The position numbers were made by a program, and so were the translations under genes. A stretch of 36,511 nucleotides of DNA from Deltaproteobacteria bacterium. GTDB taxonomy: Bacteria > Myxococcota_A > Polyangia > Polyangiales > Houyiibacteriaceae. Positions 1 through 36,511 of this stretch are shown in pieces. Location of the stretch: positions 1-36,511 of the forward strand of contig SHLP01000024.1 in assembly GCA_004283055.1 (NCBI GenBank), given 5' to 3'. The notes beneath the pieces are model-generated. The model had not been told where the DNA came from, did no database searches, and was given only the letters and a program-made list of their open reading frames with translations. Every line of letters starts with the position of its first letter. Positions within the stretch are counted from its first letter, which is position 1.

Positions 1-44
1 GGTTGGCGTCCGCCGAACAACCCCACCCTGGTTGGCGTCCGCCG
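1..44. repeat. REP-like direct repeats (two copies, at window edge)
   Basis: The 15-mer GGTTGGCGTCCGCCG occurs at 1-15 and again at 30-44, a 29-base period. Each copy contains the palindrome GGCG-TC-CGCC, and the first can also pair GGTTG with CAACC (1-5 with 18-22). Short GC palindromes next to a Y1 transposase gene are typical of REP elements served by REP-associated transposases. The array may continue to the left of the window. The link to the transposase is inferred from position and structure. Confidence 0.45.
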
Positions 45-135
45 CCGCACTTGATGGTATCCGTGAGGGGAGCACCCGCAAAGCGTTGAAATCACTTACG
101 GGCACCGTGGCGCGCTTCGTGCGTATCCATCGGGA

Positions 136-1044
136 ATGACTCAGCCCCGGCTCGTGCTCCCCGGCGACACCGTGATGGTCACCCGGCGCACCCTTCGCCG
201 TCACCACCTGTTTCGCCCCGACCCTGCCATCCGTCAGCTCTACCTCTACACCTTGGCCGTGTGCGCCCGACAGTTCGGCATCCTCGTGCACGCGGTCACG
301 CTCATGTCGACGCACGAGCACCTGGTCGTCACCGACCCCACGCGGCGCCTCCCCGATTTCTTGCGCGACCTTCACCGGCTCGTCTCCCTCGGTGCCAAAG
401 TGCTTCGCAAGTGGGAGGGACCCATCTGGGACCACGAAAAGAGCTCCGTCGTGCGACTGATGACCGAGCAGGCGATGATTGAAAAGCTCGCCTATGTGGC
501 GGTCAATCCGGTCAAAGCCGGCCTGGTGGCCCGCGCCCGGGACTGGCCCGGGGTCACGGTGCTCCCGCATGAACTCGGGCGGCGCACGTTGGTCATCGAG
601 CGCCCTGCAGTCTTCTTCAGACCGGACAACCGGAAGTGGCCCGACACCGTTGAGCTCACCCTCACCTTGCCGCCCCCGCTCGAACAGACGCATCCCGCCC
701 AAGCGGTGCGAGAGGCGGTGAAGGAAGAACTCGAGCACCAGGAGCGGCAGGCCCGAGCCGAAGTTAAGGCGCGTGGCTGGCGCATCCTTGGTGCAGAGCG
801 CGTGCGGCGGCTTTCCCCCTACCGACGCGCCACGAGCTTTGAGCTGCTCCGCAGTCGAAATCCGACGTTTGCGGTCGGACGGGGGCAGCGGAAAGCGTTC
901 TTTCAAGCCGTAGCAGAGCTTCGGGCATTTCGACGGGCCTACCGCCTAGCGCTCGAGGATTGGCGTGCGGGGCTCCGCAGTGTCGTGTTCCCGCAAGGCA
1001 CCTGGTGGATGTGCCGGGCGCACGGCGCCGTCGGACAGACGTAG
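136..1044 (+). CDS. REP-associated tyrosine (Y1/HUH, IS200-like) transposase
   Basis: The 302-residue protein belongs to the Y1 transposase family (RAYT/TnpA_REP). The HUH metal-binding motif is STHEHLVV (His60, His62). The segment YVAVNPVKAGLV (from Tyr120) matches the conserved YIxxNPVxxGLV block carrying the likely catalytic tyrosine. Family members nick and join single-stranded DNA at REP hairpins, and REP-like repeats lie 90 bases upstream, which fits. The domain occupies about the first 145 residues. The rest is a basic, Arg-rich extension with no domain I recognise. The start is the first ATG; no clear Shine-Dalgarno is visible. No second set of terminal repeats is seen downstream, so this looks like a single-copy domesticated RAYT rather than a complete insertion sequence. 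Confidence 0.8.
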   Translation: MTQPRLVLPGDTVMVTRRTLRRHHLFRPDPAIRQLYLYTLAVCARQFGILVHAVTLMSTHEHLVVTDPTRRLPDFLRDLHRLVSLGAKVLRKWEGPIWDHEKSSVVRLMTEQAMIEKLAYVAVNPVKAGLVARARDWPGVTVLPHELGRRTLVIERPAVFFRPDNRKWPDTVELTLTLPPPLEQTHPAQAVREAVKEELEHQERQARAEVKARGWRILGAERVRRLSPYRRATSFELLRSRNPTFAVGRGQRKAFFQAVAELRAFRRAYRLALEDWRAGLRSVVFPQGTWWMCRAHGAVGQT

Positions 1045-1326
1045 CGGCGCGGCTTCTTCGAGGATGGGTACGGCGGTCGAGCGCATCGGCCAGGGCACCG
1101 GTGCGGCTACTTTGCGTCACTGAGGCCCGTTACCCTGTCCCGACACCGCCGACTGTGTGCTGGATCGAGGGTACTTGGTCTTCAGCGGCTTCACGCCGGC
1201 AGCCACCGCGGCCGGGGGGCGTGCTGCAGCTTGCTCACAGGAAGTGCCTTACAGGTCAACGGGGGTCTGTTTAACATTTAGTACCGCGAATTTGGGCGTC
1301 TACGATGAGCCCGATGGGCGAAGAGG

Positions 1327-2241
1327 TCATTGCCTTATCGCATGCGCATCGAACCAATCGGCGATTCGCGGCCATACTTCGACGCTCGCGGACTTGCTGA
1401 CGATCATTTCCACGTGACCGTAGTCTTTGCTGAAGCCTTGCTCGAGGCCCAAGAGAACCCACTCCTTGTCGTCGGCTCCGTATGCGTCGAACATGAAACG
1501 ACAGCCGGGGACAGGGTCCATCTCGTCATTTGCGGCGGCGAAGGTAAGTAGTGGGGTGGTCGCCCGATGGATGCCTGCCCAGTAGTCGTGTCCGTCTTTG
1601 GTTTGCCAGCTTGGACGCGGGCCTTTCCACCGGAAAAAGTCGATCATGTAGCGGCGGGATTCGGGTTCGGGGCCGAGTCGAAAGAGCCCCGCGGGAATTC
1701 GGCCGAGTAGTGTCAGCAGGAGCCAGGCGGCTCCGCGCGGCAGGGGACGCTTCAGCCAATCATCTCCTTCGGTGATATTGGCGCCCAGCACGACCGTGGA
1801 CTGGATGCCGGCTTCGGTCAGCCAACCGGCACCAATCGCGCCGAGAATGGCGACGCCGCCCCACGAGTGCCCGACCCAATGCGCGCGCTGGCCCCGCGCT
1901 CCCTCGACCAGCCGCTGCACCGCTGGAAGGTCGAACTGCATCTGATCCTCGGCGCTCCAGCTTCGGAAGCGTCGGTCGCGCGGTGAACGGCCGTGCCCGC
2001 GTGCCTCGGGAATCCAGACGTCGTACCCACGTTCGCGTAGGTACGGACCGAGGCCGAAGCCCTTGTTCGAGATCCAGAAACTGCGTTGGCTGAACGTGCC
2101 GTGAATGAGAATCACCGGAGCTCTGCAGGGCTCACCATCACCGAGACGCGTGACGGCAATCTCAACGTCGTCCTCCGTTCGCACGCGATAGATACGGACG
2201 GCTTCTGGGCCGATCTGGTCGGGCTCGGCTCGCACTCCCAA
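1327..2241 (-). CDS. alpha/beta-fold hydrolase
   Basis: The 304-residue protein has the alpha/beta-hydrolase layout. ILIHGTF (45-50) supplies the oxyanion-hole HG motif. GHSWGG (124-129) is the nucleophile elbow with Ser126. AANDEMDP (Asp239 or Asp242) and YGHVEM (His276) complete a plausible Ser-Asp-His triad. There is no signal peptide, so it is probably cytoplasmic. The substrate cannot be told from sequence; esterase, lipase-like or peptidase activities are all possible. It stands alone, with a transposase gene upstream on the other strand and a small ORF on the plus strand beyond its start. Its 3' side (1045-1326) holds nothing I recognise. Confidence 0.85.
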   Translation of the reverse strand: MGVRAEPDQIGPEAVRIYRVRTEDDVEIAVTRLGDGEPCRAPVILIHGTFSQRSFWISNKGFGLGPYLRERGYDVWIPEARGHGRSPRDRRFRSWSAEDQMQFDLPAVQRLVEGARGQRAHWVGHSWGGVAILGAIGAGWLTEAGIQSTVVLGANITEGDDWLKRPLPRGAAWLLLTLLGRIPAGLFRLGPEPESRRYMIDFFRWKGPRPSWQTKDGHDYWAGIHRATTPLLTFAAANDEMDPVPGCRFMFDAYGADDKEWVLLGLEQGFSKDYGHVEMIVSKSASVEVWPRIADWFDAHAIRQ

Positions 2242-2350
2242 CAGCTACTGCATTCCGAGGAACTGTCGACTGCAGCCCGAATGCCGTGCGCCGCGGTGAC
2301 CAGGCAATCGGCTCAGGTCGCACGCGTGGGCTAAGAGGAGCATAGCCGAC

Positions 2351-2509
2351 ATGAACGCCCTCTCCGGTTCGCGCCCCTGGCAAAATGCACTCGAACAACT
2401 GGCGGCTGTAGCCGAGCAACGACAGCTTGGGCCTTTTCCCCGGGGCGCTGCTCAGTTGGACTTGGGCGTGCGTGGCCTACGGAACGCGACGCCGCACTTT
2501 CAGAAGTGA
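2351..2509 (+). CDS. possible small protein, 52 residues
   Basis: An ATG at 2351 opens a 52-residue frame beginning MNALSGSRPWQNALEQLAAV and ending HFQK. AGAGGAG lies about 9 bases upstream as a credible ribosome-binding site. TGGGCTAAGAGG just before it resembles the end of the intergenic repeat family seen at 4.4, 8.5 and 9.7 kb. I recognise no domain. It could be a real small gene divergent from the hydrolase, or chance in high-GC DNA. Confidence 0.3.
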   Translation: MNALSGSRPWQNALEQLAAVAEQRQLGPFPRGAAQLDLGVRGLRNATPHFQK

Positions 2510-2520
2510 GCTAGCCCCCC

Positions 2521-2721
2521 CTACCCCTCGCGCGCGTCGAGCCACGCCTCAATGGCATCGACCATCACCGCCGAGAGCGCGATCTCTTAGTCGAAAGCGT
2601 ACTTGCGCAAACGCTGATGAAGATCGACCGGTATGTGAATTGATGTCTGCCGCAGTCGCTCGCCGTCCTTCGCGCGCACGCGAGGCTCTTTCTTCGTTCC
2701 CCGACCCCGGGAGCGTCCCAC
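2521..2721 (-). pseudogene. ribbon-helix-helix (CopG-like) gene broken by an in-frame stop
   Basis: Read on the minus strand, one frame gives RLRQTSIHIPVDLHQRLRKY, then AFD, a TAA stop at 2587-2589, then EIALSAVMVDAIEAWLDARE before the final TAG at 2521-2523. This is the ribbon-helix-helix pattern: a beta strand with alternating residues, an amphipathic helix, then an S/A-x-VMVDAIEAWL second helix. It is typical of antitoxin or plasmid-partition-type regulators. The stop falls between helix 1 and helix 2, so no complete DNA-binding fold can be made without readthrough. No good start codon is visible; GTG at 2721 is the nearest in-frame option. The frame runs on upstream into the tail of the neighbouring gene. 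No partner toxin is seen beside it. Confidence 0.6.
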
Positions 2722-2770
2722 GGGGAGCGTGGGAACGGGAGGCGGTGCGATCTCGGCTTGGGCGACATCC

Positions 2771-3382
2771 TCAGAACACGAGTCTCGAGGCTCCCGAATC
2801 CCATTGGACTCGGCGAGCGCTGCGGTGGCTCGGTGCCTTCGAGCTGCGTCGATCAGAATTGCGCAGCTCTATGCCCGAGACGATGATACCGATCAGGCCA
2901 CCTACCGTTAGGACGGCACCCGTGCCGATCAGCACGGGAGACGAACGCGGTGTCTCGCAGGGCTCTCCGAAACTGATGCAGAACGCCTGAGAAGCACCGA
3001 CTCCGACCATCGCAAGGCCACCGATGAAACACCCCATGGAGACGCCGAGTCCGATTCCTGGAGCGAGCGCGGGGTTTCTACTCTTCTTAGCTCGCGGAGT
3101 GCGGCCGGGCTTTTTCGATTTCGAAGTGTAGTGGATGTCGTAGGCAGTAGGGTCCCAGTTCCTTTGGGTTCGCTTGCGAAGCCGCGGACTCAGGCTCCCC
3201 TCATCGTAGGATGATCCATCCATTTGCGCGGGCTCTTGTAGATCCGGCGCAGGCGTAGTGCCTTCTTCGACGCCCTCCGCGCTTGCGCGCTGGGGCAACG
3301 CGCACAAGGCCACGAGCATTGCCGCCACGGGGAGCTTCGATATGAGGCTTCCGTGGATCATGGATGCGGTTGCGTGACGCAT
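2771..3382 (-). CDS. hypothetical exported/membrane protein with two glycine-rich membrane segments
   Basis: I recognise no family. The start is placed at the ATG at 3382 because GGGAGGT lies six bases upstream; an ATG at 3433 is also in frame. With this start the N-terminus is MRHATASMIHGSLISKLPVA followed by a hydrophobic stretch and ALPQRASA, a good signal peptide. A basic, low-complexity region (RKRTQRN, KSKKPGRTPRAKKSRNP) follows. Two glycine-rich hydrophobic segments (starting IGLGVSMGCFIGG and PVLIGTGAVLTVGG) are consistent with membrane helices, and the C-terminus is basic. The protein is about 203 residues. Similar small exported proteins of unknown role are common in myxobacterial genomes (inference). 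Confidence 0.6.
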   Translation of the reverse strand: MRHATASMIHGSLISKLPVAAMLVALCALPQRASAEGVEEGTTPAPDLQEPAQMDGSSYDEGSLSPRLRKRTQRNWDPTAYDIHYTSKSKKPGRTPRAKKSRNPALAPGIGLGVSMGCFIGGLAMVGVGASQAFCISFGEPCETPRSSPVLIGTGAVLTVGGLIGIIVSGIELRNSDRRSSKAPSHRSARRVQWDSGASRLVF

Positions 3383-3429
3383 GATCGACCTCCCGGTTGC
3401 GGCGCGATGCGCCTTCGATGCGGTTGCGT
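3363..3429. repeat. 13-base direct repeat around a translation start
   Basis: GATGCGGTTGCGT occurs at 3363-3375 and 3417-3429. On the minus strand each copy follows an ATG, giving MYATAS and MRHATAS. The translation-start region of the neighbouring exported protein therefore appears to have been locally duplicated. Only the inner copy has a strong ribosome-binding site. Confidence 0.5.
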
Positions 3430-3990
3430 ACATGCATCAGGCGTGCCAAGTCCGGAGGCTGATTTCGCTCAGGAACCCGACGCGCGGCGTGCAGATTCTG
3501 CATTCTCGGAACGCAGGTGCATTGGTTGCATGAGAGCAGCGAGACTCGGCTGTTGTCTCGCGTGGCTCACAGCGCGGGCAGAGTCGGTGCGTTCTTCACG
3601 TCGTCAATCGACCGATGCCCAGTCGACACTACTGTCGTTCGAAGCTCGCGGTCAGCTGCATTTCCGATGTCGAGGGATTCTTTGGAAACGTCAGGCTCAG
3701 CGTACCCTCCGCCGCGCTCCAAGCCCCAGTCCCACCCTGGGGCGGCTCGAGGGGCGTGAGATTGTCTTCGCCGGGCTAGCGCCGGTGGTGACGCCGATGT
3801 ACCGCGCGGCGCGCTAGGAAAGGAGCACCCACGGACAGCGGGCCGGCGCCGTCAAGGTCAGCGCCATCGTCCCTGGTTTCCACGGTCTCCGCCGCTCGAG
3901 TAAGAAAAGAAACAATTCGCTTAATCCAATTCTCTTCTCTCGCCGTAACGCCATCAAAGCCCCGGGGATGGGGCGAAGGGAGAGAGAGTC
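3383..3990. other. gene-poor stretch, about 600 bases
   Basis: No convincing gene is seen here. A minus-strand frame at 3567-3722 (51 codons from a TTG, including EPDVSKESLDIGNAADREL) has protein-like composition but no credible ribosome-binding site, so it may be a gene relic. Short inverted repeats are present: CCCCAG/CTGGGG near 3724-3742, and CTAGCGC (3776-3782) with GCGCTAG (3811-3817). The A/T-rich stretch at about 3900-3940 may hold the promoter of the small membrane gene that follows. Confidence 0.4.
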
Positions 3991-4200
3991 ATGAACAACG
4001 CCAAGTACATCAACCAGGTCATCGAACAAGCCAAGCAACAGCGCGCCGACTACATCGGGTCCGCCGTCCAGGCCTACGCCCTCCCCGCGGTCCTCGTGGC
4101 GGGCCTCTCGCTGATGCTCCTCCAGTTCAGCGGCAACCCCCCGGTCGAACGAACCGATCTCGAGGCTCATGTCGCCCAGGTGACGACGGTGGGTCGTTGA
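3991..4200 (+). CDS. small single-pass membrane protein, 69 residues
   Basis: The frame starts with an ATG behind a purine-rich ribosome-binding site (GGGAGAGAG). The N-terminal third (INQVIEQAKQQRADY) is an amphipathic helix. It is followed by one clear membrane segment (AYALPAVLVAGLSLMLLQF) and a short polar tail. I recognise no family. A strong 14-bp hairpin lies about 85 bases downstream and probably ends the transcript, which supports a real single-gene unit. The function is unknown. Confidence 0.6.
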   Translation: MNNAKYINQVIEQAKQQRADYIGSAVQAYALPAVLVAGLSLMLLQFSGNPPVERTDLEAHVAQVTTVGR

Positions 4201-4284
4201 AGTCTTCGGAACGCCAGAGAAAGGTTCGGAACGATCCGACCGATGTCGACGGCAGCCGTGGCGGCAGATAGCAACGACAAACCC

Positions 4285-4320
4285 AATGCCGATCCGTTAC
4301 GGGTGGAACGGATCGGCATT
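4285..4320. terminator. perfect 14-bp inverted repeat, probable transcription terminator
   Basis: AATGCCGATCCGTT (4285-4298) and AACGGATCGGCATT (4307-4320) are exact complements around an 8-base loop. There is no T-run on the plus side; the minus side has GGGTTTGTC. It sits after the small membrane gene and directly abuts repeat copy 1, so it could be a terminator or a structural part of that repeat. Copy 2 of the repeat has no such hairpin in front of it. Confidence 0.5.
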
Positions 4321-4411
4321 GAATTCAAAGGCCCTGTCTGCCCTGCGCCCAACGCGACATAACGAGCTAGTTCTGCGCAATTCCGTTCTAAGAGTGGTCC
4401 CCAAGGGCTAG
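4320..4411 (+). repeat. intergenic repeat family, copy 1
   Basis: Copy 1 begins TGAATTCAAAGGCCCT, has the core ACGCGACATAACGA (GACATAAC at 4356) and ends CCAAGGGCTAG (GGGCTA at 4405). Over the first 44 bases it aligns without gaps to copy 2 (8413), with 36 identical positions by my hand alignment. The core-to-GGGCTA distance is 49 bases, against 48 in copies 2 and 4. The end abuts the relic of a peptidoglycan-binding gene. All copies face the same way. Confidence 0.6.
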
Positions 4412-4657
4412 GAGGCATTGCAAGAGGCCCTCGACATTTGCGGGTAGAAGCCCGGGAAGCACGACGGAATGATGGGCAAGCGGACGCGGGGTGCGATTCG
4501 CGACTTCCAGCAGGATGCTGGCGTCGATGTCGATGGCGACGTCGGTCCGCAGACCCGGGGAGCGCTCGCACAGAGGCTCAGCGAAGTCTCGGTTCGCGCG
4601 CAGCACCTCGCCGGCTTCTTCCAGGGCGGCGGCCAAAGCGTCGAAGACGAGCTCTGA
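4412..4657 (+). pseudogene. fragment of a peptidoglycan-binding (PG_binding_1) domain gene with an in-frame stop
   Basis: One frame reads EALQEALDICG, a TAG stop at 4445-4447, KPGKHDGMMGKRTRGAIRDF, then QQDAGVDVDGDVGPQTRGAL and a short tail to the stop at 4657. The motif DGxxGxxTRxAIxxFQ followed by VDGxVGxxT is diagnostic of the PG_binding_1 fold that holds enzymes to the cell wall. The TAG interrupts the domain, and another stop at 4409-4411 closes the frame upstream exactly at the end of repeat copy 1. Translation from the ATG at 4469 would give only 62 residues with half the first helix missing. It is best read as the C-terminal remnant of a larger gene whose 5' part was lost at the repeat boundary. 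Confidence 0.6.
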
Positions 4658-4675
4658 ACCGTACCGCACAGCCGC

Positions 4676-6706
4676 TCAAGGCTGCAGGTGTCGCTCGAAG
4701 AACTCCGCGAGCTTGGTGAAGAAGTGCGCCAAGTTCCTGTCGTCGAGGAATACGTGGGGCTCGTCGTCGTAGATGTAGAGCTCGACGGGCACGTCGTGCT
4801 TCCTGAGCGCCCGGGCCATGTTCTTTGAATGCTCGACACGGACGTTCCAATCGCGCGTGCCATGTCCTAGGAGCACGGGGACGCGAATCTCGTCCACGTT
4901 TTCGACGGGTGAAGCGGCGGCTAGCTTCTTCTTGTCGGTGCGCCGATTCCCCACGAGAAGCCTCATCATGTCGTCGTGCCTCAGCGCCTGACCGACGTGG
5001 GACATGAACAACCGAACGTCGGTGACGCCCGCAAGGCTCGCGCCCGCTTTGTAGAGCTCCGGCGTCGATACGAGACCTTGCAGCGCCGCGTAGCCCCCGA
5101 AGCTCATTCCAAAGATCCCGATGCGCTCGGGGTCCGCCATCCCTCGTTGGATCAGCCAGCGGACCCCGTCGGTGATGTCGTTTTGCATCCCAAGGCCCCA
5201 CTGCCCGTAGCCTGCCTCCCGGAACTCGGTTCCGTAACCGGTGGACCCTCGGAAGTTGGGCTGAAACACGGCGAAGCCACGACTGGCGAGGAACTGGACC
5301 ACCGGGTCCCATCCCCACACATCGCGCGCCCAGGGGCCGCCGTGAGGGAGGACGATCGTTGCGACCGGGCCGGCGGGCGCGTCGACGGGCCGGGTCCAGT
5401 AGCCGCGAATCGTTAGACCATCCCTGGACCGGTATTCGATCGGCTGCATCGCTGACATCCGCGTGTCGATCAGATCTGGATAGGCCTGAAGCAAGAGGCT
5501 GAGGTTTGCCCCGTCGAAGAGGTAGTATTCGGGGGGCGCCACGTCCGACCAGGAGCGGACGAGCATTCGTGACTCGTCTCGATTGAAATCGGCGAAGCGA
5601 TTGACGCGATTGGGAAGCGCTTCGTCGACTCGCGCCTGAAGCTTCTCGAGCTTTGCGTCTAAATAGACGACCTCCGGCCGTTCGAACATCAGCGAAACGT
5701 AGAGGGGCCGGCCGTCGAGCTGCGAGACCACCACGTCCGTGACGTCCACGACCGGGTGCTCGAACCGGATATCTGCGAATTCGTTTTTGGCTAGATCGAA
5801 AACGCCGATCGCGTCTCGATCCCCGTCCGGCGACCCGAAGACGACGAACAAGCGCTCGGGGTCGGGCGTGAACTCGGCAAAGGTGAAGCCGACCTCGTTT
5901 AACGGATTCCAGCGAACGACGTCTCGAAACTCCTCGTCCGGCGTGGAGCGTGCTGCGAATACGACGAACAGCTTGTCGTCTCGCATCGTGCCGCGTGGCT
6001 TTCCAAAGCCAAGTGCCGCGCGGACGCGCCCCTGGTGATCGGCGTACCACTCGGATATGCCCCATATCGGCTCTTGCACGACCCGATAGGCCCCTGTCCA
6101 AACGTTGACGCGGACCACCGTGGGGTAGATCTCCCCCGCCATGATGACACCGACGAGCAGGTGCCGCGGATCGTCCGGCAGCCAATTGATGACGTCGCCT
6201 TGATTGTAGATCTGGGTCGACTGGTCCCAACTCTTGGCAAGGTGCCGGACGTTCCCTTGGAGGTCGGCGGAGAACAAGCGATCCCGCCGCGAGTGATTGG
6301 TCGACAGGCGTAGCGGCTCCTCGACGACCATCACGACGCGATCGTCGGCGGGCCAGCCGATGCGCGAAATCGTCATCGCCTCCCCGTTCTTGTCGCGGAC
6401 GATCTCAGCGAGCGCCTTGAGCCGACCTCCCATCGTCTGGCGGACGAGCAGCACCTCGCTGTCTGCCCGCGAGGAGACACCGGCGATGTGCTCGCCATCG
6501 GGGGAGAGGCTGAGCTCCTCGACCAAGGGGTGGTTGAAGAACGCGAGCGCAGAGGGCCGAGCGGTGGCCGAGGACGATGAATGGCTCGGCAGAGCGTCGA
6601 GCCGGACGGATTTCGGACCGCAGCCGGCGCCAATCAGAGCCAAGAGCGCCGCAAGGGCGAATCCGCGTTTCACGAGCGCAGCGCTTCCCCGGGCTCCGTC
6701 TGGCAT
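4676..6706 (-). CDS. S9-family prolyl-oligopeptidase-like serine peptidase, lipoprotein
   Basis: The 676-residue protein (start at 6706) begins with a lipoprotein signal: VKRG, a hydrophobic stretch, then the lipobox LIGAGC. It is therefore probably anchored in the periplasm or outer membrane. A beta-propeller-like N-terminal part (repeated D/S-P-D-G-type turns such as LSPDGEHIAG) is followed by the C-terminal alpha/beta-hydrolase peptidase domain. That domain has PHGGPWARDVWGWD, the nucleophile elbow GMSFGG (Ser535), GHGTRDW (Asp619) and EPHVF (His651). This is the S9 triad order, and family members cleave short peptides. A longer frame reaches 6865, but the lipoprotein signal decides for 6706; a GTG at VKRG is a weaker alternative. 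The gene lies between two gene remnants and has no partners in operon. Confidence 0.88.
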   Translation of the reverse strand: MPDGARGSAALVKRGFALAALLALIGAGCGPKSVRLDALPSHSSSSATARPSALAFFNHPLVEELSLSPDGEHIAGVSSRADSEVLLVRQTMGGRLKALAEIVRDKNGEAMTISRIGWPADDRVVMVVEEPLRLSTNHSRRDRLFSADLQGNVRHLAKSWDQSTQIYNQGDVINWLPDDPRHLLVGVIMAGEIYPTVVRVNVWTGAYRVVQEPIWGISEWYADHQGRVRAALGFGKPRGTMRDDKLFVVFAARSTPDEEFRDVVRWNPLNEVGFTFAEFTPDPERLFVVFGSPDGDRDAIGVFDLAKNEFADIRFEHPVVDVTDVVVSQLDGRPLYVSLMFERPEVVYLDAKLEKLQARVDEALPNRVNRFADFNRDESRMLVRSWSDVAPPEYYLFDGANLSLLLQAYPDLIDTRMSAMQPIEYRSRDGLTIRGYWTRPVDAPAGPVATIVLPHGGPWARDVWGWDPVVQFLASRGFAVFQPNFRGSTGYGTEFREAGYGQWGLGMQNDITDGVRWLIQRGMADPERIGIFGMSFGGYAALQGLVSTPELYKAGASLAGVTDVRLFMSHVGQALRHDDMMRLLVGNRRTDKKKLAAASPVENVDEIRVPVLLGHGTRDWNVRVEHSKNMARALRKHDVPVELYIYDDEPHVFLDDRNLAHFFTKLAEFFERHLQP

Positions 6707-6770
6707 CGCCGACACTCTGCCGACGACACCCGCTTGCTGTCCAGACCAAAAACGACGGACACTTCGCCCC

Positions 6771-7199
6771 TCAGGGATGCAGGACGCAGCCGCCGACGAA
6801 GCGGCTTTCCCACTTCGCCTGAAGCGCCTCGACGTAGTCATCGATGCTGTAGACGGCGCCGACATGGGGTCGCAGTCGCCCGTCGACGATGCGCTCGAGG
6901 ATCCAGCTCAGACGAATCGGTCCCAGGGCCGGGTCGTGCTTCAGTGAAATCACCGCCGGACAGCCGAGCACGTCGAGCCCCTTCATCTGAATTAGATTCG
7001 TTGGAAGCATGTTGGCGTTGGGCGCACCGCCCCGCCCTTTGCCGCCGGCAACGAACGGCGTTGCCGACCAACCCACGATGCAGAACCGCCCACCAAAGCG
7101 CATGCTGTGGATGCTCTCAATCGAGATCGCCCCGCCGACCCCGTCCCACACGACGTGCACGGCTTTGGCGTTGGTGAGCTCCTTTACCTCGGCGCTGAA
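6771..7199 (-). pseudogene. N-terminally truncated zinc/quinone-type MDR alcohol dehydrogenase
   Basis: The visible part reads FSAEVKELTNAKAVHVVWDG, VGG, then SIHSMRFGGRFCIVGW, a central NLIQMKGLDVLGC segment and the C-terminal VYSIDDYVEALQA. This is the second half of the medium-chain dehydrogenase/reductase fold (end of the Rossmann nucleotide-binding domain plus the C-terminal return strand). About 180-200 N-terminal residues expected for the family, including the catalytic domain and the GxGxxG site, are missing. Upstream the frame loses similarity and meets a TGA at 7230-7232. An internal ATG at 7160 would give only 129 residues. It ends 64 bases before the S9 peptidase start. Probably a non-functional remnant. 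Confidence 0.65.
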
Positions 7200-7345
7200 C
7201 CGCCACCCAGCGGCCCTGTGCCGCCCGGTTCACACCCGTGTGGCCTTCTAACGTCACAGAATCATGGACCGCATGCACTTCTGCACCGTTTCACGCTGGC
7301 ACATGTCTTGCAACCTTTGCGGGCAACCTCTGCAAGGAGCTTGTC

Positions 7346-8392
7346 ATGCTCAACATTTGGACACGAAGCGCGTCACTTTTCATTCTTGCGCTGCTGGCGT
7401 CTGGCTGCCTCGACTTCAGCTTCGGCTCCGACAGCACCGAGGTCAAAGGCTGCAGCGTTGCCACGCCCCATTCGGTGGCCGACGATCTTCAGTCCCGATA
7501 CGCCCTCGGATCGCACACGACCTTGTACCTCTCCGACTTGGACAATCCCCAAGTCACGTCGAGCGATTCCGAAATCGTAGCCGTTGGCCCGATCGAGGAC
7601 GACGAAACGGACGAGTACGGGGACAAGCTCGTCGAGCTCAGCTTCGTTGGGATTGGTACGGCTGTCCTCACCATCAGTGAAGCCGGCGAATCATTGCCCG
7701 CTGACGTACCCATCGAGGTCGCAGCGTTCGAGCGCTTCGAAGTCGTTCTTCCAACCCTATTCTACCACGACCCCGTCGTACCACTCGCCGGTAGAACGGT
7801 CATCGACCCGGAGTTCGAGGTCATCTATTACGACCGTGGCGGCCGTCTCTACGGCCAAGGTCTCGCGCAGGCCGAATGGGCTTCCGCCGAAGATCTCCCA
7901 GGAGACTCCTTCTTCAACGACACGCTCGACTCCGGCGCCCACCAGGTCGAAGTGCGCGCTGCGCGCCGTGCGTCGGTGATCCCCTTCGCCGCCGTTGCTC
8001 GCGATGAAGTGGTCGCGCTCGAGCTTCTCGAAACCCGACTCGACGAAAGCCTCATCCGACTCGAGCTCGTCGGTCTCACCCAATTGGGCACACCGGTCTG
8101 GAACATCGATCCGATCTTGTTGCCACAAGGTGGTGGCCTGTACTTCGGCTCCTTCGAATACCTCCGCGACCCGGACGCACGACCCGTAGAGCTCACCGCC
8201 ATTTCTTTCGCTGGATCTCCAGTCGGCGCGCTGGACCCCATCGAAACCACGTTCCAGGGGGAGCCGACCCGCGAAGGAAGCTCGCTGTTCAGCTTTGCTT
8301 CTGTCGGCGGCAACGCGCCGCTCATGGCGTTCGTCTCGCTCCTGCTGATGACACTGGCACTCCGTGTCAGCGCGGTGTGGAAGTCGACATGA
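7346..8392 (+). CDS. lipoprotein with Ig-like/beta-rich body and a C-terminal membrane helix
   Basis: The start at 7346 is chosen for AAGGAGC nine bases upstream and because it gives a clean lipoprotein signal ending LLASGC (Cys21). The 348-residue product is acidic and beta-rich. A segment near residue 80-110 (EYGDKLVELSFVGIGTAVLT) resembles bacterial Ig-like (BIG_2-type) strands. The C-terminus (NAPLMAFVSLLLMTLALRVS) is a hydrophobic helix followed by a short basic end, as in surface-sorting tripartite tails, but I see no canonical MYXO-CTERM or LPXTG motif. Exact function unknown; cell-surface localisation is inferred. Confidence 0.7.
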   Translation: MLNIWTRSASLFILALLASGCLDFSFGSDSTEVKGCSVATPHSVADDLQSRYALGSHTTLYLSDLDNPQVTSSDSEIVAVGPIEDDETDEYGDKLVELSFVGIGTAVLTISEAGESLPADVPIEVAAFERFEVVLPTLFYHDPVVPLAGRTVIDPEFEVIYYDRGGRLYGQGLAQAEWASAEDLPGDSFFNDTLDSGAHQVEVRAARRASVIPFAAVARDEVVALELLETRLDESLIRLELVGLTQLGTPVWNIDPILLPQGGGLYFGSFEYLRDPDARPVELTAISFAGSPVGALDPIETTFQGEPTREGSSLFSFASVGGNAPLMAFVSLLLMTLALRVSAVWKST

Positions 8393-8412
8393 CCTGTGGT
8401 TCTGGGAGATCG

Positions 8413-8503
8413 TGAATTCAAAAGCCCTCTCTCTGCGGTGCCCCACGCGACATAACGATTGGTCCTGCTCAATTGCGCTTCCGAAATTGTTCCTATGGGC
8501 TAG
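8413..8503 (+). repeat. intergenic repeat family, copy 2
   Basis: Copy 2 begins TGAATTCAAAAGCCCT, has the core CCCCACGCGACATAACGATT (GACATAAC at 8449) and ends TTCCTATGGGCTAG (GGGCTA at 8497). It has the same 36-base offset from TGAATTC to GACATAAC as copy 1 and the same 48-base core-to-GGGCTA distance as copy 4. It shares a perfect 21-base block (8440-8460) with copy 3. It lies 93 bases upstream of cspA and could include its promoter. Inside it CAATT and AATTG can pair across a 10-base loop. Confidence 0.65.
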
Positions 8504-8595
8504 AAGAGGGACTACCAGGGTCATTGCGACCCTCGCTGCTACGTCGGCGGCGAGCTACTGGGCTCACCGACAATGTCGGTAGGAATGAATACAAC

Positions 8596-8793
8596 ATGGC
8601 TGAAGGTACAATTAAGCGTCTGACGGACCGGGGCTTCGGGTTCATCGAAACCTCTCCGGGCAACGACATCTTTTTCCACATGTCGAACGTCGATGGCGTG
8701 CGATTCGAGGACCTGCGCGAGGGGCAGAAGGTCTCATTCGACGAAGGTCAAGGTCCCAAGGGCCCACGCGCAGAGAACGTCAGACCTCTCTGA
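8596..8793 (+). CDS. cspA: cold-shock protein, CspA family
   Basis: The 65-residue cold-shock domain protein starts MAEGTIKRLTDRGFGFIE. RGFGFI is the RNP1 motif and DIFFHMS the RNP2 motif, used to bind single-stranded RNA/DNA. The length is that of a single-domain CspA-type protein acting as an RNA chaperone. The ATG at 8596 follows a modest site (TAGGA) and gives the conserved N-terminus; a longer upstream frame is not homologous. The gene is flanked by repeat copies 2 and 3, about 380 bases apart, as if carried as a unit. Temperature control is plausible for the family but not shown by the sequence. Confidence 0.93.
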   Translation: MAEGTIKRLTDRGFGFIETSPGNDIFFHMSNVDGVRFEDLREGQKVSFDEGQGPKGPRAENVRPL

Positions 8794-8823
8794 GGCACGG
8801 TTCCGTTCGTACATCGTAGTAGA

Positions 8824-8853
8824 GCCCCACGCGACATAACGATTCGTTCTGCG
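8824..8853 (+). repeat. intergenic repeat family, copy 3 (left half only)
   Basis: Bases 8824-8844 are identical to 8440-8460 of copy 2 (GCCCCACGCGACATAACGAT plus T). Similarity continues weakly through GTTCTGCG. The right half with GGGCTA is missing. It lies between cspA and the PAS gene. Confidence 0.6.
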
Positions 8854-8903
8854 AAGTTCAGGAGCTGAGTGAGCATCCGTTTCACCTCTATCGGCAGCAA
8901 ACT

Positions 8904-9302
8904 CTAGAGGCTGAACGTTTCACGCTGGATCGCGAGCCAGACATTCGTATTTTTGCCCAGCTTTACCGGCACAACGCGCCAATGCATGAGAAAAGGAGTG
9001 CCGTCCTTTTTGTAGTTGATCGCCTTTCCTTCAAATCGACCGCCAGCGCTGAGTGTCTTGGCCAGTCGAGCGATGACCTTTTTGTCTGTGGCTGGCCCCT
9101 GTAAGATCTTCGGCGTCTTTCCCAGCACTTCCGCCGGGCTGTATCCGGTAAGGTTCTTGAAAGCCTTGTTTGCATAAAGAATCTTGGTTCTGGCCGTCGC
9201 GTCCGTTATCAGAACGGAGTCAAAACTATTCTCCGCCAGCGCTTTTAAAGTCTGACTATTCAGATTGGTGTCCTGTAGGACCTTATCGAGTGATTTGATC
9301 AT
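8904..9302 (-). CDS. stand-alone LOV-like PAS domain protein lacking the photoactive cysteine
   Basis: The 132-residue protein is one PAS domain with a short N-cap. YANKAFKNLTGYSPAEVLGK (43-62) and the following KILQGPATD match the LOV subfamily, as does NYKKDGTPF (96-104) and the WRVVPV strand. In light-sensing LOV proteins the loop reads GxNCRFLQ. Here it is GKTPKILQ, with Pro64 in place of the adduct-forming cysteine and Thr63 for asparagine. Classical flavin-cysteinyl photochemistry is therefore not possible. It may still bind flavin or another ligand, or act as a dimerisation module. There is no kinase, HTH or other output domain. AGGAA seven bases upstream supports the start. Base composition looks less GC-rich than the neighbours, which hints at transfer. 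Confidence 0.82.
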   Translation of the reverse strand: MIKSLDKVLQDTNLNSQTLKALAENSFDSVLITDATARTKILYANKAFKNLTGYSPAEVLGKTPKILQGPATDKKVIARLAKTLSAGGRFEGKAINYKKDGTPFLMHWRVVPVKLGKNTNVWLAIQRETFSL

Positions 9303-9371
9303 TTACTATTCCTGCAACGGGTCGGATGTAACGATGATAAGAAACCAACTGTCGGGGAAAGTATCACAGAC

Positions 9372-9425
9372 GTTCGATGAACATTCGAACAAACTCATCA
9401 GCAGGATCGAGCACTGAGCTGTCAA
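9372..9425 (-). promoter_or_regulatory. possible promoter with overlapping palindromic operator for the PAS gene
   Basis: On the minus strand a perfect TTGACA lies at 9420-9425, with only a weak -10 (GCTGAT) 17 bases on. Immediately downstream is the inverted repeat GTTCGA (9372-9377) / TCGAAC (9385-9390), 70-88 bases before the PAS start. The arrangement suits a repressor site near the transcription start. It superficially resembles a LexA-type GAAC/GTTC box but does not match its spacing. Confidence 0.35.
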
Positions 9426-9481
9426 AGTCTGAACGGGCTTATCCGGCTATTTCCCTCATGGCAGTCTCAATCGGACCTCGA

Positions 9482-9604
9482 TCAAAAGAACCGAGACCAC
9501 GCTCCGGCATAGAGAATAGCGCTTGTGCAGAACAGCAATCCAGCCGCGACCGCAGTAGAGAGAGGTTGGCCGCCGAGCATTGCAACGGCTTCTAACGTTC
9601 CCAT
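9482..9604 (-). CDS. possible small membrane protein, 40 residues
   Basis: The frame from ATG at 9604 (or GTG at 9613) reads MGTLEAVAMLGGQPLSTAVA, then a hydrophobic AGLLFCTSAILYAGAWSRFF. It has two hydrophobic stretches separated by a GQPLS turn, the pattern of a tiny membrane protein. The frame stays open upstream into repeat copy 4, so it could be the tail of a longer lost gene. No ribosome-binding site is obvious. I do not recognise a family with any certainty. Confidence 0.35.
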   Translation of the reverse strand: MGTLEAVAMLGGQPLSTAVAAGLLFCTSAILYAGAWSRFF

Positions 9605-9660
9605 ACCAACCACAATATGGCAGGCGCATAGTAACTTTGAACGCCAAATCCGGTTAGCGT

Positions 9661-9722
9661 CCCTAGTGACATAACATCTGGTACCGCGCTATTCGGCGCT
9701 CATCGTCATTCCGATGGGCTAA
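9661..9722 (+). repeat. intergenic repeat family, copy 4
   Basis: GTGACATAAC (GACATAAC at 9668) is followed by CTGGTACCGCGCTATT and ends CATTCCGATGGGCTAA (GGGCTA at 9716). It aligns without gaps to copy 2 across the whole 48-base interval, with conserved blocks GACATAAC, CNATT, ATTCC/TTCC and ATGGGCTA. The left extension TGAATTC seen in copies 1 and 2 is absent. Confidence 0.55.
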
Positions 9723-9841
9723 GATGCACCTCGTGCATGACGATCACGCCGGGCCAGCTGCCGCTTCGCCAGACAGGCTTCGTATCGCCGTCGAGCGTCG
9801 CTCTCGTACACAGCGGAAATTAGGGATCTTCCTTGGGTCAT
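9719..9841 (-). CDS. possible small protein, 40 residues
   Basis: From ATG at 9841 the frame encodes MTQGRSLISAVYESDARRRY followed by EACLAKRQLARRDRHARGAS, a basic amphipathic helix. Its TAG stop overlaps the GGGCTA end of repeat copy 4. I recognise no family. The frame is open further upstream but there runs antisense to better coding sequence. Low support. Confidence 0.25.
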   Translation of the reverse strand: MTQGRSLISAVYESDARRRYEACLAKRQLARRDRHARGAS

Positions 9842-9936
9842 AACCGAAAGCCGGAGGGGATAGGTCGTACTCTCCGCACGGCGGCTCGGGTTTCTCGTTT
9901 GCGGTATCGAAGCTCGCGGATCATCGCCGAGAGCGC

Positions 9937-10440
9937 CTAGGCGTGGAACGGCAGGAGAAGCGCGTTGGGGTAGACGAACGTGAAGCCGTACCGGTTTCCG
10001 CGGCTCACCTCGATCGCTCCTCCAATCAAGTTCAGCGTGCGGAAGGTCGTGTTTAGGGTGACGAACCCGACGTTGGTGCGCGCGCGGCGGAGAGTCATCC
10101 ACTCCCCGGACTGCTCGCGGTAGTCGCGCAGTGACATTCCGGCGACGACCAGCCATCCGAGGTTGGCGGCTGCAGTTGCGGCAGTCGCCGATCCGATCGC
10201 GTAGCTCATTCGTCGCCAACGCACTGTGCTCTGGATCGGCGCGTTGACCAGCCAAGTTGCGGCGCTGAACGGAAGCAGGGTCACGTTGACCGAGGCGGTT
10301 GCCACGGCGTGGCGGGACACACCAAGCCCTCCAGCCTGCTTTTGTTCCCACGAGCGCTCCTCAGGTGTCGAAGCGCTTGCGTCGGCGGAAAGTGTGAGCA
10401 GCGCGGCCACGTAGAGGAGGAGTGCTTGTCGTTCCCGCAT
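9937..10440 (-). CDS. hypothetical exported membrane-associated protein
   Basis: The 167-residue protein has a signal peptide (RQALLLYVAALLTLSADASA, cleavage near residue 24). Hydrophobic stretches follow: SVNVTLLPFSAATWLV, ATAATAAANLGWLVVAGMSL and FVTLNTTFRTLNLIGGAIEV. I recognise no family. The transcript may be almost leaderless: on the minus strand TGCTAGGTT, an extended -10 type sequence (TAGGTT at 10450-10455), ends only nine bases before the ATG. It probably forms a single-gene unit. An overlapping frame on the same strand lacks the signal peptide and is rejected. Confidence 0.6.
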   Translation of the reverse strand: MRERQALLLYVAALLTLSADASASTPEERSWEQKQAGGLGVSRHAVATASVNVTLLPFSAATWLVNAPIQSTVRWRRMSYAIGSATAATAAANLGWLVVAGMSLRDYREQSGEWMTLRRARTNVGFVTLNTTFRTLNLIGGAIEVSRGNRYGFTFVYPNALLLPFHA

Positions 10441-10599
10441 GGGCGCGCGAACCTAGCACGCATCCCAAGTCAGCGCGGAATTCCGTTTCCGCCCGGCTGC
10501 CTGTGAATTTCGCTGATCAATCCTGGCTGGGGAAGGCTAGCAAACGCGGCCTGAGCCCCATGTTCGCTTCCCAAAGGAACAGAAACGCCCCAGCTAGCT

Positions 10600-10824
10600 T
10601 CAACCGCGTTGGAGTAGAGCTTCGAGCGCGCCTTGATGAAGCTCGTTGAGCTCGGTCGCGTTCATCCCGAACTTCGAGCGGGCACTGCGGTAGTCGAGTC
10701 GATCCCGGTAGAGTGCCAGCAAGACCTTGCGATGGCTTGCTTTGGGGAGATGCCCCACGCTTTGTTCAACGCGTTCCTTTTCGAGGGCGCTTCCTAGGAG
10801 CAGCAGTTCCTCTGCCGGCCGCGG
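10600..10824 (-). pseudogene. sigma-70 region 4-like helix-turn-helix fragment
   Basis: An open minus-strand frame of 74 residues includes ALEKERVEQSVGHLPKASHR, then KVLLALYRDRLDYRSARSKF, then GMNATELNELHQGALEALLQ. This follows the region 4 pattern of ECF-type sigma factors (LPxxxRxVLxLxYxxxLxYxxIAxxLGxxxxxVxxLxxxALxxL). The DNA-recognition helix is poorly conserved. There is no ATG; the frame is closed upstream by TAG (10825-10827) inside the kinase promoter region, and the only reasonable start is GTG at 10758. Region 2 is missing. It is probably a remnant of a sigma factor or HTH regulator. Confidence 0.4.
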
Positions 10825-10845
10825 CTATGCTAGCTTGGGCTGCTG

Positions 10846-11847
10846 ATGCCCTCCGCGACGCCCGAGCAGTATGGCGACTACGAGCTCGTCGAGCGGCTCG
10901 GCGTCGGCGGCATGGCGGAGACCTTCGTCGCGATCAGGCGGGGGCCCGGCGGCTTCGAGCAGCGCGTGTGCCTCAAGCGGATCTTGCCCGCGCTTGCCAA
11001 CGACCCTGATTTCGTCGCGATGTTTCTGCGCGAAGCGCGCCTGTCGGCGCTCCTCCACCACGGGCACATCGCGCGCGTCCTCGACTTCGGAATCGCCGAC
11101 AGCGCCCACTACCTGACGCTCGAGCTCATCGAAGGCACCGACCTTCGCGCGGCGCTGCGTCATCTGCGGCGGCGTGGGGAATCACTCGATCCGGGCCTCA
11201 CGTCGTACCTCGCGCACGCGATCGGCGCAGCGCTCGACTTCGCGCACACGGCCGACGACGACGGCGTCGCCGCCGGTATCATCCACCGCGACGTCTCCCC
11301 CTCCAACGTGCTCTTGAGCAACGCCGGCGAGGTCAAGCTCGCCGACTTCGGCATCGCCAAAGCGACGAGCCAGCCGGGCAGCATTCAAAGCGGCGCACTC
11401 AAGGGCAAGCTCGCGTACATGGCACCCGAGTACGCGCTCGGCGGTCCGTGCAGTGCGCGTTCGGATCTCTTTTCGCTAGGCGTCCTTCTCTACGAGTGCC
11501 TCGCCGGGCATCGACCTTTCGACGGCGGTAACGACATCCACACGCTCGACCGCGCGCGCCGCGGCCAGCACGAGCACCTCCGCGAGGCAGCTCCGCAGAC
11601 CCCCGGGGCCCTGGCCAGCGCGATCGAGTCCTTGCTTGCCGCAGACCCGGAAGCCAGACCCGCCAACGCTGCGGCCTTCCTCTCCATGCTCGCTGACGTT
11701 CCGCCACCGGCGCTAGCGCGTCGTGCGCTCGGCGCGGTCGTGCGCTCGGTGGACACGCATGACGCGCTTTCGACTTCGCCGGGCCTGGCTTCGACGCGCC
11801 CTGCGCCTACTCGGCGTCCTCGGAAGCGTGTTCCGTCTCGTCGGTAG
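10846..11847 (+). CDS. Hanks-type serine/threonine protein kinase (cytoplasmic)
   Basis: The 333-residue protein has a complete kinase domain from about residue 11 to 285. The glycine loop is LGVGGMAET (19-27), the ATP-anchoring Lys44 is in VCLKRILP and the helix-C Glu63 in LREARLS. The catalytic loop is HRDVSPSNVLL (Asp149), then DFG (167-169) and MAPEY with APE 193-195. All catalytic residues are present, so it should be active. HRDVSPSN is typical of myxobacterial kinases. There is no membrane segment; the C-terminus is a short Pro/Arg-rich tail (RPAPTRRPRKRVPSRR). A -10-like TATGCT ends only 14 bases before the ATG, so the mRNA may have almost no leader. The last 41 bases overlap the 3' end of the convergent coiled-coil gene. 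Its substrate is unknown. Confidence 0.92.
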   Translation: MPSATPEQYGDYELVERLGVGGMAETFVAIRRGPGGFEQRVCLKRILPALANDPDFVAMFLREARLSALLHHGHIARVLDFGIADSAHYLTLELIEGTDLRAALRHLRRRGESLDPGLTSYLAHAIGAALDFAHTADDDGVAAGIIHRDVSPSNVLLSNAGEVKLADFGIAKATSQPGSIQSGALKGKLAYMAPEYALGGPCSARSDLFSLGVLLYECLAGHRPFDGGNDIHTLDRARRGQHEHLREAAPQTPGALASAIESLLAADPEARPANAAAFLSMLADVPPPALARRALGAVVRSVDTHDALSTSPGLASTRPAPTRRPRKRVPSRR

Positions 11848-13486
11848 TCGTCCCGTAGGTGTTCTGCTCCTGGTCTTCGAGCAAACTGAGGCCGATCGCC
11901 ATCGCTTTTCGCACGCGCGAAAGAAGCTCGTCGTCCGTTGCGATCTTCTCGACCGCCATCGACAGCTTCGATTCGAGCTGCGACTTCATCGCTTCGAGTG
12001 ACCCGACGCGCGATTCGAGATTGCGCTTCGTCTCCTCGAGAATCTCTACCTTCGTGCGGTTTGCGTCGAGCTCCGTTTGCAAGCCATCACGCGCTTCTTT
12101 GGTCGTGTTGAGCTCGTCCTGGAACCGATCTCGGAGACCCTGCGTCTCCGTGAGAAGCGTCTTGGTGCCTTCGAGCTCCGTGCTTGTTTCGCCGAGCTTG
12201 GTTTCGAGCTCGAGCACACGGTCTGCGTTGAGCGTCTCGCGCTCACGTGCGCCCGCCAGCTCCGACTCGGTGTCCGCAAGCTTGCGGCCCAAGGTGGCGA
12301 GCTGCTTCGAGTGCTCTTTTTCTTGGGTTTCGAGCTCGAGCTGCTTCTCGCTCTGAATCGCCACTTCGCGCTCTTCCATGCTGCGCTGCCACTGCGCCTC
12401 TGCTTCGACCATCTTGGCTGCGGCCGCCGCTTCGAGCTCCTGACCACGCGAAGCGAGAGCCTCTTGCCGGGCGACATCCGCTTCCGCTGCGGCCTGAGCC
12501 AATGCCGCTGCCTGCGCGTCGGCGAGCTCAGATCGAAGAGCCGCAAGGGCCGTCTCCTTCTCGCTCGCTGCCGCGTGCAGAGCGGCTTCGTTGTCTTCTC
12601 GCGCACCTGCGAGCGCAGCCGCTGACTCGGCCTTGATGAGGTCCAACGCCTCTTCCTGAGCCACGCGGAGCCTCGCCATCTCGGTGTCCTGCGCGCTCTT
12701 GAGGGCTTCTACGTCCGCACTGCGTGCCTCACGCTCCTGTGCAAGCTCGGCTTCGAGCCCTTCTGTTTTGGTCTTTTCACGCTCGAACCTGCCCTTGATG
12801 TCGTCGTAGCGCTTGGCGGCGGATTCCTTATCTTCGGTGAGGCCGGCGATCGCTTCCTGCGCACCCGACAAGGCGTGTTCGAGCTCCGCCGTCTTCTCGT
12901 CGAAATCGGCGCGTGCACGCTCGAGTACGATGGACTGATCCCTGAGGTCCAGGATCTCTTTGTCCCGCCCCGTCAACTGATCGCGCAGATCGAGGATCTG
13001 TTTGTCCTTCGTGTTCAGCGATTCGCGCAGATCTAGGAACTGCCGGCTCGAGACGCCCCCGGACGATTCGGCGAGCTTCGCCTTGAGCCCGGAAATTTCC
13101 GATCGCATGCGCGCGACTTCCACTTGGCCGACGGCAGGGTGCTCGCTCGGTGCAGGCGGTGCCGTAGCGGGTCGCGCCGCGACGGGCGGCGCCGAGGACG
13201 CAGCCGCCGGCGCAGATGGTGGCGCCGTCCCGTGAGACACATCGTCTACCGGAACGTCGGAGACCATGATCACATCGTCGAGCTCCACGTCTTCGTAATC
13301 GCCGGTGCCCTCGTCCGTCTCGCCTGCGGCTTCTGCGACCGGAGCGGCCTCAGAGGACGGGTTCGCTTCGGCGCCGATCAAGAGCGCGTCGAATGCGTTC
13401 TCTGCAAACTCATCGATTTCATCGTCGATTTCGCTCGGCTCCCCAACCTTGGTTGGTACATCGCTCGACATGTTGTCCTCCGACAT
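11807..13486 (-). CDS. large coiled-coil protein, possible cytoskeletal or polar scaffold
   Basis: The 559-residue protein has three parts. An acidic N-terminus (MSEDNMSSDVPTKVGEPSEI, DDEIDEFAENAF) leads into an Ala/Pro-rich linker (about 85-115). A long continuous heptad region follows, from about 120 to 520 (repeats such as LRDQLTGRDKEILDLRDQ and ELETKLGETSTELEGTKTLL). The C-terminus contains RVRKAMAIGLSLLEDQEQ, reminiscent of C-termini of myxobacterial coiled-coil polarity proteins (AglZ/FrzS-like). No receiver domain is present, so it is not a direct homologue. It is convergent with, and overlaps, the Ser/Thr kinase gene by 41 bases; a functional link is speculative. The start follows the acidic N-terminus with TAACCT as a possible -10 about 30 bases upstream. 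Confidence 0.75.
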   Translation of the reverse strand: MSEDNMSSDVPTKVGEPSEIDDEIDEFAENAFDALLIGAEANPSSEAAPVAEAAGETDEGTGDYEDVELDDVIMVSDVPVDDVSHGTAPPSAPAAASSAPPVAARPATAPPAPSEHPAVGQVEVARMRSEISGLKAKLAESSGGVSSRQFLDLRESLNTKDKQILDLRDQLTGRDKEILDLRDQSIVLERARADFDEKTAELEHALSGAQEAIAGLTEDKESAAKRYDDIKGRFEREKTKTEGLEAELAQEREARSADVEALKSAQDTEMARLRVAQEEALDLIKAESAAALAGAREDNEAALHAAASEKETALAALRSELADAQAAALAQAAAEADVARQEALASRGQELEAAAAAKMVEAEAQWQRSMEEREVAIQSEKQLELETQEKEHSKQLATLGRKLADTESELAGARERETLNADRVLELETKLGETSTELEGTKTLLTETQGLRDRFQDELNTTKEARDGLQTELDANRTKVEILEETKRNLESRVGSLEAMKSQLESKLSMAVEKIATDDELLSRVRKAMAIGLSLLEDQEQNTYGTTTDETEHASEDAE

Positions 13487-13666
13487 CTGCTCTCCCCTTC
13501 GACTCCCACGGCTAGGTTAGCAGCGTTCTCGTCGATGAAACGAAACCGCGTACAATCCGAGCCCCCAAGACGCATGCAAAGTTACGTCTTCGTCAAAAAA
13601 GAATAGATGCCCACGCCGGTGACTGTCAACGTAGCGGGCCCTCGAACGCCGGGGACGGAAGGCCGC

Positions 13667-14464
13667 TCAGTAAGCGACGCGCGCGTTCGCTGCCAGCTGG
13701 AAGAGGACCGGGCGATCTAGGTCACCGAAAAAGGCGTAGTTGACGCCGCCGTGCTGGCGGATCGTGACGACATTGCCGCCTACATTATGATAGAACACCT
13801 CACGTCCACCTACATGGGTGCGATGCGCGTTGCGCGTGATCTCAGGGGATTGGAAGACCAGAAGCGTGACGCGCCGACCGTCGCGATTGTAGTAGAGGGC
13901 GGCGGCCGGATGGGCGCCGACTTTGATGTAGCGAGCGCCGACGAACTTCATGCTCGGCTCGGCGAACCGCGCAGGTTTGACCGGAAACGGGGTCTTACCC
14001 TGGAAGTAGCGAACCACGTCTTGCGGCGCCTCGGTCTGGACATCGGAGGGCAATGCCTGCGAGTGAAGATTCACGACGTCTTGGAGCATACCGGCGCCTT
14101 GATACCCGGCGCTGGGGCTGTCCGGCAATCCTACCACGCTGCCGATGACCAAGACCGCGACCGCAGCCGCTGCGATAGGCCAGGTCTGGCGCCAGCGCAT
14201 CGGCCGCGCTTCGATGGAAGTACGCTCGGCCCGAGTCGCATCGATCTCGTCAAGCCGGTGGAGAGCTCTGCTCCAAAGGTGCTCCGGCGCTTGAACGGCG
14301 CCGATCGATTCGAGCGCCTGCTGGCGAAACGAGCGTTCGAACGCAAGCTGTTCCTGGCAAGCGGAACACACTTCCAAGTGGCGCTCGAATTCGATCTGCG
14401 ATGCGGGGTCGAGCTCTCCATCGACAAATGCGCCAAGATGGCGCCGCACCAGCTTGCAGCTCAT
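13667..14464 (-). CDS. anti-sigma factor with zinc-finger (zf-HC2) domain
   Basis: The 265-residue protein begins with a zinc-binding anti-sigma domain: Cys3, then His29, Cys33 and Cys36 in ERHLEVCSACQEQL. This is the Cx(n)HxxxCxxC pattern of ZAS domains that hold ECF sigma factors inactive. One membrane helix (about 95-112, WPIAAAAVAVLVIGSVVG) follows. A roughly 150-residue periplasmic part (including YYNRDGRRVTLLVFQSPEI) has the strand pattern seen in other anti-sigma sensory domains. Its ATG overlaps the TGA of the sigma gene (4 bases), so the pair is translationally coupled. Release could be by proteolysis or by zinc-thiol oxidation; the sequence does not decide. Confidence 0.88.
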   Translation of the reverse strand: MSCKLVRRHLGAFVDGELDPASQIEFERHLEVCSACQEQLAFERSFRQQALESIGAVQAPEHLWSRALHRLDEIDATRAERTSIEARPMRWRQTWPIAAAAVAVLVIGSVVGLPDSPSAGYQGAGMLQDVVNLHSQALPSDVQTEAPQDVVRYFQGKTPFPVKPARFAEPSMKFVGARYIKVGAHPAAALYYNRDGRRVTLLVFQSPEITRNAHRTHVGGREVFYHNVGGNVVTIRQHGGVNYAFFGDLDRPVLFQLAANARVAY

Positions 14465-15108
14465 GACTTGGCCTCCTTCCGAGCGCGAAACGCTTCGAGC
14501 GGGATTGGCTCTTCGACATCGCCGTCTTCGTCCTCGATGATACCCAGCTGCACGGCATGGGATTGCAGAGAAATTTGGAGCTGCTTGCGCGCCCGATGCA
14601 GCCGGGACATGACCGTGCCGATCGGGCAGCCTACGACTTCGGCGATTTCTTTGTACGAAAGCTCTTCGACGTCGGCGAGCAGGATCATGGCGCGAGCCTC
14701 ATCGGAAAGCTCGTCGAACGCACGTCGTATTTCCTGGGCGATGAGGCGGCGTTCCGCATCGCCGACCGGGTCGGTCAGGCCGCGCATGCTCGCACGACTC
14801 ATCACGCCCTCGCCTACCGGGATCGCGAGGGGACCGTCGAAGACCTGCCTCTCGCGGCTGGCGCGCCGGTAGCGATTCACGAAGCTATTCATCTGGATTC
14901 TCAGAAGCCAGGCCTTGAAGTTCGTTCCCGCCTCGAAGCGATCGTAGAAGCGATAGGCTCGCACGAGCGTGTCCTGCACCAGGTCTTCCGCATCGACAGG
15001 AGAGCGCGTCAGACGAAGCGCCATCGAGTAGAGGGTATCGAGTTGGGGTCGCGCCTCGGCCTCGAAAAGACGCCGCTGAGCCTCTGCTTGCTTCTCTTTA
15101 CGTCGCAT
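14461..15108 (-). CDS. ECF-family RNA polymerase sigma factor
   Basis: The 215-residue protein has region 2 (DAEDLVQDTLVRAYRFYDRF then NFKAWLLRIQMNSFVNRYRR) and region 4 (LSYKEIAEVVGCPIGTVMSR then LHRARKQL), with a linker of about 40 residues between. This is the standard ECF architecture of the RpoE/SigE type. A C-terminal acidic tail (IIEDEDGDVEEPIP) is unusual but short. It overlaps the downstream anti-sigma start by 4 bases. The PHA-regulator-like gene ends 30 bases upstream. Between them lies the palindrome GGAAT-T-ATTCC (15135-15145). The regulon cannot be read from this window. Confidence 0.92.
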   Translation of the reverse strand: MRRKEKQAEAQRRLFEAEARPQLDTLYSMALRLTRSPVDAEDLVQDTLVRAYRFYDRFEAGTNFKAWLLRIQMNSFVNRYRRASRERQVFDGPLAIPVGEGVMSRASMRGLTDPVGDAERRLIAQEIRRAFDELSDEARAMILLADVEELSYKEIAEVVGCPIGTVMSRLHRARKQLQISLQSHAVQLGIIEDEDGDVEEPIPLEAFRARKEAKS

Positions 15109-15138
15109 GCCTGCCCGTAGAACCCCTGGAATCAGGAA

Positions 15139-15642
15139 TTATTCCACGTTATCAGGCGGCTCGTCTTTTGTGGAGCCTTGACGAAGCTTCGCCTCGAGCT
15201 CCTCGATGCGCGTCTGAAGCCGTACCACCTCGCCCTGAAGCTGCTTTAGCTGGCTTGCCGCGCTCTCTAGGACGCCGCGAACCCGATCGTCGGCGGCGTT
15301 GTAGACCTCGGTGCCCAGCTCCTCCGCGCGACCGACCAGCTTGCCCACGGGGCCGTCCTTGAGCGACGTGAGGAGCTTCTCACGGCCTTGCTGGATGAAA
15401 CCTCGAAGGCTCTGCACCGACCAGGTCGTGGCGTTTTCGCTCTTTTGCTCCTCGTAGATGATTTGCGCGAGCGTGACTTTGGTGAGGTCGTTCTTCGACC
15501 GATTGTCGAGGACTTTGACCTCTTCGCCGTTTCGGACGAACTCGGCGATGCGGTCGAGGGTAACGTATTTGCTTTCGCGGGTGTCGTAGAGCTTGCGGTT
15601 CGCATAGCGCTTGATGACCCGAACCTGTTCCGTCTCTGCCAT
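15139..15642 (-). CDS. PHA/PHB-accumulation regulator-type DNA-binding protein (PhaR N-terminal family)
   Basis: The start is at 15642 (MAETEQVRVIKRYANRKLYD); a longer frame upstream is Pro/Arg-rich and non-homologous. The N-terminal 65 residues match the PHB_acc_N/PhaR DNA-binding domain: IKRYANRKLYDT, YVTLDRIAEFVRNGEEVKVLD, DLTKVTLAQIIYEEQ. The second half is a helical or coiled-coil region (SQLKQLQGEVVRLQTRIEEL) replacing the PhaR phasin-binding part. In PHA producers such proteins regulate granule-associated genes. In myxobacteria the same domain occurs without PHA synthesis, so the target is open. A TAG-type -10 (ACTAGCCT) lies just upstream, divergent from the leucine-rich-variant gene. 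It precedes the ECF sigma pair by 30 bases on the same strand. Confidence 0.85.
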   Translation of the reverse strand: MAETEQVRVIKRYANRKLYDTRESKYVTLDRIAEFVRNGEEVKVLDNRSKNDLTKVTLAQIIYEEQKSENATTWSVQSLRGFIQQGREKLLTSLKDGPVGKLVGRAEELGTEVYNAADDRVRGVLESAASQLKQLQGEVVRLQTRIEELEAKLRQGSTKDEPPDNVE

Positions 15643-15731
15643 CTCTGACTTTAGGCTAGTCCGGCGACGCACTGCGTCAAGCTGGCGCTTCGCGATGCCC
15701 TCATTAGGCTGGTCTGAGGGAGACGGAGGCC

Positions 15732-16493
15732 TTGGAACAGGCAACATCGCTGGACGAGCTCTTTCGAAGGCTCGCACGGCTCGAAGAGATCGACATGCGG
15801 GTCGGGCTCCTCTGCGAGCAGCTCGAGTCCTGTTCGGAGGAAGAAGGCGTTCGGCTCATGGACGCGGCGCACCGGGCGGCGGCCCTCGGGGACCCCGATG
15901 CGCAGCTGGTGTTCCTCGCTCTGGGCTGGGCGCTCTTCGAGCCGCGCGTCGAGTCGCGCCGGCGCGAGCTCGGCGTGGCCGCGCGGCGCGCGGAGCTTCA
16001 TGAGGTCGCTGACTTCGTCTTGCCTCCCGCCGAGGAAGAAACGCCCGACGACGACAAGCGACGAATTCCCGACCTCGGCCGCGGTCGCCCGCTGACACTC
16101 GGCGAACGGAAATCGCTCGCACGGACGCACGACCGCACGCTGATTCAACGCGTCGTGCAGGACCCGCATCCCGACGTCGTTCGCATTCTACTCGGCAACC
16201 CTTCGTTAACCGAACACGACGTCGTCCGCATCTGCGCGGCGCGTCCAAACGATCCGCAGGTCCTGCAGACGGTGTACCGCAGTCGTCGCTGGGTCGTGCG
16301 TTACCGTCCACGCAACGCGATCATCCGTAACCCCGACACGCCAATCGATATCGCGCTGCTGCTAGCCCCTCTTCTGCGTCGACCGGAGCTCCGAGAAGCC
16401 GCGACCTCCTCCGAGCTTGCGCCCGCGGTCCGCCTCAGCTGCAGGACGATTCTGGGAATTCGAAGCGGTCGATCGGTGCCGCCGAAGGACTGA
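15732..16493 (+). CDS. leucine-rich-variant/HEAT-like repeat protein
   Basis: The 253-residue protein has an alpha-helical N-terminus (LDELFRRLARLEEIDMRVGL) and an acidic linker. The C-terminal half has motifs such as LTLGERKSLARTHDRTLIQR, HPDVVRILLGNPSLTEHDVV and YRPRNAIIRNPDTPIDIALL. The last segments resemble the leucine-rich variant (LRV) superhelix in which short helices present D/N-P-x-T-P turns. Similar proteins of unknown function are widespread in Myxococcota. The only in-frame start is TTG at 15732, behind GGAGG at unusually short spacing, so the start is uncertain. It is divergent from the PhaR-like gene, and its stop is three bases from the stop of the TatA gene. Confidence 0.7.
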   Translation: MEQATSLDELFRRLARLEEIDMRVGLLCEQLESCSEEEGVRLMDAAHRAAALGDPDAQLVFLALGWALFEPRVESRRRELGVAARRAELHEVADFVLPPAEEETPDDDKRRIPDLGRGRPLTLGERKSLARTHDRTLIQRVVQDPHPDVVRILLGNPSLTEHDVVRICAARPNDPQVLQTVYRSRRWVVRYRPRNAIIRNPDTPIDIALLLAPLLRRPELREAATSSELAPAVRLSCRTILGIRSGRSVPPKD

Positions 16494-16496
16494 CCG

Positions 16497-16745
16497 CTAC
16501 TTGGACTCGACCTTGTCGACGACCTCAGCGTCGTCGACGCGGGACGCAGACTGCTTTGGGACCTGTTTGTCGGCCGCAGTGACTTCGGGCGTCACGTCGA
16601 TGTCGTCATCGGTGTTGAGACCGCGCTTGAGGTTCCGGATGGCCTTGCCGAGCCCCTCGCCGATTTGAGGGAGCCGTCCGGCGCCGAAAATCAGCATCAC
16701 GATCAAAAAAACGATGACTAGCTCGCCAAATCCGAGATTGGGCAC
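16497..16745 (-). CDS. tatA: Sec-independent protein translocase subunit TatA/TatE-type
   Basis: The start is the GTG at 16745, because GGAGGGG lies five bases upstream and the product then begins MPNLGFGELVIVFLIVMLIF, the classical TatA N-terminus. The 82-residue protein has one membrane helix, the FGAGRLPQIGEGLGKAIRNL hinge and amphipathic helix, and an acidic tail (DDDIDVTPEV). TatA forms the pore that moves folded twin-arginine proteins across the inner membrane. No tatB or tatC is adjacent. It is divergent from the HAD phosphatase gene and convergent with the LRV gene. Confidence 0.92.
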   Translation of the reverse strand: MPNLGFGELVIVFLIVMLIFGAGRLPQIGEGLGKAIRNLKRGLNTDDDIDVTPEVTAADKQVPKQSASRVDDAEVVDKVESK

Positions 16746-16824
16746 GGTATCCCCTCCGTTGACGTTCACGGTACGCTGCCCGGAAGCCGTCTGCAAGCCC
16801 AGGGGTGTGGTATGGGGAGCCCAG

Positions 16825-17604
16825 ATGGAGAGCTATCGCGAGCTGAATCCGGCGGGTATTCGCGGCCTCGTCTTCGATATCGACGATACGGTTACCCGCA
16901 ATGGGGTGCTGGAGCCGACGGCATACGCTGCCATGCACCGCTTGGTCGAAGCCGGTTTCGACCTCATCGCGGTCACCGGCCGACCTCTCGGATGGACCGA
17001 TGTGATTGCGAGGCTTTGGCCCGTGCGGATCGCGGTTGGCGAAAACGGTGCGGGCTGGGCCTGGGTCGATGCGAACGGAGCGCACGAGGGCTATTTCTGT
17101 AGCCAGGCGGAGCGCGAGGCGCAGGCGAGCCTCTTGCGGGCGATTCGCCGAGAGGTGGCGTCCAAGATGCCGGCAGTCGCGACGACGAACGACGATCGCC
17201 ATCGGCGCTGCGACCTCGCCTTCGACGTAGGAGAGTCCAGGTCCCTTCCCCGAGCGGAAATCGACGCCCTGGTCGAGCTCATCGAAGAGCTCGGTGCGCG
17301 CACGTCGGTCTCTACGGTCCATGCGCATGCCATCCCGGGGGACTGGGACAAGGCCGCAGGCGTCACAGGAGCCTTGCACGAAGTGCTCGGCGTGGATCTC
17401 GGCACCGAAATCGAGCGATGGGTCTTTGTTGGGGACAGCGGCAATGATGCGGCCGCGTTCGCGGGCTTCCCGAAGAGCGTCGGCGTGGCAAACGTCCGGG
17501 AGCACTTGGATCGTCTTCCGGTCCCGCCTCGCTATATCACCGACCAGGATCGCGGTCTTGGCTTTGCCGAGCTCGCTGCACAGCTACTGGACCGAGATGG
17601 CTAG
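16825..17604 (+). CDS. HAD-superfamily (Cof/sugar-phosphatase-like) hydrolase
   Basis: The 259-residue protein (ATG at 16825, GGGGAG upstream) has all HAD motifs. DIDDT (18-22) carries nucleophile Asp18 and acid/base Asp20. TGRP (51-54) is motif II, Lys176 in DWDKAAGV is motif III and GDSGND (203-208) is motif IV. The cap is of the C2 type, between motifs II and III, as in Cof-like, phosphomannomutase-like and trehalose- or sucrose-phosphate phosphatases. The substrate is probably a sugar phosphate but not fixed by sequence. The next gene starts inside its last codons (8-base overlap), so the two are co-expressed. Confidence 0.88.
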   Translation: MESYRELNPAGIRGLVFDIDDTVTRNGVLEPTAYAAMHRLVEAGFDLIAVTGRPLGWTDVIARLWPVRIAVGENGAGWAWVDANGAHEGYFCSQAEREAQASLLRAIRREVASKMPAVATTNDDRHRRCDLAFDVGESRSLPRAEIDALVELIEELGARTSVSTVHAHAIPGDWDKAAGVTGALHEVLGVDLGTEIERWVFVGDSGNDAAAFAGFPKSVGVANVREHLDRLPVPPRYITDQDRGLGFAELAAQLLDRDG

Positions 17605-18394
17605 GCGCAAAGCCATCCGCGCCGCGACGGGATCGGAAGCGCACTACGAAGACGGACGCTACTACGATCAGGCATATCGTCGACGCCGGCACGACGTCCG
17701 CTTCTACACGGAGCTGGCTGTGCACTCCGGTGGGCCCGTCCTCGAGCTCGGGGCCGGAACAGGCCGAGTGGCGCTCGCGATTGGCAAGGCGGGCATCGAG
17801 GTCGTCGGCGTCGAGCCGATGGCCCCGATGCTGGCGCGGGCCTGCGAGCGTCGCGATAAGCTGCCCCGCGCTGCCAGGGATCGGATCGAGCTCCGCAGCG
17901 GAACAGTCGAGCGTCTTCGCCTTCGCCGAAGCTTTCCGCTCGTCATCGCGCCCTTCAACGTATGGATGCACCTCTACACGCGCGAGGACATCGAACGAGG
18001 GTTCGCAACCGTCCGCCATCACCTCGAGCCGACGGGGCGCTTTGTATTCGATGTCCTGCTTCCGGACCCGAGCAGCCTCGCCCGCGAACCGTCCAGGCGC
18101 TACCTAGGTGGCAGAGTTCCCCATCCCCGCGACGGGTCGCGATATCGATACAGCGAATACTTCAGCTACGACCCGTTCTCACAGATCGAGACAGTGATGA
18201 TGGACTTCGAGCACCCGGACGACGACCGTCTCTCCTTCTGCACACCGCTCACCCAAAGGCAGTTTTTCCCCGCCGAGCTCGAAGCGCTGCTGCACTACAA
18301 CGGCTTCGCGATCGAATCCCATACGGGCGATTTCAAAGGCGCCGCGATCAGCGCGGCGACCGAATCTCAGGTCGTCGTCGCCAGGCTGCGCTAG
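17597..18394 (+). CDS. class I SAM-dependent methyltransferase
   Basis: The 265-residue protein has the SAM-binding motif I VLELGAGTGRVALAIG (48-63) and the acidic VVGVEPMAPMLARA loop. Motif post-I and the downstream FPLVIAPFNVWMHLYTREDI, HHLEPTGRFVFDVLLPDP segments are typical of the Methyltransf_25/11 group. The acceptor is unknown. ATG 17597 overlaps the HAD gene stop (ATGGCTAG). Its TAG stop is shared, through the palindrome CTAG at 18391-18394, with the convergent sulfotransferase gene. Pairing with a sugar phosphatase suggests modification of a glycan or small metabolite (inference). Confidence 0.88.
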   Translation: MARRKAIRAATGSEAHYEDGRYYDQAYRRRRHDVRFYTELAVHSGGPVLELGAGTGRVALAIGKAGIEVVGVEPMAPMLARACERRDKLPRAARDRIELRSGTVERLRLRRSFPLVIAPFNVWMHLYTREDIERGFATVRHHLEPTGRFVFDVLLPDPSSLAREPSRRYLGGRVPHPRDGSRYRYSEYFSYDPFSQIETVMMDFEHPDDDRLSFCTPLTQRQFFPAELEALLHYNGFAIESHTGDFKGAAISAATESQVVVARLR

Positions 18395-19383
18395 TCCCGG
18401 AGCAGGACGTCACAATAGTACTTCACGCGCTTCACGAGCCTACCGTGGGGTCGGCTGTGGATGTCCTTTTTGAGCGCAAGCATGAGGCGTCGCTGGAAGG
18501 TGTAGCTATTCCGTGCAGGTTTGGGTGGGGGCGCGCCGCCAGCCATCTCGACGGGAGCCCAGAGCGCATTGGACGGCCATTGCCAGGCGTCGAGGTCAAC
18601 GGGATCGATCCGCGCGATCATCTGCTCCGCAAGTGCGCGCTTGCCCGCGTCGTTCGCGAGCTCTGCCGCCCACTTGTCGATCTTGTCGGCCACAGGCCGG
18701 TCCTCGCGGTCGACGGTGATCGGGTCGCCCATCCCCCGCTTCGGAGGAGCCGCCTTTCCATACTCGACCGCCTCGGGGTCGTTTTCCAGCCCTAGGAAAG
18801 CGAAAATGCGTTCGAGCTGCGCGGCGGGCTCCATCACCAGATCTTCGTATGCAACGTGCAAGAGAGGCACAGGGCGCTCACGCAGAAACGCGGCCATGGC
18901 CGGTACGTATCGTTCCAGGATCGGGTTGAACGCGTGGGCCCCCGTCCAGTCTCCATCGAAGAAGCTATTCGCGTAAGAGCTGAACACCGCGAGCGGATGG
19001 CGAGTCAGGACGACGTACTTTGCGTCCGGGTACAGCCGCTGGAGAAACGGCAGCACCAGCGCGTTGGCGGGCGTCTTGTCGAGGAAATAGCTGCTCTCGC
19101 TCGTCGACAGCATTCGACCGTAGAGCGCGTCTGTGTATGCGCGGAGCGCGCCGAGGTAGTCCTGCTCGCCCCGAGGCAAGCCCCGGATGAAAGCTTTCAT
19201 TGCTTCCGCGGCATTGATGTGATCGTAGGGGGCCTTGTCGACATTGTCGTACACGCCGAGGTGCGCGATCGGCGTGATGAGATGGGGCTCCGGATGCGTG
19301 AAGATCTCCGAATGCGCGCCCATCATGCGCTGGAGCAGCGTCGAGCCGGCACGAGGCGGCGAGATTACGAAAACGAGTGACAT
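18391..19383 (-). CDS. sulfotransferase-family protein
   Basis: The 330-residue protein begins MSLVFVISPPRAGSTLLQRM. PPRAGSTLLQ is the 5'-phosphosulfate-binding loop of PAPS-dependent sulfotransferases. YVVLTRHPLAVFSSYANS is the 3'-phosphate-binding region (Arg/Ser). The lysine-rich C-terminus (ALKKDIHSRPHGRLVKRVKY) is consistent with a peripheral membrane or glycan-binding role. Members add sulfate to glycans, lipids or proteins. It shares its stop-codon palindrome CTAG with the convergent methyltransferase gene, and its start lies 18 bases downstream of the acnA stop, so it may be cotranscribed from acnA. Confidence 0.85.
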   Translation of the reverse strand: MSLVFVISPPRAGSTLLQRMMGAHSEIFTHPEPHLITPIAHLGVYDNVDKAPYDHINAAEAMKAFIRGLPRGEQDYLGALRAYTDALYGRMLSTSESSYFLDKTPANALVLPFLQRLYPDAKYVVLTRHPLAVFSSYANSFFDGDWTGAHAFNPILERYVPAMAAFLRERPVPLLHVAYEDLVMEPAAQLERIFAFLGLENDPEAVEYGKAAPPKRGMGDPITVDREDRPVADKIDKWAAELANDAGKRALAEQMIARIDPVDLDAWQWPSNALWAPVEMAGGAPPPKPARNSYTFQRRLMLALKKDIHSRPHGRLVKRVKYYCDVLLRD

Positions 19384-19401
19384 GACGCCGTAGGAAGGCT
19401 C

Positions 19402-22077
19402 TTACCCTTGCGAAGCAAGCTGTCGCAAGACGTACTGCAAGATGCCGCCGTTCAGGAAGTACTCGACCTCCTGTGGCGTGTCGATCCGTGCTTTTACGGT
19501 GAACGACTTACCGTCGTCCGTTCGAACCGAAAGCGACTTGCCGGGAGCCAAGCCCTCGGAAATCCCGGTTATGACGTAGGCCTCCTCGCCGGTGAGGCCC
19601 AGAGCAGCCCGGCCCTCGCCCGGCTCGAACTCGAGCGGGAGAACACCCATGCCGATCAGGTTGGACCGATGGATGCGCTCGTAGCTTTCGGCGATGACCG
19701 CGCGAACCCCTAGCAGCAGCGTGCCTTTGGCCGCCCAGTCGCGTGAAGATCCCGTGCCGTATTCCTTGCCCGCGATCACGATGAGCGGCGTGCCTGCCGC
19801 TTGGTACTTCATGGACGCGTCGTAGATGCTCGTCTGCTCGTTGGTCGGCAAGTGGCGCGTGATGCCGCCCTCTGTGCCGGGGGCCAACAGGTTGCGAAGA
19901 CGGATGTTCGCGAAGGTGCCGCGCATCATGACTTCATGGTTGCCGCGGCGGCTGCCGTAGCTGTTGAAATCCCTCGGCGAGACGCCGTGGTCCCGCAGAT
20001 ACTGCGCGGCGGGGCTATCGAGGGCGATCGACCCGGCCGGCGAGATGTGATCGGTCGTGACGGAGTCGCCGAGCAGGCACAGCACACGGGCCTGCTCGAT
20101 GTCGGTGGGAGGTGCAGGCTCCCCGACTTCCACGCCGTCGAAGAACGGGGGGAGCCGAACGTAGGTCGAATCCGCGTCCCAGAGGTAGCGGTCCGTCTCC
20201 TCGAAGCGCACCTCGCGCCACTGCGGAGGCCCTTCGAGCACGACCGCGTAGCGTTCGACGAACTGGTCTTTCTTGACCGAAGCCCGCAGCGTGGCTGTCA
20301 CTTCCTGATGGCTCGGCCAGAGGTCTCTCAGGAAGACGTCCGTGCCGTCGCTGTCTTGCCCAAGCGGGTCGCTTTCGAAATCGATGTTCATGGTGCCCGC
20401 CAGCGCGTAGGCGACGACCAGTGGCGGAGAAGCGAGATAATTGGCGCGGGTGAGCGGATTGACGCGGCCCTCGAAATTCCGGTTTCCGCTCAACGCCGAG
20501 GTGACCACCAAGCCGTGCGCCTTGACCGCCTCTGCGATTTCCGGGTCGAGCGGACCGGAGTTGCCGATGCAGGTCGTGCAACCGTAGCCCACCAGATTGA
20601 ACCGCAGCGCGTTCAGGTCCTCGATCAGGCCTGACTCCTCGAGGTACTCGGTGACGACCTGGGACCCAGGCGCGAGGCTCGTCTTCACCCAGGGCTTGGT
20701 TCGAAGCCCCCTCTCGACCGCCTTTTTCGCGACGAGGCCGGCCGCCAACATGACCGAAGGGTTCGAGGTATTGGTGCAGCTCGTGATCGCCGCGATGACC
20801 ACGGCACCGTTTTTCAAGGTAAAGGTTTCATCCCCGCGCGTGACTTCCGCTCCCTTGTCCGCCGGCGCGTCGAAGCCTTTGAGCACGTTCTCGAAAGAGC
20901 GCTTTGAATCGCGAAGAGCGATGCGGTCCTGAGGGCGCTTCGGCCCGGCGATCGAGGGCACCACGTCGCCGAGGTCGAGGGTCAGCGTATCGGTGAAGCG
21001 TGGCTCGGGCGCGCTCGCAGTGTGGAAGAGCCCCTGCTCTTTGAGAACCCGCTCGACGACATCGACATGCGCCGAGTCGCGTCCGCTGAAACGGAGGTAG
21101 GCGAGGGTTTCGTTGTCGACGGGGAAGAAACCCATGGTAGCGCCGTACTCGGGCGCCATGTTTGCGATGGTAGCGCGATCGGGGAGCGCCAGATTCTCCA
21201 TCCCCTCCCCGTAGAACTCGACAAACTTCCCGACCACGCCTTTTTCGCGAAGCATCTGAGTCACGGTGAGAACCGCATCGGTCGCAGTAGCGCCTTCAGG
21301 CAGCTTCCCGGTGAGCTTGAAACCGACGACCTGCGGCAGGAGCATGCTGATCGGCTGCCCGAGCATCGCCGCCTCGGCTTCGATGCCCCCGACACCCCAT
21401 CCGAGCACGCCGAGACCGTTGATCATCGTCGTGTGCGAATCGGTACCGACCAAACTATCGGGGTAGGCGATGCACTGACCATTCGATTCACGCGTGAAGA
21501 CCACGCTGGCCAGGTATTCGAGGTTGACTTGATGAACGATGCCGGTGCCGGGAGGCACGACGCGCATGTTCTCGAAGGCGCTCTGCCCCCATTTAAGGAA
21601 CTGGTAGCGCTCCTGATTGCGCTCGAATTCGCGCTTCACGTTGTCTTCGAAAGAGCGCAGGAGGCCGTACGAATCGACCTGTACGGAGTGATCGATGACC
21701 AGGTCCGCCGGCTGGAGAGGGTTGATGCGGCTGGGATCGCCGCCCATCTTGGCGAACTGATCGCGCATCGCGGCGAGGTCGACCACGGCAGGCACGCCTG
21801 TGAAGTCCTGGAGCAGGACTCGAGACGGGCGGAATGCGATCTCGGTGCTCGGCGAAGCGGACGGGTCCCAGTTGGCCACCGCCTCGATGTCTTCGCGAGT
21901 GACCGTCTTACCGTCCTCGAAGCGAAGGAGGTTCTCGAGGAGAACACGAATCGAGTATGGAAGCGTATCGATGCCCTTGAAGCCCGCCCGGGTCAGCGCG
22001 TCGAGGCGGTGAATGACGACCTGATGGCCGCCGGCGTGGGTCGTAACCCGGCTCTCAAACGAGTCGCTTGCAGTCAT
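19402..22077 (-). CDS. acnA: aconitate hydratase A
   Basis: The 891-residue protein (ATG 22077 is preferred to 22113, since [11 protein letters not shown] begins the conserved region) is a full-length AcnA/IRP-type aconitase, the same size as E. coli AcnA. It converts citrate to isocitrate in the TCA cycle and carries a [4Fe-4S] cluster. The cluster ligands are Cys434 ([10 protein letters not shown]), Cys500 and Cys503 ([10 protein letters not shown]). Other hallmarks are [53 protein letters not shown] and [13 protein letters not shown] (swivel domain). No fused extra domain is seen. It is divergent from tRNA-Cys. Possible cotranscription with the sulfotransferase gene 18 bases downstream. 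Confidence 0.97.
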
Positions 22078-22143
22078 GGAGAATGGCCTACCACGCCGGT
22101 TCCCGGGCGCCACCCCGGTCGTCTGCTAACGTGAAAACGCTGC

Positions 22144-22172
22144 GTGACAAGCGCCGGCAGAAGCGCTAGACA
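22144..22172 (+). promoter_or_regulatory. sigma-70-type promoter of tRNA-Cys
   Basis: GTGACA (22144-22149, -35) and TAGACA (22167-22172, -10) are separated by exactly 17 bases and end 10 bases before the tRNA. The -35 matches TTGACA at five of six positions. Confidence 0.6.
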
Positions 22173-22182
22173 GTGCAGCCGC

Positions 22183-22257
22183 GGCGCCGTAGCCAAGTGG
22201 TAAGGCAGAGGTTTGCAAAATCTCCATTCGTCAGTTCGAATCTGACCGGCGCCTCCA
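22183..22257 (+). tRNA. tRNA-Cys, anticodon GCA
   Basis: The acceptor arm GGCGCCG (22183-22189) pairs with CGGCGCC (22247-22253). The anticodon stem GAGGT/ATCTC frames the loop TTGCAAA with anticodon GCA at 22215-22217. GTTCGAATC is the T-arm. The discriminator T and the CCA end (22255-22257) are encoded. It sits between the divergent acnA gene and the cytochrome c peroxidase gene. Confidence 0.97.
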
Positions 22258-22304
22258 GTTTCACCGGGGTTTACGAGACCCGAAGCCGTGGGGGCTGGGC
22301 CCGG

Positions 22305-23402
22305 CTACTTGGGCAAGTCAGGCCGTTCGAGCTTCCCGCCGCAGTCGAGTGCTCCGAGAAACGCGACCAGCGAGGTCAGCTCTTCGTCGCTCAGCCCACG
22401 GTCGGCGAGCAGCGGCGTGAGGTTCTTGTTGGCGATGCCCCCGCTTGCCATGAGCTCCACCGCCGCGGGCAAGGTCGTCACCGAGCCATCGTGGAAGTAA
22501 GGCGCACTCTTCGAGACGTTCCGGAGCGAGGGCACCTTGAACGCCGCCCAATCGGCTTCCTGCTCGGTGACAGCATATCTCCCTACGTCGACCTGATCCT
22601 CCGGTTTCCCCGCGGTGCCGATGCCCGCGTTGTAGTAGAGGCCGCCGGGAACCCCCATCGCGTTCGAAAAGAGAGGCGGGGCGTGGCAGACCGCGCACTG
22701 TCCCTTTCCGATGAATAGCGCCCAGCCTCGCTTTTGTTCGGCCGTGAGGGCGTCGGCGTCCCCCTTGGCATATCGGTCGTAGGCGGTGTCGTCGCAGATG
22801 AGCGTGCGCTCGTAGGCGGAAATCGCTTTCGCGATGGTGTCCGGGGTGATGCCTTCGGTCGGGAAGACCTTCTTGAACTGCTTTCGGTAGCCTCGGATCT
22901 TCCCGATCTGGGCTGCCTTCGCCCCGAGATTGTCCGCGCCCACACCCATGTTGCCACCGCCCCAGGCGCCCTTGGCCTGGGCTTCTAGGCTCCCCGCGCG
23001 GCCGTCCCAGTAGAACGCTTCGAAGTACCCCGTGTTCCAGATCACGGGGCTGTGCCGCGTGAGCTTCTTCGCCTTCGCGCCGACGGCGAGCGGCGTTTCC
23101 CCACCGTTGCCGTGCTCATTCTGATGGCAGGAGTAACAGGAGCGCGTCCCATCGACGCTGAGGCGTGCATCGAAAAAGAGTTGCTGGCCCAGTGCGACCT
23201 TTTCCGGAGACTGGGGATTGTCCGCCGGTATCTTCAGGTCGGGGAACCCCGCAGGCGCCGGCGGCAGCTCCGTCTTTTTGGTCGGCGCCTCAATGGGCGC
23301 CGCTGCCTTCTCCTCGGCGGGCTTGCTCTTGCAGGCCGCAGCGGCAAACACGATGAAAAAACTGGCGGCAAGCGCGCGCCCTCTGTTGGATGTGCTCGGC
23401 AT
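22305..23402 (-). CDS. di-haem cytochrome c peroxidase (CcpA/MauG family), lipoprotein
   Basis: The 365-residue protein has a lipoprotein signal ending AAAC (Cys24) followed by a Lys/Ala/Pro-rich linker. Two c-type haem sites are present: CYSCH (Cys89, Cys92, His93) and CAVCH (Cys236, Cys239, His240). The surrounding blocks (GQQLFFDARLSVDGTRSC, SPVIWNTGYFEAFYWDGRAG, PSLRNVSKSAPYFHDGSVTT) are those of bacterial di-haem peroxidases that reduce H2O2 in the periplasm. Anchoring by lipidation is a variation on the usual soluble form. It lies just downstream of the flavoprotein gene on the same strand with a 60-base gap, so cotranscription with the long operon is possible but not shown. Confidence 0.93.
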   Translation of the reverse strand: MPSTSNRGRALAASFFIVFAAAACKSKPAEEKAAAPIEAPTKKTELPPAPAGFPDLKIPADNPQSPEKVALGQQLFFDARLSVDGTRSCYSCHQNEHGNGGETPLAVGAKAKKLTRHSPVIWNTGYFEAFYWDGRAGSLEAQAKGAWGGGNMGVGADNLGAKAAQIGKIRGYRKQFKKVFPTEGITPDTIAKAISAYERTLICDDTAYDRYAKGDADALTAEQKRGWALFIGKGQCAVCHAPPLFSNAMGVPGGLYYNAGIGTAGKPEDQVDVGRYAVTEQEADWAAFKVPSLRNVSKSAPYFHDGSVTTLPAAVELMASGGIANKNLTPLLADRGLSDEELTSLVAFLGALDCGGKLERPDLPK

Positions 23403-23462
23403 ACGGCGATTATCGGGACAGCTGCCCGCGCTGGCAAGGCGAGATCGCCGGCTCCGCGCGGC

Positions 23463-24728
23463 TCAGATGCTGGTCGGCCCGATTCGCTCGGCGAGGGCGC
23501 GTGCTTCCACGATGTTGTCCTCAATCGAGCAGTACGTCCAGGCCCCGTAGCGACCGATAGAATGAACATCCTGCGCGGCAAGGAGCTCTCTCTTGCTCGC
23601 TGCCGCCTCGATGGAACCCGTCGTAACGTGGACGTAAGCCGGGTCGAGCAAAACATCGTGAGAAGCAACGAGGGTTTGATTCTCGAGCACCCCGCAGGTT
23701 TGCAGGTCGGTAATCACCCTCGCCTTCAGGGCGCCGCGTTCGTCGGTCGAGAGCTGGACATCCCAAGGCACCCCGACCTCGACGTACAGGCTCATGCGGT
23801 CGGAATCGAAGATGTTGTCGTAGAAGCCGACGCGATAAAATGAGAGGTCCCGCTGCGGATAGTAGATCCAATGGACGCCGCGTGGCCCCTTGCTGTCGAA
23901 CCCCAGGTTGAAGACCTGAACCTGGTTGTGGCTGAACACGGCCGAGTCGTACTCGATCCCGCACATGTTCAGCAGCGCTATCAAAGGGGCGCTGTTGACG
24001 AGAACTTCATAGCCGATTTGCCGTTTGCTCGTCGTTGCGACCTTCGCCTTGAGATCGATGCTCAGGACTTTCTCGCGCAAGGCGATTCGACCGCCTCGAA
24101 CTCCCTGGGCAATGGCCTCGACGTATTGGGCTGCGCCTCCCTTCGGATAGGTGAAGGTTGCATTGTAGCCGTCGATACGTGGCGCGTCGGCGTTGCGAAC
24201 GATTTCGTCTACGCTCGCGTGCGGAAAGAAACGGCCCATTGCCTCGGGATCGAGCGCCGCCAGATTCATGGCGTAAAGCTTTTCGTTGTACGGGATCAGA
24301 AACTTCTCCGCGATGCCCCGACCGTAGCGGGCGTAAAGCATGCTCTTGAAGTTGTTGCCCTTGTCTTCGGGCCGGTCGCGCAGGTCCCTCAGGCACTGTT
24401 CGTATTCGTGCTGAGGGAGCTGGTGAATGTTCTTCTGAAACGGGAAATCGATGTAGCCGTCGGCATACCAAATCCGGCTGTTACGCTGCACGCGCAGAAC
24501 CTCCTGCTCGCCCATGCGTTCGACGAGGTAGGACTCGATCTTCGGGTCGCGAAAATGAAAGAAGTGCCCCGAGTAGTCCCAGGTGAAGCCGTCACGCTCG
24601 ACGGTCCGGCAATAGCCCCCGATCTCGCCTTCGGATTCGACGATCCAATAGTCGTCGTCTCGAAGCCAGTCGGCAAAAGAGAGGCCGGTGACGCCAGCAC
24701 CGATGATGAGGTAGCGCGTCCGCTCCAC
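23463..24728 (-). CDS. FAD-dependent oxidoreductase, UDP-galactopyranose-mutase/amine-oxidase-like
   Basis: The 421-residue protein starts at a GTG (24728), with the dinucleotide-binding motif YLIIGAGVTGLSFAD (Gly10, Gly12, Gly15) and ESEGEIGGYCRTVERDGFTW. The next block (DYSGHFFHFRDPKI) and the substrate-side SMLYARYGRGIAEKFLIPYN, YPKGGAAQYVEAIA resemble UDP-galactopyranose mutase-like and protoporphyrinogen-oxidase-like enzymes used for sugar-nucleotide or polysaccharide steps. The C-terminal GAWTYCSIEDNIVEARALAE is the second flavin-contact region. It starts one base from the truB stop, so it is probably cotranscribed. Its substrate is inferred only; UGM-specific arginines cannot be confirmed by eye. 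Confidence 0.75.
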   Translation of the reverse strand: MERTRYLIIGAGVTGLSFADWLRDDDYWIVESEGEIGGYCRTVERDGFTWDYSGHFFHFRDPKIESYLVERMGEQEVLRVQRNSRIWYADGYIDFPFQKNIHQLPQHEYEQCLRDLRDRPEDKGNNFKSMLYARYGRGIAEKFLIPYNEKLYAMNLAALDPEAMGRFFPHASVDEIVRNADAPRIDGYNATFTYPKGGAAQYVEAIAQGVRGGRIALREKVLSIDLKAKVATTSKRQIGYEVLVNSAPLIALLNMCGIEYDSAVFSHNQVQVFNLGFDSKGPRGVHWIYYPQRDLSFYRVGFYDNIFDSDRMSLYVEVGVPWDVQLSTDERGALKARVITDLQTCGVLENQTLVASHDVLLDPAYVHVTTGSIEAAASKRELLAAQDVHSIGRYGAWTYCSIEDNIVEARALAERIGPTSI

Positions 24729-24729
24729 C

Positions 24730-25641
24730 CTAGCGGCCTAGCACATCGGAAGAGCCGAGGGTGAAACCTCGGACGACGCGAATGCCCTGGTCGACGCGCC
24801 GGCCAAGGGCCACCGGCTCACCGTCCGGACCGAAGAGCGCAAGCGACTCCTCGGGCGATGCGTCTCGCCAGCCCTCGTCGACGATGACCTCCGCATGGAT
24901 CGGACGACCGTGTCGGGCGTGCGCGACCCCCTCGTCGCTGAGCTCGACCCGCCGCAAGACGCCGCAGGCCTCTCTGAGCGGAATCAATTTCCGTTCGATG
25001 TCGTTGGCGGTCATCCGATCGCCATCGAGCGCGGAGTCGATGGAAAACGCGCCGCTCGCGGTTCTGCGAAGGCTCACGACGTGCCCGAGCGTACCGAGGG
25101 CCCTGGCGAGATCGCGCGCGAAGGAGCGCACGTAGAAGCCCTTGCCACAATGAAGCCGGAGGACGAGGGAGTCGGGACCGACGTTCACAACCTCTGCCTC
25201 GTAGAGCTCGACTTCGCGCTCGGGTGCTTCGACGTGCTCGCCGCGGCGCATGCGGCGGTGAAGCGGCGTGCCACCGACTTTGATTGCGCTGAGCTTGGGG
25301 GCGGTTTGAAGGTGACGCCCGATGAGCGGCAGCCGCGCGCGCTCGACCGCGGCACGGTCGAGACTCGGTACCTCAGCCGTCTCGGTCACCTTGCCGTCTG
25401 CATCGAGCGAATCGGTCTCCGCCCCGAGGGCAATGGTCACCTCGTAGCGCTTGTCGTCCGACTGCAGATGCGAGACCAGCTTGGTGCCCTCCCCTATCGC
25501 TATGACCAAGACGCCGGTTGCGAGTGGGTCGAGCGTTCCCGCATGACCTACGGAGCGCTGCCGAATCGCTTTTCGAACCCGCTGGACGACGTCGTGGGAC
25601 GTGCACCCTGCCGGCTTGTCGACGATCAAGACGCCGTTCAT
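24730..25641 (-). CDS. truB: tRNA pseudouridine(55) synthase
   Basis: The 303-residue TruB family protein begins MNGVLIVDKPAGCTSHDVVQ. It has the catalytic motif GHAGTLDPLATGVL with Asp38. KRYEVTIALGAETDSLDADG, LRLHCGKGFYVRSFARDLAR and a C-terminal PUA-like stretch (GEPVALG, IRVVRGFTL) follow. TruB makes the conserved pseudouridine 55 in the tRNA T-loop and also acts as a tRNA chaperone. Its ATG overlaps the nrnA stop (ATGA). Confidence 0.95.
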   Translation of the reverse strand: MNGVLIVDKPAGCTSHDVVQRVRKAIRQRSVGHAGTLDPLATGVLVIAIGEGTKLVSHLQSDDKRYEVTIALGAETDSLDADGKVTETAEVPSLDRAAVERARLPLIGRHLQTAPKLSAIKVGGTPLHRRMRRGEHVEAPEREVELYEAEVVNVGPDSLVLRLHCGKGFYVRSFARDLARALGTLGHVVSLRRTASGAFSIDSALDGDRMTANDIERKLIPLREACGVLRRVELSDEGVAHARHGRPIHAEVIVDEGWRDASPEESLALFGPDGEPVALGRRVDQGIRVVRGFTLGSSDVLGR

Positions 25642-26618
25642 CCGAAGTGCTTGGCAAGCTCCGCGCGGAGCCGCTTTTCAGCCTCGTCGATGGGAACGTC
25701 GAGCTGGGTGGCCGCCGCGGCACGGTGCCCACCGCCGTTGAGAGCCGCTGCAATCACCGAAACGTCGGTCGTGCCACTCGAGCGAAGGCTGATCTTGGTC
25801 TCGAGCCGCGCGCCCTTGGCGTCTTGCACCGGCCACTCCCAAAGCAGAGCGCCTATCTCGGCGCCTTCGACGCCGCGGGCGTAGTTCACCATGCCCTCGA
25901 CCATGTCGTCGTCGGCACCGCAGGCCTGAAGCATTTCTCGTGTGACGCGCATGATCGCAACCCGATCGTCAAACGCGAACTCTAGCGTACCGATGATTGC
26001 CGAAACGAGTCGAAGCCGGGCCGGCTTCCAGCGTTCGAACAACTGGTAGGCGACCTGCCAGGGGTCCGCCCCCGCCTCCACGAGCCGCGCGCCGAGACGC
26101 AAGGTGGCCGGCTTCGTCGTCGCGTATCGAAACCCACCCGTGTCGGACAGGATCGCGGCGTAAATCGGCGTTGCGCACCCTTCTGGGATCGACTCGAGGC
26201 CGAGTCCCTCGATGATTTGCACCACGACCTCGCCGGTGGCGGCGGCGTTGGTATCTCGATACACGATGTCGCCTACGTCGTCGTGGGCGTGATGGTGGTC
26301 GATGATGATGACCGGGCCCGTGACCTCGCCGTCGGGAAACCCGGGCGGCAACAGAGCCTTGGCCGCGATATCCATGACCCAAGTGGCATCGTAGCGTGTG
26401 CCCGCTGGAACCGCGGCTAGGCCCTGCTCGCCTTCCATCAAGAACTGCAGCGAGTCGGGAATCGCTTCGGGCATGAAGAGAGTCGCCTCTTTGCCGACAG
26501 CGCGGAGTGTCTTGATGAGCCCCAGCGCAGAGCCGAGAGAATCCGCATCGGGTCGACGATGGCAGGCCACCAGGAAACGCTCTCCGTTGCGAAGGACTTC
26601 GAGCACCTTTTCGATCAC
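25638..26618 (-). CDS. nrnA: DHH-family phosphoesterase, NrnA-like oligoribonuclease/pAp phosphatase
   Basis: The 326-residue protein starts at GTG 26618, overlapping the rbfA stop (GTGA). The DHH motifs are ACHRRPDADSLGSAL (His20, Asp24, Asp26), DIAAKALLPP, IIIDHHHAHDDVGD (Asp107, His108, His109) and AILSDTGGFRYATT. The DHHA1 motif NGGGHRAAAA (GGGH 295-298) closes the sequence. NrnA enzymes degrade 2-5 nt RNA and dephosphorylate pAp. Its place between rbfA and truB is conserved in many bacteria, linking nanoRNA recycling to translation. Spelling DHHH in place of DHH is within family variation. Confidence 0.9.
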   Translation of the reverse strand: MIEKVLEVLRNGERFLVACHRRPDADSLGSALGLIKTLRAVGKEATLFMPEAIPDSLQFLMEGEQGLAAVPAGTRYDATWVMDIAAKALLPPGFPDGEVTGPVIIIDHHHAHDDVGDIVYRDTNAAATGEVVVQIIEGLGLESIPEGCATPIYAAILSDTGGFRYATTKPATLRLGARLVEAGADPWQVAYQLFERWKPARLRLVSAIIGTLEFAFDDRVAIMRVTREMLQACGADDDMVEGMVNYARGVEGAEIGALLWEWPVQDAKGARLETKISLRSSGTTDVSVIAAALNGGGHRAAAATQLDVPIDEAEKRLRAELAKHFG

Positions 26619-27004
26619 TTGGAACCCTCCGACCCTGCGTCCGAATCATCTCGGATCTCTTCTAGAATCGATTCGATGCGCAGCGCCGAGTCGACCACTT
26701 CGTCCCAGTAGAACTCGAGCGACGGAACGTGTCGCAGCTGGAGTCGCTGTCCGAGCTCGTGCCGAAGAAAACCGCTTGCTCGCTGAAGAGCCTCTACCAC
26801 GAGGCCCTGGCGATCGGCGTCGATCTCTTCGAGCACGCGCACGTATATCCGGGCGATGCTCAGGTCATCGGTCATTCGCACCGCAGACACCACGACGTCT
26901 TTGGCGGCTGGGTCTCGCACCGCCCCCCGAATCATGAGCTCCATCAGCTCACTTCGAATCCGCTCCGAGACGCGGTCTGCTCTTCGAAAGCCTTTTTGCG
27001 CCAT
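26615..27004 (-). CDS. rbfA: ribosome-binding factor A
   Basis: The 129-residue protein has the RbfA KH-like fold: GFRRADRVSERIRSELMELM, VVVSAVRMTDDLSIARIYVR, GFLRHELGQRLQLRHVPSLE and FYWDEVVDSALRIESILEEI. It is a 30S maturation factor (16S rRNA 5' end, cold adaptation). Length is typical. The short C-terminal tail (RDDSDAGSEGSK) is acidic. It starts three bases from the DUF503 stop and its stop overlaps the nrnA GTG, so it is embedded in the operon. Confidence 0.95.
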   Translation of the reverse strand: MAQKGFRRADRVSERIRSELMELMIRGAVRDPAAKDVVVSAVRMTDDLSIARIYVRVLEEIDADRQGLVVEALQRASGFLRHELGQRLQLRHVPSLEFYWDEVVDSALRIESILEEIRDDSDAGSEGSK

Positions 27005-27007
27005 GGT

Positions 27008-27319
27008 TCAGTCCGTCCAATCCCCGAGCTCACCCAAAGAGACCAACTCCATCGAGCGATTCGAGACGACGGCGTCCGCGGAGCCTTCCACGAACTCCGC
27101 AATCGAATCGAGCATCGAATTCGCATGCCGTCGGTCGCCCGAAATCACGGCGAACCCGAGCGTGGACTGCCGATGCGCGTCCTGCTGGCCGACTTCGGCG
27201 ACAGCCACGTTGAAGCGGTTTGCCGTGCGGTCGAGCACCTTGCGCACGATGGAGCGCTTGGCCTTGAGCGAGGTCACTCCCGGTAAGGAAAGCGAAATCT
27301 GGCAAACGCCAACGACCAT
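27008..27319 (-). CDS. DUF503 family protein (YlxP-like)
   Basis: The 103-residue protein begins VVGVCQISLSLPGVTSLKAK, then RSIVRKVLDRTANRFNVAVA. LKxKRxxxxxLxxRxxxxFNVAVAEV is the DUF503 (YlxP) signature. Members are found between infB and rbfA in Bacillus-type gene order, with a suspected role in ribosome assembly. The gene lies exactly there here, 23 bases after infB and three before rbfA. An ATG start at 27319 is unambiguous. Confidence 0.9.
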   Translation of the reverse strand: MVVGVCQISLSLPGVTSLKAKRSIVRKVLDRTANRFNVAVAEVGQQDAHRQSTLGFAVISGDRRHANSMLDSIAEFVEGSADAVVSNRSMELVSLGELGDWTD

Positions 27320-27342
27320 GTTCCGACCTTTCGGCGCTCAGC

Positions 27343-29865
27343 TCACTCGAGGGTCGCCTCGACCTGCTTCTCTTCGTAGCACTCGATGACGTCTTGCTCT
27401 TTGATGTCGTTGAAGCCCTGAAGACCAATCCCGCACTCCATCCCTGCCTGGACTTCCTTGGTGTCTTCCTTGAACCGCCGGAGCGAGCCCATCGGGCCCT
27501 CCCAGACGACTACGCCGTCGCGAACGAGCCGCGCCTTGGCTCCGCGATTGATCTTGCCGTCGAGGACCATGCAGCCTGCGATGGTGCCGATCTTCGGAAT
27601 CCCGAACGTCTGGCGGACCTCCGCACGGCCGAGCTCTTCTTGGACGATTTTGGGCGCGAGGAGACCCTTCATGGCCGCCCTCACGTCGTCGATGGCCTCG
27701 TAGATGACGCTGTACGTTCGAATTTCGACCGATTCCTTCTTCGCGGTCGACGAGGCCTTGCCCTGCGGTCGAACGTTGAAGCCGAGGACGATCGCTTGCG
27801 ACGCGCTGGCGAGCATCACGTCGTTTTCGGTAATGCCGCCGACGCCCGTGTGGATGACGTTCACCTTGACCTTTTCGGTCGCCAGGTCCGTGAGCGCCCC
27901 CTGGAGCGCCTCGACGGACCCTTGGACATCGGCCTTGACGACGAGTCGAAGCTCCTGGACGTCCCCGCTCTGCATCATGGCCTGGAACTGATCGAGACCC
28001 CGAAGGCCGCCGCTCGGGGCCACGCTCGCGGCGCCGGGCTTCTTGCGCGCCCCGGCCACCTGCTGGGCCTTGCGCTGATCGGTGACCTCGTAAAAGAGGT
28101 CGCCCGCGGATGGAAGCTCGGCCAAGCCGAGGACCTCGACCGGCGTCGCCGGCCCCGCGCTCGTCAGCTGCGTGCCGCGGTCGTCGGTCATTGCGCGCAC
28201 GCGACCCCAGGAGCCACCGGCCACGACGTAATCTCCGGCATCCAAAGAACCGTCTCGAATCAATACGTTAGCCACCGGACCTCGACCGCGATCGAGATAG
28301 GCTTCGAGGACCACGCCCTCGGCGGGGATACTCGAGTTGGCGGTGAGCTCGAGAATCTCGGCCTGCAGCAGAACGTTCTCGAGGAGGCCATCGATGCCCT
28401 CGCCGGTGATGGCCGAGCACGGAATGAAGACGGTATCCCCGCCCCAATCCTCCGGCTGCAGACCCAGAGCAGCGAGCTCGTTCTTGACGGTGTCCGGATT
28501 CGCCTCCGGCTTGTCGATCTTGTTGACCGCGACGACGATAGGCACTTTGGCGGCCTGCGCGTGAGCGACGGCCTCCTTGGTCTGCGGCATGACGCCATCG
28601 TCGGCAGCCACCACGAGGACGACAATGTCCGTTGCCTGCGCACCGCGGGCGCGCATTGCGGTAAACGCTTCGTGACCCGGCGTGTCCAGGAATACGACCG
28701 TCCCCTGACTCGTGTCGACGCGATACGCACCGATGTGCTGGGTGATGCCGCCCGCTTCGCCTGCCACGACGTCAGCGGCGCGAATCTTGTCGAGCAGAGA
28801 AGTCTTGCCATGGTCGACGTGACCCATGACGGTCACGACCGGAGGCCGATGCGCTCGGTCCCCGGCCTTGTCCTCGAACTCGCCCCGCGCATCGCCGACG
28901 ATTTCGTCCTCGCTCATCGCGACGTTTTCGACTTCGTAGTTGAACTCTCCGGCCAATACGGCTGCGGTGTCTGCATCGAGTGTGCTGTTGATGTGTACGC
29001 CCGACACGCCGAGCTCCATCAACTTCATCAGCACATCGGTGGCCTTGAGGCTCATCCGCTGGGCAAGCGTCTGAAGCTGTACGTTGTCTTCGATTCGAAT
29101 GACGCGTTTCTGTGCGCCTGGCACCGTGATCTCGGTTTGCTTCGGCTTCTTGCCGGGCTGAAGTCGCTTCTTGCCCGGGCGCCCCTGCGGTCGACCGGTT
29201 GGACCGATCGAAGAGCGTCCGCGAATCTCGCGACGCCTCGGTGCATGCTGTTCACGCTGCGCAGCGTGCTCGGCGACGATCCGTCGACGGGCGCCCTCCG
29301 AGAGGGGCGTCGCGCTCGGGGCCTTCGCCTTCCCGCGACGCATGACACCCGGTGGCAAGGGATCATGGGAGAAGCGCCCCTGCTCCCCCGGTGCTTCGGG
29401 CTGCTCCTGCTCTGCAGGCGCTTGGGCGGCGCGCGGCTCCTGCGGCGGCTGGACCGGTGGCGCAAGCGGCGCCGGGGTCGGCTCGTCGACCACGGGCGTC
29501 TGTTCACTTGGGGGCTCGACCTCGGCGACGACCTCTGCCGTGCCCGTGGGAGCGGCGCTGGTCGCGATCGGCTCTGGCTCAGGTTCCTGCGAGGGAATGG
29601 TTTCCGGCGTGTCGGCGAGCGCGGGCTCTGCTTCCTCTGTCTTCTTGCGGCGCTTGCGCCGCACGACCGTCGGCCTGATTCGCTCTTCGACCATGGCCTC
29701 GCTGCGGTCCTTGCCGAGCGATCGCTTGATGCGGTCGACTTCGACGGGGTCAAGAACGCTCATGTGATTGCGCACCTGAATCCCAAGGGTCGCGATCCGC
29801 TGGATCAGGTCGCGATTTTCGACCCCCAACTCCCGGGCGACCTCGTAGACTCGAACCTTACTCAT
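27343..29865 (-). CDS. infB: translation initiation factor IF-2
   Basis: The 840-residue protein starts at ATG 29865, with GGAGGAT just upstream; longer upstream frames are non-homologous. [20 protein letters not shown] is the first IF2_N domain. A long Pro/Ala/Glu-rich linker (about 60-245) follows, ending in a basic Gly/Arg segment. A second IF2_N-type helical domain (262-318) precedes the G domain: G1 GHVDHGKT (348-355), G3 DTPGH (394-398), G4 NKID (448-451). Domains II to IV follow to the C-terminus, including the fMet-tRNA-binding part. It promotes initiator tRNA binding to the 30S subunit. Its ATG overlaps the ylxR-ylxQ stop (ATGA). Confidence 0.97.
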
Positions 29866-30470
29866 CCATCCTCCGATAGGGCCTCGACGCACGACAGGCA
29901 ATCGAAGACCGCCTGCGCGATACCCCGATCCATCACAAGGACCACGCCAAGCTCCGCTCGGCCGAACGTGTCTCCTAGGCTCGCCTTTGTCCCCCAAGTG
30001 GCGGTCGCGCAACCAAGCGTCGCCGCAGCCCGTGCGAGCTCGTCCCCGCGACCACGCGAATCCTTCGCGCGGATCAGCAGATCCCCCCGATTTGCCTTCA
30101 GCGCCGAACGAACGGCGTCAGCGCCGACGGCCAAGCTGCGAGCCCTCTGCGCTGCGCTCAAAAGACCGCGGGCGCGCCGCTCGAATTGCTGGACGATCAT
30201 TCGCTCGAGGCTCTCCGGTTCGACCTGAGCCACACCGCGCAGTGCCCGGGCCAAGCCTCCGCGGAGCGCCGCCGATCGAATACAGGCCTTTTTGGGGTGC
30301 ACCGAGACCCCTCGGCCTCCGAGGCGCCGTCCGAGATCGACGGCGACGAACGGTGCGCTGGGCCCTACGACCAAGCGAACGAGCTCGGCCGCCTCGGTGC
30401 GGGTCCCGCAACCGGCGCACATCCGCCTCGAAGGCTTATCTCGCTCGCTCGTGCCCATCACGCCCAGCAT
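29862..30470 (-). CDS. YlxR-YlxQ fusion (DUF448 plus L7Ae-like RNA-binding domain)
   Basis: The 202-residue protein has two parts. Residues 1-90 are YlxR (DUF448): RMCAGCGTRTEAAELVRLVV and GRRLGGRGVSVHPKKACIRS. Residues 105-195 are an L7Ae/YlxQ-like domain: LLSAAQRARSLAVGADAVRS, RGDLLIRAKDSRGRGDELAR and GRAELGVVLVMDRGIAQAVF. In Bacillus these are separate neighbouring genes, ylxR and ylxQ. YlxR-type proteins associate with RNA and nucleoids; L7Ae-like domains bind kink-turn RNA. Position between nusA and infB is the family norm, and the ATG of infB overlaps its stop. Confidence 0.9.
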   Translation of the reverse strand: MLGVMGTSERDKPSRRMCAGCGTRTEAAELVRLVVGPSAPFVAVDLGRRLGGRGVSVHPKKACIRSAALRGGLARALRGVAQVEPESLERMIVQQFERRARGLLSAAQRARSLAVGADAVRSALKANRGDLLIRAKDSRGRGDELARAAATLGCATATWGTKASLGDTFGRAELGVVLVMDRGIAQAVFDCLSCVEALSEDG

Positions 30471-30482
30471 CGTCGGCTACCT

Positions 30483-32279
30483 CTATCTGGTCTCCTGGGT
30501 GGTCTCGGCTTCGCTTCCGGCCTCGGTCTCGCTCGCAGTCTCGGCCTCGGCCTCGGATGCCTTCTCCGCGTCTGCTGCAGCCTGAGCCTCCGCGGCGGCC
30601 AGCGCGGCAGCCTCTGCCTCGGCGGCCGCCGCCGCTTCCGCTTCCAAGCGCGCGGCTTCCGCCTCGGCGGCCGCAACGCTCTCGAGCATCTTCACCTCGA
30701 CCGGCGGCCATTCCGTCTGGACGAAGTCCGCGACCGCGGCTTTGAGCGCCTGGGCCCGCGCGGCTCCGAGTCCGGACTTGATCGCAAGTCGATCGGTGTC
30801 CTCTTCGCCCGCGATGGCATCGACCGAGGAGTAGCTGTTCTGCTCGAGCTTGTCGGCAACCCGGCTGTTGACCCCGCGCACCAAGAGCAGCTTGTCGCGT
30901 TCGCTTGGCGCCTCCGTCGCTTCGGCCATCGCTGCCAAACGCTCTCTGCGGAGATCCTCCATCGCGCTCGCGGCGTCTTCGCGAAGCTTCGCAACATCCT
31001 CGGCCGATACGCCAGGGACGGAGGCGAGCTCCCCTTCACTGGCTTCGACGACTTCATCGAGGCTCCGGAAACCCATTCGATAGAGAGATCGAGAGAGCTC
31101 TTCGTCGGCGCTGAGCCGTGAGAGCGCAGCCATCGCCTCTTCCTCGATCTGCTGGAAGCGGGACTCGCTCACGATGTCGAGCCTCCAACCGCTCAGCTGC
31201 GAGGCAAGCCGCACGTTCTGCCCGCGTCGGCCGATCGCCAGGGAGAGCTTCGCATCGGGCACCACCAGCTCCATGTTGGAGTTGCCCTCGTCGATGACGA
31301 CGCGGACGACCTCGGCAGGCGCGATGGCGTTGCAGACGAAACGGGCCGGATCCCGGTCCCAGGGCACGATGTCGATCTTTTCGCCGCGTAGCTCCTGAAC
31401 CACCGCCTGCACACGCGACCCTTTCATGCCCACGCACGCGCCCACGGGGTCGACGTCGGAGTCACGGCTGCTCACGGCGATCTTCGAGCGAGCGCCGGGC
31501 TCTCGGGCCGCTGCGACGATTCGCACGATTCCTTCGTAGATCTCCGGAACCTCCATTTCGAAGAGCTTCACGAGAATCCCCACGTCGGTTCGGGAGAGGA
31601 TGATTTGCGGACCCCGCGCTTCGCGATCGATGTCCTTGAGGAGAGCGACGATACGGTCGCCGGGTCGGTAGCTCTCCCGCGGCGTTTGCTCGCGGGGTGG
31701 CAAGACTGCTTCGACGCCGCGGCCGAGGTCGACGATGATATTGGAGCCTCGCTCGAAGCGCCGCACTACCCCCGTGATGATTTCTCCCTGGCGACCCTTG
31801 TACTCGAGGAACACTCGCTCCCGCTCCGCGTCACGCACGCGCTGGATGATCACCTGCTTCGCGGTCTGCGCGGCAATGCGTCCGAAGCGGCTACGGCTCT
31901 GCTCGAGGCCCAGCAGCTCCCCGAACTGCTTGTCCTGCTCGCGCGCCTTCTCGCGATCTTCGGGGAGGTAGAAGATCTGAAAGCCGAGCTCTTCGCCGAT
32001 TTCCGCCTCGAGCCCGTGGGTCTCGGCTTCCTCGACCGTGATCTCCTGCTCGCTGTTCTCGACGGACTCGACCACGGTCATGTATTGAAAGAGGTCCACT
32101 GCGCCGGACTCGGTGTTGAACCTGGCTTCGAGCTCGCGATCGGGGCCGAAAGTCTTCTTCGCCGCCGTCAAGATTGCCTGCTCGGTCGCCTCCACCAGAA
32201 TTTTGGCGTCGATGCCCTTCTCTTGGCTGACCTGTTCAATCACATGCTGAAGCGAGAGCGCGCTTTGCTGCATAGCCAT
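30483..32279 (-). CDS. nusA: transcription termination/antitermination factor NusA with Ala/Glu-rich C-terminal tail
   Basis: The 598-residue protein has the NusA N-terminal RNAP-binding domain (1-130), S1 domain (about 165-225, [20 protein letters not shown]), KH1 ([12 protein letters not shown] 280-291) and KH2 ([11 protein letters not shown] 348-358). Two helix-hairpin-helix/AR-like repeats follow (about 395-445 and 462-520, the second with [15 protein letters not shown]). Residues 534-598 form a tail composed almost entirely of Ala, Glu and Thr/Ser, not a conserved NusA domain. NusA modulates pausing, termination and antitermination. The gene lies 8 bases beyond rimP, the classical rimP-nusA-infB order. 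Confidence 0.95.
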
Positions 32280-32287
32280 CTACCCAC

Positions 32288-32788
32288 CTAGTTCGAGAAT
32301 CTGTACACGAGGTTCGCCTTGGCGATTACCGCGTGCGGAATGGAAAGAACCTTGCCGTCTTGGTCCAGCTCGATGTTTTGATCGACGACCCTGACGAGCG
32401 TCCCGCGGAAACGGCGCTGTCGGTCGATCGGGGTTTCGGTCTTCACTTTGACCTCGTGGCCCGAAAAACGTTCGAAGTCTGAAAGCTTGACCAGCGGTCG
32501 CTCCAGCCCCGGCGAGCTCACCTCGAGGCGAAACGCGCCCGAGGGAAGCCGGTCCTGATGAACCTCCAAGCTGGTCGATACGTCTCGACTGACGGCCGTG
32601 CAGTCCTCGAGCGAAACCCCGCTGCCGACCTCCAAACCTGGCACGGCTCGGTCGATAATCACCCGAATCACGGCGCCCTTCGGCTCCCGCAGATAGCGCA
32701 CGTCGACCAGCTCGACACCGTGACTGAGGCAAATTGGTTCGATTAACTGATGCAATTCCTGGACGAGCTGTGAGGTGGCCTGAGGCAA
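32288..32788 (-). CDS. rimP: ribosome maturation factor RimP
   Basis: The RimP family is recognised from ICLSHGVELVDVRYLREPKG, VIRVIIDRAV, SLEDCTAVSRDVSTSLEVHQ, RLEVSSPGLERPL and the C-terminal SH3-like RFRGTLVRVVDQNIELDQDG. It assists 30S assembly. The start is placed at TTG 32788 (LPQATSQLVQELH, 166 residues), because the frame further upstream encodes the leader hairpin and is Pro-rich; TTG 32851 is an alternative in the same frame. A promoter-like pair and a terminator-like hairpin lie upstream. Confidence 0.93.
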   Translation of the reverse strand: MPQATSQLVQELHQLIEPICLSHGVELVDVRYLREPKGAVIRVIIDRAVPGLEVGSGVSLEDCTAVSRDVSTSLEVHQDRLPSGAFRLEVSSPGLERPLVKLSDFERFSGHEVKVKTETPIDRQRRFRGTLVRVVDQNIELDQDGKVLSIPHAVIAKANLVYRFSN

Positions 32789-32808
32789 TTGTCGCTCTGG
32801 GTCGCTAA

Positions 32809-32841
32809 ACGAAAAATGGGCGGGCCGTGGCGGCCCACCCA
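32809..32841 (-). terminator. terminator-like hairpin in the rimP-nusA-infB leader (candidate attenuator)
   Basis: On the minus strand TGGGTGGGCCG-CCA-CGGCCCGCCCA (32841-32817) forms an 11-bp GC stem with one U-G pair, followed by ATTTTTCGTTT (to about 32809). It lies between the promoter candidate at 32870-32898 and the rimP start at 32788. No minus-strand gene ends here, so it acts inside the operon's own leader. Confidence 0.6.
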
Positions 32842-32869
32842 AGAGAGGCAAACCAAATTTTCAGGCCGG

Positions 32870-32898
32870 CACCTACCACAGCGCCCCACCCCCCGCAA
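32870..32898 (-). promoter_or_regulatory. candidate promoter of the rimP-nusA-ylxRQ-infB-rbfA-nrnA-truB operon
   Basis: On the minus strand TTGCGG (32898-32893) and TAGGTG (32875-32870) are separated by 17 bases. Transcription would start near 32863, leaving about 75 bases of leader that contains the attenuator-like hairpin. The -10 resembles other TAGxxx elements in this window. Confidence 0.45.
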
Positions 32899-33001
32899 GC
32901 AAAGCGACGCCCTAACGCTTTGCGTCGTTGACAGCGTGAAAGGCATCTTGGTATGCCCCGCCAGTAGCCCCGCCGGATCGGCGCGGGAGCAGGAGGAAAG
33001 C

Positions 33002-33913
33002 ATGATCCGTTCGTTGAATATCGGGCACAGGGTTGCCCTTGTAAGCCTGGCTGCCGTGGTGGCCAGTTGTGGGTCGACCCGTGAGTCTGCCTGGGATACC
33101 AGCGCAGGTTCCGTTCAACTCGATGACGCTGCTCGCGCGCAGGTCGCCCAGCTCATGGCCGCTGCCGACGCAGCGTGGGCCAATCGTGGAGATCAGGCGC
33201 AGGCAAAAGCCGCGGTCGACGCATGGAATCAGGCGGCGGAAATCGACCCCACCAACGTAGCGGCGCTGAACGAGCTGGCGCATGCGATCTACTTCTACGC
33301 AGATTGTCACCTCCGCTTCGACGAGGACAATCCCGACGCGTACAAGGACATGCACGAAACCGGCACGCGTGCGGCCGAGCGCGCGCTGTCCGCAATGTCC
33401 CCCGCGTTTGCCGAGAAGATGGCGTCGGGCGAGCGCATCGAGGATGCGATCAGCGTTCTCAACAGCTCGGCCGTTCCCGCGCTCTACTGGCGGGCCTCGA
33501 ACCTCGGCCGCTGGGCCACGCTCGAGAGCTTCGCAACCCTGCTCTCGTACAAAGATGAGATTCGTGAGGTCATGGAGTTCTGCCTCGCGGGCAATCCTGA
33601 CTACTTCTACAGCGGTCCCAACCGCTACTTCGGCGTCTTCTACGCCAAGGCACCGGGCTTCGCAGGCGGCGACATGAAGAAGTCAGCCGCGTTCTTCAAC
33701 ACGGCGATCGAAGCCTACCCGAACTACTTCGGCACTCGAATCCTGATGGCGGAGGAATGGGCGATCAAAGAAGACAATCGCCCGCTCTTCGAAGAGCTGG
33801 TGAACTTCGTTTTGCAGAGCGACCCCAACGTCATGCCGGAAATCGCTCCCGAGAGCATGTGCGAGCAGCGGAAGGCCAAGAAGATGATGGCCGAAATCGA
33901 CGACACGTTCTGA
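33002..33913 (+). CDS. TRAP-transporter-associated TatT component (TPR-like lipoprotein)
   Basis: The 303-residue protein starts at ATG 33002 (AGGAGGAAAGC upstream). A lipoprotein signal ends VASC (Cys23). The body is helical TPR-like: QAKAAVDAWNQAAEIDPTNV, ALNELAHAIYFYADCHLRFD, and later YFYSGPNRYFGVFYAKAPGF. This is the TatT (Treponema TP0956-like) family, which forms an alpha-helical trimer that collaborates with a TRAP solute-binding protein (TatP). Its partner follows 54 bases downstream. It is periplasmic and lipid-anchored. Confidence 0.85.
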   Translation: MIRSLNIGHRVALVSLAAVVASCGSTRESAWDTSAGSVQLDDAARAQVAQLMAAADAAWANRGDQAQAKAAVDAWNQAAEIDPTNVAALNELAHAIYFYADCHLRFDEDNPDAYKDMHETGTRAAERALSAMSPAFAEKMASGERIEDAISVLNSSAVPALYWRASNLGRWATLESFATLLSYKDEIREVMEFCLAGNPDYFYSGPNRYFGVFYAKAPGFAGGDMKKSAAFFNTAIEAYPNYFGTRILMAEEWAIKEDNRPLFEELVNFVLQSDPNVMPEIAPESMCEQRKAKKMMAEIDDTF

Positions 33914-33967
33914 TCTGAATAGGCCCACGCGCTGAAGCGTCCACAGGGCCAGCCCAAGGAGAATCCA

Positions 33968-34981
33968 ATGCGTAAGTCCAGTGCCTTTGTTGCGGCGTTT
34001 TTCGCCCTTTCCTTCCTGTTTGCCGGACCCGCTCCAGCATCGGCACAGGAATACGTCTTGGAGATGGGGACAGTGGTCCCCGCGGGCAGCCCGTGGGCGA
34101 TGCAGCTCAAGCGCCTCAAGAAGTACGTCGAAGAAAAGACCGAACGCCGAGTGAAGGTGAAGCTTCGCCTTGGCGGCTCAAACGAGCGCTCGCTCGCGCG
34201 TCGAACCCAGATGGGAAGCAAGCAGGGCTTCGCTGGGTCCGTCGGCGGCCTGAGCTCCATCGTTCGGGAGGTCAACGTTCTCGAAGCCCCGTACGTCTTC
34301 GACACCGTCCAGCAGGCCGACAAAGCGCTCGATGACCCCGAAGTCCTGAAGCAGGTGCGGGCCATCCTCGAGAAGCAACAGCTGGTCTTTGCGCTTTGGG
34401 GGGAGAACGGCTTTCGCTCCTACTTCAGCCGGCGGCCCATCCGAAGCCCCGACGACATGAAGGGAGTCCGATACCGTTCGCAAGAGGCGGTCGCCCACGT
34501 GGAAGCGTACAAAGCGATTGGCGCGAGCCCGGTCACCATCGATGTCGCGAACACGATGACTAGCCTCCAGACCGGCGTCGTCGACGGTTTCGACAACACG
34601 CCGCTCTTCGCGATGGCGACGACCTGGTACCAGGGCCTCGACGACGACGAACGCAACCTGATCCTCTCGAAGCATTCCTACCAGCCGGGCATCGTCGTCT
34701 ACTCCAAGAAGTGGTTCGACAAACTCCCCAAGGACATTCAGGAGATCTTGCTCACGGTCCCGTACGACCTCACGACCTGGGGCCGTGAACAGGTTCGCAA
34801 GATGGAGCCGGTCTTGATCAAGAACCTGGTCCGCTACGGCTACGACATCCACGAACCATCGAGCGCGGAGCTCCAGAAGTTCAAGGACAAGGAAAAGGGT
34901 GTCCCGGAGAGTGTCGCAAAGCAGGTCGGCCCCGCAGGGCAGAAGTTGCTCAAGGCCGTCCGCGCTGCGCTGGCCAAATAG
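33968..34981 (+). CDS. TRAP-type periplasmic solute-binding protein (DctP/TatP family)
   Basis: The 337-residue protein has a signal peptide (KSSAFVAAFFALSFLFAG, cut near ASAQEY) and AAGGAG eight bases before the ATG. The DctP fold is recognised from EMGTVVPAGSPWAMQLKRLK, GGSNERSLARRTQMGSKQGF, LEAPYVFDTVQQADKALDDP, PIRSPDDMKGVRYRSQEAVA and VDGFDNTPLFAMATTWYQGL. Such proteins bind organic acids or other small ligands for a DctQ/DctM permease. Neither permease subunit is encoded next to it in this window; the following gene, on the other strand, is an L,D-transpeptidase. The ligand is unknown. Confidence 0.9.
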   Translation: MRKSSAFVAAFFALSFLFAGPAPASAQEYVLEMGTVVPAGSPWAMQLKRLKKYVEEKTERRVKVKLRLGGSNERSLARRTQMGSKQGFAGSVGGLSSIVREVNVLEAPYVFDTVQQADKALDDPEVLKQVRAILEKQQLVFALWGENGFRSYFSRRPIRSPDDMKGVRYRSQEAVAHVEAYKAIGASPVTIDVANTMTSLQTGVVDGFDNTPLFAMATTWYQGLDDDERNLILSKHSYQPGIVVYSKKWFDKLPKDIQEILLTVPYDLTTWGREQVRKMEPVLIKNLVRYGYDIHEPSSAELQKFKDKEKGVPESVAKQVGPAGQKLLKAVRAALAK

Positions 34982-34990
34982 CTCCGTGCT

Positions 34991-35005
34991 CATCGCGAGG
35001 CGATG
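34991..35005. terminator. small symmetric hairpin between convergent genes
   Basis: CATCGC (34991-34996) and GCGATG (35000-35005) pair around GAG, between the TatP stop and the L,D-transpeptidase stop. There is no T-run on either side, so termination is only plausible. Confidence 0.3.
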
Positions 35006-35008
35006 ACT

Positions 35009-36421
35009 TCACGGGGTTTCACCGTGGACGTGAACCCAGGTCCCAGGGTTGTCCTCGGTGGCCATCCCCCCGTGCCAGCTATCCGGAAGGTCGGGCCCGG
35101 CCCAGTTGAACAGCCATTTCGCGTCGTAAGGCGCTAGATTGATGCAGCCGTGGCTTCGCGGGCGGCCGAAACGGTCATGCCAGAACGCGCTGTGGAAGGC
35201 GTACGCCCCTTTGAAGTACATGACGTACGGAACGTCCTCGAGCGAATACGGGGGCTCACCGGGCTCGTCGTTGTCCATGGTGGAGGTCAGATGCTTGCCG
35301 CGAATGCGGAACAGGCCCTTGGGTGTGAGGTAGCTCTGCTCGGGGCTGGGCGCCTTTGAGCGTCCCGAAGACATCAGGGTGACATAGCGCGGCTGTTTCC
35401 ACGCGTATGCGACCAGGATCTGTCGGGTCAGGTCGACGTCGATCCAGCGGTCCCCTTCCGCAATCGGCTCGGGCGGTGCACTGGGCTCGACGACCATGAC
35501 CTCGGCCTCGCGAACCAAGCGTTCGTCCCCGACGACGAGGTAGAGATCGTCATCGATCCGGCGTCGCGACTGCACGGCGAGCCACGACCGACGCGGGAGT
35601 CGCTCTCGAGTGGCTTTGAGCTTTCCCCGACTGTTGAGCTGGTAGATCGTCGTCTGCTCGCGCCGAGTTAGGGCCACCGGCAGACTCCAGCGGCCGTCGC
35701 CGAGCGCCTGACCCCGAAACCGGCTCCAATCCTTGCGGCGGAGCTCCTTGGCGGCCACGAAACCGTTTTGCTGCGTGCGCCAGTAGGTTTCGCCGTCTCG
35801 TTCAAAGCTTCGGTCGAGCGTCACGTAGAATCCGGGTTGAAGGATCCGCAGCACGACGGGGTTGTTGACGAGCGCGGCCGCCTCAGGCTCCTCCGTCGCC
35901 GACGCCTCGACCCCGCCGTCTTCCGAGCTCGGGGGAATCGTGTACAGCTCATCGGTCTTCGGGATCCGCCGGTAGAGAGGTGCCTTTCGGCGAACCGTCA
36001 CGTACTCGTACGGCATGTCGGCGTCACGGTCCGGCTGCCGCGCACGGAGCTCGGGGAGACGGTCGCCCGAGAACACGAGGATGTCCCGCGTCCGGCACGC
36101 AAAGCCGCCGGTGTCGAGCTCATACCAGCCGTCCTCGCAGCCCTCGAAGCCAACGGGCTCGGTCGTGGTCGAGTGAAGGAGCGCCCCCGCGCGCAGGTAG
36201 CCGAGGCGAACGCCTTCCGGGCTCGGCGCCGATCGGACGGGCGTGACGAAGCGCTTGGCAAACACGCGCTGCGGCGGCCCTAGATCGCGCGGTTTCGATG
36301 GAAGCTCCGCCTCGAGAAAGGCAAGCGGGTCATCGGCCTGACAGCCGCTGACCGAAAAAACAGCCAAAGCGACGATCGCCACGCAGCCGAGGTCCATCTC
36401 TGTTCGTCGTGTGCGCTGCAC
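35009..36421 (-). CDS. L,D-transpeptidase (YkuD) lipoprotein
   Basis: The 470-residue protein (GTG 36421 is preferred, because only it gives the positive n-region QRTRRTE before the hydrophobic stretch; ATG 36397 is the alternative) has a lipobox FSVSGC. The N-terminal two thirds contain SH3-like beta segments, e.g. VTVRRKAPLYRRIPKTDELY. The YkuD catalytic domain is C-terminal: YAFHSAFWHDRFGRPRSHGC with HGCIN (His424, Cys426). The active Cys and His are present. Such enzymes form 3-3 peptidoglycan cross-links or attach lipoproteins to the wall. It is convergent with the TRAP genes and divergent from a gene fragment at the window edge. Confidence 0.9.
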   Translation of the reverse strand: MQRTRRTEMDLGCVAIVALAVFSVSGCQADDPLAFLEAELPSKPRDLGPPQRVFAKRFVTPVRSAPSPEGVRLGYLRAGALLHSTTTEPVGFEGCEDGWYELDTGGFACRTRDILVFSGDRLPELRARQPDRDADMPYEYVTVRRKAPLYRRIPKTDELYTIPPSSEDGGVEASATEEPEAAALVNNPVVLRILQPGFYVTLDRSFERDGETYWRTQQNGFVAAKELRRKDWSRFRGQALGDGRWSLPVALTRREQTTIYQLNSRGKLKATRERLPRRSWLAVQSRRRIDDDLYLVVGDERLVREAEVMVVEPSAPPEPIAEGDRWIDVDLTRQILVAYAWKQPRYVTLMSSGRSKAPSPEQSYLTPKGLFRIRGKHLTSTMDNDEPGEPPYSLEDVPYVMYFKGAYAFHSAFWHDRFGRPRSHGCINLAPYDAKWLFNWAGPDLPDSWHGGMATEDNPGTWVHVHGETP

Positions 36422-36451
36422 AGCCTTGGTCTGCTACGAACTGTCACTGGG

Positions 36452-36511
36452 ATGAGCACCGGTCAACAACTCGAAGCGTTTTCCACGACGTTCGGGCTCG
36501 TGGCATCCCTC
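36452..36511 (+). CDS. possible gene start truncated by the window edge
   Basis: ATG 36452 opens a frame (MSTGQQLEAFSTTFGLVASL) that runs to the last base. It is divergent from the L,D-transpeptidase, and CACTGGG is the only hint of a ribosome-binding site. Too short to identify. Confidence 0.3.
   Translation, partial: MSTGQQLEAFSTTFGLVASL

Follow-up and report, generated by a model that had tools for sequence, protein, structure and literature searches.

A 106-bp intergenic element at joints of unrelated DNA in a genus of uncultured marine-sediment myxobacteria

Element A is a 106-bp, genus-restricted multicopy element that, in the loci examined, has a sharp edge, lies at joints of unrelated DNA and consists of halves that reassort. 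The chimeric joints, sharp edge and reassorting halves are the behavior of a site, and from them we infer enzymatic, site-specific exchange at the element. The explanation towards which we lean, at a little better than an even chance, is that element A is an att-like duplex site for recombination that mobile cassettes carry at their ends.

Anatomy of the element and its copies in the window

The window, by which we mean the whole stretch of DNA analyzed (36,511 bp, 63% G+C), is contig C31 of a 4.3-Mb genome in 293 contigs. A reading of this DNA from its letters alone (the sequence-only reading) had reported four copies of an intergenic repeat facing the same way, and all four are real, on the + strand and far beyond chance (profile E 1.7e-22 to 4.7e-6, with the model seeded with copies 1, 2 and 4, and copy 3 and the partial copy at 1272–1329 lying outside the seeds). 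The positions given for the copies were right, although the full units are longer, at about 4318–4418, 8402–8511 and 9620–9726; a partial copy and a half-element junction had been overlooked. The features are as follows.

1272–1329, + strand: partial element A, right half only (37.8 bits, E 4.3e-11; not a seed)
2327–2383, + strand: half-element junction, the right terminus TGGGCTAAGAGG followed directly by a left half (GCATAG...CCCTGGC)
4318–4418, + strand: copy 1, element A (profile 73.7 bits, E 2.6e-22; model seed)
4356–4363, 4376–4382 and 4405–4410, + strand: GACATAAC, core CGCAATT and GGGCTA of copy 1
8402–8511, + strand: copy 2, element A (profile match 8409–8508, E 4e-19; model seed)
8449–8456 and 8497–8502, + strand: GACATAAC and GGGCTA of copy 2
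8819–8874, + strand: copy 3, A/B hybrid (profile match 8818–8861, E 4.7e-6; not a seed)
8819–8858 and 8859–8874, + strand: family A left part and core, and family B right end CAGGAGCTGAGTGAGC, of copy 3
9620–9726, + strand: copy 4, element A (profile 74.4 bits, E 1.7e-22; model seed)
9668–9675, 9687–9693 and 9716–9721, + strand: GACATAAC, core and GGGCTA of copy 4

Copies 1, 2 and 4 are typical of element A, which has the arrangement GGAGCATAG ... GACATAAC ... CGCAATT ... GGGCTAAGAGAGC, with GGGCTAAG as a further core block. In 116 copies of standard spacing, conservation spans from about -64 (GGAGCATAG) to +41 (GGGCTAAGAGAGC), taking the first base of CGCAATT as zero, and the right edge is sharp, with column information at background from +42. 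Both GACATAAC and GGGCTA are invariant in an alignment of 47 sequences; in the window GACATAAC starts at 4356, 8449, 8833 and 9668, always on the + strand, as are all window copies, partial ones included. The conserved blocks are 7–8 nt long, and there are partial dyads (e.g. GTTCTG-CGCAATT-CAGGAGC). Counted from ACATAAC to GGGCTA, copies 2 and 4 both measure 53 nt and copy 1 measures 54 nt, in agreement with the gapless spacing and one-base offset described before, and the left arm shared by copies 1 and 2 at an identical offset (TGAATTCAAA) and the perfect 21-base block of copies 2 and 3 (GCCCCACGCGACATAACGATT) are likewise present. Each part of the junction at 2327–2383 scores weakly (9.6 bits, E 0.027, and 2.4 bits, E 4.7), but the two are adjacent.

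A related 85-bp element, family B, has the arrangement GCTGATAG..AAACGCCC..TATAAGGCGTTCTGCGCAATTCAGGAGCTGAGTGAGC. Families A and B agree in their left motif and CGCAATT core, and A/B hybrids exist; copy 3, whose right end at 8852–8874 (CGAAGTTCAGGAGCTGAGTGAGC) is family B sequence, is thus more than a truncated element A. A second dispersed repeat lies in the window at 2475–2756, with 77–86% identity to several loci in genomes G006, G017 and G002, some of them near element copies.

Distribution across genomes

The counts of element A rest on genome searches and selected loci in genomes that are all MAGs; in the loci examined there are about 190 distinct copies. The profile search of this genome and its relatives that the sequence-only reading had proposed found further copies: a sequence-only model has matches in 18 of the 19 genomes of the genus (SG8-38-like Myxococcota), with 1–41 in each and none in the other, and 19 matches in the source genome, where a pattern search places copies on three further contigs. 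The pattern ACATAACN{30,55}GGGCTA gives 86 matches in the genus versus 20 for the reversed control; in 19 genomes of other genera it gives a single match, in one genome, which is not above its control. Across the GTDB species genomes (~85,000 species) the exact 21-base pattern is found at 43 loci, each of them in a MAG traceable to this lineage; these MAGs, with SG8_38 and the bin5 chromosome CP070713 among them, are deposited as Myxococcales, Polyangiaceae, Deltaproteobacteria or without a name. Viral contigs have no match to this pattern, and a viral origin of element A was rejected on these zero matches. Judging from these searches, element A is limited to one genus of uncultured marine-sediment myxobacteria; we found no description of it in the open-access literature on this lineage in connection with cassettes, IMEs or ISCR. 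The genus-wide presence, sharp edges and conserved core bear out the earlier impression of a functional-looking element as opposed to decayed debris.

Joints and reassortment of halves

At 13 of the roughly 22 sites where a right flank has homology to element-free DNA, that homology sets in between +37 and +42. No element has both flanks contiguous elsewhere among 237 non-redundant loci (~220 copies), a set chosen for elements or related genes and so biased toward elements, which makes this absence something other than a whole-genome result. Only two alignments span an element, both reflecting partial loss within it, and the 5-kb regions around elements in genomes G016 and G018 match the rest of the genus in scattered fragments only. 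Non-contiguous flanks are what cassette joints would predict, unlike simple insertion. To the right of copy 1 lies a peptidoglycan-binding-like gene (4415–4657) reduced to its 3' part, which lacks the first 8 codons and has an in-frame TAG; native copies of this gene at 7 loci, including G000:C260 in the source genome, run on upstream without element A, and an empty-site search for copy 1 with that upstream part found nothing else in the window.

The two halves of the element differ in how they follow their flanks, as seen in pairs of copies that are few and not independent, several involving the same loci. In pairs with left flanks at least 85% identical (n = 18), the identity of left halves is 0.84 (population 0.66) and that of right halves 0.72 (population 0.68); in pairs with a common right flank (n = 6), it is 0.66 for left halves and 0.78 for right halves, and two of these pairs have right halves 0.95–1.00 identical with unrelated left halves. 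About half of the left-flank pairs break centrally, and the rest at either edge. The left half thus moves together with its left-hand flank and the right half is mostly independent of that flank, so that a good part of the exchange can be assigned to the GACATAAC-CGCAATT block; break points also fall outside the core, so homologous recombination between repeats could give the same picture.

This last point is the substance of an alternative that we consider rather unlikely and yet weighty, namely that element A is a passive, MITE-like dispersed repeat spread in accessory DNA, with joints and mosaic halves arising by ordinary homologous recombination or deletion between copies. Its discrete 106-bp unit with clear edges, its intergenic position (8 of 162 copies overlap a scored ORF) and the several places at which breaks occur inside the unit all agree with such a repeat, as do the many family B copies of 94–98% identity dispersed in G016 and G018 (loci L164 = G018:C17 and L161 = G016:C12), near-identity that suggests recent spread within these two genomes. 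Weighing on the other side are the lack of terminal inverted repeats (there is nothing beyond TAG/CTA at the ends), the lack of a contiguous-flank empty site in the element-biased set of loci, and the tendency of the left half, but not the right, to stay with its flank.

Segments between copies

The window intervals carry, among others, genes for an S9 peptidase, CspA and a PAS-domain protein, and elsewhere in the genus the intervals hold many unrelated genes, roughly one per interval. Relative to the element strand, upstream genes are in the same orientation in 51 cases and opposite in 35, and downstream genes in 34 and 50, respectively. Neighboring copies 0.2–6 kb apart lie mostly on the same strand (45 of 65, versus 20 opposite; p = 0.003). 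The segments of the window discussed here are listed below.

4415–4657, + strand: right flank of copy 1, 3' part of the peptidoglycan-binding-like gene (81–92% to 7 loci)
8515–8796, + strand: cspA segment between copies 2 and 3, leader and cold-shock gene (PF00313; 83–91% to cspA loci of the genus)
8857–9153, no strand assigned: start of the segment between copies 3 and 4 (98% to G006:C168; homology begins within copy 3)
8904–9302, - strand: PAS-domain gene in the segment between copies 3 and 4

The suggestion made earlier that these intervals are cassette-like is strengthened by the chimeric joints and by the segment between copies 3 and 4, the first 297 nt of which are 98% identical to a contig of another species, against a background of 83% for the genome pair. 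The left flank of the copy on G000:C109 is similarly 97–98% identical to a G002 contig (CAMYJN010000163, taken to be G002:C163), also over a background of 83%; the background was measured at the Xer-recombinase locus for both genome pairs. Segments matching another species so far above background appear to have moved recently between species.

Mobility genes near copies

Roughly 20 copies directly follow a gene of the TraI/MobP relaxase family (MobP match to NF041893, 302 bits), in most cases about 30 nt from its stop codon. A TraJ/NikA-like gene, often with an integrase gene, lies upstream of these relaxase-element units, and several loci have the order int - mobC - relaxase - element. Element count correlates with relaxase count over the 19 genomes (rho 0.71), which speaks for reading the element as a recombination site, but just as strongly with genome size (rho 0.73), which speaks against it. 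Several integrase ORFs near copies end in antisense tRNA-Lys or tRNA-Leu sequence (L090:4486-4545, L092:7960-8043), like attachment scars; their own att sites are thus probably those tRNA genes, which weakens the case for their acting on element A.

In 5 of 6 cases examined, the right edge of element A or B adjoins the 3' end of a gene for a transposase like those of ISCR clade Ia (NF052416, 377 bits against a cut-off of 925). Such transposases of Myxococcota include L045:4488-5966 and L161:3431-4906, the 3' end of each at element A or B. A further repeated motif, CGCGCTCAACGCCTTCGGCTTATTCGC, is present upstream of ISCR-like genes at L288, L290, L292 and L311 and recurs at L028 and L048, where it lies to the left of an element copy and near its left end.

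These neighbors raise a second alternative, which we hold to be doubtful though far from negligible: element A could be the ori-like end of an HUH element, at which the ISCR-like transposase or the MobP/TraI-type relaxase nicks the DNA and so moves adjacent sequence by one-ended, rolling-circle transfer. This overlaps with the recombination-site reading and differs from it in enzyme and polarity. Both the relaxase genes ending about 30 nt upstream and the ISCR-like 3' ends exactly at the right edge fit an HUH end, right flanks can start mid-gene (copy 1), and the break between copy 3 and its G006 relative lies beside TCCTG, reminiscent of the RP4 nick sequence, ATCCTG. Nevertheless, most copies have neither a relaxase nor an ISCR gene adjacent, several breaks are near GACATAAC instead of TCCTG, and the ISCR copies abut differing A and B variants, so that the element resembles an IS target more than an IS component.

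Regulatory, RNA and integron readings

Of the three options offered in the sequence-only reading, a recombination site fits best, and a promoter, operator or structured RNA (riboswitch included) we regard as very unlikely. A cis-regulatory role would accord with the intergenic position and conserved spacing, but flanking genes lie on either strand at both sides, the element sits at joints of unrelated DNA, and the window has no Rfam family at gathering score except a tRNA. A structured RNA was rejected, as the RNAalifold consensus of 47 sequences has no substantial helix (5 pairs, -2.6 kcal/mol; a double change at one of the pairs). Folding of individual copies gives nothing remarkable apart from the - strand of copy 4 (z -3.1). 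Mutual-information signals (e.g. columns 87–92) seem to reflect a division into subfamilies; read as pairs, they would leave loops shorter than RNA allows.

That the copies are attC-like sites of a classical integron is exceedingly unlikely: the arrays are cassette-like, with roughly one gene per interval, but the RYYYAAC/GTTRRRY ends and a long imperfect hairpin are absent, genes lie on both strands, and the search for an integron integrase proposed earlier found none above cut-off (TIGR02249) in any of the 19 genomes, the weaker matches being XerC/D-like and phage-type integrases. By the features tested, element A is not of the integron attC family.

Comparison with known systems

Integron arrays nevertheless offer a close likeness, in that segments each end in a related, variable site of ~60–140 bp, mostly in one orientation, with differing genes and apparent interspecies transfer. 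Element A differs in having no IntI over cut-off, R-box consensus or folded-strand hairpin, and in its intervals of 0.3–6 kb with genes on both strands at many places, versus one array beside an integrase.

The REP/RAYT systems are similar in having an intergenic multicopy repeat, and a RAYT-like gene that the genus has in several copies lies near a partial element copy, at window position 136–1044 (+ strand; NF047646, 57.6 bits, where the cut-off is 80); however, element A is 106 bp long with no REP hairpin or conserved fold, and most RAYT-like genes of the genus are not beside copies. With IS91/ISCR elements the likeness lies in the transposase of ISCR clade Ia type found directly at the right edge of the element, and ISCRs are known to move neighboring DNA; but most copies have no transposase beside them and the element varies independently of it. 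IMEs, whose accretion is also a subject of the review PMC5704250, resemble these loci in their tyrosine integrase, TraL/TraJ-like and MobP relaxase genes, the relaxase often ending ~30 nt before the site; they differ in that the integrases near element A appear to use tRNA genes, and most sites carry ordinary genes and no mobility genes.

Proposed mechanism and significance

Under the recombination-site explanation, a 106-bp double-stranded attachment-type site would terminate mobile gene segments in the accessory islands of the genus, each segment bearing a site at one end and segments being strung into arrays mostly in direct orientation. Two sites would recombine within the stretch that runs from the invariant GACATAAC through CGCAATT, leading to insertion, removal or exchange of the intervening DNA. 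The candidate enzymes are a tyrosine recombinase, which the conserved 7–8 nt blocks and partial dyads slightly favor, and an HUH nuclease, in the form of the ISCR-like transposase or the MobP relaxase encoded directly beside copies. Besides the sharp edge, chimeric joints and reassorting halves, this explanation has in its favor the close cross-species matches of segments, the excess of same-strand neighbors and the mobility genes next to copies. Counted against it, these genomes, all of them MAGs, showed neither circular intermediates nor empty sites.

A more specific proposal, possible but to be held tentatively, is a genus-specific, integron-like cassette exchange using the duplex 106-bp site and its sister 85-bp site, with an integrase or relaxase unrelated to IntI; it would take up genes in either orientation, build arrays of them and carry them between species. 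If true, gene-cassette capture and array building would have evolved outside integrons in a sediment lineage, and the ~190 natural variant sites would be available for deriving rules of exchange. It may also explain the frequent small-contig breaks of MAGs of this genus near element copies.
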